From contig JASAMV010007625.1 in NCBI GenBank assembly GCA_030248065.1, forward strand, positions 62,001-126,000: a stretch of 64,000 bases of DNA. The letters run 5' to 3'. The notes under the pieces were generated by a model. It ran no database searches, was not told the DNA's origin, and was given only the letters and a program-made list of their open reading frames with translations. Of this stretch, positions 1-64,000 are shown piece after piece (within the stretch, counting starts at the first letter, position 1; every line of letters begins with the position of its first letter). This DNA comes from Rhynchonema sp. JSB1_4. Lineage: Eukaryota > Nematoda > Chromadorea > Monhysterida > Xyalidae. A program made the translations under genes and the position numbers.

Positions 1-961
1 AATATCGGGCAGTTTTGTTCCGGATAGGCCATGTTGGCCGATCGATTTGGGTGGGTAGTCACAAGTTTGGTCAAGCTCGTCAAAACTCCTGTTTTTGATC
101 CCGATGCCAACTAACGAGATGACATAATTGAAAAACAGACGAGGTCAAAAACCAAAAGAACAATAGCGGCGGGGCCGGTTTGAACACGCGCACAACCTGC
201 ATCCCTCCGGGACGTGGAAGCATTCTCGCATAATGCCACAGTCTGACCAGTCGCCGACTACATCGACGGTCAGATCTACGCCGCGGGCAATCGACTGAAA
301 TACAGATGCGTTGATCTGAATAATGGAATTGGAAAAAACGCCATTTTCTCACCAGTGCGCTGGCGATCGTCGTCAGGCTGCCAGCGTCCATTGTGAACGT
401 CAAGATTTTTTATGCCTTGGCGACCGTATGTCCCAGTTGCTTTGTTTTTGCATAAAAATCTGAAATGTAAAAGTGGCCTATGTTCCGGTTGTCTTTGGCT
501 AAAAGTTTGAAATGAAAAATTGACCGATGATTGATTGATACCAAAACCCTGCCAAAACTGAACGTCAGGACAATAAAAACGGCTGGCATTGGATACACAT
601 GACGTGACGTGATACACGCTCAGTTTACCTTAGAAGCTGATTGGCATGCTCATTAGTTCGAGATAATGTATTTAATCCGGAAACTGTTTTGCGTGGGTCG
701 CACACATGACAATGTTGTCGGATTATTTCCATTTCATCGCACTCGCACACAGTTGGTGTTGGCAGTTAACTGGTTTCGCAAGCAACTATTATCCCAAAAC
801 TGATACAGAGCAACGATTTTGTAAACGAAAAACGCGCAGTGACGATAAAGGGGAAATGCTACAATTCACTCATTGTTGCAATTGCAATCGCATTTGCAAA
901 CTTGCTTCTATATATGTGTCCTTTTTATTCAATTTTCACCATTCACCCGTTCAATTTGCAG
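1..961. other. no gene recognised; probably a DOP1 intron
   Basis: No exon in this stretch could be supported. The first recognisable DOP1 exon opens at 962 after a pyrimidine-rich acceptor and is entered in phase 0, so further 5' exons must exist. They are either left of the window or hidden here among short open frames with no recognisable family features. I see no promoter or repeat. Confidence 0.4.
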
Positions 962-3900
962 CAAATCCGTTCGCTGATTCTCGATCTGCTCAATCCGATC
1001 GCCGTGAATTTCCCGGCCAATTTCGTGTCAGCGATGTCGATTGTGTGGCAGCGACGCAATGGTGGTGATGACCAGCGATTTGTGATTGGCAGCGATTGCA
1101 ACATGGTGCGTTTGAACTGAAATCTCGGGGTTGGGCAAAAAGTTACGGCTTGCTCACTGACTTGCGTAAAGCAACCATGAGTGGCCAGCATTTTGCAGCC
1201 AGCGAGCACCACCAACACAAACAGCAGTAGTTCGATGGCGTACAGCAGTGGTCAATTGGATGTGGCCGATGTTATGCTGCATATCAAACGATTGCCACTT
1301 GACAGTGTCATCATGGCTGTACTGCACACGTTGAGAGACCCGGCGTCGACAAGGGGAGTCACTGACAAGGTCGGTGAAAGCTGCGGTTGATGACAAGGTT
1401 TTCTAGTTGTATTACAAATAACGATCGACAACGTGTCGTTTCTGCAATGGCGTGAGAATGTCATTCATTGCGTCATAATTATTGGAATGGTTGAAATGTA
1501 TGATAATTGAGGAAAAATAATAGCGGCAACCGAACTGTGCCTGAATTTGATTGGGAATTTGGAACAAGTAAAGCTAGAGGAAGACAGAGAGTGTTTGAAA
1601 ATATTAGTTATTCAGTCGTACATGCGGCACTGCACATTCCTTTGTTTTTTTGCTACAAAATCCATACGGCTGGGTATGGGTAGTGAGTGAATATCCGTGT
1701 ATAGGTCTTGTATTGAATGAACAGTTAGGTAATTGATCTCCATTTCTTCAGCAAGAGACTATCCCGACTGATTATGGTGTACTTGAGCTGTTGCACGGAT
1801 GTCTGCTGCAAACGAACAAGACCGCACAATTGGCCTGTTGGCCACAATTGCAACAACTCATATTGGACACTCTCACTTTCACACATCTTTCTGCGTCCAC
1901 AACGTGTCTGCTGTTCATGTAAGTCGTTGTTGCTTTTTATCGTTGTTCGGTTGTAATCTTTCGTTGATTGATCTCATGAAGAAAACGGGGAGAAACGTGG
2001 CCTTGCAAAAGGTTCTGGACTGTACAGTTCTTACCCGGTACTTTTCGTCAGCTTCTTTGTTTATGGCGAGGAAAATCCTTTGTTTTGTGCTAATTATCTT
2101 TGTAGTTCGTAATTTGGACGTAAAAGTTTCGGCTAGCTTACCATTGTCAAATTTCTGTATTGATGTCAGGTGATGTTTCAGTATCTTCGTTGATCATGTG
2201 TTGACGTGTCACCAAAATATGAGTGCAACCTCAGTCACCAACGACGATCATCAACGATCGATGCAACGCGCTGTTCAGGTACCGTTCGCGTTTGGTGATG
2301 TTTCGTGAGGTGGACCTAATCTGCATATTAAAAACATTTTTTTTGTCAAATGTAGTCTGAACTTGCCGTGTTTGCAACGCTCGATACATTGTACAGATTG
2401 GTTTAGCACACAGCACTAATATTCTAAATTCACTAATCACATTTATTGACAGGACACCTGTCAACGACTAATTGAAGCGATCAATGGTGTGGTCGGCTGG
2501 CAGTTGGAGCACAGCACATGGCTGAAACGTACATTGGTGGTGAAGAACGATGCGCATATGATTAGTACTGGTGGGTTGATGCGACGTGTTGGGTGATGAG
2601 TCTTTATTTACAATCAGTGAAATTGTAAAATATGATCGTGGTAACTTATTGGATAAGTATAACGAAGGTTACCATCCTTGATATGATTGCACATCGGTGG
2701 TGTATCATCGCTTTTGTTGGACCTTGTGTCTCTCGGGCGCTAAGGTTCGGTTTTGGATAAGAGCTGCGCCAAGAAAGCTTTAGATGCAAATGATTACCGA
2801 GCTAAGTAAGTTTTGAGTCCCTTACCTAGTATTATGCAAAAATTTTGATCTCACAAACAGTGGAACACAGAAGAAGTGTGTTGCAATTTGCAGACATGTC
2901 GTCACCGAGTCTAACTATGTCAAGCCGCAGTTCGGACATCAACCTGAATGGAATGCTAGCGCCGAGTCCGACCACCGACTCTGGCTTGATCACGACCACA
3001 ATGGGATCCACTCAGTCGTTGGTTGAGACTGGCAAGGATGCTGCGAGTGAAAGTGGCAAAAGTGGTATGTTGATATCGTGTCAAATATTGTTGTCGTGCG
3101 TAAAAGAATGGCACGAGCAAGAATGAAAGCTGATAGCCTTAACATCGCGATGGGCCTTTTGTGCCCATCTCGATTGTATTTCGACAAGATTGTCAGTTTT
3201 TGCCAGCGTAAGGGTTGTGACCGTAAACTTGCGTGTTGGGTCGAATCCTCAAGAGTACCATACGCGGATCAATTGATCACACATTTAGCGTGCAGATTAT
3301 TACCGGATACGTAAAACATTTGCAATTCTAACTGTGGAAATGAATGAACCATTGCGATGTTGGAGCAGCTAGTGCAATTGTACCCATTACCTGCAGGCAA
3401 GTCACGTCGCACATCCACGACACCGCAACGGGATACGAACAACAATCAAAGGAAAGACCAGAGCACCCGCGCGCTGGGGCTGTTGGCTGAGGTTAGTGGT
3501 CATCAATATTTTGGTGAACCAACTGTTTACGATCTCGTTAATTATTCACATAAAGTGCTTTTGCAGCATTTGGCCACGGTGTTGGATACGATATGCAAGA
3601 GCGAGGACAAAGACCGTATGCTGCCGCTGTTGTACCAAGTCTGGGCGAACACGGTGCCCTATCTGAAATCACGAAAGTTAGTTGCGAATCTTTGAATTAT
3701 GCTTATTTCAAACGGGTCAAAATTATAAATGACTTAATTCCATTATTTTTTACAGTCCCAAAAACGTGACCAATTTCACGGCAGCCTCCAAGCTGTTGGC
3801 ATCACTCAGTTCACACGCGTACACACGGACAGTGTGGCGTAAGCATGTGCTCGACTTGTTCACTGAATCAAGTGTGTGCCTTTCCTCCACATGAAGTTGT

Positions 3901-6900
3901 TGGGTTTTGGAATACTCCCTGACGTTACCGACCCTCTACACAGTGACTGTGAACATTCTTTACCGAGATTTTAGGTCCCAATTTGCCATTATCGTCCTAA
4001 CCAGTCTGCATTCCCGATATTCTCCATATAATTGCACCGATGGGGTCACTACACTTTTCACATTTGACGAATAAATATCGTCACTTTATTGACGCTTCAG
4101 GCAGATTATTTCGAACACTTTCAGATTTCTTCCGAATGGACCAAACGTGCCTGACGCACTGGCTCACCGTAATTGACAATCTGATCACGCATGATAAAAC
4201 GACGCTGAAAGAGTTGCTGAGTATGTTTTTCATCCATCTGCTGTTGCCCAGCAAAACGTGTTTGGATCTGTGACCACACCAACCCTCCGCTGATGTCTCA
4301 CTGGTGTACGACTATCGTTTGTTGGGGTTTCCCTGCAGTATCGCCCCGTCAAATCCTACTGTTTGGATTATGAACTGGCACAAAAATAAATCCAAATTGT
4401 CAAAAACTCACCAACTGTTCTCACATAAAAGTCAGAGGGCTATCATATTGTTGCAGCACGCATCGCCCCGTCGCAGGTGGGTGGTCTGCCATTTATGGCC
4501 AGCAAAGAGCACGAATATGAACAACGATGTGGCACGCTGAAGAGACTCACGTTCATCGTGCTCAGCTCGCAACTTGATCAATATCAACCCAATTATCCGG
4601 ACTTTCATGGTTGGTCATTGAATTTTGAATGTTTCCTTTTGGCTCATCTCGATATCTTTTTATGCTTTTGTTGTTTTCTATAGTCGTAGTGTATTTAGGG
4701 ACAATTCATCCGGACAAGCGTGCAGAGCCTTAGATACCTTTGTGATTTGCTCGTATGGCGACATGTGACTTCCGTTGCCGCTCGTACGAGCTTAGGTCTT
4801 CAGCATGTAGTTGACCTAACACACTGACTTTATCACCAAAGCTGCAGAAAATCGCATAAGAAAGCGCTTTAGAGTTTGAACCATTCTGTATTCACTAAAG
4901 TACATTTCCTCTGCCTGCAGAACGTCTGGTGGACAGTCTACGGAACTACGCGGTGCCGCACGTCTACGCACATGTGTACCTGTGCATTCGCGTGTTGCTC
5001 ATACGCGTCTCACCCATGTATCTCGGATCGCTCTGGCCGGTGATTTTGGCTGAATTGGTGTGTTAATTTCAGACTTATTTGTTTTTGTTCAGCTTCGCAA
5101 CCCGAAGCAGCAATTTAATGGTCGTAGGTAGGGTTAAAACGGAGTCGTGCTCTCTTGCCGAATCCCGATCCCGAACGTTTCAAAATAAATCAAAATAAAG
5201 TCACGTGAACCCCAAAACAGCACCGATCACCAAGTCTGATACCGACCAGCATGAGTCATTCAAGAACTGTTAGTCTGCATGACTTTGCTTACAGACTGCC
5301 ACATTCATGCAACTACATCAGCATCTCTGTTCGCCTGATAACAAACCTTCGGATGATATGAAGTCAGTTTTTTGTTGAATATTTTTTTATGTCTGTTCAT
5401 AGCACATTGCTTTCTGCGGGTGCGTTCGCATAAATGACGATCATTTTTGGGAACCAGTTCGCAACGAGTAACCAAAAAGCACACTGTCGTGCCATTCACG
5501 TGGAGAATAATTTATAATTATAATCATTTTTATTATTACTATCATAATAACTCAAGATTATTTATGAACGGTTGCAGGGCGCGCGACGAGCAATGGCTTC
5601 AGTTGTACTTGGCTGCGTGCAAACTGCTCGAAACACTGCATCTGCTGCCCACCGAGTATTTGACACATTTTCAAATGTTAGTGGGCTCATGTATGCGTTT
5701 GATATTGATCACCACGGCCATCTGAGTTCGGGGTTGATTCTGATCTGGCTGCAAAATGTTTCGATTGTCACATACATAGCTGTAACCGGATTTACTTTTG
5801 GTCCCGTCCCGACCGACAGTTGTCAGTTAAACGTAGTAAACCAGGACAGGCAACCAATTTACAAAGCTCAATCAACAATGATAAAGTCAATTATGTTTTA
5901 CCCTAATTCAGGTTCGAATGGTCATTTTTCCCGACTGTGAATCCAAATAGTGCGGATCACCGGGTCGATTGTTACGATACGTTTGCACCGTTGTTGTGTC
6001 GTATACACAAGGAGATGGAAGCAAAGGTACGGTTTAGCTGGTTTGCACTGATGTTGACCAGGGTAAAACTTGTTTTTGTGTGTCTTTGAGAGACGAACAG
6101 CACCAAAGACTTTGGTGCTGTTCGTCTCTCAAAGACACACAACAACATGATTGCATTACGGCACTGCCATCCCGGCAACATCAAAGACAGGGTAAAACTG
6201 TTGTTTATTTGGCGCAAAGTAGAGTGACTGATCAAAATTAGTCCAGAATCTCTTGCAAAGTACGACTGTCCGTGGATCCGAAACTTTGTTTTGGTCTATA
6301 AAGCGGTTTCACATCTGGTGATGTGGTCTGCCTTGGTCACATGACCTTTGAATCCGCCGTGTTTCGAGATCTGCAGAGCCGCTAGTCTTGACCAACGTAA
6401 AAGTCGTCGTCCGAGAACAACTTTTACGCTGGTCGAAAGTGGTGGCGCCAAGTAAGTTTCAAAACATCCTCAACACAAAGAGGTCGCGTGACCAAAGCAG
6501 ATCGAAACTAGGGTTAGAGGCGGGGGGGGGGAAAAAAAAAATTTTTTTTTTTAAATTTTTTTTTTTTAAAAAAAAAAAAATAAAAAACCCCCCCACCTCC
6601 TCCTCCACCAACCAAAAAACCACACCAAACAAACCCCTCTCCAAACACAAAAACAAAAAAAAAGTACGCAAAAAAAAAAATAAAAAAAAAAAATTTTAAA
6701 ATATAAAAAAAAAAAAAAAAAAAATATAAAAAAAATTCTTCCCCCCCCCCCCCCCACCCACACCCCACCCACCCACCACCAAAACACACCAACCAACACC
6801 ACCCCACACAAAACACACCCCAAAAACTCCTCCTCCACAAAAACAACCAAAAAAACCAATCCAAACCACCACACCACCCCCCCCCACCCCCCCCCCCCCC

Positions 6901-7195
6901 CCCCCCCCCCCCCCACCCACCCCCCCCCCGATAACCAGGAAGTTTGACAGCGTTGCTAATGTTTCAGTTCGGTGCATTGCCCATCCAACCCACCAATTGC
7001 CAACTGCCAATTGTCAGTCAAATACGCACTATCGGCAGTCTATCCGATCTGCAGCCGTTCGTTCATTGGTTGACGGCGTTGTATCTGACCAATGAGCGTT
7101 GTGGGCAAAGTTACACGGATGAACAGCGATTGGCTGACGCTGTACAGGGCGTAGAGAAAGGGGTGCTGCTGGAATTGATGGACACAAACTTTTGA
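962..7195 (+). CDS. DOP1: DOP1 (dopey) homologue, C-terminal part, 15 exons, 5' partial
   Basis: Dopey-family protein, a large peripheral membrane protein of Golgi/endosome traffic that works with MON2. Exons: 962-1105, 1199-1369, 1752-1918, 2182-2278, 2453-2570, 2861-3064, 3397-3491, 3567-3676, 3756-3871, 4125-4220, 4457-4609, 4921-5057, 5578-5676, 5912-6026, 6968-7195. The translation follows the C-terminal third of animal DOP1: LLPLLYQVWANTVPYLKS, SKLLASLSSHAYTRTVW, NLITHDKTTLKELL, EHEYEQR..LKRLTF..SQLDQYQ, then YLGSLWPVILAELV and EQWLQLYLAACKLLE with FQMFEWSFFP. Phases agree at every junction except 5057 to 5578, where a small exon is probably missing. The 2861-3064 exon is Ser/Thr-rich and poorly conserved, probably a linker. 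The stop is TGA at 7193. The last intron (6027-6967) holds a perfect palindrome and an odd A/C-only tract. The N-terminal dopey domain is not in the window. Confidence 0.93.
6076..6142. repeat. perfect 67-bp palindrome in the last DOP1 intron
   Basis: Two 33-base arms are exact reverse complements around a single A at 6109; each arm contains CTTTGAGAGACGAACAGCAC or its complement. A copy of CAGGGTAAAACT lies on each side (about 6059-6071 and 6190-6201). It could be a very small foldback element or an inverted duplication. Transcribed RNA would form a complete hairpin within the DOP1 intron. Confidence 0.9.
6388..6440. repeat. inverted-repeat core with the 'TTTTACGCTGGTCGAAA' motif
   Basis: TTGACCAACGTAAAAG and CTTTTACGCTGGTCGAAA face each other across about 20 bases. 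The same facing motif occurs near 9408-9465 (degenerate) and at 58283-58335 as the centre of a 540-bp foldback. I read it as the inner part of a decayed inverted-repeat element in the last DOP1 intron. Confidence 0.55.
6525..6930. repeat. anomalous two-letter tract (poly-A/T then A/C only)
   Basis: After a G run the sequence becomes long A and T runs, and from about 6580 almost only A and C for some 350 bases, ending in C runs just before the last DOP1 exon. It contains no G except isolated positions. Open frames here are by-products of the two-letter composition. It is either true simple-sequence DNA or a badly resolved stretch of the assembly. Confidence 0.85.
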
Positions 7196-8237
7196 TTGTT
7201 GATTTTGCCTGATTTGTAAAGGTCATGATTCTCTTATACTGTTCATTTTATGCACTTTTATCCCCACAAGTTATTCTATGGCCTAAGATGCTCAAACAAT
7301 CCCCTAGTCTTGTAAGTTCACTGATGTTGTCACGTACACATTACAAGCAGGCTTTACGCAATCATCTACATACATTGTTACATTTGTGGTGGCCGCCTAC
7401 ACAGCTAGAGTGCACAGTTGCGTTGTTCCATGTTTTCATTTCGTAAAGCACCGAAACTAGAATCTTGCAGTAAATATAATCTTGTATGAACAATACTCCC
7501 GGTTCAGTGATTTTGGTGGGATTTAATTGTTTTGTCACGTATTCGTGTGCTTGGTTGTTTCTGTTGCCGTCTATTCTTGCGTATCGTTGTGTCTTCCAAA
7601 TTATAGTTGAGTTTACAATCTGGGTCGTATTTCTCACTTTTACTGGGTTTTTGCTGTTTTTATGTTTTGAAAGTTCACTTCCGGAAATTCCGTACATATT
7701 CATTTCATATCGCTGTGTTGCTTGTGTGCACCAATTATAACATTTACACAGTGTTTACGTTATTATCTTACTGTTGAGTGTGAAATTTTTAGCTGTTATG
7801 TTGTGTCATATTTACTGTAGTTGTCGATAATATTATTTTCCTAGCAGATTAATTAATTAACTACTCATGCGTAGTAAGCCACAAAATTTTTTATTGATTT
7901 GATTACTGTGCTTTCCTTCGCGTCCTGGGATCACCACCGGGATTTTGCGCAACAACACACACACACATTACTGTGCTTTCCAATGATGGAGTGTTCGTGA
8001 AGAAAAATATTCCCAGTTATTCGGTCTTGTCTGTGATCCCTGAGCCTTTTTTCGGTGGTATATCCATGTTTTGCTTTTTCTTCTTTTCACATAAACCTTT
8101 GGATAATAAAGATTGTATTACATGAGATGATGGCTGTTTTAGTTTCGTCAACCTTTCGGTTGCTATATTGCCCGTATCGTTCTGTATTTTACAGGACAAC
8201 ATATTTTTCACAGCAGAAAAAGAAATTGCCGTTCAAA
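7196..8237. other. intergenic: DOP1 3' region and UBE2Z upstream region
   Basis: About 1 kb between the DOP1 stop and the UBE2Z leader on the same strand. It is AT-rich, has a short CA run near 7960 and an AATAAA-like ATAATAAAG at about 8103. No exon or inverted repeat is evident. The gap is too long and featureless to argue for co-transcription of the two genes. Confidence 0.5.
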
Positions 8238-8285
8238 ATGGGTCACCAACCATCGTTGTGTCAGTGTCTTGATGAATTCCAATAA
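8238..8285 (+). promoter_or_regulatory. upstream open reading frame overlapping the UBE2Z start
   Basis: ATG at 8238 opens a 15-codon frame ([15 protein letters not shown]) ending TAA at 8283. It overlaps the proposed UBE2Z start (ATG 8272) in another frame, so a ribosome using it would read past the main start. That would reduce or condition UBE2Z translation if the transcript begins upstream of 8238, which is not shown. Confidence 0.4.
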
Positions 8286-11200
8286 TATGGAAGCTCAAAC
8301 TAGTAACGGAGGGACCACTGGCACCAAGTCCACTCCCACGGCGTCCACTTCGAAAATGAGCAAAAGCGCAGGTGAATTTGAATTTTTTTGTCAATTTGTT
8401 TCTGTGGAGCTTTCCATGGCATGTACCCAAGGTAAAGCCTTTCGTGATAAAAGAACTAGTTCGTGATTGAAATCGTGCTTTTGTATCACCAGCAGTGTAA
8501 AAAACGTTCACTGATAGGCTAGTGAGCGAGAGATGCAGTAGGGTCCTGTCGAATCGACAGCGTCGTGTCGATTACTGCATCTGCCCCTCACCCAAACTGC
8601 TGCATCAGGCATTATAAACAAGGTTGACTGTAAAACCATGAACTACTATGGTAAATTTCTAAGTTCACTGCTGTGTGTAGTAAAATACGCTCGATAGTTA
8701 ATATCCGCGTCTAAACCCGAACGCTAAACACGCGCATTTCTGAAACATTGCGCACATCTGGCTGGCAAGCTGCATGTGTGTCTGCTGCCCGAATATTTCA
8801 ATAATTTTCGGGTTTAGATCTGGGCGTTAACTTTGGAGCGTACTTCACTGCGCGGCAGCGAATTGGGAAGTTTACTGCCCAAACAAAATGCAACATTTCC
8901 AGCTCTACTCCAACAATTGACCAAATGTGCGTGGGACCCATTCGATTGCAAAGACTGGGACAATCAATCGCCCACACCGATGCTCATCAAAAGGGTACAA
9001 CGTGATCTCCAACAATGTTTCAATGTTGGTTTGGGTTGGCTGATGTTTCAATCATTTGTGTGTGTGTGTTTGGATTTTGGTTATTTGCGCTCGAGAGAAT
9101 GCCGCAAATTTTGTCCAACACCGTTAAGGTGTAAGACGTAAGATGTGCAACTGGCAAAACATCGGCAACAATCAGCCTTATGATGGGAGTTCCCCACCTT
9201 TTCAACTGGTATTGTTGCGAACGGTCAATTCAACAGGGCAGCATCAGTTTTGTGGCCAGCCCACCCCACCTCACTCTCTACTTCTCAGCAGAGAGCTCAT
9301 GCAAATAAAACGCTAATGTTTCAGCAGCTAACACAAACTTGTGGATCGGATCCGATGTGATCAGCTTTGGTCACGTGACAGTAATTTAAAGGATATTTTT
9401 TACGCCACTCATGTCGTCCAGCGTAAAAGATGTTCCCCGACCTAACATGAATAACTAATAAGCTGGACGAAATTAATGGCTCCAGTAAATTTCTTTATCT
9501 GCTTGATGGAAGAATCACGCGCTACCAAGGCAAGGCATATCGAGCAAGGTATTCTCAAGCTGGGGTAGCATGATGCCATCGATCAAATTCCACAAGAGTT
9601 GGATCTTTCTATGACACAGAATCCGCCATGCGGCATCTTTGTCGTGCCGGACAACGAAATCACAACGGTGCACGCAATGGTGATCGGACCATTTGATACG
9701 CCGTATGAAGGCGGTTGGTTTATTTTGTGGCGAGGCAGATTTTGTAAAATTTTATGGCTTTTTTGGTACTTGTCTGTGTAAAGGCGTCGTTTAGCTGGTT
9801 GGTGGTGACGGTGGGTGACGCAGAAATCTAACCGGCCACCGATATCTACAGGTTTCTTCTACTTCATGATGCGCATGCCACCCGACTATCCGCTCAAACC
9901 GCCCAGAGTTCGGCTGATGACCACTGGTAACGATACGGTACGATTCAATCCGAATCTGTATAAAAACGGAAAGGTTCGTGTTTGGCGCTTGAGTGCCAAC
10001 CGAGAGTGTGTACAACTTTGATTATCGTTTATTTACACTGTGGTCTGCTCGTCGTTTGGAAACAGCTGAAAGAAATCGTCTCATGCAGCTGCTGCTTCGT
10101 GATGAAAAGTTTTCCACATGATGAAGTGAATCAAACACGCAGTAGAACTATGCAGCGAGTTTCTGCTGCCACTGTCGACGACCTTCAATCACAGACGAGC
10201 GGTGCTATGGGTCATCATCAGTGCGCGGCGCTTGAGTTGCCACGGAACGCCAGATTTACGAATTTCACTACTCCCTATCCCTTCCCCATTGCTGCAGGTT
10301 TGTCTGAGTATTCTCGGCACGTGGCACGGTCCCAGCTGGGTGGCATCACTAACGCTCGAAAGTGTGCTGCTGTCAATCCAGTCTTTGATGAACGAAAAGC
10401 CTTACCACAACGAACCGGGCTTCGAAACGGAACACGCGCCTGGCGATGCTGATCGGTAGGTATTCTCTGGCGCTTCGTGCAGAATTTGGAATTGGTAAAT
10501 GTATAATGCGCAAACACAATAGATTCTGTCCAACTTGTCTCTTGCTTGTCTCATCTGTTCTGTTAAAATCAACTGAAAAATGTCCCGCACAATCCATTGA
10601 GTATTACCGTATAAAACCCTGATGAAACAGTCTCCTTGATGGGCGAAACACTTGTGCCAAGCCAATCAACAATCCCAATTCACGGTGGTATGGCCGTAGA
10701 GTGACCGACAGCTTTGTTCCCAATTACCATCTGCCGCCCTACAGTGAATGTTCTTCAATCCGGCCGAAAAATGTCACTATCAGCAGAGTAGACTGTACAC
10801 GGCATATGGGCATTGCAGCTACAACCAAATCATTCAACACGAGTGTGTGCGTGTGGCCGTGTGCGACATGCTCGAGGGCCAGTGCACGGCCGCACAGAAA
10901 TGTCCATCGATGCTGATTGATGTGATGCGAAAGTCGTTCGTCGACTTCTACGACCACTACGTCAATGTGTGCCAGACGTTGATCGCAAAGGGACTGCAGG
11001 TGGGTGCTTGTACTTTTGGCCACGCAAGCTGATCTGGCCGGTTTTGTGCAGTCGCTTGGCCATCTCTGATCCATAATCACTGACGATGTCCCGATGCACC
11101 TACCACGTACTTGTGAAAACGTGACGAAATGGGCGAGCGCTCCATGCTGGTATTGGTTGCACCATTGAAACGCATTTTCTGAACGCGTTCGGTAACTTCT

Positions 11201-11858
11201 TCACTGTGCATTTGATGTAATTTATCGTGTGATGTGATCTATCGTGCAACAAAGCACAGCCATGCCCGAGACAACGAGTTTCTGTAAACCTGAGGTCGCT
11301 TTTCAATCTGGTATTTTTGTGGAAATCTTTTCGGTGGCAAGTTATCCACAGTCTGTTGTTGTCATGTCCTCTTAGTTTGGTCATTCACAATCAGTGATGC
11401 AGTTTGTCCGGGTGGTAGACATAGATGGGGTCCCGCTCGGTGGACATACAGTACATATAACTGGCCGGGTATGCCGATTTGGAGTATTGGTCCAGAGGTC
11501 AAAACTAGGGGTATAAAGATAGGTAACACGCTAAAATAGGCCGTAAAATGGGCCGTAAAATTTTCTGTTTGTTAGTGGATACATGAGAAAATCTAACCAT
11601 TTTTGATTCACAAAATAGTCATTTTGGCACTAGAATCAATTACCCCCAGCTACAGTACATCACCGTAGAGTACCATTGAGTTGCAAGTTTGTGTTGTCTC
11701 AATGTTCCTTTCTGCATCAGGGCACTCCGATGCACGACCCCTTCTCGGAACAACGCGGCAAGTTCGATCCCGAGTCCCTTCTGCAACGATTGGCCAATTT
11801 GAGACTAAAACTGCAAACTGATGACGATTCGACCATGAGCGAAGCCATGGAGATGTGA
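8272..11858 (+). CDS. UBE2Z: ubiquitin-conjugating enzyme E2 Z
   Basis: E2 enzyme of the UBE2Z/USE1 type, which in vertebrates takes ubiquitin and FAT10 from the E1 UBA6. Exons: 8272-8371 (Ser/Thr/Gly-rich start), 8818-9001, 9597-9713, 9852-9973, 10298-10455, 10819-10999, 11721-11858. The UBC fold is plain: [64 protein letters not shown], then [14 protein letters not shown] with the catalytic Cys, and [11 protein letters not shown]. The C-terminal extension typical of UBE2Z follows ([30 protein letters not shown]). Phases agree from exon 2 onward. The exon 1-2 junction does not keep frame, so a small exon is missing or exon 1 uses another donor such as 8431. With exon 2 ending at 9001 and exon 3 starting at 9597, the residue count matches the human enzyme exactly. 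Confidence 0.94.
9335..9480. repeat. decayed inverted-repeat element in UBE2Z intron 2
   Basis: GTCCAGCGTAAAAGATGTTC followed some 45 bases later by AGCTGGACGAAATTAATGG resembles the core seen near 6390-6440 and 58283-58335. GGTCACGTGAC precedes it, as GGTCACATGAC precedes the 6390 copy. It is an old copy of the same family, too diverged for its borders to be set. Confidence 0.4.
11392..11664. mobile_element. decayed hAT-like element, CAGTGATG family, in UBE2Z intron 6
   Basis: It begins CAGTGATGCAGTTTG and ends near TACATCACCG. The interior (GTATTGGTCCAGAGGTCAAA, GGGTATAAAGAT, GTCATTTTGGCACTAGAATC) is collinear with the intact element at 62191-62560. Its ends have drifted and no target duplication remains. 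It carries no coding capacity. It ends about 55 bases before the last UBE2Z exon. Confidence 0.7.
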
Positions 11859-13497
11859 TTGGGTTGTGTTAGAACAGTCTATCCTCTTTATAGTGCATGA
11901 TTGAGGCCCATCGTTTGTTTTTGGTTACCAATAACGAATGTTCACCGCGTAGAGTGATGAGGTCAGATGGGTGAACAAAGTAGCGTTCGGAGGCGTTCAC
12001 TACATGGGATTTATTTCGCCATAAACAACGTCATTGTAAAGAAGGTAAACCATGTGCATTTTGGTGGCAACAACGTTGTCTCATAGCTGTATTCGATGCC
12101 CGAAACGTACACGCAATCTAGTCTTTATGATGATTCCCTTCACACAGTGACCGACAGTTTGGTCCCCGTTGATTTACCCCATCAACCAGTCTACAGGTGA
12201 ACATTTTTTAATCTTTATACAATTTGGGTGCCAATCAATTACACTATATGGAGGATAGTCAATGTACCCCGTGCGCTCGTCTGGTTGATCCGCATGTTCC
12301 TAGTTTTATTACCACTTGGGCCGCACTCAGACAAACGCGAAAAGCGAAAAGTTCAGCGCAACAGCAATTCCGTAACCACGGGCCCTGCCTAAACAGCCAC
12401 AGTGATGCTCAAACAAAATGTTTCAGAGGCTGTTTGGCATGCGCTGTGGATGATGACTACGCTGAAAAACTCTTCGCTTTTCGCGTTTGTCTGAGGGCGG
12501 CCTAACAGCTCGATTTTACGTGCACTGATCGATGCGAAATAATGCCATGTACAGATATTGCTCGGAAATCGTAGGTATTTTTGATAATCCGGTGGCTTTC
12601 GTGAATATATAAAACCGTTATTTTTAGATCACGCTACTTTCTTGATCTTATCTACGCCAGTTCAGAAATGTGTACAGAAGTTCTTTTCTTTAATTTTTAT
12701 TTTCGTCACAAAAACTGATCTATGTGTTTCCTCACCACCACCCCGACAATTTCTACGGTTATTGTTTGACTGTAACCGTGTGCGTAAACTTATTTCCTCA
12801 GTCAATTTTTGTATACAGTAAAATCCGGTATATTCTGAGGTTCTTACTTAGGTAAGATTACTTGACAACTCGATACTGATGATTATTCACAAAGTTGCCC
12901 ACAGTCTACCGTACGTGTAGTGACCACCGCACAGTGAGAACCTGCTTTGTGGAAATTCAAGGAAACTTGTTTTTCTGGAAATTCATGCCATTCCGACTCC
13001 GAACATGGAGCGTGAATAATAAAAATGATATATTCAAGTCAATGACCGGAATGAGACAACGTGGTTTTGTAACTTCATAGCCTGTCCGTTCAAGCCAGTA
13101 AGTGGATGGTGCGTTATGGGCGCACAAGACGAGAACAGAACAGTGGAAAACACGCAAACAAAAACGATGCCCACCCAAAATAGTGTTCCAGAAGCACATC
13201 TTAAACTCGTGTCAACCCCGAACCTGAAGCCAGCTGAGTCTACAAAATACCTACACAGATACCGTGGTGATGTGGTACTGTGACCTTGACAATGATAACA
13301 GGGGTGATAAGACAGTCACCCTTGTTCGCTGTCAAACTTTTCCTCAGCAACACAATGACTGTGCTACTGCACACCAACTCGTTGCGCGCATAAACTTTAT
13401 TTTTGAGTTGCTTGCCTTTTTTTCATACTCGGAACATACTACGACCCATTATTGCCATCAACCTACCGAACAACACATTGCAACGTGTGCGCACACG
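11859..13497. other. intergenic between UBE2Z and the C-type lectin
   Basis: Apart from the foldback element at 12318-12505 I find no exon, RNA gene or repeat. The stretch should hold the UBE2Z 3' end and the lectin promoter; no TATA box or poly(A) signal stands out convincingly. Confidence 0.5.
12318..12505. mobile_element. MITE-like foldback, about 190 bp, GCGAAAAGCG arms
   Basis: The left arm GGCCGCACTCAGACAAACGC..AAAAGCGAAAAGTTCAGCG is mirrored on the right by CGCTGAAAAACTCTTCGC..GTTTGTCTGAGGGCGGCC. That gives about 43 bases of imperfect terminal inverted repeat around a unique centre. There is no coding capacity and no clear target-site duplication, so the superfamily cannot be assigned. 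Confidence 0.8.
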
Positions 13498-14894
13498 ATG
13501 GCTCGCTTGATCTGCCTGTTTCTCATCATCACCACTGTGTTGTCGGCTGTCGGCAGCTACGCTGCGAGTTAGTCCCCGAAATGGATGGATGCGCACATGC
13601 CAGTGGTGTCGTTGGGGGGTGGGGAATGGGGGGGTTATCACCCTAGTATCCGGTATCTTGATTTTTTCACCCAGGGATATCCGGTATCCTGACTTTTTGT
13701 CCAGGGGTATCCTACCCTAAGATTTTTCCGAAAACCGTAACAATCGCCCATTTTTACCTCCAAAATGCTCAAAATCGCTTGCTGGCGCAAGCATAACCCC
13801 GACCATTTTTTGCGTTTTCAACACCGATTTTGCTCGATTTTCCTCTAAAAAATTGACCTTTTTTGAACAACCCCCCTGGGTATCAGAGATTTTTTTATTT
13901 TAGGGAGCAACCCCCCTGGTATCCGAGATTTTTCATTTTGGGTATCCGGTATCCGAAAATTTTGGATTTTGGGCATCCGGTATCCTGATTTATTTTTATT
14001 ATTTTATTTTCATCGTTGCAGCCTGCGAATCGACGGCGCAAGGTCACGAACACCTAACGGTCAATGACAAATGTTACATTCTGTTCAAAGATGCAGCCAA
14101 ATGGTCAGATGCGATGATCACCTGCAGTCGCATATTCCACGGACGTCTGGGATATGTTGAGAAGGTCGAGACGCTGTACGCCATTGAAGGATGGCTGAAC
14201 AAGGTGTACCGTCCGCTACCATCGGTTAGTCCAGGCCGAGTGGGTGTGACGGACAGAACAGCGGGGGATAAAACAGCTGTCAATCCAACAATGTGGCCGG
14301 ACGCTGCCCAGGTGCACATCACGTCCTATAACACTTGTCTACGTCGTCGTTCTTCTTTTTGAACTAAGTTTTAAAGCTATTGTTGTGAAATGAATCTGGG
14401 CAGTAAACACAGATCGGGTTTGTTGCGAAAGATTGTGCCTGTGCCTCTGCTGTCCCTCCGTACACGTTGGCCAATCAAAATTGTAAACGAAATTCTGGAC
14501 CCATCGTTTTTCTGAAGCCGCTGTTTTTGTACTGTATTTCTTCTGTACATTTTAAGTAAGCTCCAGCAATTTCCTCAGAGCAAGTCTTTCCAACGCAGCC
14601 CCTTAACCGCACATTTAGCAAGCCTGGTTTTGGATCGGTCTGCTACAAGTGGACACATCGGACGAGCCAGCCGGTGGTTGGGCGTGGGTGAACACCGACC
14701 ACAGCATCAATCACAAGTCCACACCCACGAACACACCCTGGCATCCCGGACAGCCGGACAATTTGGATGGGCACCAGAATTGTGGCGAACTCTGGAATAA
14801 CGACAACGCGTTCGGGGCGGATGACGCGCCTTGTGGCGATGCGCACCCGTTCATCTGTGAGACACACACGAAAGGGCTGTCAGTCAAGAAGTAA
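13498..14894 (+). CDS. secreted C-type lectin with galactose-type QPD motif
   Basis: Small secreted carbohydrate-binding protein of 182 residues in three exons: 13498-13567, 14022-14224, 14619-14894. All phases agree. Residues 1-23 are a signal peptide (LICLFLIITTVLSAV core). The rest is one C-type lectin domain of the long form: Cys25 and a second Cys in VNDKCYILF, the WIGL core motif at the start of exon 3, the calcium/sugar loop GQPDN, and CGELWNNDN..DDAPCGD..FICE. Gln-Pro-Asp at the EPN/QPD position predicts galactose-type rather than mannose-type binding in animal lectins. Both donors are GTTAGT. Intron 1 contains a truncated hAT-like element (13601-13990). Such lectins commonly serve in innate immunity or cuticle/mucus binding; the actual ligand is not shown. 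Confidence 0.92.
13601..13990. mobile_element. hAT-like element with GGTATCCGGTATCC arms, truncated, in lectin intron 1
   Basis: It starts CAGTGGTGTCGTTGGGGGGT and continues through tandem GGTATCCGGTATCCTGA units, ACCTCCAAAATGCTCAAAATC and TTTTTTGAACAACCCCCC. It is collinear with 55447-55879, whose right end CCCAACGACACCACTG is the inverted repeat of this left end. The right terminus is missing here: the repeat fades into T-rich DNA that serves as the acceptor tract of lectin exon 2. Confidence 0.82.
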
Positions 14895-15124
14895 TCTTGA
14901 AGAGGTGCACCACAAAGGAAACTTTCAGACATGGACGTTCGTATGTACCAGTACTTTGCTATACTGTATGTGTGATCCATGCATCCATGATCATCACAAC
15001 TTCACAGTCTTGTACGTTCCTTCCTGTCGCTTTCCATGTCTATTGATATCATGCACACCTACCACGTATCACGTACGTTTCTAACGTTGGTGCCTCAGTT
15101 ATGCACTTTGCGGTGCCAATAGTG

Positions 15125-15130
15125 AATAAA
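15125..15130 (+). terminator. probable poly(A) signal of the C-type lectin
   Basis: Canonical AATAAA in GTGAATAAAAGAAC, the first clear hexamer after the lectin stop codon at 14894. Confidence 0.5.
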
Positions 15131-15237
15131 AGAACAAGGAATAGCGGCTTGCATTCATGTCGTCAACAGACCGGACTGTAGTGTCCTCAACTTCGATCGT
15201 CGCGGTATTCACCTGCGATTAACAGGCAGCATACATA

Positions 15238-15564
15238 GGGTGGAATTTTCGAAACGGTGTAAAGGTCAGTTGGGTGTAGGTCGGTGTAAAGTTCGGTCGA
15301 AAGCTCGGTCGGCGTAGCTCGGTGTAAACGTGAAACATTGCCCGTTAATAACGTGGAATGTTTCAAGTTTACACCGAGGTCTATCACACTCGAAAGCTCG
15401 GTCGACAGCTCAGTGTGATAGACCTCGGTGTAAACTTGAAACATTCCACGTTATTAACGGGCAATGTTTCACGTTTACACCGAGCTACGCCGACCGAGCT
15501 TTCGACCGAACTTTACACCGACCTACACCCAACTGACCTTTACACCGTTTCGAAAATTCCACCC
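15238..15564. repeat. near-perfect 327-bp foldback with GGTGTAAA repeats
   Basis: The whole interval reads almost identically on both strands, with the symmetry centre near 15401. It runs from GGGTGGAATTTTCGAAACGG to CCGTTTCGAAAATTCCACCC with only a short imperfect loop, so arms are about 160 bases each. Arms carry repeated GGTGTAAA and CTCGGTCG units. Such high arm identity points to recent origin or gene conversion between the arms. Confidence 0.93.
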
Positions 15565-15678
15565 ATATTTTACTGTAACGCCGTCACGGCATCAAATGCC
15601 AGCCACTCACGTGCTTCACGTACCTATGTATAGTCCGTCCATCAGCTCATGTCACTTTGTGATGCTGCTGGCCGACTT

Positions 15679-15911
15679 GTTCCCTTCCTCCACGTCCTAA
15701 TGAAAGAGAAATTGAGTTTCCGAAAAAAATTATTTTTTCTCCTAAATTGTGTTTTTAATGAAATCAACGTGTTTTAATCCATTTTATTTTAATTTAATTC
15801 TAAATTTGATCGAATTCAATCTTTTTCGATACATTTTATCATTTTTAGTTTCTTTTTGCAAAATCGGTCGCACTCAATTTCTCTTTCATTAGAACGTGGA
15901 GGAAGGGAACA
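15679..15911. mobile_element. MITE-like element, about 233 bp, 38-bp terminal inverted repeats
   Basis: The left end TGTTCCCTTCCTCCACGTCC, then TAATGAAAGAGAAATTGAGT, is mirrored at the right by ACTCAATTTCTCTTTCATTA and GAACGTGGAGGAAGGGAACA. The interior is AT-rich and non-coding. Flanking host DNA on each side looks related (GCTGCTGGCC against AACCAGCAGC), so the inversion may extend further in weaker form. Confidence 0.85.
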
Positions 15912-18261
15912 AACCAGCAGCAGCAACACAAAGTGCCATGAGCCGGTGGATGGACTATACATATGGAATGCCGTAGCACACGAGGGGCCGGCCGAGTGGA
16001 CGACTAGTGACTACCTGAGTTGACGACTCAACAGTTACCCAGAATAGCGATCGCACAGTACAAGAAACCTGTAGCAATGCAATTCTGAACGTTGATTCAA
16101 ATTACTGCGGTTGACCTATGATTTTGTTTGTCACACGAACAATTTACAATGTACATATACATACATACAAGTAACAGCATGTGAGGCAATCCATGTGTAT
16201 GTGCTTTACAGGTCCGTGTTCTGCATTTCGACTCATGTCACGTCTGTATGTACGTCGTAGTGGTTCCAATACTGAGAAAAACAGAGTAATATAATAAAAC
16301 GCTTGTTTATTATTTCTGAAAAGCACAAAAAGGGTTCCACCGATAGTCGTTTATTCAAAGGAAACACAATCTGGTCAGGTTACTGTAATCCGACTCAATA
16401 CCCCAGATCCCAGCAAGTGGGTGACAATATTCTCAAAATAACCGAAGTGTCTCTATCGATACGTATAATGGAACAAGGCCTTTTCAATTGGATTAGCATG
16501 TCTCGGTTGACTGGTTGACTTACGCGCACCAAAGAGCTATAATCCCCGCTGACTAACAAAGCGCTAAAAGTCGCGCCACTTGCCTACTCTGGCTCCGTTT
16601 ACTTGTTCTTGGTAAGGTAATATTAGCTTTTCGCATTACTTCGGGCTTATTTCGATATTTTGTAGTACTGCAGGAAACATGGGACGCGAATAATAACTAC
16701 TCGAAGTTCAATGCCAGATCTTGTCTATGGTTGCAATTCCACGTCCAGCCCCTTTCTGTTTGAGCTACAAGAGGCTCAGCTTAGCGCATTGTACAGTGGC
16801 TCTCTGGCGTGACGTGTTTAAACGATAAAAGTGTTGTCAAAGACACGTTTTACATACTGTCGTCTCTCTGTTGTTTGCACGGTCAGCCTGTGCATTTCAA
16901 TTGGATTGTTATTATGCCATTCTTACCAAAATTATTGTGGTTTTGTGTTGTGTAATAATGGTTTCGGCTCTTAGAGAGCTGTGTTCTGTGAGGTGATCGC
17001 ACAAGCACCTAACACTTAACACTGTATGCATACGGTATTAGTCGCGGTAAAGGTGTACTGTGGGGTAGAGCTGATCTCCTGTCATGCGACAATGTTTCGC
17101 GCCCAACCATGTGTCATAAATGGACCGCAATTCCCGAAACGCAACTGCTATTGGACCGTGTTGTGGGAGCGCTATGACAGCTTCTAGCAAGCACCATAAT
17201 TGGTTACCTGTGAACCGAACCCATGTTGCATTATAGACTGCGCAACATTATCGCCTATCGTGCATTCTGTAACAACAAATAAGCACAATTAAAATGACAA
17301 TATTTACATTATTGACTATGTGCCACTGTCGAGCTTACTGTAAGTCGTGGTCGTGCATTAGCGAATCATAAGTCGCGCCTAATGGACTAGCACACAAATC
17401 TCTGTCAAAAAAACGGTCACACCTCGGTTCGTTTAAGATTCGGTTCAAGTTCCGATGTGACTCTGTACCATATACATGGGAACCCTGTTTGTTTCAATTG
17501 ATGAATGCTTGATTTTAGCACCTGCAGGAAATAAATATAAATTGAGAAGATCTTGACTGCAACTTCGTGCGATTGCATCAAGTACAAGATGACTGCTAAA
17601 TTGTGTTTGCACAAACACCTATGTGTGTATAATTGATGAGGTGTTTCAAAATGCACGTGCAGTGGTCAGTTAGAAAATTGAGCGATATATATTGCAACGC
17701 ATGCCGATATAAACTTGCTTCAAACTTACTGAGGAAACCGTATACACGAACACACATTACCTTTGTAATCCTAAAAGCGCGACTTGTGAACCGCGTGGAC
17801 GGTTTGAACATCAGATACAATTGACCGATATTTATTCCAAACTTTTCGTCAGTTGTGTACAACTAACTGTGCAAGAAAGTGACGTAATCTACCGCACACT
17901 GTATAAAAATATAGGTATCAAAATTCAACAACAGTGATAATGCCAGATCTATGAAAATGATATTCAAAACTCAGTGGTGATGATAATAAGCTCGCAAATC
18001 TCACAACGAGAAGGTGATATGCACAAAACGAACATGTTGATCAAAACAACGGCATCACAGCTAAACGAGATACATCATGTATGTACAAAAAGGCTAAACG
18101 AAAAAGAAAATCTTACAAAATAAGATAATCACCTTACGGTAAATTGTACACATGTCCGGGGACTTGATTTCGTTTCAGAAAATCGCAAGCTCATTTCTTC
18201 TTTTCTTGCATCTGAGGTAGTTGCAGTACACTCTTGTAAGGTTACAGTAACCCAAATGGTG

Positions 18262-21200
18262 TCATTGCGTCTTGAGACGTTTCGCCGAGTCCAGTTCTGA
18301 GTCGGAAAGGTCCGAATCGTTATTATCTGAGTCGGACACAGTCGTGGTGTGCGACGGTGGTTGTGCAGCGCCGTAAGGTGTCATACTGGTCCGACCGGCC
18401 GGGCTGAGACAGGGACCGGTACCCATGGTCGGTGTTTGGCCCTGTTCGATCTCCCGTCGTTGTTTGCGCCATTTTGCGCGACGATTCTTGAACCAGACCT
18501 GAGAAAATATGTGATGTTTCATGTATACTGTGAATAAGAAACAGTCACGTCAGCCTGATTGGTGCTTGAGATTACTGCAGTTTTGTACCCAACAGTAAAG
18601 CATAAAAGAAACCAAGACTGGGTATCTTTTTTCTACGGTTGATCAGTTGGTTTTTTTTGAGTAAGGCTTGAGCCATCACGTCCCACCTGTGCGACGCGAA
18701 CCGCCACATTCATACTGTTTGTGGAGCACAAGATCGAATTTGGAGATCGCCAAATGGGTTCGCACTCCCTGGGAACGATGCACAACCCCAACCCCAATCC
18801 CCAATGCTGATCATAGTCTATGTGAAACCGCAAGAATACAAACCTGGGGGAAAAGCACACTTCAAATTGATAACATATTCCGTGATATTACGAAATTAGC
18901 GAAATTTGTGCGTCGCTCGGGTAGAATGTGATCACCCTTGATTATATTTCCCCACTCTTATGATATGCTAAAATATCGAGAGTCCAGAATATAAAAAAAA
19001 GACTGGGTATGGAAAGTCGATAAAAATGCAATCACCCTCCCGGTGATAAAACCCTCCATGGCCATCATCGAGAGTTTATACTTTGTTCAAGCCCGCTCAA
19101 TAGTTAGCAGCATTCTTCATCGTGCGTGAACGAAAACGCCGGTCCAATCAGTATGCACCATAAAGTTCACTGTCAGTAAACTATCAGTTCACTATAATGA
19201 AGGTAGACTAGAATGTACCTACACCCGTAAAGTATCTTTACCTCCACTCTTTCTTCTTTCAGGTCGGTTCTCAATGCCAGCTGTTCTCTGAGCAACACAT
19301 CCGGATAATGTGTCTTCTGGAAGGTAGCCTCCAACTCAGCCAGTTGTTCCTCGGTGAATATGGTTCGATGTCGACGCTTGCGTTTCCCGCCGTAGGGCAG
19401 TGGGGGCAGGAAGGGCGAACCGAGGTAGGGATGCGCGAAAGGGTGACCGAACGGTGGTTTGCACAACGCCGCTGGAATAAATTGGAAACATCACATTTGA
19501 AGATTGGGAATGAATACAGCAATGTGCTTTTTGTGCACACCAATTCATCGCCAGTGCGAATGTGCACCTGCGATGGCCACGATACGCCACAAAAATCACA
19601 CAAGGACCACAAAACTGTGTTCGCTGGTTTTATGCTTCGCGTAAAGCATCGCCGCATACGTACATATACTAAATTATGCATTAGGTTCGGACCACGCACG
19701 CTTTGGTGATTATTTGTGGGCAAAGTACAGAACCAGCTGCAATTCACAGCGGATTTCTGCATGCGTTCACCCTGGTGGCAGGCGCCTTCCGCCTGCCTGC
19801 CGCAAGGCGGGAGTTTGAAATTAGAAGAATAAATTTAAAAAACACGGTGAGCGTGGGTTTTGTGCACATCTTGCGCTGAAAGGTCTCTGACATTCAAAGG
19901 TCCCTTGATTTCAGCTAGGTTGTGTTCACTGCATAAAAGTAAGAAAAGAAAATCAAGAAACGTTTGTTTTTATTGCATTATGCAAACAATATGTATAATA
20001 ACTTGGTTCGGTCAAAATAAGCTACACAACCGAGAAGGCACGGCCCCTGCAGACAGCCTGCAAGCAGTGGTGAAGTGCTTCAATACTGTGTATTCGTGCA
20101 TTCGGCTTTGTATCCTACATAACTGCTTAAATGCAGCTCGCCGCCTGGCGCCTGCCACCAGGGTGCATGCCTGCAGAAATCCCTTGAGAGCTGCAGCTGG
20201 CACTGTATAACTGTCACTTTGTCACTTTTCGCTTTCATAACTTTTCCATGTGAATCTTCAACATGACCCCTAATTACCGCAGTCACCTTGCCGATTCAGA
20301 ATTTTCATGAACTACACCGTGCTTCGACTTGAGACTGGTTCTCTCCCATTGCAGTGTCGACCGAATTGGGTCACTAAGATAAACTATACTAAAGTACTGT
20401 ACTGAATAATAAAGTAACAAAAAATGATAGTAAACCGAGCACACTGAAATACGAAAATTTCACCATTGATACCAACGCAGGAAGTTCACAACTCACAAGC
20501 TTTCCATGACGTTTCATTTCAACTTTTAGCATGCATGAAACTGCCTGTAATGCATGCGTGTGACGATCAATTGAAATTAGCAATGTTTCTCACGGGTATG
20601 CACTGCGATCGAATAATGCGATAATCACATTATAGGCACAGGTATTTCGCCAAACTTTCTGACCGCAATTTATTCTCAATGTCTTCTTGCATGCAAAGGT
20701 GTAATTGACACAGTGCAGGGTGAACCAATAGTTGGTCCATCAAACTCACTAAAAAAATCTGTACCGACATTTACTTCTTGGCCACCTTGTGCGTGACATG
20801 CGCCGAAGGGGCAAAACAGCCGGCAAGTCACAATCAATTACTTGCGCTTAACCGCAATCGGGCGCCGGTTGTGTGTGGGTGATCTCGATAGTATTTTTCT
20901 GTATGCGCAACTTCAAAACAACAACCCCCAACGCAGGGACAGGGAAGGGCGGTCAAATTACCGCACTGTTTACATGCATCACTGCGGGCATGCAACTTGA
21001 CACCGGCCAAACCCTGCGCTGTAACATCTTAGCGTTGTGTGCCCCAATAAAGCAGACGCTCTAACTACTGTATGAATGAATATCACGCTCCAATGCACCC
21101 ATAAAAGCACCAACTGCACCATAATGTATATCGTCGTTTATTTTCTACTTATCGTCTTGCCGCGAGCAGATAAGGTGGTGGATACTAAATCGCCGCTCAT

Positions 21201-22865
21201 CGCATAAACACACAAAGTCACCAAACATCAAGAGAATCGGCTATAAGCGCCCCGATTACGCTCGATTGAATACAAGATTATTGCGGCAGATTACGGTATT
21301 ACACAAAGCAGCAGGTTGTTGTTTGTGTGTTGCGCAGACGTTACATCGCGGGGTGGGATGTGTGATGGGTTATGGTACTTTAGGGAGTGTACATTACAGC
21401 TTTTGTCTACTGGATAAATTATATTTCACAATCGTTGTTTCGGGGGAAAACTGCTGAATGTGTTACTGATTTGGATGGACAGCCCAAAAGCACACAGTAC
21501 ATTTTAACATTCTTGCGAACCATGTATCTCACCGCGGGTATAATATTCGGGAGGTGGGTTGGCAACCAGGAAACATATCGGTGGTTCGTGTTCACAGGGT
21601 ATACGCGGGTACACAGTGCCTTAGCGCAGACTAGTTCTGTCTCATACTATACCAAACAACAACAAGGGCAGCAGCAGTAAACACACTCAATGCAATACTT
21701 AATTAAAACATCACCCCTCACCCATCAAATCATGCGGGAATGGCCCGGCGGTGGCCGGCATCATCGGTGCGCCCGGCCATCCATGTGGTACTCCCGTGGC
21801 CGCTGCAAACATATTGGCCGCGTGCATTGCCCGCGCGGCCGCCGCGTGTTGGTGGGCGGCTGCCGCTGCTGCTGCCTGGAATCAACAAGGTTAGCATGCC
21901 ATGGTTGATGATTGGTTAATTTATATGTGCACTGGTTCGCTTGTGAAGGTCGCAAACTTTGATCATTGGTAGAATTCAAATGTAAGCACAACGGATTATC
22001 GGAATCGAAAGTGGGAACACCATTACAAGCGCAGATTTATCAGGATGTCACGTGATAATCGAACACACGTTACTGTGCGCAAAGACCATGCGAATATGAA
22101 TGGACTGAAACTGGATGGCAACCGAAAACAAAGCCTCACCTGTTGCAACGACATTTGACACGACGTCGATACAATGCTGCTGTTAGATGCGACCCCTGGC
22201 AGCTGAGTGGATGTTGGAGGCACGTCACTGACTGATGAGGGGGTCGAAGCCACTGAAGGGCTCACGGCTAGGGGGTCGTCGGGAGATGCCTGAAATTGGA
22301 GGTTGTGATCGGTGTAACTGCGTGCAACACATTCAGGTGAATGTGCACTGCGGTTTGAGCTAGTCGTCTGCGTGCATCTACATACTGTCTCAGGTAGTGC
22401 AGTTTTTCTGCTACTAGAACTTTGCAATCAGTCGTTCACAAAAAACACCAGATGCTGCTTGTCAGTGTGGATCGTCGCACCCCGGTATGATCCATGTTAA
22501 AGACAAAAGGCGCCTGGAATCGATGATCAGAAGTTGGTTTCATTCTGATATGCACAGCAGAGACTGGTGTGCACAGCCCCCAAGATGACAGCACTGTACT
22601 TTTCTTAACGTGGTGTGCATGGCATTGCCTCTTACCTCCCGCCAGTTCAAGCCAGCATTCACATCCAAAGAATCATAAATGAATCAACTGTATGTATAGT
22701 TCAGTTTCAAACCATATTCCAACCAACCTTTCTGTTGTTGTACTGTTGCATCGCAGCTGCAGCCACCGCGTTGGTCAACAAACTGTCGATACTGAACGTG
22801 GATGGTCGCGCTGTGACCGTGGCTGACGGCATATTATCGGTGGTTGACGGCTGATCGTTGGACAT
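18262..22865 (-). CDS. gsc: homeobox protein goosecoid, five exons, 302 aa
   Basis: Paired-like homeodomain repressor of the goosecoid family. Exons in transcript order: 22865-22728, 22289-22140, 21875-21722, 19471-19242, 18498-18262; all phases agree. Exon 1 encodes FSIDSLL (residues 24-30), the eh1/GEH motif that recruits Groucho and is diagnostic of goosecoid. Exon 2 is Ser/Thr/Pro-rich. Exon 3 is an alanine/histidine run. The homeodomain (about 179-238) begins [20 protein letters not shown] and ends [13 protein letters not shown]; Lys at homeodomain position 50 is the goosecoid/bicoid/otx specificity residue. The homeodomain is cut by an intron after RVE, just before VWF, and the tail ends in an acidic Asp/Ser stretch. 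It is longer than vertebrate goosecoid (about 257 aa) because of the linker. Intron 3 (19472-21721) carries an inverted-repeat element. Confidence 0.96.
19729..20205. mobile_element. inverted-repeat element in goosecoid intron 3
   Basis: CCAGCTGCAATTCACAGCGG..CACCCTGGTGGCAGGCGCC on the left is mirrored at 20140-20203 by GGCGCCTGCCACCAGGGTGC..CTGCAGAAATCCC..GCAGCTGG. Arms are about 55 bases and imperfect; the spacer is about 330 bases without coding capacity. No target-site duplication could be recognised. Confidence 0.7.
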
Positions 22866-25800
22866 TATCGATTGTTTGTGGTCATATGCAGATATCGATT
22901 GATTGGCTGGTCACACAAGATTGTGACACCTGATAACAAATAGGGAAGGGTGGTAAATTGGCACGTGGGTTCGACGAATGGGGCACACACGCCACAAACC
23001 AAGCGAGTGAGCGATAAAATCAGGTAATTTTTGCATGACTGTGATACACCACAACGCAGGCTGTGAGATTGACACATTCAGTCACTGTTGTGCACCTTTA
23101 AATCTAGATGGAATGATGCTAAATATATCCGGTAATTGGCACCTAAGAACGGCAGAAAATCAAACTGTAATCAGTCCTCCACAGACAGGCACAGGCACAG
23201 ACAGTTGCAAAGGCAATCGTTTTAGGTGGATAAAATTTGTCTTCCCAAGCGCGTAAACTGGATAAATAGTGACAAATCAAAAGACACGAACGGTCACAAA
23301 TATCTTATGATTTAGCTCGACGTTGGGTTCCGAGGAACAGTAACGGTACAATTGAGTAAATGTAGTGTGCCCTATTGGTGCACCAATGCGCAAGATTACC
23401 ATGGATCCAACTGACCGAAAACCTTAATCAGTTTGCGGCCAAAAAAGCCGCGTCTGCTTTTTTGCTGATCCGGTAATTACACGGCTGTGCGCATTTTGGG
23501 ATACAGCAAATTTTGTAACCACACAATCAATCAAATATGCACCGCGCATAATTTCAGCAAGACACATCAAATTGTATGGTGTAGTGTGTTGACACGATTA
23601 GTGGCATGGACACCCAGAGCTGATTGGTTGTGTGCACGGGGCTGTAGCCAATGAGCGTGCGAGACTCCGCCTCTTTCTTTGTATATTATTGTGCATGTGA
23701 CACTAAGCAACACACACGGACAAATCTGAAACAAATTATGCCTGTATTTATACCTAGTGCGTTACAGTCAATCTGAATGAAAAGTCTCTATAACATCTAT
23801 CGTCAGAGCAAGATTGGACATGATTGATCTTTACATGGTTTGATGGAGTTTAGTGTTCTTATACGCGCGGCTGTGTGGATAGTGATTTGCTGCATGCTGA
23901 GAACAGTTGTCCTTGGGTACTGTACTCAGTAAGTATGACTGACGGCATTAAAATGCTGAATTTATATTTGAATACCAATCTCACATTTCCATGTGAAACA
24001 TCAGTCTGCTTTTTTAGCACCTACTGATAAGCGGTTTCGGTCCGATTGACTAATGTTTCAAGCGAACTGCCCACCCTTGGTTTTTTAGGCATGAAACTTC
24101 AAAACACAGGAAACCGCTTGGCCAACCTTGCTCTAAAACACACACTCGGTACCCCTAAACAATGTATATACAGTCAAAGCCACCGTTGTATGCGTGTGTG
24201 CGTGTGCGTTTTTGATGCGGATTTAGGTGAAATTTGCGGGAATTAGACGCCGCATGGTTCGATGCACCTATTCCCAGAGCGTAGCCGATAAGTTTTGATT
24301 GGAATTTGCACTTATCAGACATAGTACTGAACTGGTTGCCGGGTTACGGTAGGCAGCGAATTCTTTCTCAGAGCAGGTCCTACTGTGGTTCAGGTTCCGA
24401 TTCCGGGTCAAACTATTCGACTTTGGGAACCTGAACTTACATGGTTACATGTGTTAACCGTTGTATATCCCGGTGACTGCAGGGCCAGATACTGATTCAT
24501 AGAAATCCAATAGATTTGAGACGTATTAGGGTTGAGCCCGTCTATGTGGGTTTTTTAGGTTGCGGACGGAATTTGTCGGTTGTGACTAATGAGATCAATC
24601 AAATCACAAAACTACCGCGAAAAGAAAAACTGATGACTTTGCGCCGTACAACATGTACATGTATGGTTTACTGCAAGTTTTTATGATGAGTTTGACTTTG
24701 GACATTTTCGTCCGCAAAACTTGATTATTTTGTGTTTATCAACTTGACTGATTTGAAATATCAGACAGACTTTAAACGTATACAGTAGGACTAATAGTAT
24801 TCGGATCTGAACAAATCAGCGATAAGTCAATCATCCAGAAGAGATGCAGAACAGGCGACTTTGGAATTTGTAAATTTTACAGTGTGCAGCAACCGTTTGA
24901 CTGTGCCCACCCAAATGGCAGTGTACACTGACTGACGTGTGGCCCATCCACTGCACGCTTTCCAGCCATTGCACAATGAATAAGGCACAAGGACCTCAGC
25001 AGCAAATCTGACGGTCAGCACAACGTAATTTTTAACTGAATGCCATATTTTTTAGCGGGTATCGTTCGATGTGTCCGCACTCCGTATCATAGTACAACGT
25101 ACAATACCGCAACACGTTTTCTCAGGTATTATACGTAGAAATCACCTGCGTAGTGCGCAACACCGACATCAATGAAAATGAAACCAAGCTGTGCTTTCTG
25201 AACTCACAGTCACAAACCAATCATTGATATCGTATGGGTGACGTATGCATACAGTACACCCAGGTTACAAACCCACCACGTATACGCACTTTGGTTGATC
25301 GTTCTAATACTTGCCAGTTCTAATTGTCGGTGATTGCAAGTTGACATGTACTGATGCCTGGCCATTACCCACATTATATAAATGGATCATATAAATATTG
25401 CGGTCTGACCCTGTGGTCGGTTTGACGTGTACAAAGATTGATTGGTTGACGCTTCACCGATTATGGCTGTTGATCGCTGTAATCACGCACTTGGTTGAAT
25501 TGTAGGCGCTCAATCAATAGTTTCATGTGATTATGAGACAAAAACAATTTCAGTGTCTCTCTTGGGACACCTTCGCCGAGTGTTTGTCACAAAATGCTTG
25601 CCAGTTTGCGGCAACAGGTATATACTGTGTAACTTTGGGGAATTATATGCACTTTAGTGCTGCACAAGCAAGTTCCTTGAAGCGGCTTCCAGCTCCACGT
25701 GCACATTCAGGTTGTGCATATATCGAACTGAAACCGAGCCCCTAAATCGACTCACCGCAACCAGTGCACATGACTTGTTTGGGAACGCACCGGCGCATGC

Positions 25801-28800
25801 AATAATTCGGTAATCTGCTGGAAAATCGAGCTATATTTACCGTCACAAGAACTAACCGCCGCCGTTCGGGAGCGAAAGTTGCACTTCTTCTATGAAACTA
25901 GTTCCAGAACCTGGTTCCGGTTCCATAGTGGAATCCGGTACCGGAAGTGACCCTTCGAACAAAGCTGGCTGACGGGATGATTACCGAACGTGCGAGAACT
26001 GTGCATAGGTATGTACCATAGTAGACAGCGAAAAGCGCTGCTGCATTTTCGGCGGTTAGTCGACCCAATGAAACGATAAACAGATGTATAAGTAAGTAAA
26101 AGCGAGGGAAAGACCGCACTGTGATTAGCGGCAGATGCGCTTATGCTTGACCAAACGCACAGTCGCTCTAACAGGCTTATACTGAGAAAACGATTACGGT
26201 GGCCGTAGGCTACGATTACTACGGTAATATTACACATAGAACATCTTGGTTCAAGTTGTGGACGCAATTCAAACGGGCAACTGGCTTGAAATTTTCAACC
26301 AAGCAATCAAGGCGGAAGAACATAAGAAGCTCTTGGGATAAGCCCTTCGGAAATCGTCTGATAAGAATCGGAAATCGGCCCCAGGGTAAACGGGCAAGCT
26401 ATGCATTTGAGTCGATGCAAAAACTTTAATAAATCGGCTACGAATCTGTAAGTTTTTGATTGCTAACCTCAGGCATGTTTCAAGTTTTCAATAACTGCCC
26501 GTGCATTGTAATGGCCCGAATTCCCGACAACGCAATCGCAACCACTCGCTCGCGGTCAACTGCGTTTGTGGCTTTGTGCAATGATTCAAAGCATCGCACA
26601 ACATCTGCACTGTTTCAGCACAAACACTCTTGATTGCGCATGATTGAATGCGATTACACCACGCAACTGATTGCGATTTCGCTTTCGGGAATTCGGCCCA
26701 TTTTGTTTGCATAGCATTTCAATACGGAGAAAGATTGGTTTAAGTATTATGCTGTTCATAACGGTCTCACAATTTATAACTTGAGTAACTGGTTGCACTA
26801 TTGTTACCGTTTGGATGTCTGCTGGTCCATTCAATAGACTTAATGCGAGTAAATCTGACAAGTTCAACACAAACCAATATAACTTCATAACCTACAAAGT
26901 CCACAAGTTGTTGCTAGACCGTTTTCAGCCAAACACAATCGCTCAGCCATAACACACTAGTGACTGATCAAAACTATGCACAAGCTGCATAACGTATACG
27001 CTTTTAATTGACGTGCTGATTGTACCGATGCTCTTCACAGGTTAAGAATGTTATTCGATAGGGCTGCACTTTCCAGAAACCGAAACAGAAAGATGTGCAC
27101 TCTTGCATACTAACCAAAAGGCATTTTGATTCGGAACAGGTTCAAGTATGTGAACAGAACAGGCAGTGTATTTAACATGACACGGCGCGGAGTTTTGACG
27201 GCCACGGTATCCACGCAAAAAATTAGGGAACACTTGATATGGAAAGCCCAGAAATGCAGAAAATCACTTATGTACATTTGACTGGAAAGTCAACGGAAGT
27301 CCATTGGTGCCCAAAGGTGGATCACTAAAAATCAACTCACGCACGCTCACCTAATGGATCGAGTCCAAAGTGAGTACACAAAACAGGAAGTGAATGTGGT
27401 TTGGAAGTACATAGGCTTTTCAGATTTTGGCAAGATTTGGGCTTGCGTGCCACTATGGTATTGAGGTTGTGCAAATACACTTACAGCAGCCCGCATGCAG
27501 CAGGAGGGCCGAGAAATAATGTGGACACATAAAATATGGAGAGCAGATATATTTTATTGAATTAGTGCCGTTTTGTTTGCCAATTCACGCCGAAAGTGTC
27601 TAGCTACCGTAGCCCGTGGCTCGCTTCCGTTCATTCATTGTCTCACAGTGTGCTGAAGAAAGGGAGCCACTTGAATGCTCCACACATGATGACTATACCA
27701 AATAGAAAAGGTCAATTTGCTGCACGTTTTGCGTGGATTGTCGCCCTTTTTGCAGTAATGCGGGCTTGTGGGACCCTTTGTTTTTCATTGCCATCCATCC
27801 AGAAACCATTTACGCTTTGTCAAAGCAGTCAAGTAGGTAACACCATTGTTATATTGGGTTACTACATGGAGACAGAGATACAGTCTACCGCTGTTATTTG
27901 AATTTGTGGGGTGAAGAGCAATTTATTTTCTTCCATCAATTTACCAGCATCCTGGCCTCGATTCAACAAATAGTACCGACTCTGTATGCAGTATGCAGAA
28001 CGAAGACTGTAGAGCGAAATGAATTCTATCGTAACCTGGGGAGCGGGTTACGGTACTGAAGCCAACCACAGCGTGACGACAGCTGCGTGAGACAAATTTG
28101 CGTGATTTGAATAAAAATGCCCTAATTTGCAACACCGGCCACAAAAACGCGTCTGTGTTTATTTTTGAAAGTTGTTGGCTGGCTGACATAACAGGTGGTG
28201 GTAATAAAACAAAATACAATGTGCAAAGATTGCAAAAGTGGCCCGCTAAGTGAATAAAATTTATAATTTTTAGTGACAGATTTATACATACTATAGCAGA
28301 GGTCGGTCATGCGGTTTGAAAGAATAAAAGACTGTGGTTCTTCACGAGGCAAAGGAACGCACCTACATGTATTTGGTACGCAAATGAATGTTTACATGCA
28401 ACAAAATCAAATATCCAGCCCTGTATCCAGATGCCATACCGATGTTATGATTCAGTAATTCTTTCGTTATGGTATTTTAATTCGAATGAGCTTGTAATGC
28501 GTTGTCGCTAATATGCACTGGCAAGGGCAGACGCTGTTCTGCCGTTAAACGAACTCGGAAACAGGTTAATCGAAGCCGTCTTGAAATTTCAGGGTAATGT
28601 ATGACAAACTTCTTGCACTGACCGGATTTTCAGAGTACAAGCTACAGCGCATAGGCATGAAAAGTGGCGGAAATTGGAATCAGCGCAGGGTGATCAAAAT
28701 CGAAAAAACAGTATTTTTATCTGGCATTTGTTTCATAGTCAAAAAGACCACATACTGTATCTCATCCCATGCTTTATTCGATTTAAGCAAACAGCAAGGA

Positions 28801-31800
28801 ATGTAAATGAAGGCGTGCAAAGCGCTCGAAAGTTTGACGACTTGCACCTACTGCCAGTGTTCAAACGGGATCCCGATCCACGTTAACTACCGACCACCTA
28901 AACTGGAAGAAGGTCTGACGGGCGAAAATTTTGTGAAGTGTGCCAGAGAAAAAGAGATGCGATTTAGAGGTCCCAGTAGTGGTTCGCCGAAAGTCTGGAG
29001 CTGGGGTGCTGGGGTCCTAAATTTGTTCTCAGTCTCGCCATTGAAGAGCGTAATCGTCAACAAACCCAACATTTAAGGTGTACCCATCACCTGATCATAA
29101 CAGTTGTTATCGGATTACTGTACCTTCATCAAGTGACAAGTGAAATAGGCGCCAAAGTTGCCCGACCGCAAAGCATCAACGGACTTTCGCATCATTTAGT
29201 ATCACATTTATCATCGTGTTTACCGTAGTCGCATCTTAATGTCTGTCAGCAGTGATCAGTCAATTTATCAATCAACCAATTACAAATTGTCTGTCACATA
29301 CACAATGCAGCGACCACCCCTCCTACAAAACTAGGATTAACTTTTTACGTATTCGGGCGCGAAGCACCAGTGCGTGTGCGCAATGCACACTTATAATTTG
29401 ATTATTGCACACAGTATTGTGAGCTGGGTTGTTGTGTATGACGATGCACTTTTTAGTATGATGTGATTTTAAGTTGCGAAGTCGCTCCTGAATTTGCGTC
29501 AATCAAGCGTAGGTACAATGGTTACCCCTTTCGACCTGCTTTCGTCGGCCGGCGGTGCACCTGGGCATGGTCAGTGCGAATGCACCAGATGGCCACGAGA
29601 CCACAAAACGCACACGAACTGGTTTCAAGCTCGGACTCGCGTAAACGTCACGCTCACAGGGTCGTCATGTATAAAATCCAGAGCACTATCTATGTTGAGC
29701 TGTTGTTGATGTTTCAGGCATCGCCAGTAACATCACGTATGTACATTATATTCGTATGCCACATGTTAAGTAGTGTTGATTGCAATGTTTTGTGCAAACA
29801 AATTTTGCAATGTAACCAGCACAATATCGTTTGGGTTGTTGGGTTGTATTTTAGCGGAAATTGCAGTATTCTCACATTAAGTCAATGTCAAAAACCACCC
29901 AATTCTTCAGCAAATGCAAGTGTGTATGCGAAATAAAAGTCTTGCTACACACACTAATTCGCTCACCCCAGAATGTGTACCGTAAACTTTGTGTTGAATG
30001 ATTTGCTTAATCGAATCAAAATCAATCAATCAAACAAACTCTGCCACGATTCGTTGATGCGTAATTGATTGGTTGATGATGATGATGACTACTGCGGCTC
30101 AGAATTATTAGTAAATGTGATTTACAGTCTCCAACAGTCCTGATTATTGACGTTAATGTAGCGCGTAAATACATTATGTATAAATAAATACCAATGTAAC
30201 CAGAACCACCATACGACAAATCTATGGTCATTATTTTATTTTTAACGAGTTGTTTTCATACTTTTCCTAACCATAATGAGAAAAGTCATTTTCAATCATT
30301 TTCCGTTTTTGATGTTTCCGGGAACCTCATACTCCGAGTGATTATATTTTGAGGCATAAAAGTCAGTTCATAACGAGTACGAACAATACCCGAGAGTGTG
30401 CGGGAAAACACAAAGTGAGACCTACTACATACATATATGATGACAGGTTTACCGTTTACAAAACCATGAACTTTGAGCCACAATTCTTCAATTTTTCAAG
30501 AATGTAGCAGCGATTCACCATCAACAACTCAGAAATACCAGAAAATATCGGTTTACAAGGGCTGTATGGGTGGGTATCGAACCATTGGTGACCAGAATAA
30601 TCCGAATTGATCCGTGTTGAACACGTAATTCACGAAACAACGTTGTGTTGTAGATGGGTGTGACCGTGGTTCATCGCCAAACCCCAGTTCATATGTAGAT
30701 GGAAGCAAATATAGCACAAGCTACACCACATAATCTTGAAATACGGTTGTAGCTTGCGTCACTGATCTTCGAGTCGCAAGTATCGTAACGTGCCGGTCGG
30801 CATTTATTCATCCTACAAAAATATGACAAGAAAAGCAGCTCAAATAAAAACACTGCGTTTGTGTCACGGACAAAAACCAACATTTTTGCTGTCATGTCAG
30901 ACCATTCGTCAAATAGAGCACCGTTTATATTTATTTCCTTTCACGCTAATGTAATCAATCAATTTTACACACCGCCATGCACATTCAGTCTTACAGTATT
31001 TCGTTTGGCTTATTGATGTGTGTTGCAGTTTTTAACTAATTTGATCGGGTTAAGGCCGACGTGCGGCGCCACCCGCCCACTAGTTACGAATTAGAGAATT
31101 TGTCACGCGGAAAAACTAAAAGTGCGGTTATTTTCAATCTTTTATAACTATAACTAGGTAGGCACACCATTGCTCTCTGATACGCGCATCAGTAGGTTTT
31201 GGAGCAGCTTTTACAATGCACTTTGCATGGTCCGGTTCATGTGCCCAGCTTGGTGATGTTTCACGTAACTCAACTTTGTTAGTGGTTACTGTAGAAACCT
31301 GGTTATCAGAGTCTTGTTGTTATTTTCTCTGTTGATTGAGCAAACTTTTAAAAGATGGAGTTGGTTGTGGCACATTGATATTGTACATACAACGTGTTTG
31401 AGCAGTCCTCCAATAACTAAACAAGTACATATAAGCTATGTCGCGACCTGGGGTGGATCCAGGCGGGGCCACAGGGGGCATACCCCTTTGGTCAAATTGG
31501 CCCTGAAGAGGGGGCCTCTGTTTCGGAAAGAAGAACGAAAAAAGACCACTAAATGGCAGGATTTGCACCTGAATACACTTCAAAAGTCCAAGCATCGCGC
31601 GCTTCGCGCGTTAGATACACGTATTGTAGTTATGTATTTTCAATGAAATTTGGCCCTCGCGCGCGTAAAAAGTGCCTTCCGCGCGCTTCGCGCGCATTGT
31701 GACTTTTTGTGTGGTACCTTAGGTGTAAAAGCGCCAAATTCGACACGACCACTGGAGAAAAATGACTATTCAAAAGTGGAACAAGCACTAGATAAAAATG

Positions 31801-33747
31801 AATTTTTGCATTTGGCCCCTCCCTTAGCCAAAAGCTGAATCTGTCACTGATTGCAACCCACAGTAGCCCGCGAAAAGTTTTAACCTCACTAAGTTAAAAG
31901 GTTAAATTTTAGGTCGATGATTCTCGTTAGTTTCGCAAATGTTTACTTTGCTTGCATTCAGAGAAAACATTCACGGAAATATAAACATTAGCAACCATTA
32001 TTATTTTTACTTATTTTAATGTGATGATTTACTTGCTGTGATTTGAAACAAGCAAATAGGAAAATGTGAAATGCAAATTATTACAAATTTGACTGTCACG
32101 TGTTTTTGGAAAGAATTCGTATTAAGGTAAGCACTAGATTGGTGTGGAGTTTTCGAAACATAACTCGATTTGCCCCCCATGCTCAGACACAATTTTGACG
32201 TTTTCGCAATGTGATTTGGGCTCAAATTAGAGAATTTTCCGCACAGTTGGCCGCACCGCCGAGTCGGTTTGCACATTACGCGCACATTTGGCAGCGAAAA
32301 AACAAAGAAATAAAATGCGAAAAAATTGCCAAAATACGTCACAATATTATCAGATTGGGGTTACTGTAAGCAAACGTACAGTAACCGGATTGTAGCGCAG
32401 TGAGGTTGGCTTGCGTGCATGCATTCAGTTTATGGTATCAATTTTCAACTGTCAACATTAATACCAGCTCTTGTTATTATGGCGGCTAAATGCGTTGCAA
32501 TTCATGGCATTGATTTGTTAGCTTAGCTGTATATTGCATTGTGTCAATAACAAACCGTTATCATGTCTGGAGTGCATTTATACCGTAACGAGAGTCTAAA
32601 AGCCCCGCCACCAGGTGTGATAATGAAGAAAATCTGGGAGAATTGCACTTTTGAAAGCCTTGCAACTTGAGATGACCGATATTTTTCAAATTCATTTCTT
32701 TTCACTGTTAGTTACTGTAGCCTGCCATTGCGTAATGAAGTGTTTTTATGTTCGTTGGGGGCATTATGTAAAGTGCATATGAAGGGGACTAACAGGCTTT
32801 GGTACACAAATCCAGTGGGACTCAAACCCCAATCTAACAGAAACTAAAAATGGCTGTTTTCAAAATCTGGGACATGAATCGACCGCACTGTTTGCTAATG
32901 AAGACGCTTGTTGATGAATGAGATGGATCATGTTCGACAACGTGTATCGTGCACCTTATTCTTAGTTGATCGTTTCGATCCGTTTTCACAGATGGGCTGG
33001 GGTGGTGCATCAAGCCATCATCAGTGTGATCAATGCACCAGATGGCCACGTGAGCCCGAAAACGTTCGTGTGAAACATCACTGCTTGTGGAAGCACAAGA
33101 AGCTCACATCAAAAAGACAGATCTAGCGCGTACATAGCTGGGTACGGAGCTCACCTGGACAACCTGCCAAAATACTGCACCGTTTTTTGTCGCAGTTTCC
33201 CGAAATTCCAGCCAAGGCGTGATGATACCGTATCCCAGCACTGCTTCGCACAACACGCCACCTACTGTGGCGTAACACCATCTTGCAGCAGCAGTCTGTA
33301 TTTACACAAATCACAATCAAAGCCATTGGTGTTAATGCAAACAAAGCAATGTCTAAGCAAGCTGTAAAGCCATTTCGCACCTTGCACGTGCACCCCCGGC
33401 TAAGTAAATAATGCCGCACTAATGGGCCCCCGCCCCGAGACATATGGACACGTATTCTAGAAGTGCTTGTGCAGTCCTCACAATCAATGTCGAGAATTCA
33501 ATGCAGCAAAAGCACAAACTTATCCCCAACACTTGCGAGAACGTTGCTGTCTATCTTGTTAGCTCCTGTTCGCTTTATCGAGAGCGTCTTAATTGACCTG
33601 ACGATCTTGTTAAGATGTAATAACACATGTCGTTAAACAGTCTAATAGTTAAGTACACACAGTTATTTGATTGCAAATTGCATTTTGATTTTACTGAGTA
33701 CGTAAAAATCAAAGAGGGGATTGACACCGTTACTGCAGGACAGAATG
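22866..33747. other. 10.9-kb gene-free region between goosecoid and CDKAL1
   Basis: Upstream of goosecoid on the minus strand and downstream of CDKAL1. I found no exon chain, RNA gene or strong repeat over most of it; open frames are short and lack family features. It contains one weak hAT-like remnant with GCGCGC repeats (31440-31860) and two related short tracts near 29555 and 33000. By position it is the likely cis-regulatory region of goosecoid, but I cannot point to any element. Confidence 0.5.
31440..31860. mobile_element. possible hAT-like remnant with GCGCGCTTCGCGCG repeats
   Basis: GGGGTGGATCCAGGCGGGGC near the left is like the common hAT opening 'CAGNGGCGGATCCAGG', and the right side ends TGTCACTGATTG. 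Between them GCGCGCTTCGCGCG occurs twice (about 31596 and 31680). No duplication or exact inverted ends were found, so this is a tentative call. Confidence 0.35.
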
Positions 33748-33753
33748 TTTTAT
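33748..33753 (-). terminator. probable poly(A) signal of CDKAL1
   Basis: TTTATT on the plus strand, AATAAA in transcript sense, 119 bases past the CDKAL1 stop codon. Confidence 0.5.
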
Positions 33754-33871
33754 TATTTCATTGCAACATCGCACGGATAGAACTTCTGGCACGGAACAAC
33801 AACAACAACATAAAACTCTGCCAAAAAACATGTAATCCGATAAGCATTTTACCTTCACGCAAAAAGAAACA

Positions 33872-36800
33872 TCACCAGGCCTTCCAGCAACAGCCAGACA
33901 CCAACAGCAATAACAATAAGATCACGACTAGGAGCAACGTACGAGATTTCCTTAAATCCTGAAAGTTTGCTGAAATATTCCTGCTGATCACATCTCTACC
34001 ACAGCAGAGCTCACGGACTTTCTTGGGCACATTGTGCAAGCGTTGCACAGCTCCAGACGGAGTAGTTGGGTTTTTGCTGACAATCACACCATAAACCGAG
34101 AACTTTCCATCCGCATCCGTAATCCTGACGCGCACAGTCTGACCGAGCAACTGCGGCCCTGTTCCGGACACCAGTACCTGCGTGTAGCACTTTGTGTGTC
34201 CGACCAGATGTGTCCGATCCGAGGCCCATTCACTGATCAACACATCGTGTTCCGTATGCAGCAGATGTTTGTATGGGTGATAGGAACGGAACAGATCGCT
34301 CATCGCTTTCGTCCGTTGTTTGGCCTGTGGGATTGGAGATGGAATGGATAATGTTCCATGAGAATGCAGCGTGGAGCGTGCCTTCTCCGGGAGCATGGCT
34401 AACACACCCCAAGGTCATAAAACATGACTGAAGTGCAGCCGAAAACCTCAGCTCAAGAGACATTGGACAACCCTGCCCGATTAATGAAAAAAAAGGACGC
34501 ACAATCTTCGCATCTACTTTCGGCATTTTCGCAGCGGGAGTGTTGGGTCGCGAGTAATACTGGTTGATGAACACAGAGGGGAAACGGTAATCTCTGATCA
34601 ACTGCATGCTGCCGGCAAAGTCCTCATCGGTCTCGCTTGGAAACGCACAGATGAAATCGGTGGCGATGTGAATGTCCGGCACGCTGCAATGTACATACCA
34701 GATACATTATTCCACGGATGCGTAGAACATAATGAAAATCAGGTGTGTACCCAAATCTGTGAAAGCTTGCAAAATGTAAAAAAATCACTGTTAATTGTCG
34801 ATGTTTTATTCGCGTGCTCGAGGTGGAACAAATCAACCAGCCACGAATGTTGCTTTTGGGACGAGTAAAAAGTCGAACACAAACCTTTTGCGCATATAAT
34901 CCACAACATGTCTGAAATGCCCAACATTGTACTCGCGTTTCATATCAGCCAACACCGCATCGCTACCTGACTGCACTGGGATATGAAGGAAGGCATAGAC
35001 ACGTGGATGGCGCAGGATAGCGGCTATTTCCTGCAATGTGGAAAGACAGCCTGCACTCTTGTGATGGTAAAGTTTGTTACACGAACGGAATCCAATGTTT
35101 TTCTGAGGCATTGCGTACCGCCTTCATTGTGACCGAAAATGAAGGTTTCCAATCGTATCACTATAAATGGGGAAAAGTCGACTGTACATTCTCTATTATG
35201 TGAATCTGTGCACTGCAGAATGTTTGGATGGGTACCAACGGCAGATGAGACATAAAGTTGTCGTCATCTTATAGAGAGATTTGCAATAAATAAAGGTCTG
35301 CTTTAGAGAAGAAGGAGGTCCATCACAGACAAAGCAGACAGTGAAAATTGCACTGAACACAGCCAGACCAATAGGTCGTACCTCCAAATGGTCGAGAATG
35401 TACGGCGGATTTGTCATCCCCAATCGCATCATACAGCCATCTGGGATGACGTCCACCAATTGCTGCAACAAGTCAGGCAGCACCACACCGATGTCACGAC
35501 CGTATGCACCCAGATCCTCGGATGTCAGCCACAGCTCCTTCACGCCTTCTGCAGCATTGATGAAATCGTTCTTTGGATACGATGATACAAACATAAATTT
35601 ACATCTTGTTCATTTGACTTGTTTTGCGATGTAAATAGCGCATGACTAGCGGGGACACAATTGGCTTGGGACCGAAATGGCAGCATCAGTCACTGGCACA
35701 TGGAAGCATTTTTGTTTTCCGATTGAAATTATTACAAATTCCGTTTTATAAATTACAAAGCAACACACCCTCGAATGACTGCCTTGCTCGTGCGACCAAC
35801 TCTTCAATCAGATAACTGGCCAGATCACCACGTGCTTGTTTCGTCTTGCAATAGGTGCCTGCGCATGAAGATTACACTCTTGTAATTAAAACCACAAAAA
35901 AGAACAGGTTTTTCTCAGAAAATTTGCTCACAATGATTCAAACACCCGGTGTTGATGGCCAGAATTTCAACCAGGGGATTCTTGCGAATTTTCGGCAGAT
36001 CGAGACGAGCGCCAGCCAGACGTCTGCCGCCAGCGCGTTTGGATGCGGTTAGACGCACCGTGTTGCCTGAAACTCGAAGGGGAACCATTGATGCAGAAAA
36101 AAGTTGGATATTTATTGGAATGGCTTGTGCACACGGGCAAGTTTTGCGACGCCTATTCAGCCGCGGGTGCCTTATCTTTACTTACACCCCATTGCAGTAA
36201 AAATTCGTTATGGGTGAGTAAGAGCAACAGGTAACGTTGGCATACACTTGACCTTGCAATGTTTCATCGACCACATGCACAATACGATCGATCTGTTGCA
36301 CGCCGATGACTGAGTAGCCCTAGGAAGAAAAAGTTGACATCGGAAGTTGTTTGAAAAAATATTCTTGTAACAACTGTTGCAAACTTGGGAACAAAGAAAG
36401 TTTGCGTCGAGAGGTCGTAACGGCTGTCGTTAGCCCAGACTTGGGCTCATTCGCCCCCGTAACTCGACCAGAATTTATGACCGGTCCACACCCCACAAGC
36501 ACCCAAAACTGAACCAACATTGATCCAGTCCGTTTTCAACGCCGCTTGTGGCACACAGCCAGCCAAGACGACGGGTACTGAATCGACTCGTGCACTTTTC
36601 ACATGGTTTCGTAGTTGGTCTTCACTGGGCGTTTTCACAGTGCAACTGTTTAGGAGCCATAAATCGGCCACGTCCGGGGAATCTACAATGATAAATTGAA
36701 TTGATTGCAAGAGTAAGCTTGAACACCGAGGTTGGCAAGTTTAAAATCATGTGATTGGCAATATGCCACAATTACGAGCATTTGCTGTGTGACTGTAATT

Positions 36801-37392
36801 ATTGGTAAACAAAATAACCATTTGGCACCCGTACCCCGTAATCTTCAAAATTACAAGGTGGAGCTCATTCCCACTGGAGATAAGCAGGCGGATAAGGCCC
36901 AGGCGTGTACAACAGAGTTCAAAATAGGCCCAGTTTCAGCAGACCAGGGACCGCAGTTGTGCTGCCGGTAAGCCCGAAATCTTGTTTTTATGCTACTCGC
37001 TGTCCCTGGTAAATTGGTCCAGAGATGCCTGACATGGTACAGACACTGGAGATCTTCCGCTCGTCGGTTCGGCTGGTCAAAACGTGGAGAACGCGGAACC
37101 CCGTCCCGGTGGCAAATATCACCTGTGATTTCATATCCAGCCTGCGCGAGCAACCCAGCCATGTACTCGGAGTCACTACTGTTGTGCGAACAGCCCCAAG
37201 TTTTCACGAAGATCTTTTTCGTGCCTGAAAAGTTAAAAATAGTTTTTCTGTTAACAAAAGTACGTTGCAAAAAGATAACTGACCGGGAACAAAACTGGTG
37301 CCATGGAACTTTTCTGTGTGCTTATTCCGACTGGGTGATACGAGTGATGAGCACAGGGCTCCAGGTGTAATAGTGTCCTCGATATCAGGCAT
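33872..37392 (-). CDS. CDKAL1: CDKAL1-type tRNA methylthiotransferase, ten exons, 537 aa
   Basis: Radical-SAM enzyme that makes the ms2t6A modification at position 37 of ANN-decoding tRNAs, held on the ER membrane. Exons in order: 37392-37284, 37224-37123, 36682-36519, 36319-36253, 36066-35932, 35858-35769, 35548-35382, 35030-34885, 34683-34503, 34324-33872; coding length 1614 with every phase consistent. The N-terminal UPF0004 domain has [31 protein letters not shown] and VLAGCVPQA, giving three 4Fe-4S cysteines. The radical-SAM cluster motif [15 protein letters not shown] spans the exon 5-6 junction. [50 protein letters not shown] and [15 protein letters not shown] follow, then a TRAM domain (about 400-490). 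The chain ends with a leucine-rich hydrophobic segment ([16 protein letters not shown]) and a four-residue tail, the tail anchor known in CDKAL1. The start is the first ATG in frame. Confidence 0.97.
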
Positions 37393-38088
37393 TTTGCTGT
37401 ATTTCTGAATTGAGCAAAAAATTGGCAACAATTTATATGTCACAAATACTTCAGATTTATATGTCACAAATACTTCAGAATCTCCACATAGCGCACGCTG
37501 CCGCAGAGCCGTGAACAGGTTAAGTCAGATCTGACAAACTTGATTGTAAATTTGAGCAGACCAAAAATTGAGCCACGACAATTGTGCAAATAAAAAATAA
37601 CTGCTGGAACTCAACGTAAAATATCCATCAAATCGGTACCTGGTAACATGACCAGACATGGACTTAAAAACCATGCTTTACAGTGAACAATAAAAGATTA
37701 CATCACAATTCCGTTCCCAAAGTTTCATTTGCACCTCATAATCACTTTCGTTACTTACATCTAACAAAAAAACGCACGAAAAAGTCAGTCACCCAGCACA
37801 GCAGAAAAGGCAAGAGAAATAGGCACCGGTATTTGATATGATAGACTCGGGTAATAATAGAACCTACAACAACAATGAACAGAATTGGTAAATTAGCACA
37901 AACAGATAATGTGAAGTAACACCAGCTCACACAGCTCCTGCGAAAGTCCACCAAGAATGAAATCACATGACATTTACAGCGAAACAGATCTCGAGCTTCC
38001 AAAGTCCATTATTTTTCATCCGATATTAAAAGAACACACCAGAAACCTTCAACTTCAACTTTACTCAAATCCCACAAACACATGCAGG
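37393..38088. other. intergenic between CDKAL1 and SMG5 (both minus strand)
   Basis: About 700 bases between the SMG5 stop and the CDKAL1 start. ATTTATATGTCACAAATACT is repeated in tandem near 37433-37470. No exon or foldback is seen. The gap should contain the CDKAL1 promoter. Confidence 0.5.
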
Positions 38089-41000
38089 TCATTTCTTGTT
38101 CTTACGTTGGTGCTGTTCCCACTTGTTGAGAAACAAACGCACATTGTGCACAGCCACACCTGAAAATGTTACATTATCTTTTCTTTTACAATGACGTCTA
38201 ATTGGAACGAAATTAGTAAGGGCTCCACCAGATAGACCCGAAACCCGAAACACGAAATATAAATTTTTTCTATGTCCATGTTTCGGGTTTTGAAAAAAAA
38301 CCGAAACCCGAAACACGAAGCATGATAATCGAAAATGTTTCGACTGACCGTATAAATTGGGCACGTCAGCTACAAGTGGCAAGACCGAAACATTTTCGAT
38401 TATCATGCTTTGTGTTTCGGGTTTCGGTTTTTTTTTCAAAACCCGAAACCCGAAACATGGACATAGAAAAAAATTATGTTTCGGGTTTTCTGGTTTCGGG
38501 TCTATCTGGTGGAGCCCTAACAACAGTTACGCATCTGTGCCGAGCAAGCAAAATGTTTTGCTCCGTGTACATACTTTTCACGCGGAAAGCCCGAAATAGT
38601 TATAAACCGGTATCAAAAAATCTCGGTCCGTATTCAATAAGACAGAAGTAACGAACAATATCGTTCACATTCACAAGAAAAACTATGATCGGGGCCCTGC
38701 AAATTTCGGCCATCAACGAAATAATACAAACAATGGACCGTTGGGCACAAAATCATCGGTCACCGTAAAGTAGGGTTGAGCTGTGTTGTGCGATGCGGAG
38801 AATTCCAATGAACGAATGACTGTCATTTGTGAGACTCACTCCAAATACACTAATATCAAACCAATAAAATAGCTGCAAAGCGCACCTTTCAACCCGGCAT
38901 CCCTGACCGTCTGTTTCAGCTGTTTGTAGCATTTGTCATGCGGTTCATCCTGAGTCAACAAGGCCACAATCGTACTGTTCGCACTCATGGACGAACAGAG
39001 ACCACCCGATACACACAGCATGTCGTGCGTGTCGCTGAAATTGACAGAAATTAGTTACGGTAAAAGCGAAAAAGAGATTTGGTTGGATCGGATGGGTCGG
39101 TCTCCGTCGACTAAAATAATCCGATCCCGAGTTGGATAACGGCCTTGGCATTTGATTTGCAACGACAAAAGGCACACAAGGACACGCCCACGTTGCGACA
39201 CAAACTTGACAGTAATAACAAAATATATCAAGATGTGACTCGGTGACTTACTCATCCATGCCATCTGGTCGTACCACCGACCTCCATTCAGTCAGCTTGT
39301 GTTGTCGTACCCATTTTGAGCCGCGAGACGCCGCTGCCTCCAGCCATCTGAAAGTGGAAAACAGTTCATGCATTTAATTTGTGATAATTAATTACAGCTT
39401 TTGTAAATTAATTTGTTGCAGCAGTTGGCGAAGTAGGATCCATTCGCAACGAAAATTATTGGAGATGACGCAAATGGCGTCTGTCAAGTGGCTCCATTGT
39501 CAGTCGACCTGCACTATTTAGATTGGCAACTTTGACGACACTGGTAAGCTGCATTGGTTTGACGTCGAGAACGGGTGATTCTTGGTTAACTGACAATGCG
39601 CAAATGACTACAGTGCGCGCCAACCTGATCGTGTCTCTCGCATTTGCATCCGACTTTTTCTTCATGTCCAGGTACATCAAAGCATTCGGTGTCACCACGG
39701 TTACAAATTTCTGCGCATCCACTAGTCGGCGCAGAAGTGCGAGCTTGTTGAGCAGAACAGGTGCACTGGGCACCAGATACACCGGGATCCAGTCAATTCG
39801 CGATATGCGCGCTAATTGGTCCTGGCAAAGGGAATCACAACATACATACAGTCGAGACTCCTCACAGACACATGATCGGGTAACGGCATTTTCGGTCACT
39901 ATAACGGACGCTCACACACTCCAACAGAGTGATGAATGGGGGCATTAATCGTATATTGGTGAACGAAATATCCGTCAGACTATAGAGGGTGGCACTGCTA
40001 AGCAATAGGACGACCACTTTGACATTGGTACACTGTATTGCCGTTGCTGAACATGACAGGTACAGCGGTCCCAACGTGGTCGCATTACGTTCAAAGCATT
40101 TTTGAGCACAAGTTGACGACTTATAGTACGGTGGTGTCAATCAAGTTGTCAAATCACATGTATTATTTCTCACGCTCATTTGGGGCTCACGTATTTATTG
40201 CTTGATTTGACTACTTGATCTGACGACAGTACTACTGGCCCAAGTTGACTAACATTTGCTCTCAAACGCGCCATACGCTGCATAATGTCACTGTCGCGCG
40301 TTGTCGTCGCCGGTTGCTGCTGCAATAAAGAAAAATGCGAGATAAAGTGATCTTGCAAGGAAGCATGAACACAATCTCCAACAAACCTGTTGCACGGCCA
40401 TTTCGGTTTCAGCACAACGAAACTGACTCGAGCTTTGATCAAATATGAGCCCGCTGCTTCGGTCCTTGCTCAAATGCAGCGCAGCACTTAGAATATGCTT
40501 GGAGCGCTCGGTTACCTGGAGTAATAAACGGGGATACAACATCTATACAGCGGTCAGCGACATGTGAAAAAACTGATGAGAAACATAAATAAATCTTTCA
40601 AACGACTGAAGCACCTAGCAAAACACATATGAAGTTTGGTCTCAAATTGGTTTCATTACAAAAAACACTGGGAAACAACGGGATGGATTCATATCATTAT
40701 AATCACACACCAGATCCACATAATCTCCAACAAAATGACTCGTCTCGACCGATTGTCTCACAAACGACAACGCTCGCAGTTGGATGTCTTCCGGCAATGT
40801 TTTTAGTGAATTGGGAGATTCCGAATTGTCCTCCAATGTTGACAACACGTTGCACAAGTCGACCAGCGAGGAAAGTGCGCTCATTGTCTCTGGCTGAGAA
40901 CGGAGAGTAAAAATATTTCCGCTAGCACAAGACAAAGCTTGAAGCCATATTGACTTGACGCGGACGTAAAGGCAAACTAGTACACCAACACGAGCCCGAT

Positions 41001-44000
41001 TTCAGAGGTGACAGATTAGTGAAACATTCATGTGTGGCTGCTGATTTGGGAAATGTTACACGTTGAAGAATACAAAATGGGGCATGATGATTTTCTCTTT
41101 CTATTCGTTGCGAATACATGCCACCGTCGAAATCGGGCTCGTGTTGGCGTAGTTTGCCTTTACGCATGCGAATTGAGTGATATTGATACAGGTGGAGAGC
41201 TAATTCTTTTGACCAGCGTCAGATCGTGAAGATTGGGAATAAAAAGCCGCTTTCACGCTGGGCATAATCAGCGCAGAAACACTATCACAAAATGCGGCCT
41301 ACGCAAAAATTTGTCACGTACATGTCAACATCCATCAAAAGCCCTCGTTTGATCAGCTGGTCGCCAAAATTCCTAACTTTTTCTCACCACTCCACACTCC
41401 AGTAACAAACTCCAACTGTTTTACGCACGCACCGTTTTGCGAGCCACGAACACGGCTGGGGGGCTCTCCCCCCCCCGCCCCCGGGTGCGGCCACGGGGTG
41501 TATATGGCCGTCTCTCCCCCTCCCCCTTCCCGTCAGCCGGGGACGCCAGCCACGTCGCTAAATGGTGGTACACGGAAGTGACGGACAATCACCACCCCCC
41601 CACCTTTTCTGGGCTGCTGACAATATGCACTCCCCCCCACACCCCCCCCCCCCCCCCCCCCTTTCCTTTTACAAGGACGAGAATATACTATTTTCTCTTC
41701 CCTTAACATCTCCTCTTTCTCCCCCCCTCTCCCCCTCCTTCCCCCCCCCCTCCCTCTTTTTTTTTCTTTTTTTTTTTTTTTTTTCTTCCTTTCTTTTTCC
41801 CCTCCCCTTCCCCCCCCCCCCCCCTAACTTTGCTTCTATCACTAATTTACGTGCATGGTTTTATGCGTCACTGAGAGCAATAAACCAACCAACACGGCTG
41901 GGTATTGCTTGAGCGCCTGACAGCACACTTTCACAATCATCAGCATCGAGTCAAGATTGGGTGGTAATGGCAACTGGGCTGGCGTCTCGCTTCTGGAGTT
42001 GAAAACAAAATGTAAAAAAGAAAACTAAAGCTGGAGTTATACTTGTCCTCATGTGGATATTTTGTCCACAAGGACAAATCGTTGCATTCGTCATATTTTG
42101 CAACAGGTTGCAGCAATAGGTTAGAAAATTGTTGCTGTTGTTCAGCAGGGATAAGGGAACAACTGATATTCTGGTCAAAGCAGAAGTTCCAACAGTTGAC
42201 AAACTACGGCCAGAACAAAGATTTGTACACGCGGACAAAATGTCCACACGAGGATAAGTATAACTCCACCTTAAGTTGGTTGCAAGACCGGACTGCAAGC
42301 GTACCGCTTCGGAAAAACATTCGTGATATGATAAAAAAATGTGTGTCTCTGAATGGAAGCACGAACAGCACGGTTAATTCACTCACAACATGACTGCAGG
42401 TTTGTGACAACAGTGCTTGCGCAGATAACAAGGATTGGCATCATCAAATGGAGTTGGAAATTCAGCTGTCACAATTCTAACCAACACGGTAGCAAACCGT
42501 TCGACCCCCTTAACGCACCTAACATCGTCATCATCACTGTCTGCAGTCGTGCCGCCTTCTCCATGCGCAATGCCGTGCACCAAGTCCTTGCTGTCCACCG
42601 GTCCAGCACTCGGTTGCACCACTATCGGTTCACTGCTGTCACTGTCGGAGTTCTCGTCGGCCGAACTTAGAATCACCACCTCGTCTGCAAATTTAGTGAA
42701 TCATATGGAAATTTATTCTTCTCCTCTCAGAAATTTGCGGTTTGGTTTTTCAAAATCTCCACGTGACACAGAATGCCTGGTGTCGTTTGTGAATAATTTT
42801 ACGTTTCTTGTATTTTTGAAAAAAAAACGCGAAATCTGGTAGTGCTCATGCGTCATGCCACCGCGTTGCCACTCAAAGCAAGTCAGCATCAATCAAGCCA
42901 ACCTTCACCAGCGGAGCAGCTGTCCGAATTAGTGGCATCGACATCTTCTTGGTCACTTGCGCCTGCAACAAATAACCACACACAATCAGTTTACAATTAC
43001 CTCATTCTTGTCCTGAAACGGAAATACACGAATTTCTCCCATATTGTCAAACCTTCACTGGACATTGAGCGCCGTTTGCGACGCCTGAGCATTGGCGGGC
43101 CACTCTTATTCGCTTTCTGATTCTTTTTGTCACCAATGTGACTATTCGCCGACGATTGCTGTTGTTGTTTCGACGCACCATTTTTCGTTACCACTTCTTG
43201 AGCCACGCTGGCGCTCACATCCGTCAGTTTGTCACAACATTCAGCGCAGACCGATTGCAACAAATAAATGGCCAGAAGGGCAGCTTGCGAGGCGAGTGCC
43301 GACGTGGAGGTCGCGTCTAGATGAAATTATTAATGATCTTTTCAGTTTTTCTATGCAAAAATCCAAAGACGTCGCACCTTCTTGTTTCACAGCGCCAATG
43401 AGCAGCACAACAGCGACTTTGAACAGCAACAACCAATCACAATCATCTGACCGTTTCACATAGGATTGCAGTGTTGACTTTAGCTTGACGCACAACACGC
43501 CCAACCTGGAAAAGAAGCAGTTATTTGTGTCAAACGTGTTTATCGAAAGGATTACATTCGAGTGGGATTACAGGTTGCGCGAAGCAAGTAACTACAGTGC
43601 ATTATCCTGTGTTGCAAGTTGTAGGGCCCTAGGTTCAACTGGTATGCTGCGTAGTCTGTGGTGCAATGCGCCTTCTTTATGGTGACATACCTACCACTAT
43701 CATCAAGCGAGTAGCATCAACCAAGTGACTTTCGGTCCCTCTGGGTACAACTAGTACCCTGTTCCACAGCAAAGCGTCAATTTAACAGTCATTACAAGCG
43801 AGATAAAACGCGGAGTCCCTCCCGTCCATATCTACACAAAAAAGTGTACTCTGACCTAACTTGACTGAAGTTATATGTTGTCACCTCTGGCAGTCACAGA
43901 AAATTGGGAGAGGGAAATTTGATCTTTCTTTCCAGACACACACCTGTCATGTAAGCCACCTTGCGGCAGCTGCAGTAGTGACAGAACGTAGGCACAGGAT

Positions 44001-45842
44001 TGCAGAAATATGTCATGTTGAGATTGACTGGAACAAGGAGATTGCCGATTCTTTTATGTACTCTGACTGAAAACAACACAAAAAGCAACCTAGACTCGGG
44101 CTGGTCACAGTTCTTAAGGCACTTCTGCACAACTAGATTCATGTTGCTGCGCGCCATTTCGAATGGTTCAGGGGCAGAAAGACTGAAACAAAATAAATTT
44201 TGAGAAAAATGGTTCAGAATGAACAAATCATCCGAATACCTAGTTTTTTTCAGAAGAAAAACGAACCAAAGCAAATAATAGTAAATAGCATCGATACCGC
44301 AGTTGTGCTCTCCGTAGAGCGTGCCAAGTTGATTAAAAGGCATGCCTGAAGTGCAAATATAATTGTCGCGCATAATGTTTTGAAGAAATTAGGGCTGAAA
44401 ATTCACCGGTGTCGGGTTTCAGGTGAAGCGCTTGATGATAGTAACTGGCAGATTGCATGCGCTTGGCTTCGACACCAGAAGATGTGCTTTCGAACTCACA
44501 CGTGTAGCGCACTGAAAAATAGGTTCGCACATTTGACATTTTAGAACTTTCCCAGGTTTTTTCATAAAAGCTCGCAAAATTACAACGCACATAAGTCGCC
44601 CATGTAGATGAGAGTGCGATGGGTGGTGTCAAGCAAACATGACAGCAATGCACGTTCGTTCTCATCTGTCGTCGTCGTCGGCTCGAAATCGGAACGGCAA
44701 ATATGGCAAGTCTGAAGAAAAAATAAACTTATTTTCACAACATAGTAATAAAGATAAAAATCATACCGAAAAATAGCCCGATTGTGTGGTTGATTGGTGT
44801 TGGTTGAGATATTTGTCACACAATTGCATCAGAAAGCGATGATAGAAGCCAAACGAAGCTGACAGCATCATGCGCAGAAGACCACGTTGCGATTTTGAGA
44901 GTGTCTGAAAAATTGAAAGCGAAAGAGAATGGCAAGGTTTTGGGTCAATGTCGACCAAGTGCATTGGCGGCCACGACGATGAATTGATGCACAAATCGCC
45001 TCTGAGCTCTGGTCGAAACGATTCGCAAAAGCACGTTTCTGACAGTTCACATTGAATTGGAAGAACTGAGAACCATGTTGGAGAAAATCGCACCATTTGA
45101 AAACTTCTCAGCACTTGTACCGGTTCGTAATGGCACTTTTTCCACAACTGTTCTTCGCTTCGTCTGCCGTACTCAACGGGATTAATGAAAAATAGCCGCT
45201 CGCACGCATCGCACAACCTGAGAAACAATAAATTAAGTTCACATGACAAATGTAGAACTATTATTTGTATTCTTTCTGGCATAAAGCTGAAAATGGCAAT
45301 CCAATGATGCTCGCATACATGTGTATCGGATGTACACCCGCGCTCTGGTTTCAGAAACTTTCGTATCATTCTTCCTAAAGAACACAGAAGAAAAAACGTA
45401 CTTTTCACGCAAAAGAAACGTTTCGGTGCCAAGAACATATTCCACCTTGTCGGTGCCTTTGGCTGCGCCTTGTTCCAAACGTCCCTTACAATCGAGACAC
45501 GTCCTGAAAAACGAGAGCAAGCACAGCTTACTGCATCCTGGGGGACAAAAAGGTCGAAAATATCCCAGGCATAATTTTTGTTCTTTTTTAAAAGTGCAGA
45601 TTTAAAAAAAACAAGCACTTCCTGAAAAAGATTTTTTGTTCTGTTGCAACGCTGTACCTACCAGCTTAGTCAGTCAGCTTCAGCTTCAATCCACAACCAC
45701 AATGTTTGAATAAATGAACCAACTTGTACAGCTTGCGCACGATCGCATCGCGTTCGACGTCTCCTGTGGCACGCAATGACGTGTTCTGCTTCTCAACAAC
45801 TTTCGCGGCCATGCTATTGTGCAGATTACGGATTGATCCCAT
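38089..45842 (-). CDS. SMG5: SMG5 nonsense-mediated decay factor, about 21 exons, one exon split by a SINE
   Basis: EST1-family factor that with SMG7 binds phosphorylated UPF1 in mRNA surveillance. First exon about 45842-45700 (VRKLYKLVHLFKH), then 45503-45402, 45217-45094, 44904-44767, 44711-44591, 44511-44407, 44345-44267, 44182-44090, one unresolved, 43505-43378, 43316-43053, 42962-42903, 42684-42387, 41992-41433 (interrupted), 40893-40711, 40515-40387, 40319-40191, 39821-39625, 39347-39252, 39034-38886, 38159-38089. The 14-3-3-like/TPR part is clear: LREKLCDACERLFFINPVEYG, EEQLWKKCHYE, LIYMGDL, SYYHQALHLKPDTGMPFNQLGTLYG. A basic, Ser/Asp-rich linker follows. The C-terminal PIN domain starts YLVPSAPVLLNKLALLRRL. 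Phases agree from 45503 to 44090 and from 43505 to the stop; the first junction and the 43.5-44.1 kb exon are unsolved. Intron 20 and the 42387-41992 intron hold foldback elements. Confidence 0.93.
38219..38518. mobile_element. 300-bp foldback with CCCGAAACCCGAAAC arms, in the last SMG5 intron
   Basis: From AGGGCTCCACCAGATAGACC to GGTCTATCTGGTGGAGCCCT the two halves are reverse complements over roughly 120 bases each, around a short centre (about 38344-38385). Arms are built from repeated CCCGAAAC / GTTTCGGG. Repeat-filled arms with no coding capacity match the plan of the transposons in the 46-58 kb cluster. The flanks TA/AA do not give a convincing duplication. Confidence 0.9.
41449..41460. 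repeat. target-site duplication, left copy (SINE in SMG5 exon)
   Basis: AACACGGCTGGG, repeated exactly at 41891-41902, flanks the SINE. One copy belongs to the original SMG5 exon, encoding part of YPAVF on the minus strand. Confidence 0.92.
41461..41890 (+). mobile_element. SINE-like retroposon, copy 1, inside an SMG5 coding exon
   Basis: 430 bases flanked by an exact 12-bp duplication. It starts GGGCTCT and ends GAG-CAATAAACCAACC, exactly as copy 2 at 53254-53708 does. Shared interior: GACGCCAGCCACGTCGCTAA, GGTGGTACACGGAAGTGACG and CTATCACTAATTTACGTGCA. Its middle (about 41630-41825) is almost only C and T, while copy 2 has ordinary sequence there. It lies antisense to SMG5. Removing it with one duplication copy restores a 118-base exon in frame. 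Confidence 0.92.
41891..41902. repeat. target-site duplication, right copy (SINE in SMG5 exon)
   Basis: Second exact copy of AACACGGCTGGG, immediately after the SINE end. Confidence 0.92.
42029..42273. mobile_element. MITE-like element, about 245 bp, in an SMG5 intron
   Basis: AAGCTGGAGTTATACTTGTC..CATGTGGATATTTTGTCC at the left is mirrored by GGACAAAATGTCCACACGAG, GATAAGTATAACTCCACCTT at the right. That gives about 45 bases of imperfect inverted repeat, then a weaker continuation. It is non-coding and lies between SMG5 exons 42387 and 41992. Confidence 0.82.
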
Positions 45843-45949
45843 CCATCGATCAACCCAAATCTGGAAAAGAAATCGCCCAATCACACATAATAACGAAAAA
45901 GAAAGAAAAGAAGACAATACGAACTTTTATTTTTTATTGTCAGAAATAG

Positions 45950-47162
45950 AGCCCTCCCTGAATCTCACCCAGTGCAGGCGGGACGGCAACCTAGTGTACC
46001 ACCAAAAATGCGGGGCGGCCAGGGTAGCACGGGGGCCCGAGCAGTGTAGTTCCTGGTCCGGCGGGGAAATTAGTGTACCTACCTCCCTACTTTTTCGGAG
46101 GGGAAATTAGTGTACCTCCCCGGGGGGAAGGGGGGAAGCATAGTAGTGGCTGGGGGGGGGTTGGGGGGTTACCCCCCCCTCTCAGTACTTACCTACCACA
46201 AAACCCGAGGGGGGGTTGGGGGGGTTGAGTACTTACCTCTCACAACTCCAAATCATACCTCTCACAAGCAATTTTATACCTTTTTAAGGCAAAAATCGGT
46301 GTTTTTCGACCTTATTTTCCCAAAAATCGCGGCGCAAACCCACCCATAATACCTATTTTTAGGCGATTTTCGGCGAAAATTTGGAAAAAGTACTATTTTT
46401 ACCTCATTTTTTGGCCAAAATTGTATCACAAAAACGGTGTTTTTTCGCGTTTTTGGGTGACCAAAATCATACCTCTCACGCTTCCGGTCCCAACCCCGCA
46501 TCATACTTACCTCCCACACATGGGCCTGCCACTACACTGGGGGGAAGACCCAAAGTCAGGAAAAAGTCACTTTTTGAGGTAGAAAATTTGACCTATTTTT
46601 ACCCCTTTTTGGAAAAAATTCTTCATTAAAAGGATATTTTGGCGACTTTTGAGAACACTGACCTGGCTGAAAATCACACATTTTAGGCCTAAAATGCAAA
46701 TTTTAGGCCTAAAAATGGCCATTTTAGGCAAAAATTGGGGGAAATTAGTGTACCCAGAGGGGAAATTAGTGTACTAGCAGTGTTGGAGGTGGGGGGTTTG
46801 GGGGGTAGCCCCCCCAGTACAGTAGGTATCCCCCCTCGCCTGGTACAGTAGGTATCCCCCCGATGTTTGGCATGGTACAATAGAACCCCCCGATTTTCAC
46901 CCCGGTACAGTAGGTGTCCCCCCCGATTTTGCCTCAAAAGTGCCAATTTTTGACCAAAATAGCCAAAATTAGTGTAAAATCAGTGGTTTTTACCTCAAAT
47001 TACCCCAAATACTACGTTTTCACACGATTCCACACATAATAAACACATTAAAAATTTTCACCCCAAAACCTAACCCCCCAACCCCCCCTAGGTACATAAC
47101 CCCCCCCCAGGCCATCGGCTCTGGTACAGTAGAGGTATCCCCCCTCTCCGAGCGCGGTACAG
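45950..47162. repeat. left part of the transposon nest: GGTACACTAATTTCCCC and GGTACAGTAGG repeats
   Basis: G-rich and C-rich runs alternate with GAAATTAGTGTACC, GGTATCCCCC and TACAGTAGGTAT units and the shared core (TTTTTAGGCCTAAAATGG-type). GCAGTGTAGTTCCTGG near 46033 is the left end of the CAGTGTAG family. Several damaged elements overlap and I could not assign each border. No gene is present; the open frames are repeats read in phase. Confidence 0.75.
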
Positions 47163-48408
47163 TACCGTATTGTCGGAAATAGAACCCCCCATTAATTGAC
47201 CCCCCCATTAATTGAACCCTCCCTAAATGGCTCGAAATCAAAAATACAACCCCCCCATTAATTGACCCCCCCATTAATAGAACCCCACCCCCAACCTTCA
47301 CCGTACCACAGATTAGTGGTACGGTAAGGCTGTGTTGTTGTGTCAAATGTTGTTTAAGCTTGCGTACACAACAGAATACAGCTTTTTAAGCATAATTGCC
47401 GCTATTAAAGTTAGAAAATACCGAAAACAAGCCATTTTTATGGGCATCAGTAACAACGATTTTTTTCGTCGGGGGGCCAAATGAAAAATATAACCCCCCA
47501 ATACCGTAAAACCTAAAATACACGGGGGGGCTGTATTTTTTCACTGACCCCTTTTAGGGGGGCTGTATTTTTGGGGGGGCTCTATTTTTGGGGGCAGTGT
47601 AGTTCCTGGGGGGGGAGGGGGGGGTCCCCCCCTAAGGTACACTAACCGCCGCGACCAAGGTACACTAGTACACTAACCGCCGCGCCAGGTACACTAACCG
47701 CCTCAATTTTTGCCCAAAATAGGTATTTTTAGGCCTAAAATGGGCATTTTTAGGCCTAAAATGGGTGATTTTTAGGTCAATGATGTCAAAAGTCGCCAAA
47801 ATACCCTTTTTATGGAGAATTTTTTCCAAAAAGGGGTAAAAATCGGTCAAATTTTCTACCTCAAAAAGTGACTTCTTCCTGGATTTGGGTCTTCCCCCCC
47901 CCAGGGAGGTATACTAACCGCCGCACGGAAAAAAGGGGTAGGTACACTAACCGCCGCGCCGGACCAGGAACTACACTGTTTGGGGGGGGCTGTATTTTTT
48001 CGCTGCCCAAAATCTCAAAAAATGTTCCAAAAAATACCCCTAAAATGGAGTTCTGTCAGGGTGTTACTGGTCATTATTGAGTGTTTTTAGGTGCAGATCT
48101 TCCATAAAAGGCTTTACGTCATCATATACTCAACCACAAACGTTGTACACAAGGTGTCTTATGCAAGAACTTGACTTTACGACCCCCAAAGCGGGGAATT
48201 CCAAGTTGGGGGGGGGCTGTATTTTTGGGGGGCTCTATTTTTTCACTGACCCCTTTTAGGGGGGGGGCTGTATTTTTGGGGGGGCTCTATTTTTGGGGGG
48301 GCTCTATTTTAGGGAATACGGTAATTGACCCCCCCATAAATTGAACCCCCCCAAAATGACCCCAGTGAAAAAATAGACCCCCCGGGTTCTATTTCCGACA
48401 ATACGGTA
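47163..48408. mobile_element. TACCGTATT-family inverted-repeat element, 1.25 kb, with nested insertion
   Basis: It starts TACCGTATTGTCGGAAATAG and ends CTATTTCCGACAATACGGTA, an exact inverted repeat that continues into C/G runs. Up to about 47510 it is nearly identical to 52152-52490, including the unique stretch CTGTGTTGTTGTGTCAAATG..CGTACACAACAGAATACAGC. A CAGTGTAG-family element (47595-47978) is inserted in it. G-rich GGGGGGCTCTATTTTT units fill its right half. It has no coding capacity. Confidence 0.85.
47595..47978. mobile_element. hAT-like MITE, CAGTGTAG family, GGTACACTAACCGCC arms
   Basis: 384 bases from CAGTGTAGTTCCTGG to CCAGGAACTACACTG, flanked by an exact 8-bp duplication TTTGGGGG (47587-47594 and 47979-47986). 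CAGTG ends and 8-bp duplications are hallmarks of the hAT superfamily. Arms repeat GGTACACTAACCGCCGCG; the core has TTTTTAGGCCTAAAATGGGC and a CGCCAAAATACCCTTTTTAT stretch. Nearly identical to 57546-57936. Confidence 0.95.
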
Positions 48409-48410
48409 GG

Positions 48411-48576
48411 TACCGTAAAAACCTAAATACAAGGGGGGGCTCTATTAATTCACTGACCCAATTTTCAAAAAATTATTTTCGTTTCTCAGCGAGAGCGTTC
48501 CAAATCCGGTGTTATTTTCGATCGATATTCCGAGGGGGCTCTATTCCGGGGGGGGCTCTATTTAGATTTTTACGGT
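48411..48576. mobile_element. short TACCGTAAAA-family element
   Basis: It begins TACCGTAAAAACCTAAATAC and ends TATTTAGATTTTTACGGTA, an inverted repeat. Arms hold GGGGGGCTCTATT units. Its centre TTTCTCAGCGAGAGCGTTCC is unique in the window. Confidence 0.75.
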
Positions 48577-48607
48577 ATCCCCCCTCCAGAGTACGTCCAA
48601 CACTGTG

Positions 48608-49046
48608 TACCGTAAAAACCTAAATAGAAGGGGGGGGCTCTATTAACTCACTGACCCCATTTTGGGGGGGCTCTATTACGGGGGGGGGCTCTATTCCGGG
48701 GGGGCCTCTATTAATTCACTGACCCGAACCTGAAAAATTGTTCCCAGAAATACCCCCAAAAACCCCTAAAAAGAGGTTTGAAAGGATGTTTTTTCGCTTG
48801 TAATCGCATTTATTCGTGTCTATTCGTCAATAGGAGGCGTATTATGTGCTCTGAACGAACAACAAACGTGCATAAATGTACCTGTACACCACTATCAAGC
48901 CTTAATACACTACAGTATAGGGGATGTTACTTAGGGGGGGCTCTATTCCGGGGGGGCCTCTATTAATTCACTGACCCCTTGTTGGGGGCTGTATTACGGG
49001 GGGGGGGGCTCTATTCCGGGGGGGGCTGTATTTAGGTTTTTACGGT
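48608..49046. mobile_element. TACCGTAAAA-family element, 439 bp
   Basis: Inverted ends TACCGTAAAAACCTAAATAG and CTGTATTTAGGTTTTTACGGTA (last base 49046), with arms of GGGGGGCTCTATTCCGG. The centre (48779-48930, with CGCATTTATTCGTGTCTATT and GAACGAACAACAAACGTGC) recurs inverted at 55205-55385, where it is the core of another copy. Confidence 0.85.
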
Positions 49047-49885
49047 ACTAGTGTAAAGTGTACCTTTTGGTCAGGGAAATTAGTGGGCCCGAGCCGAGGG
49101 CCCGAGGCTTCTATCTGAAGTGACTTTTTACCGAGCTTTGGACACCTCGGGCCGGGCCGGTGATTTGGGTGCTCGGGCCGCGCCGGCCCGGCCAAACCCG
49201 GCTCGATTGCGACCTCTGGTACTTTTTGACGTTTTCGACGAAAATTGGCCTAAAATGACCGTTTTTGTGTGTTTGCGCACAGAGCACGCGACGCGAGACG
49301 AGATACGAGAAATTTTTGAAGGCTTCATTTTTTCTTCGATACTGGAAAAAGTTCATTTCGAGGACCTTTTTTTTGAAAAAAAAGACAAAAAACTTGTTGT
49401 GAAAAATCAATTTAAAAAACAAAATTTGTTTCTTGAAAAATAGGAAAAAACGATTTTTTTCTCTTTTTGCAACGCTGTGCGAGCATTGCATGTTTTTGAG
49501 TGCGGTGTCCAAGTCCTTTGTTCCACTCCACCTTGGTGTCAATAATAATTTTTGGAAAATAGCTGACAATGCACTTGGTGACTCGCAATCAGTGAAGATA
49601 TTTTAATAGCTTTTCACGACTCCTTGCATGGCTTCATGTTCTGTATATTCACAGTGATGCATACAACAGTTCATGAACATTTCGACCAGAGTGTAAAGGC
49701 AGTCTAGGGGAGGTTGTAAGTCAGCACCCAAATACCGTATCCGTGATATGCAAGGATTGCTGCGAGGCCAATGCCAAAAAGGGGCTGACTTTGCGCAAGC
49801 CGGTCATTCTTAAATTTTGCTGCAACACGACAACTTTTCCCGGCTTCCGAATCTTCAAACACAAGGACAATCGACGTGGATCATC
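49047..49885. other. region between repeats and the protamine-like gene
   Basis: It starts with a short GC-rich repeat (GGGCCCGAGCCGAGGGCCCG at about 49084, and CTCGGGCCGGGCC). It then becomes AT-rich with no recognisable exon until the protamine-like start. The promoter of that gene should lie here; no motif is certain. Confidence 0.4.
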
Positions 49886-50561
49886 ATGGCCACTCAAGCT
49901 CCAGCGAACAACAACGTCGAAGATGAAACCGAGCAGCAAGGTTGTAATTTATTTATATTTTCCACATTCTTAATCTAGCCACCGCAATCCAGCAATGATT
50001 GCCCATTTGCAGTGTGCGAGTGCGAGCGTCTCGTTGCCGGTGGTCGACGATCGCGTCGCGGCTCGGTGCGTCGCAGTCGACGTGGTCGTCGTCGTCGATC
50101 GAAGGCAGTTGACGTCAGTCAGGACGATGACTCGGTCGCGGTGCCGAAACGACGCCGTCGCCGTCGCAAGTGTCAGTTGGCATCTCAGCTCAACGACTCT
50201 TTTCAATTGAATGTTCCCATTTATTGTTCATTTGCAGCCAGCATGCGCACGGCACGATCCGTGTCGAAACGTCGTGGCAGCCGTCGTGGCGGCAAGAGCA
50301 CGCGTCGCGCTCGCGGCAAGGGTGAGTGGAAATTCAGAAATCCAAGAGCGCCAAAATGAGGCACTTCGATTGAAATTTAAACTTTCAGGCCGTCGATCGC
50401 GTCGCATGTCGGTGAAAAGCAGTCGTCGCGGTTCGTCGCGTCGTCGCCGCAGTCGTCGCGGTGTCAAATCGATGTCGACCCGTCGTCGTTCGGTGAAGAA
50501 GACCGGCCGAAGCACCCGTCGCCGCCGTCGCTCGACTCGACGCAAGCAGGCCATCGTCTAG
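49886..50561 (+). CDS. protamine-like arginine-rich sperm basic protein, four exons, 156 aa
   Basis: Exons 49886-49940, 50013-50171, 50238-50321 and 50389-50561 with all phases consistent; introns are only 66-72 bases. The start (MATQAPANNNVEDETEQQ) is mildly acidic. From about residue 28 the chain is dominated by Arg in RRS/RRGS blocks (GGRRSRRGSVRRSRRGRRRR, KRRGSRRGGKSTRRARGKG, SSRRGSSRRRRSRRG, STRRRRRSTRRKQ), with one acidic insert (SQDDDS). Arg clusters separated by Ser/Thr are typical of protamine-like proteins that pack sperm DNA and are controlled by phosphorylation. No globular histone-H1 domain is visible. An SR-type RNA-binding linker is the alternative; lack of an RRM and the small size favour a nuclear basic protein. 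Intron 2 (GTCAGT..TTTGCAG) is 66 bases and stop-free in frame, so its retention would add 22 residues. Confidence 0.8.
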
Positions 50562-51336
50562 ATTCAACGAAGGACAACAAAACTGCGACAACACCAAATT
50601 TGAACACAAAAAGTTTTGATTTTCGATTATCTATGAAATTTAAAGTGATCCCACCACAACAAAATTCTCTGTCTGCTAGAAAGATGTCAACCATCAAGTG
50701 ATATTTTCAAGACAGGTCAGGGATCTCATTTCGTCAACATTGGTTCTGCAAATAAAACTCACAAGGTATTTTAATTTCTTTTAGTTGGTATGTGTTTGCA
50801 CTTGCAGTCCCTATTCCATCTTAGGCAGCTACTTCTCAAACTCCAGCTGCTCTAATCTTCTCTATCTCGTTTGCTTGCACCAGTTCGCAATTGTTTGGCA
50901 CTTGGTTGCACGACTTGGTAGGGCTTCCAACGCTGTGTGTTCGCTGTCATTTCACTTGTTTCTGATAACCACCGGTCGGTCAAACTGAACCAACGTGCAC
51001 AACGTATTATACAACCAGGCAAGTTTGAACGCTGGTGTAATGGACACTTCTTGACGCGCACATAATACTAACGCAGATTTTTTCTCATCTGCCTTGACGG
51101 AGCATGCAATTTTACAACTGCTATCGAAACTCAACACGAGCACGCACACATGACACATCAGCCGCTTCCCTCATGGCGTGAATGGGAGGATGTTTGTCCA
51201 CTTTATGACTCTCAGGTTCAACGCGGCTTTTAAAATTACACCGAAATGCGCTTGCTCTTGCTGTTTGTTTCAACTTGTTTGTTTAGTTTGCAGTTTATTT
51301 TTGTCTCTACAGTCAAGAACTGTCCCCGTCCCTGTT
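50562..51336. other. 3' region of the protamine-like gene; otherwise empty
   Basis: No second gene or strong repeat was found before the inverted-repeat element at 51337. Confidence 0.5.
50751..50756 (+). terminator. probable poly(A) signal of the protamine-like gene
   Basis: AATAAA in CTGCAAATAAAACTC, 190 bases past the stop codon. Confidence 0.55.
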
Positions 51337-51603
51337 CTTTGAAAATAAAACGGATTAAACGGAATCCCCGTAATGAGTTTCCCCCCAGGGCCGTTTCCCA
51401 GGAAGACTCATTATGCATGTTGTATGTGCCCGGCGTGTATTCAGCCTAAGCCTAAGTTTAAGCCTGAGCCAAGACTGAAGCCAACACATATGCCTAAACG
51501 TGAGCGTAAGCCTAAGCATAAGCCTGAGCTCAAGCCTGAGCCCAAACATTGGTTCAGGACCAAGTTCCAGCTGGATTCCGTTTAATACGTTTTATTTTCA
51601 AAG
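51337..51603. mobile_element. inverted-repeat element carrying GCCTAA (telomere-like) hexamers
   Basis: CTTTGAAAATAAAACGGATT..AAACGGAATCC at the left is mirrored by GGATTCCGTTTAATACGTTT..TATTTTCAAAG at the right. The interior (51445-51545) is a degenerate array of GCCTAA/GCCTGA/GCCTAAG units, the complement of TTAGGC. Flanking AATGAGTCTTCCCC repeats follow to about 51690. Non-coding. Confidence 0.75.
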
Positions 51604-52151
51604 AAATAATGAGTCTTCCCCCCAGCACGCAAAAATCCGTTTAATCCGGTTAATCCGTTTAGTCCGTTTTATTTATAATGAGTCTTCCCGGCACGACACC
51701 AACACACACATGACCACTATTTAGCTCCAAACGCGAACCGAACCGGAAAACGAATTGCCAGAGAAAAATTTGAACCTTGCTTGTTGAAGTTCCAAATTCA
51801 AATTTTATTTGCAAGCTCACGCAAAGACCTACAACGAGATCCGGAAAATACCTGAAAAATAAACATATGAGTGTACGTAACATAATGATAATCATGAATG
51901 AACAAACGACAAAACGTACCAGAGAAATTCTAAACCAACCAAAAACACAGCAACGACAGACGAAAAATCAGTGATCAATGGCGGACACGAGATGAAAACA
52001 GGCGATAACGAAATTGACGATTACCTGAAAGCAGCAACCCAGTGACTGAGGAGATCAGTCAACGACGGCTGAGAATTTTGTTGAAATATGGCGAGAAACT
52101 ACGTCTCGACCACGTGAGTTTAGTTTGAAGTGTTAGTGAAGTAAGATTGAC
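51604..52151. other. no recognisable feature beyond short flanking repeats
   Basis: AATGAGTCTTCC repeats and a CCGTTTAATCCGGTTAATCC run lie near 51610-51690. The remainder to 52151 is AT-rich with short open frames and nothing I recognise. Confidence 0.4.
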
Positions 52152-52574
52152 TACCGTATTGTCGGAAATAGAACCCCCCCATTAATTGACCCCCATTAAT
52201 TGAACCCCCCTAAATGGCTCGAAATCAAAAATAGAACCCCCCCCATTAATAGAACCCCATCCCAACCTTCACCGTACCACAGATTAGTGGTATGACTGGT
52301 ATGGTAGGGCTGTGTTGTTGTGTCAAACGTTGTTTAAGCTTGCGTACACAACAGAATACAGCTTTTTAAGCATAATTGCCGCTGTTGAAGTTAGAAAATA
52401 CCGAAAACAAGCCATTTTTATGGGCATTATTAACAATGATTTTTTTCGTCGGGGGGCCAAATGAAAAATATAACCCCCCAATAATTGACCGTGACCCCCC
52501 CATAAATTGAACCCCCCCAAAATGACCCCAGTGAAAAAATAGACCCCCCGGGTTCTATTTCCGACAATACGGTA
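52152..52574. mobile_element. TACCGTATT-family inverted-repeat element, 423 bp
   Basis: Ends TACCGTATTGTCGGAAATAG and CTATTTCCGACAATACGGTA. The interior is nearly identical to 47163-47510 and to 48320-48408, so this is the compact form of the element that at 47163 was enlarged by later insertions. It has no coding capacity. If the outer TA is duplicated host sequence the element would be Tc1/mariner-like; this is not settled. Confidence 0.88.
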
Positions 52575-53253
52575 ATTACGGAAATCCACCCGTTTTGTGT
52601 GTGCTTAAGCATAGTCCCATTCCCATCCCCGGGGGCCAGTGTAGTTTCTGGGGGGGGTCCCCCTCGGGTGGTACGTCTGTTCCCCCTCCTCGTCCTCGGG
52701 TACGCCGGTACGCCTGTTCCCCCTCCATGGTGCGCGGTGCGCCTGCCCCACTGTTCCCCCTCCCGGTTATGGGTGGGCACAATACCCAATACCCAATACC
52801 AATACCACCCAATACCAATACCAATACCGGTGTTTGGTATTGGTATTGGGTCTAATTCTGGTATTGGGTATTGGTATTGAAGCTGGCCTGGTATTGGTAT
52901 TGGGTATTGGTATTGGGTTTGCCCAGGTATTGGGTCAAAACCAATACCCAATACTAATCCAGAAAGACCCAATACCAAACCCAATACCTGACTCAAAACC
53001 CAATACCAAACCAATACCAAACCCAATACCAACCCAATACCAGACCAAAAACCCAATACCAAACCAATACTAAGACCAATACCCAATACCCAATACCAAT
53101 ACCAACCCAATACCCAATACTCAATACCAATACCAACCCAATACCAAACCCAATACCAGGCACTTCAACAGTATTGATCTGGTATCGGGTATTGGTATTG
53201 GGTCTCACCCGGTATTGGTATTGGGTATTGGTATTGGGTCACCAATTTGGTAT

Positions 53254-53708
53254 GGGCTCTATCGCCACCGCGTCCGGATGCGGTCAACGGGATGGATATG
53301 GCGATGTCTCGTTCGATACGCATTCACGTCAGCCTGGGGACGCCAGCCACGTCGCTAAATGGTGGTACACGGAAGTGACGGACAATCACCAACCCACCAT
53401 CTGTTCTGGACTGTTGACAATATGGACTGATCCCAATATGCCCTCTGAGCCCGACATTTGTCGTTTGACGAGGACGAGGATTAATGCATAATTTTCAGTT
53501 CTGTTAACATGTCCTGTGATCTGTCCTGATGTCCGTGATCTTTCTCTCTCCTTGGCGCTTTTTGTAGCTTTTATTTGCTGTGGTTTCGTTATAACCAGTG
53601 TTGTAACTATTTTCATTTCCGTAATTGTCCCACCCGGTCTTGTAACTGTGCTTCTATCACTAATTTACGTGCATGGTTTTATGCGTCACTGAGAGCAATA
53701 AACCAACC
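53254..53708 (+). mobile_element. SINE-like retroposon, copy 2, intact sequence
   Basis: 455 bases, GGGCTCT to CAATAAACCAACC, flanked by AATTTGGTAT (53244-53253 and 53709-53718; the match may extend leftwards by three bases shared with the element). The head has TGCGGTCAACGGG and GTTCGATAC (53311-53319), which resemble tRNA A and B boxes about 30 bases apart. The tail has CTATCACTAATTTACGTGCA and GTTTTATGCGTCACTGAG. No reading frame of note. Same full-length borders as copy 1 at 41461. Confidence 0.88.
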
Positions 53709-53724
53709 AATTTGGTATTGGTAT

Positions 53725-54194
53725 TAGGCATGGGGGCAATACCCAATACCCAATACCGCCCAATACCCAATACCTGGTATTGGGTGTGGCCCTGGTATTG
53801 GGTATTGGGTATTGGATTGGGTCTTCGCCAGGTATTGGGTGCCACCCAATACCCCTGTTTTGCCCTATTTTTCGCCTCAGAGCCCTGAAATTTTGTAAAA
53901 TTTTTAATTTTTCAGCTTTTGAATTCGCTATTTTTCAGCTGCTATGTTAAGAAATGTGAGAAATTCAGTCATATTTTACCTACGTAGTATTAGATCAAAA
54001 ATCCAAAACAGACCCATTTTTTTCAAAAATTTTGGAATTTTTTGATATTGGGTCGGTATTGGGTATTGGGTCTCAACCGGAGTATTGGGTATTGGGTTGG
54101 GTCCGATTTGAGGTATTGGGTATTGGGGGTGGGCCCTGGTATTGGGTATTGGGTATTGGCTTGGGTCAAAAAATCGGTATTGCCCCCATGCCTA
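53725..54194. mobile_element. hAT-like MITE, TAGGCATGGGGGCAATACC ends, nested
   Basis: 470 bases from TAGGCATGGGGGCAATACC to its exact complement GGTATTGCCCCCATGCCTA, flanked by ATTGGTAT at 53717-53724 and 54195-54202. Arms are GGTATTGGGTATTGG arrays; the centre is AT-rich. It sits inside the larger relative 52768-54284, directly after the SINE. Confidence 0.93.
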
Positions 54195-54572
54195 ATTGGT
54201 ATTGGGTATTGGGTATTGGTACAAGGCCGGTATTGGTATTGGGTATTGGTATTGGGTGTCAAAAGTGGTATGTGCCCAGGCCTACTCCCGGTACGTCTGC
54301 TCCCCCAATTTTTGCCTTAAATAAACAAATTTACGCCTAAAATAGGCATTTTTAGGCATAAAATGAGTAATTTTTAGGTCAATGTCGTCAAAAATCACCA
54401 AAATACCCTTTTTATTGAGATTTTTTTCTAAAAAGGGGCAAAAATGAGTCAAGTTTTCGACCTCAAAAATGACTTTTTCCTGAATTTGGTTCCTCCCTCT
54501 TCCCCCCAGGTGGGTCCGTCTGTTCCCCCTCCGAAAAAAAGGGGCGTGCCGACTGTTCCCCCTCCGGACAGT

Positions 54573-54775
54573 GTAGTTCCTGGGGGGTGACCCCCCTAAG
54601 GTACACTAATTTCCCCGACCACGACCAAGGTACACTACTAGTACACTAATTTCCCCTCCGGGTACACTAATTTCCCCAATTTTTGCCTAAAATGGCCATC
54701 TTTAGGCCTAAAATGGGCATTTTTACAGTAGGTACAGTAGGTATCCCCCCTCCAGAGTACCTCCAACACTGGTTG
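54573..54775. mobile_element. truncated CAGTGTAG-family element with GGTACACTAATTTCCCC arms
   Basis: The left end CAGTGTAGTTCCTGGGGGGT is followed by four GGTACACTAATTTCCCC-type units and the start of the shared core, then breaks off into TACAGTAGGTATCCCCCC and the next element. Confidence 0.7.
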
Positions 54776-55132
54776 GTGTTGGTATTCAGTATTGGGTATT
54801 GGGTTGGTATTGGTATTGGGTATTGGTCTTAGTATTGGTTTGGTATTGGGTTTTTGGTCTGGTATTGGGTTGGTATTGGGTTTGGTATTGGTTTGGTATT
54901 GGGTTTTGAGTCAGGTATTGGGTTTGGTATTGGTTTGGTATTGGGTCTTTCTGGATCAGTATTGGGTATTGGTTTTGACCCAATACCTGGGCAAACCCAA
55001 TACCAATACCAATACCAGGCCAGCTTCAATACCAATACCCAATACCAGAATTAGACCCAATACCAATACCAAACACTGGTATTGGTGTTGGGTGGTATTG
55101 GTATTGGGTATTGGGTATTGTGCCCACCCATA
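54776..55132. mobile_element. partial inverted copy of the GGTATTGG element
   Basis: It ends GGTATTGTGCCCACCCATA, the exact complement of the left end of 52768-54284. Its body is the reverse complement of about 52783-53130 of that element, unit for unit (for example CCTGGGCAAACCCAATACC). Its other half is missing. The two copies together form a long inverted repeat about 1.6 kb apart. Confidence 0.88.
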
Positions 55133-55446
55133 CCCGGAATAGAGCCCCCCCCCCACCCGTAATACAGCCCCCCAAAAAGGGGTCAGTGAATTAATAGAGC
55201 CCAACCGGAATAGAGCCCCCCTAAGTAACATCCCCCTATACAGCAGTGTATTAAGGCTTGATAGTGGTGCACAGGTACATTTATGTACGTTTGTTGTTCG
55301 TTCAGAGCACATAATGCGCCTCTTATTGGCAAATAGACACGAATAAATGCGATTACAAGCGAAAAAAACATCCTTTCAAACCCCTTTTTAGGGGTTTTTG
55401 GGGGGTATTTCTGGGAACAATTTTTCAGGTTCGGGTCAGTGAATTA
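55133..55446. mobile_element. TACCGTAAAA-family fragment, inverted relative to 48608-49046
   Basis: GGAATAGAGCCCCCC units surround 55205-55385, which is the reverse complement of 48779-48930 (GATAGTGGTGCACAGGTACA, CGAATAAATGCGATTACAAG). Its right arm is displaced by the element at 55447-55879 and resumes after it to a TTTAGGTTTTTACGGTA near 55961-55977. Confidence 0.75.
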
Positions 55447-55879
55447 GTTGTGTCGTTGGGGGGGGCCGCGGGGGGGGGGGGTTACCCCCCTAGTATCCGG
55501 TATCCGGTATCTTGATTTTTTCACCCAGGGGTATCCGGTATCCTGACTTTTTGTCCAAGGGTATCCTACCCTAAAAATTTTCCGAAAACGGTAAAAATCG
55601 CCCATTTTTACCTCCAAACTGCTCAAAATCGCTTGCTAGCGCAAGCATAACCCCCAAAATGACCATTTTTTGCGCTTTCAACACCGATTTTGCTCAATTT
55701 TCCTCTTAAAAAATTCACTTTTTTTTGAACAACCCCCCCCTGGGTATCCGAGATTTTTTATTTTAGGGAGCAACCCCCCCTGGTATCCGAGATTTTTCAT
55801 TTTGGGTATCCGGTATCCGAAAATTTTGGATTTTGGGTGTCCGGTATCCTGACTTTTTGATTTCCCAACGACACCACTG
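55447..55879. mobile_element. hAT-like element with GGTATCCGGTATCC arms
   Basis: The right end CCCAACGACACCACTG is at 55864-55879. The left end is eroded to TGTGTCGTTGGGGGGG. Arms are GGTATCC-type repeats, with core ACCTCCAAACTGCTCAAAATC. It is the fuller sister of the truncated copy in lectin intron 1. Confidence 0.82.
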
Positions 55880-56067
55880 GTAGAGGCCCCCCGGAATAGA
55901 GCCCCCCCCGTAATAGAGCCCCCCCAAAATGGGGTCAGTGAATTAATAGGGCCCCCCTTCTATTTAGGTTTTTACGGTAGTTCCTGGGGGGGGAGGGGGC
56001 AGGGGGTCCCCCTCGGGTACGTCTGTTCCCCCTCCATGGTACGCCTGCCCCACTGTTCCCCCTCCGG

Positions 56068-56706
56068 CAGTGCTGTGGCTACTTTTGCGGGGCGGGTAGG
56101 GTACATAGGTGGAAAAAATCGGGGCGGGTAGGGGGGTAGTGTACCTGGGATTTTGGGGGGGGGGGGGGGGAAATCCGGTTTGGGGGGGGAAGATTTTTCG
56201 GGGCGGGTAGGGTACAACACAAGTTTTTTCGGGTGCCTGTTTTTATGTACTAAAAAGTGCATATATCGCGCGCAGCGCGAGATTTTTTGCACTTTTTAGG
56301 GTTTTCGGTCGAAATTTGGGCATTTTTGACCGAAAAATGGGCATTTTGGGGGTAAAAATCGGGGCGGGTAGGCAGGGGCATTTTGGGAAAAGCTAGTCCC
56401 GTTTCAAAATTGACTTCCCTTTTTCTCAGGCTTAGGCTTGGGCTTAGGCTTAGGCTTACTATTAGGCTTAGGCTTAGGCCAAACCTTGAGCCAACCCGTG
56501 CCTTCTATCGCGAAATCGAAAATTCGCGTTTTCTCTCTGTCAAGGCAACGGGACTAGCTTTTCCCAACATGCGTACCAGGGCGGGGCGGGTAGGGGGGTA
56601 GGGTACAAGAGCGGGGCGGGTAGGGGGTAGCGTACCAGGCCGGGGCGGGTAGGGTACCATTGGGGGGGACACCCCCCACCCCCCCCCCCCCCCAGCCACA
56701 GCACTG
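56068..56706. mobile_element. hAT-like element, CAGTGCTGTGGCT ends, GGGCGGGTAGGGTAC arms
   Basis: 639 bases from CAGTGCTGTGGCTAC to AGCCACAGCACTG, with exact 8-bp duplication CCCTCCGG (56060-56067 and 56707-56714). Arms repeat GGGGCGGGTAGGGTAC. It contains a third-level inverted-repeat element at 56385-56565. Confidence 0.95.
56385..56565. mobile_element. 181-bp inverted-repeat element with TTAGGC hexamers, third nesting level
   Basis: GGGAAAAGCTAGTCCCGTT at the left is mirrored by AACGGGACTAGCTTTTCCC at the right. The interior (56428-56480) is an array of TTAGGC with a few variants (GGGCTTAGGC, ACTATTAGGC). It is a different family from 51337-51603 but has the same telomere-like interior. 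Confidence 0.88.
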
Positions 56707-57012
56707 CCCTCCGGGTACATCTGCTCCCCTAATTTTTGCCTAAAATAAGCAAATTTAGGCCTAAAATAGGCATTTTAGGCATAAAATAAGTGATTTTTAC
56801 GTCAATGTCGTCAAAAATCGCCAAAATGCCCTTTTTATTGAGAATTTTTTCTAAAAAGGGGCAAAAATGAGTCAAATTTTCGACTTCAAAAAATGACTTT
56901 TCTCCAAATTTGGGTCCTCCCCCCCTTCCCCCCAGGTGGGTAGGGTACGTCTGTTCCCCCTCCGTAAAAATCGGGTACCGCCTGTTCCCCCTCCGGGCCA
57001 GGAACTACACTG

Positions 57013-57545
57013 ATTGCAGCCCCACAAAAAGGGGTCAGTGAATTAATAGAGCCCCCCCGGAATAAAGCCCCCTATACAAAATCCCCTATACCGTAAAAAA
57101 CCTAAATACAGCCCCCCGGAATAGAGCCCCCCGTAATACAGCCCCCCAAAAAGGAACCCACCGCAAGCGAGATCGGGTCCCCCCAAATTCATCTATCTAC
57201 TATCGTCAACACTTATGGGCAAATCTGTCTATCGTCAACAAATTTGGGAACAATCTATCTATCCATCGTCAACAACAATCGACCCCAAAATGGTCGTTTT
57301 TGAGTCAAAATGGCTGAAAATCGGTATTTTTACCCAAAATAGGCAAAAAATCGCGCGCTACGCGTGGATTCAGTACATCTAAGTACATTTTCATTACTAT
57401 TTAAGCAATGTTACCGTTACCTACAGTGTACTCACTGTACTTTGACTTTTGGTTACCCCCTCCCTCTTACCATCTGTCTATCGTCAACAAGTTTGGGTCG
57501 ACCCCCTCAGATTTCGGACTTGGGTCATCTATCTATCGTCAACAC
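57013..57545. repeat. mixed repeat fragments, CTATCGTCAACA tandem units
   Basis: GGAATAGAGCCCCCC pieces and a TACCGTAAAAAACCTAAATA end (about 57089), then repeated ATCTATCTATCGTCAACAA units (57190-57545) with unrelated DNA between. Only this array supplies the GTCAACAC target of the next element. No gene. Confidence 0.6.
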
Positions 57546-57936
57546 CAGTGTAGTTCCTGGGGGGGAGGGGGGGTCCCCCCCTAAGGTACACTAACCGCCG
57601 CGCCCAAGGTACACTAGTACACTAACCGCCGCGCCAGGTACACTAACCGCCTCAATTTTTGCCTAAAATCGGCATTTTTAGGCCTAAAATGGACATTTGT
57701 AGGCCTAAAATCGGTGATTTTTTAGGTCAATGATGTCAAAAGTCGCCAAAATACCCTTTTTATGGAGAATTTTTTCCAAAAACGGGTAAAAATCGGTCAA
57801 ATTTTCTACCTCAAAAGGTGACTTTTTCCTGGATTTGGGTCTTCCCCCCCCTTCCCCCCCAGGGAGGTACACTAACCGCCGCACGGAAAAAAGGGGTAGG
57901 TACACTAACCGCCGCGCCGGACCAGGAACTACACTG
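57546..57936. mobile_element. hAT-like MITE, CAGTGTAG family, GGTACACTAACCGCC arms
   Basis: 391 bases, CAGTGTAGTTCCTGG to CCAGGAACTACACTG, exact 8-bp duplication GTCAACAC (57538-57545 and 57937-57944). Nearly identical to 47595-47978 over its whole length, so both moved recently. Confidence 0.95.
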
Positions 57937-58036
57937 GTCAACACCCTGACCAAGTACTACGATCCAACTGTCTGTGCTTGATATGGACGGATGATAGTTG
58001 CTGTACGGTATCAGACACAATAGTTTGTGGTCGTGT

Positions 58037-58577
58037 AGGCAATCCAGCCGCTGATGTCACCGCCGCGAAACCTACAGTATACCAGAGTCTGAGCCATTAC
58101 ACCGTTTTTCCACTTATACATGAACGAAGCGATTTTGCTTTAGTTCAATGTTTCATGCTGTTTCATGCCACGCAGCTGAGTGCTCTGTGAGCCGAATGGC
58201 TCTAAAGAGGTACAATTTTATAACACAGGGAATTTTTCTTTGGGCCACAGTTTGAGGTAGAGTTGCTTCACTAATTTTGACCAGCGTAAAAGATATTCCT
58301 CTACAGCTAATGAACATCTTTTACGCTGGTCGAAATTAGTGGAGCAACAAGCAACTCTATCTCAAACTGTGGGCCAAAGAAAAATTCCCTGTGTTGTAAA
58401 ATTGTACCTCTTTAGAGCTGAGTATAGAGCACTCAGCTCAGCCGCGTGGCTGAAAAGCAGCCTGAAACATTGAACTACGTGAATATCGCTTCATATCTAA
58501 GTCGAGAAGCGGTGGAACATCTCGGCCTTTGGTATACTGTAGATTTCGCGGCGGTGACATCAGCGGCTAGATTGCCT
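58037..58577. repeat. 541-bp foldback, arms about 260 bp
   Basis: From GGCAATCCAGCCGCTGATGT to CATCAGCGGCTAGATTGCC the halves are reverse complements over nearly their whole length. Outer parts have diverged moderately; the inner 58199-58419 is almost exact (GGCTCTAAAGAGGTACAATT against AATTGTACCTCTTTAGAGCT). The centre is the GACCAGCGTAAAAGA..CTTTTACGCTGGTC core also present near 6390 and 9408. The inner and outer parts may be two elements, one inserted symmetrically in the other. Confidence 0.9.
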
Positions 58578-59005
58578 TTATAAGCAAGATATACTCATAA
58601 ACCACACAGAATTCAGATAACATGCAGCATAAGTCGCTGAATCAGTCGTATATGACCGACTTCGAGCTCCCCGATGGGGTATGACATCGAAATACCACGT
58701 CGGTACATGCACACTGTGTATCACGAGAAGGTATAATACCATCATGTGGGGCATCCTAGATACCAAATACATGCCCCAAAAGTGATTTTGTGAAGAAAAT
58801 TTTTCGACCCTTGAGAAAAAAATGACAAAAAGTAACCCCCAAAAGGCCATTTTGGGACGTTTTAGAACATTGTGTTCCCTCGGAACGTTTTTAAAATTTA
58901 ATTTAAATTTCATTTTTAAAACCCTTATTCTATTTCCGACAATACGATACTTACTGCCAGTGAAGTGAAAAGAACAAACAAAAGCAAGTCACAAATATCG
59001 AAAAG
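58578..59005. other. region between the foldback and the Argonaute-like gene
   Basis: AT-rich, no exon recognised. ATTCTATTTCCGACAATACG at about 58928 is a remnant of a TACCGTATT-family right end just before the next gene. Confidence 0.5.
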
Positions 59006-59797
59006 ATGCGTTTGTTGGAGCCACACGAACATGGCGATGACGGAGCATCGTTCTGTGAACAACAACGGAGCACAAGTGGTATGCACTGGGCAGTGGTGTG
59101 CTCCAGTGATGAAGATCGGGTCAATAAATCAACGCTAGCGTTAGTTTTCTGCCCGTTCTAAAGTTTTCTCAATTTTATTCGACAAGTTTGCAGGTCATTC
59201 TTCACCTGGCTGACGGCCGAATTGAACAAACAAGCCATTGACAAACAATCCTCCGTTCGTCTTAGTCCGGAATGGTGCAGTTTCGATCAGATTCAGCCGA
59301 GCAACGGTCAATTGGTGGCAGAAACGTATCGAAATCTGCACGAAGCGCATCCGGAATGCGTGATTGTGTTCCACATCTTTCCAACCAAGGACGCTCCCGA
59401 ATATGGTTGGGGTGGGACGGTATTTTGTTTCAGTGCTGGATCTTTGCTTCGTTTTAAGAGACGTAAGTGGGGAACCCTCGCGCCTCCGCCCCACAGCACT
59501 GGTCACCTATTATATATTTTGTCTGCCAAACCAAATCATAGTGAACGTTTAGTTACCGACTACCTATTGTCGTCAGGTTGGATGAAACAATGCGCCGAGC
59601 AGTACGGTGTGATCCGACAAGGTCTGTTGCTCGACAACGTACTCAATCGATTCGCACAAGTCGACAGCGTGTCTGGGGTGGTCAGCAACATGTTGTCGTG
59701 GTTCGAGACGCGATTGCACCAATTGGTTGCCGGGTCCAAGTTGGTCGTTTTGGCTTGTGTCCAAGTGATGCAGCGTGCTTGCTGGCGTATTGATTGA
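59006..59797 (+). CDS. short gene resembling the Argonaute MID / early PIWI region
   Basis: Three exons, 59006-59139, 59194-59405, 59577-59797, phases consistent, 188 residues from ATG 59006. The order of features follows an Argonaute MID domain: MHWAVVCSSDEDRV as first strand, STLASFFTWLTAELNKQ helix, GQLVAETYRNLHEAHPECVI, then VFHIFPTKDAPEYGWMKQCAEQ (the 'P-x-x-YG-x-K' turn before the helix that carries 5'-phosphate contacts) and YGVIRQGLLLDNV, in the position of 'G-x-x-TQ-x-x-x-x-NV'. Usual TQ is RQ here, and the NV is followed by a divergent stretch. No N, PAZ or complete PIWI domain with its Asp-Asp-His residues is visible. So it is either a fragment or pseudogene, part of a larger gene with unrecognised exons, or an unrelated fold. 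Resemblance is from memory only. Confidence 0.42.
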
Positions 59798-59975
59798 TCA
59801 CCTGTCTTAGGATCTGCTTCTTGATTTACTGACTGTTCAGAATCCGAATTTCGGATCTCTACTGTCAGTGAATAAAAATTCACGCTGGTCAAAATTGGGA
59901 TCCTGCGTTTCCATCCAACCAGTAACTCTGATTCGAACTTGACAATGAATGTAGTGTAACTAAGTACTGACAGAG

Positions 59976-61250
59976 ATGTACCCAACTTACAGACAGCAAC
60001 GAGCGCACGGCGTGCTGGTGCGTTTCACGAATGCCGACTTGGCGACATCAACCAGCAGCGGCAGTGGTACAGTGTTGCAGCAACGTGACGCCGTTGTGGT
60101 GAACGAGAATGTGCGCAAGATCGATCGAGACACCCTGTACAACGCGGTGTTCACCAGTTTGCACGGTGCTGTCGCACCCACACAGGGCGTCAGCTTTACC
60201 AGTTGGTCGTAGCTTTCTTTGCAAGTTGTCAGTCTTTTTGTGTTCCATCCAACCTTGCATTTATCAGGTTGGTAATTCTGGTTGCGCTGATTTTGCAGGC
60301 AACACCTCGTCCGGCTCAGGTAAATTGGATTGCTGTGTTGATGTCGAGGGCGCTCCGATGAACATCAATCCAGTCAGTTCAGCTTTTCGTATGTTTTTCG
60401 TAAAAATTATCGCAATTTCTCAACTTTTTCTTCAGTTCCAAGTGGCGCAACTGTTCCCAAACTTCACTGTGGTCGACGTGGGTCGTGAAACATCAGCAGA
60501 TGGCGGTGACACTCCATCTGGTCGTATTCGTGTCCGATTCGCCACCAAATTTCAGGCGTTGCACGTCGCAAAATTGTATGCAGACAATGGGTGCGTTGAC
60601 CTCGATTTTTTTAAAATCATCTAGGCTGTGAGCAGATAAACGCGGAATGGCACATTTCTGCATTCCGCATTCCGCGTTTATCTGCTCACCTTTGCTTAAT
60701 GGCAGATTTCTGCATTCCGCATTCCGCGTTTATCTGCTCACCTTTGCGGAATGGTGCGTGCTTGGGTGACGATGACAACTTCCAGCGTGCTGACCTCAAA
60801 ATGTTGCGTGTTAACGGCAACTGAGATGCTTGACCAAAAGCATACATTTACTTGCGGAAATTCAAAATTCCACAAAGGTGAGCAGATAAACGCGGAATGC
60901 AGAAATCTGCCATTCCGCGTTTATCTGCTCACAGCCCTATACATCGCTATCCGAAGGCTGGCTGGTTCCAGCACTCCAGACCCGAAACCCACAGCGCGTG
61001 TGTATGAATCTAAGCCGAGCCTTACACCAAACTGAGGAACGGCAGCTGTAGGAAACCGAAATCGAAAGAGAAACAAAACCGCTACCTTTGACTGCCCGCT
61101 GTTTTTTTTGAAAAAATCGCAGTTATGGATATACCACCGCAGTTAGATTTTTTCAGCCCAACATTCGCCGAGCGCTACCCTCTGGCCGTGCAACCAGCTT
61201 CGACTGTGCTCCAGCTGCAACTTGACAAAACGCTCAAGGGTGAATATTGA
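59976..61250 (+). CDS. unrecognised gene, four exons, 182 aa as modelled
   Basis: Exons 59976-60201, 60299-60372, 60436-60590 and 61157-61250; all phases agree, which supports the chain. I do not recognise the family. The start MYPTYRQQRAHGVLVRFTNA leads into a Ser/Gly/Thr-rich patch (TSTSSGSGT), then VRKIDRDTLYNAVFTSLHG. A second Ser-Gly patch, NPFQVAQLFPNFTVVDVGRE, and a mixed helix GRIRVRFATKFQALHVAKLY follow, ending LQLQLDKTLKGEY. No signal peptide or membrane segment. It could be the 3' part of the Argonaute-like gene just upstream, but no in-frame splice between them was found. The last intron is largely filled by an inverted-repeat element. The start is the first ATG and is uncertain, since an acceptor-like CTTACAG lies right after it. 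Confidence 0.5.
60625..60940. mobile_element. inverted-repeat element with GCGTTTATCTGCTCACC repeats
   Basis: Ends AGGCTGTGAGCAGATAAACG and CGTTTATCTGCTCACAGCCC are inverted. Two further copies of CATTCCGCGTTTATCTGCTC lie at about 60663-60690 and 60717-60742, so there are four terminal-type units: one at the left edge, two internal, one pair at the right. This looks like solo ends or a partial internal duplication of a MITE. It lies in the last intron of the 59976-61250 gene. Confidence 0.8.
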
Positions 61251-61822
61251 GAATTAATCGGTGCAAAACACACTCCGGTTCTTTGTTTTGTTTTTGATTT
61301 CTTTCGTTCTTACATTTCGGGTAATAACGTTGCTTTTACGTGTCTCCAGGTCATCTATTATTATATGTGAAAATATTCCATGATTTAACGACTCTCCGTT
61401 CATATATTCCGAAATCGAAATGAAACCTCGTTTTGTTTGATTTCAGTATATTGTGATCGGTACAATCATAATAATATGACAGGAGACCAACAGGCAACAA
61501 CAATAGCAGAAGCAGAACAACCCAACAAGCAACGCTGCGTTAGTAATAGAACAAATGTCTAAAACAGAATGAAATACATTTCTTGCTCCGGAAAAAATGA
61601 TCACCGAATTTCACGCCACTTTTTGACCCAAAATCTGACCGTAATTACTGTCAAAGCATGTCTCGTAACTTCGCAGTCAGATTTACTGCCAACAATAGCC
61701 TCGCTTGCACAACAGACCTGATGTGATGTTATCTGCTTCATTCAAATTCATTTTATAGTTTCGAACAGAGAAACATGGGCAAAAATCAATGGAACGCGCC
61801 CCAAAGATTCATTTTTCCCAAT
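61251..61822. other. intergenic between two convergent genes
   Basis: Between the unrecognised gene (+) and eIF3I (-). AT-rich; should hold both 3' UTRs. No repeat or RNA gene seen. Confidence 0.5.
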
Positions 61823-63864
61823 TCAGTAGTCCATCTCAAACTGTTTTAGGTCATCATCAAGCTTCTGAATTCGAACGAAACCGTCTTCTCCCCCAGACAC
61901 AAATGTGTCGTCGGTCGGCAGATAGCACATGGAATTGATCGGACCGAAATGACCCTGAATTTTGCAAGGCAAACATGAGTAAAACATTACTATTTTGATG
62001 TGGACAAACAAACGCTCGAATACAGAACTAAAACTCACTTTCACACGGGCGTATTCCTCTTCAAAGATTAAATGATAGAATTTTGCCTCAAAATGACCGC
62101 CGGTTTGTGTTGTTTGTGTGACCTGCGGAATGAGCGGTGACATCAAATTCAGGATATACTTTGGTTTTTATTCACTCTGACGTCTACAGGCAGTGATGTA
62201 GTTGGTCCGAGCAAGAAAGCAAGCTAGCTGGAGGGGTCCGGCGCAAGAAAGCTAGCTAGCTAGCCGGGTACCCCGATTTGGGGGGGTATTGGTCCAGAAG
62301 TCAAAAACATGGGTATAAAAATTGGTCGAAATTATGCTAAAATAAGCCTTAAATGCGTATTTTTGTGCACGTGTGAGAAAATTTGAACGAATTTGACCAT
62401 TTTGGCCCATAAAATGGTCATTTTGGCACTAAAATCAACACTTTTTTTACTTGGTGACCGGAGCAAGAAAGCTAGCTAGCCAGTTTGGGGGTATGGGTTT
62501 CGGAGCAAGAAAGCTACCTAGCAGTTGGGGGGTAATACCCTCCCCCCAACCACATCACTGTCTACAGGGTGACCCAACAATCGCGGAAACCCTTTTGCAC
62601 GTTAGTGACGTATTGTAACCGTTTGAAAAGCACATTTGTATCAAGCTTTTCGCGTTAGGATTTAGTTGTCTAAAGTTTGGACTGAATTCTTCTAAAGAGC
62701 TTTGACGGATCAGCCACTGACTGTTCCGTGACGTGGGCAAGGACCGGCCAGCAAATGCGCGACCGCCTTTTTGTAAGATGGGTGAACCGCACGATGCGTC
62801 GTCTTTCATAGTGCGTACCTTATCTATCAAAGTAACTCCGCAGGCGAAATTCCGATACAAAACGCTTGATACAATTTGCCCTCAAACGAGGTGCACCACA
62901 TCACTCAACGTGCAACAACGGCCAAGATCCCACCACATAAAAATGTTTCATCTGTATATGTATAACATAAAATAAACACTAGGTACAGTCTGTTGATTAT
63001 ATTTCGACATAGTGTATAAACCCCATTTAGCGCAGGTATTGCCAATTTAGGCAAAGACCGATTGAACGTTGCTTGCTGCCTGGCGCAAAAACACGAGGCC
63101 CGTCATCGCACAACACCAACACAATGTCTCTGCGCCTGAATTGACAGTGTCTGAAACATTCATTTAGAATGGCGTCGACCCAACCCGCTCCAAACATCGA
63201 GAATGGGGCTTGTACACTATGTCGAACTATAATCAACGGACTATAGACATAAACTAGGCAGACCCCTTCCATGTGTGAGCACAGAGTCTCCAAGAGTTCC
63301 AAAGTGCCCCTCCCCCGCCAAATACATGCATGGCTTCCTCTCCACCGGCCAGAATGATATGCGAATAATCGGGCGCGATCACAGCCGAATTTACGGGTCG
63401 TTCAGCTTTGTAGGTTTTCTTAGCTACCAGATTCTGTGCGTCCCACAATTTGGCCGTTTTGTCCTTCGATGCCGTGATCATCATCGTCTGGTCCTAGGAA
63501 TGGACGGATGGAGTGGAAATGGGTTACGGTAGCGTAGCCTACTGTAAGAAGAAAAGTGACATGGAGAAAAGGGCGAGTTTACCCGTTTTTGCGCATTAAT
63601 ACGAGGACTGAGGGACTTGGTACGTTTCTCAAAACGAAAACCTATCAAATTGAAGATACAAGAAAGAAACTAAAATTCGCTCTTGACTTGAAGTCATCTA
63701 AACATAATTTTGGAATGGATGTGGGTGACTGTAAGAATTGATGAAACTCACATCCGACATTTGAATGTCCCGAATTTCACCCCTAACATGATCGTCTTTG
63801 TTGAAGTTCACCGGTTCGTTGCCGCTCCGTAGATCGTACTGGTACAGCTCGCCCTTGTCGTGGC
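61823..63864 (-). CDS. EIF3I: translation initiation factor eIF3 subunit I, 3' part, 5' cut by the window edge
   Basis: Seven-bladed WD-repeat subunit of the eIF3 complex on the 40S ribosome. Exons in order: 63864-63752, 63493-63326, 62122-62039, 61954-61823; phases agree. The matching family segments are AGHDKGELYQYDLRSGNEPV, EIRDIQMSD, MMITASKDKTAKLWDAQNL, AERPVNSAVIAPDYSHIILA, GGEEAMHVTQTTQTGGHFEA, FYHLIFEEEYARVKGHFGPI, and the last blade with SGGEDGFVRI. The C-terminus FEMDY replaces the usual FEFE-type end. Exons for the first WD repeats lie beyond 64000 or in the last 130 bases, where I could not place one. The 1.2-kb intron 62123-63325 holds a hAT-like element. Confidence 0.95.
62191..62560. 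mobile_element. hAT-like MITE, CAGTGATGTAGTTGG ends, AGCAAGAAAGCTAGCTAGC arms
   Basis: 370 bases from CAGTGATGTAGTTGG to CCAACCACATCACTG with exact 8-bp duplication TCTACAGG (62183-62190 and 62561-62568). Arms repeat GCAAGAAAGCTAGCTAGC, two units on each side. The core is collinear with the old copy at 11392-11664. It lies in an eIF3I intron. Confidence 0.95.
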
Positions 63865-64000
63865 CTGCAGTAAAAAGTTGGCAAAATATTCCGCCAGGAA
63901 AAAACAACAATACACTCAGAGTCAACCCTCTTCATAGTGACGTAAACGGGACCACTTTTGTCACTTTTAAGAATGTCCACTATAAAGGATTTATACGGTG

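Follow-up and report, generated by a model that had tools for sequence, protein, structure and literature searches.

Several transposable elements that sit inside exons are said to be partly removed by splicing, i.e. the 412 element in the vermilion gene of Drosophila and the Tc1 element in the unc-54 gene of C. elegans, and the SINE intron of the rice CatA gene is reportedly an exonic insertion removed in the same manner. All three cases are reportedly RNA-based. A related class is formed by the introners studied by Gozashti et al. 2022 (PMC9860276), which are described there as mostly consistent with DNA transposition and as forming introns in many genes.

The locus described here lies in a window of 64,000 nucleotides, i.e. 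the whole stretch of DNA that was analysed, from the nematode Rhynchonema sp. JSB1_4 (contig JASAMV010007625.1, positions 62,001 to 126,000). The reading that we favour, with a probability of about 0.6, is a recent, probably segregating, loss-of-function insertion of a SINE-like element in exon 14 of SMG5. In this scheme a recently active SINE-like retroposon would have inserted antisense into the exon, duplicating 12 target bases, and read-through of the element would truncate most transcripts of the filled allele.

The SMG5 gene and the insertion in exon 14

The features of the locus are the following.

38089 to 45842, minus strand: SMG5 gene, 21 ancestral exons, with the Pfam domains EST1 and EST1_DNA_bind
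41433 to 41992, minus strand: SMG5 ancestral exon 14, now 560 bases, 118 bases after removal of the element and one duplicate
41449 to 41460, no strand: target-site duplication copy 1, AACACGGCTGGG, perfect, 12 bases
41461 to 41890, plus strand: SINE-like retroposon, antisense to SMG5, 430 bases, interior almost certainly miscalled
41891 to 41902, no strand: target-site duplication copy 2, AACACGGCTGGG, perfect, 12 bases

We note that "exon 14" denotes the single ancestral exon that is split by the element (the gene model consists of 22 pieces), and that "exon 15" stands for the ancestral exon following it (piece 16). In a gene model assembled by hand, with GT as donors and AG as acceptors, removal of the insert and one duplicate gives an open frame of 863 residues, and the gene is otherwise intact. 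The product matches EST1 and EST1_DNA_bind in Pfam (5e-12 and 5.1e-24). Both domains are carried by all six relatives found, one of which is named SMG5 (Aplysia) and two nonsense-mediated mRNA decay factor. The C-terminal PIN domain of SMG5 was not found by Pfam; the C-terminal region nevertheless aligns with the relatives. A search of the assembly with the SMG5 protein, in which all 16 candidates were scored, gave 20 matches, every one of them on this contig, and a pseudogene or a second SMG5 copy was ruled out because the assembly matches at this locus only. The next gene, on the same strand, is CDKAL1-like; no close relative is named among the 120 best of 2731 matches to it.

The earlier note had proposed that a SINE splits an old, conserved SMG5 exon. 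This is borne out, with the element better called SINE-like. Both junctions of the insert show a family-typical tail and a full 5' end, and the duplication is perfect. The 118-base exon with matching phases on both sides, which the note obtained by taking out the element and one duplicate, was likewise recovered, and the resemblance of its product to SMG5 of other animals holds, since its segment ...VKVCCQALKQYPAVFVARKT can be aligned to proteins of the SMG5 type from both molluscs and vertebrates.

The sequences on either side of the insertion were searched against the assembly with scoring of every candidate, which revealed neither an unfilled site nor a second haplotype at this position. 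The flanks match this contig only, with the exception of one weak 66-base match at 79%.

Other features of the window and the assembly were also recorded. SMG5 intron 13 harbours a MITE-like element of about 250 bases with inverted repeats (about 42023 to 42277), of which 39 other copies at 81-88% identity are present among the 40 scored of 121 candidates. A long field of repeats rich in runs of G and C, e.g. atagagcccccc, extends from about 46000 to 49100, and at about 49900 to 50560 there are, by eye, small and very arginine-rich coding-like stretches, perhaps of a sperm nuclear basic protein. Another contig of the assembly (L082) is mitochondrial, with COX1 identified by Pfam and COX3 and ND3 as neighbours by eye, and reads in the invertebrate code 5. 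Of its 7859 protein matches the 120 best were inspected: the highest, at 80%, carries no name, and those with a name stand at about 66-70% and are mostly from arthropods, the priapulid Halicryptus occurring twice.

The SINE-like family and the interior of the window copy

The family consensus is 457 bases long and ends in the tail CAATAAACCAACC or variants of it. A 27-base stretch from the 3' end of the element occurs 351 times in the assembly without a mismatch. Loci L025-L061 are the best matches to the window copy, and L062-L081 are 20 loci picked from the first 100 listed of the 351. Full copies number 33 and share 94.5-99.8% identity with the consensus built from them; near-duplicate pairs among them are L055/L056 and the two copies in L047. 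The 20 copies picked through their 3' ends all show 92-100% identity to one real copy, and in 11 of them the match begins beyond base 6. Among the 59 other copies whose 3' end was found in loci L025-L081, the 5' end is complete in 47 and an exact target-site duplication of at least 7 bases is present in 41, 38 of these being 10-14 bases long. The hexamer ACCAAC, i.e. GTTGGT in the antisense direction, is found at the 3' end of 43 of the 59.

The duplications, the fixed 3' end, the short tail and the 5' truncation are the anatomy of a LINE-mobilised retroposon. The 12-base duplication at SMG5 falls within the range of about 7-20 bases by which such SINE-like retroposons were recognised. A SINE in the strict sense has a tRNA-, 5S- or 7SL-derived head with a pol III promoter; ARAGORN and Rfam, run on one copy, found no tRNA and no Rfam family, so that we prefer the term "SINE-like". 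The element does contain GTTCGATAC, which resembles a B box. Precise insertion is confirmed by three other copies, L032, L047 and L068, whose flanks, once joined, are 100% identical to copies of a repeat that lack the element; such copies were found at 25 places for L032 and at one place for each of the other two. For unfilled allelic sites of other copies, the 40 scored of 874 and the 40 scored of 1726 candidates contained only unfilled repeat copies.

Several of these loci deserve a separate remark. The contigs of L055 and L056 each carry the element and may be retained haplotypes or a duplication, and those of L028 and L060 show 100% identity along 3.4 kb. L047 is a 4.7-kb head-to-head inverted duplication at 96% identity with one element per arm. 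The longer copies (L028, L054, L058, L060 and L061) were considered as a coding parent and rejected, as they appear to be members of this family that carry other sequence in their interior.

The copy within SMG5 is conspicuous for its interior. It equals the consensus perfectly at bases 83-138 and 392-457 (blocks of 56 and 66 bases), and only its ends and one internal block are trustworthy. There are no changes in these 122 clean bases, which places its divergence below 2.4% (95% bound); an old, decayed element is ruled out by the perfect blocks. In the rest of the copy the register is kept, 27 bases are missing and 108 are substituted. As many as 103 of the 108 substitutions are to C (78) or T (25), as against 78 of 167 in the pooled substitutions of the 33 aligned relatives and 40-60% in each of the seven relatives that have at least six changes. 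Consensus bases are retained to 96% for C, 69% for T, 61% for A and 53% for G. Tracts of 100 bases that are at least 93% purine or pyrimidine occur, within the window, in this insert only, and none was found in the 194,095 bases of loci L025-L081.

The interior of the window copy is thus almost certainly miscalled, i.e. its C/T-richness would be an artefact of base calling or low-coverage assembly and not biology. True sequence evolution towards C and T was rejected: the register is kept, the changes are almost only to C or T, and the pattern is absent from the 33 aligned and the 20 sampled relatives. Read on the minus strand, the wrong bases of the insert are almost all G or A. Two-colour Illumina instruments are described as calling G where signal is absent (PMC13218037). 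Such calling may be the cause here, although by itself it leaves the changes to A unexplained. With a miscalled interior the insert is unfit for splice prediction outside its clean parts. The case is also a warning that miscalled bases may account for a low-complexity insert found in an assembly.

Splice sites and predicted products

Candidate splice sites were scored with simple weight matrices derived from the 29 introns of SMG5 and CDKAL1 only; branch points and enhancers lie outside the matrices. The natural sites range from -5.0 to 13.8 for acceptors and from -1.5 to 10.2 for donors. The sites that matter are the following.

41884 to 41889, minus strand: donor-like GTTGGT supplied by the element, exon end at 41890, 7.3 bits, at least as high as 14 of 29 natural donors
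41880 to 41885, minus strand: donor GTTTAT proposed in the earlier note, exon end at 41886, 3.8 bits, at least as high as 6 of 29 natural donors
41456 to 41457, minus strand: acceptor AG proposed in the earlier note, exon start at 41455, weak
40894 to 40895, minus strand: AG acceptor that ancestral exon 15 already has, exon start at 40893, 6.8 bits, seventh lowest of 29

With the window sequence as it stands, the score of the proposed acceptor is -5.3. Each of the 29 natural acceptors scores higher, and among all same-strand AGs in the window the proposed site is at the 43rd percentile. Replacing the insert by an intact family copy brings the score to -1.9, at least as high as one of 29. The note had built this acceptor from a C-tract plus the duplicated target. 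One part of that stands, in that the six C just before the AG lie at the junction and are compatible with the family (element end GGG and target GGG, read antisense), whereas the C-rich interior is unfaithful to the family consensus and drops out. The element-supplied donor, TTG/GTTGGT, is at the 98th percentile of all same-strand GTs in the window. The same hexamer serves as a natural donor in SMG5 intron 1 and in the third CDKAL1 intron modelled, and GTTGGC is used in two more SMG5 introns. Counted by eye over the 29 minus-strand introns (34325-45723), donor position +3 is A in 4, G in 13, T in 10 and C in 2; a rare A at this position is unusual for an animal. The old exon-14 donor scores 9.5 (rank 24 of 29) and is still the stronger one, so the outcome of splicing cannot be predicted from the sequence.

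The predicted products differ sharply between the routes. Read-through of the element yields 577 residues instead of 863, the last 16 being coded by the element and the stop codon being placed in its clean 66-base end; the exon read through would be 560 bases long as against 264 for the largest other exon. Joining 41886 to 41455 gives a 130-base exon (12 bases more) and 867 residues in frame, and joining 41890 to 40893 gives a 103-base exon, a 996-base intron and an open product of 858 residues. The other junctions tried are frameshifted or stopped early (41890/41455, 573 residues; 41886/40893, 649; 41894/40893, 564), as is skipping of exon 14 (531 residues).

Against a broken allele it can be said that a usable donor within the element could rescue the gene, i.e. 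TTG/GTTGGT (41890) could be spliced to the existing exon 15 acceptor (40893). A single intron would then take in what remains of the element, the following 28 bases of the exon and the old intron. The predicted protein stays in frame, loses VARKT and exchanges F for L, i.e. it is five residues shorter. This route is favoured by the 7.3-bit donor and its natural use in both genes, by the normal size of the resulting exon and by the presence of ACCAAC in most family copies, and it is weakened by the stronger old donor, by the modest exon 15 acceptor, by the one-in-three chance of an in-frame outcome and by the position of the lost residues in a segment that aligns with the CAQSS stretch common to the relatives. 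On balance we regard it as rather unlikely, and as more plausible than the intron proposed in the earlier note, which had left this route out of consideration. A wider version is speculative and, to our mind, unlikely: the antisense GTTGGT of a young, abundant family would fit the unusual donor preference of the host, exonic antisense insertions would be partly tolerated, and SMG5 would be such a case at birth. The mechanism of this wider version, equally unlikely, would be that the exon ends at the element, the downstream acceptor is kept and the next intron swallows the element. If the donor route works, it would be a simple form of exon shrinkage in which the next intron absorbs an element without a new acceptor.

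The earlier note offered two readings, an intron at birth or a broken allele. For the former its splice arithmetic was right: joining 41886 to 41455 adds 12 bases, a step for which introners of Aureococcus sp. adding 12 bases are on record (PMC9860276), and four residues are gained in an open frame. With the sites named, the proposal fares badly, as the donor is ordinary to weak, the acceptor lies below or barely within the natural range, a pyrimidine tract is absent beyond the six C, the better donor four bases upstream frameshifts with this acceptor, and no relative of the family is shown in a host coding exon. We consider a newborn intron highly improbable. An assembly chimera, in which the element belongs elsewhere in the animal's genome, would fit the corrupted interior, intact in the 33 aligned and 20 sampled relatives, so that read support here is perhaps poor; it is nevertheless quite improbable, because the perfect local duplication, the family-typical tail and the full 5' end at the junctions would be hard to produce by misassembly.

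The broken allele remains a live alternative and is the reading preferred here. If most transcripts are truncated, as read-through would imply, the allele would be a loss-of-function variant. Drosophila Smg5 is termed an essential NMD gene (PMC4848089), and because of this the insertion is probably segregating or heterozygous and was carried into the assembly by chance; essentiality in the present animal is presumed by analogy with Drosophila. The assembly may keep some second haplotypes, as suggested by one contig pair (L055/L056) that is 99.3% identical over 3.4 kb. A segregating insertion would represent a natural loss-of-function allele of a gene for RNA surveillance, and the pathway in which this gene acts would then have the gene's truncated message among its targets.

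Comparison with introners and other exonic elements

Whether the family behaves like an introner was examined on the 41 copies with a clear duplication, by joining their flanks and looking for open frames across the junction, which is a weak test in an unannotated assembly. There were 150 frames of at least 30 residues in 39 copies, and for eight high-scoring ones (from seven copies) Pfam gave no match above the curated cut-off. By eye, L043, L066 and L071 lie beside likely coding sequence, yet in introns close to splice sites. In L066 the target-site duplication includes an apparent intron acceptor (TTCTTTTGCAG), which is hence present in both duplicates. Since not one of the 41 was shown to split a coding exon of the host, the family does not resemble an introner, within the limits of this weak test.

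The 412, Tc1 and CatA cases share with the SMG5 insertion an element inside an exon and a possible partial rescue through sites in or near it; they reportedly rest on RNA evidence, whereas rescue in the SMG5 case is a prediction from sequence. The likeness to the introners as described in PMC9860276 lies in a mobile element flanked by a target-site duplication in a coding exon, for which a frame-keeping removal can be written. Unlike them, the SMG5 element is of a retroposon type, marked by a 3' tail and by 5' truncation; the acceptor it offers is poor, and none of the other copies examined was shown to be exonic. Finally, the effects of Alu and other SINEs on transcriptomes, as treated in PMC2394776, also involve a SINE with a sequence near the splice-site consensus; there the concern is exonization, while the exonic copy in SMG5 could instead shorten an exon by offering a donor.
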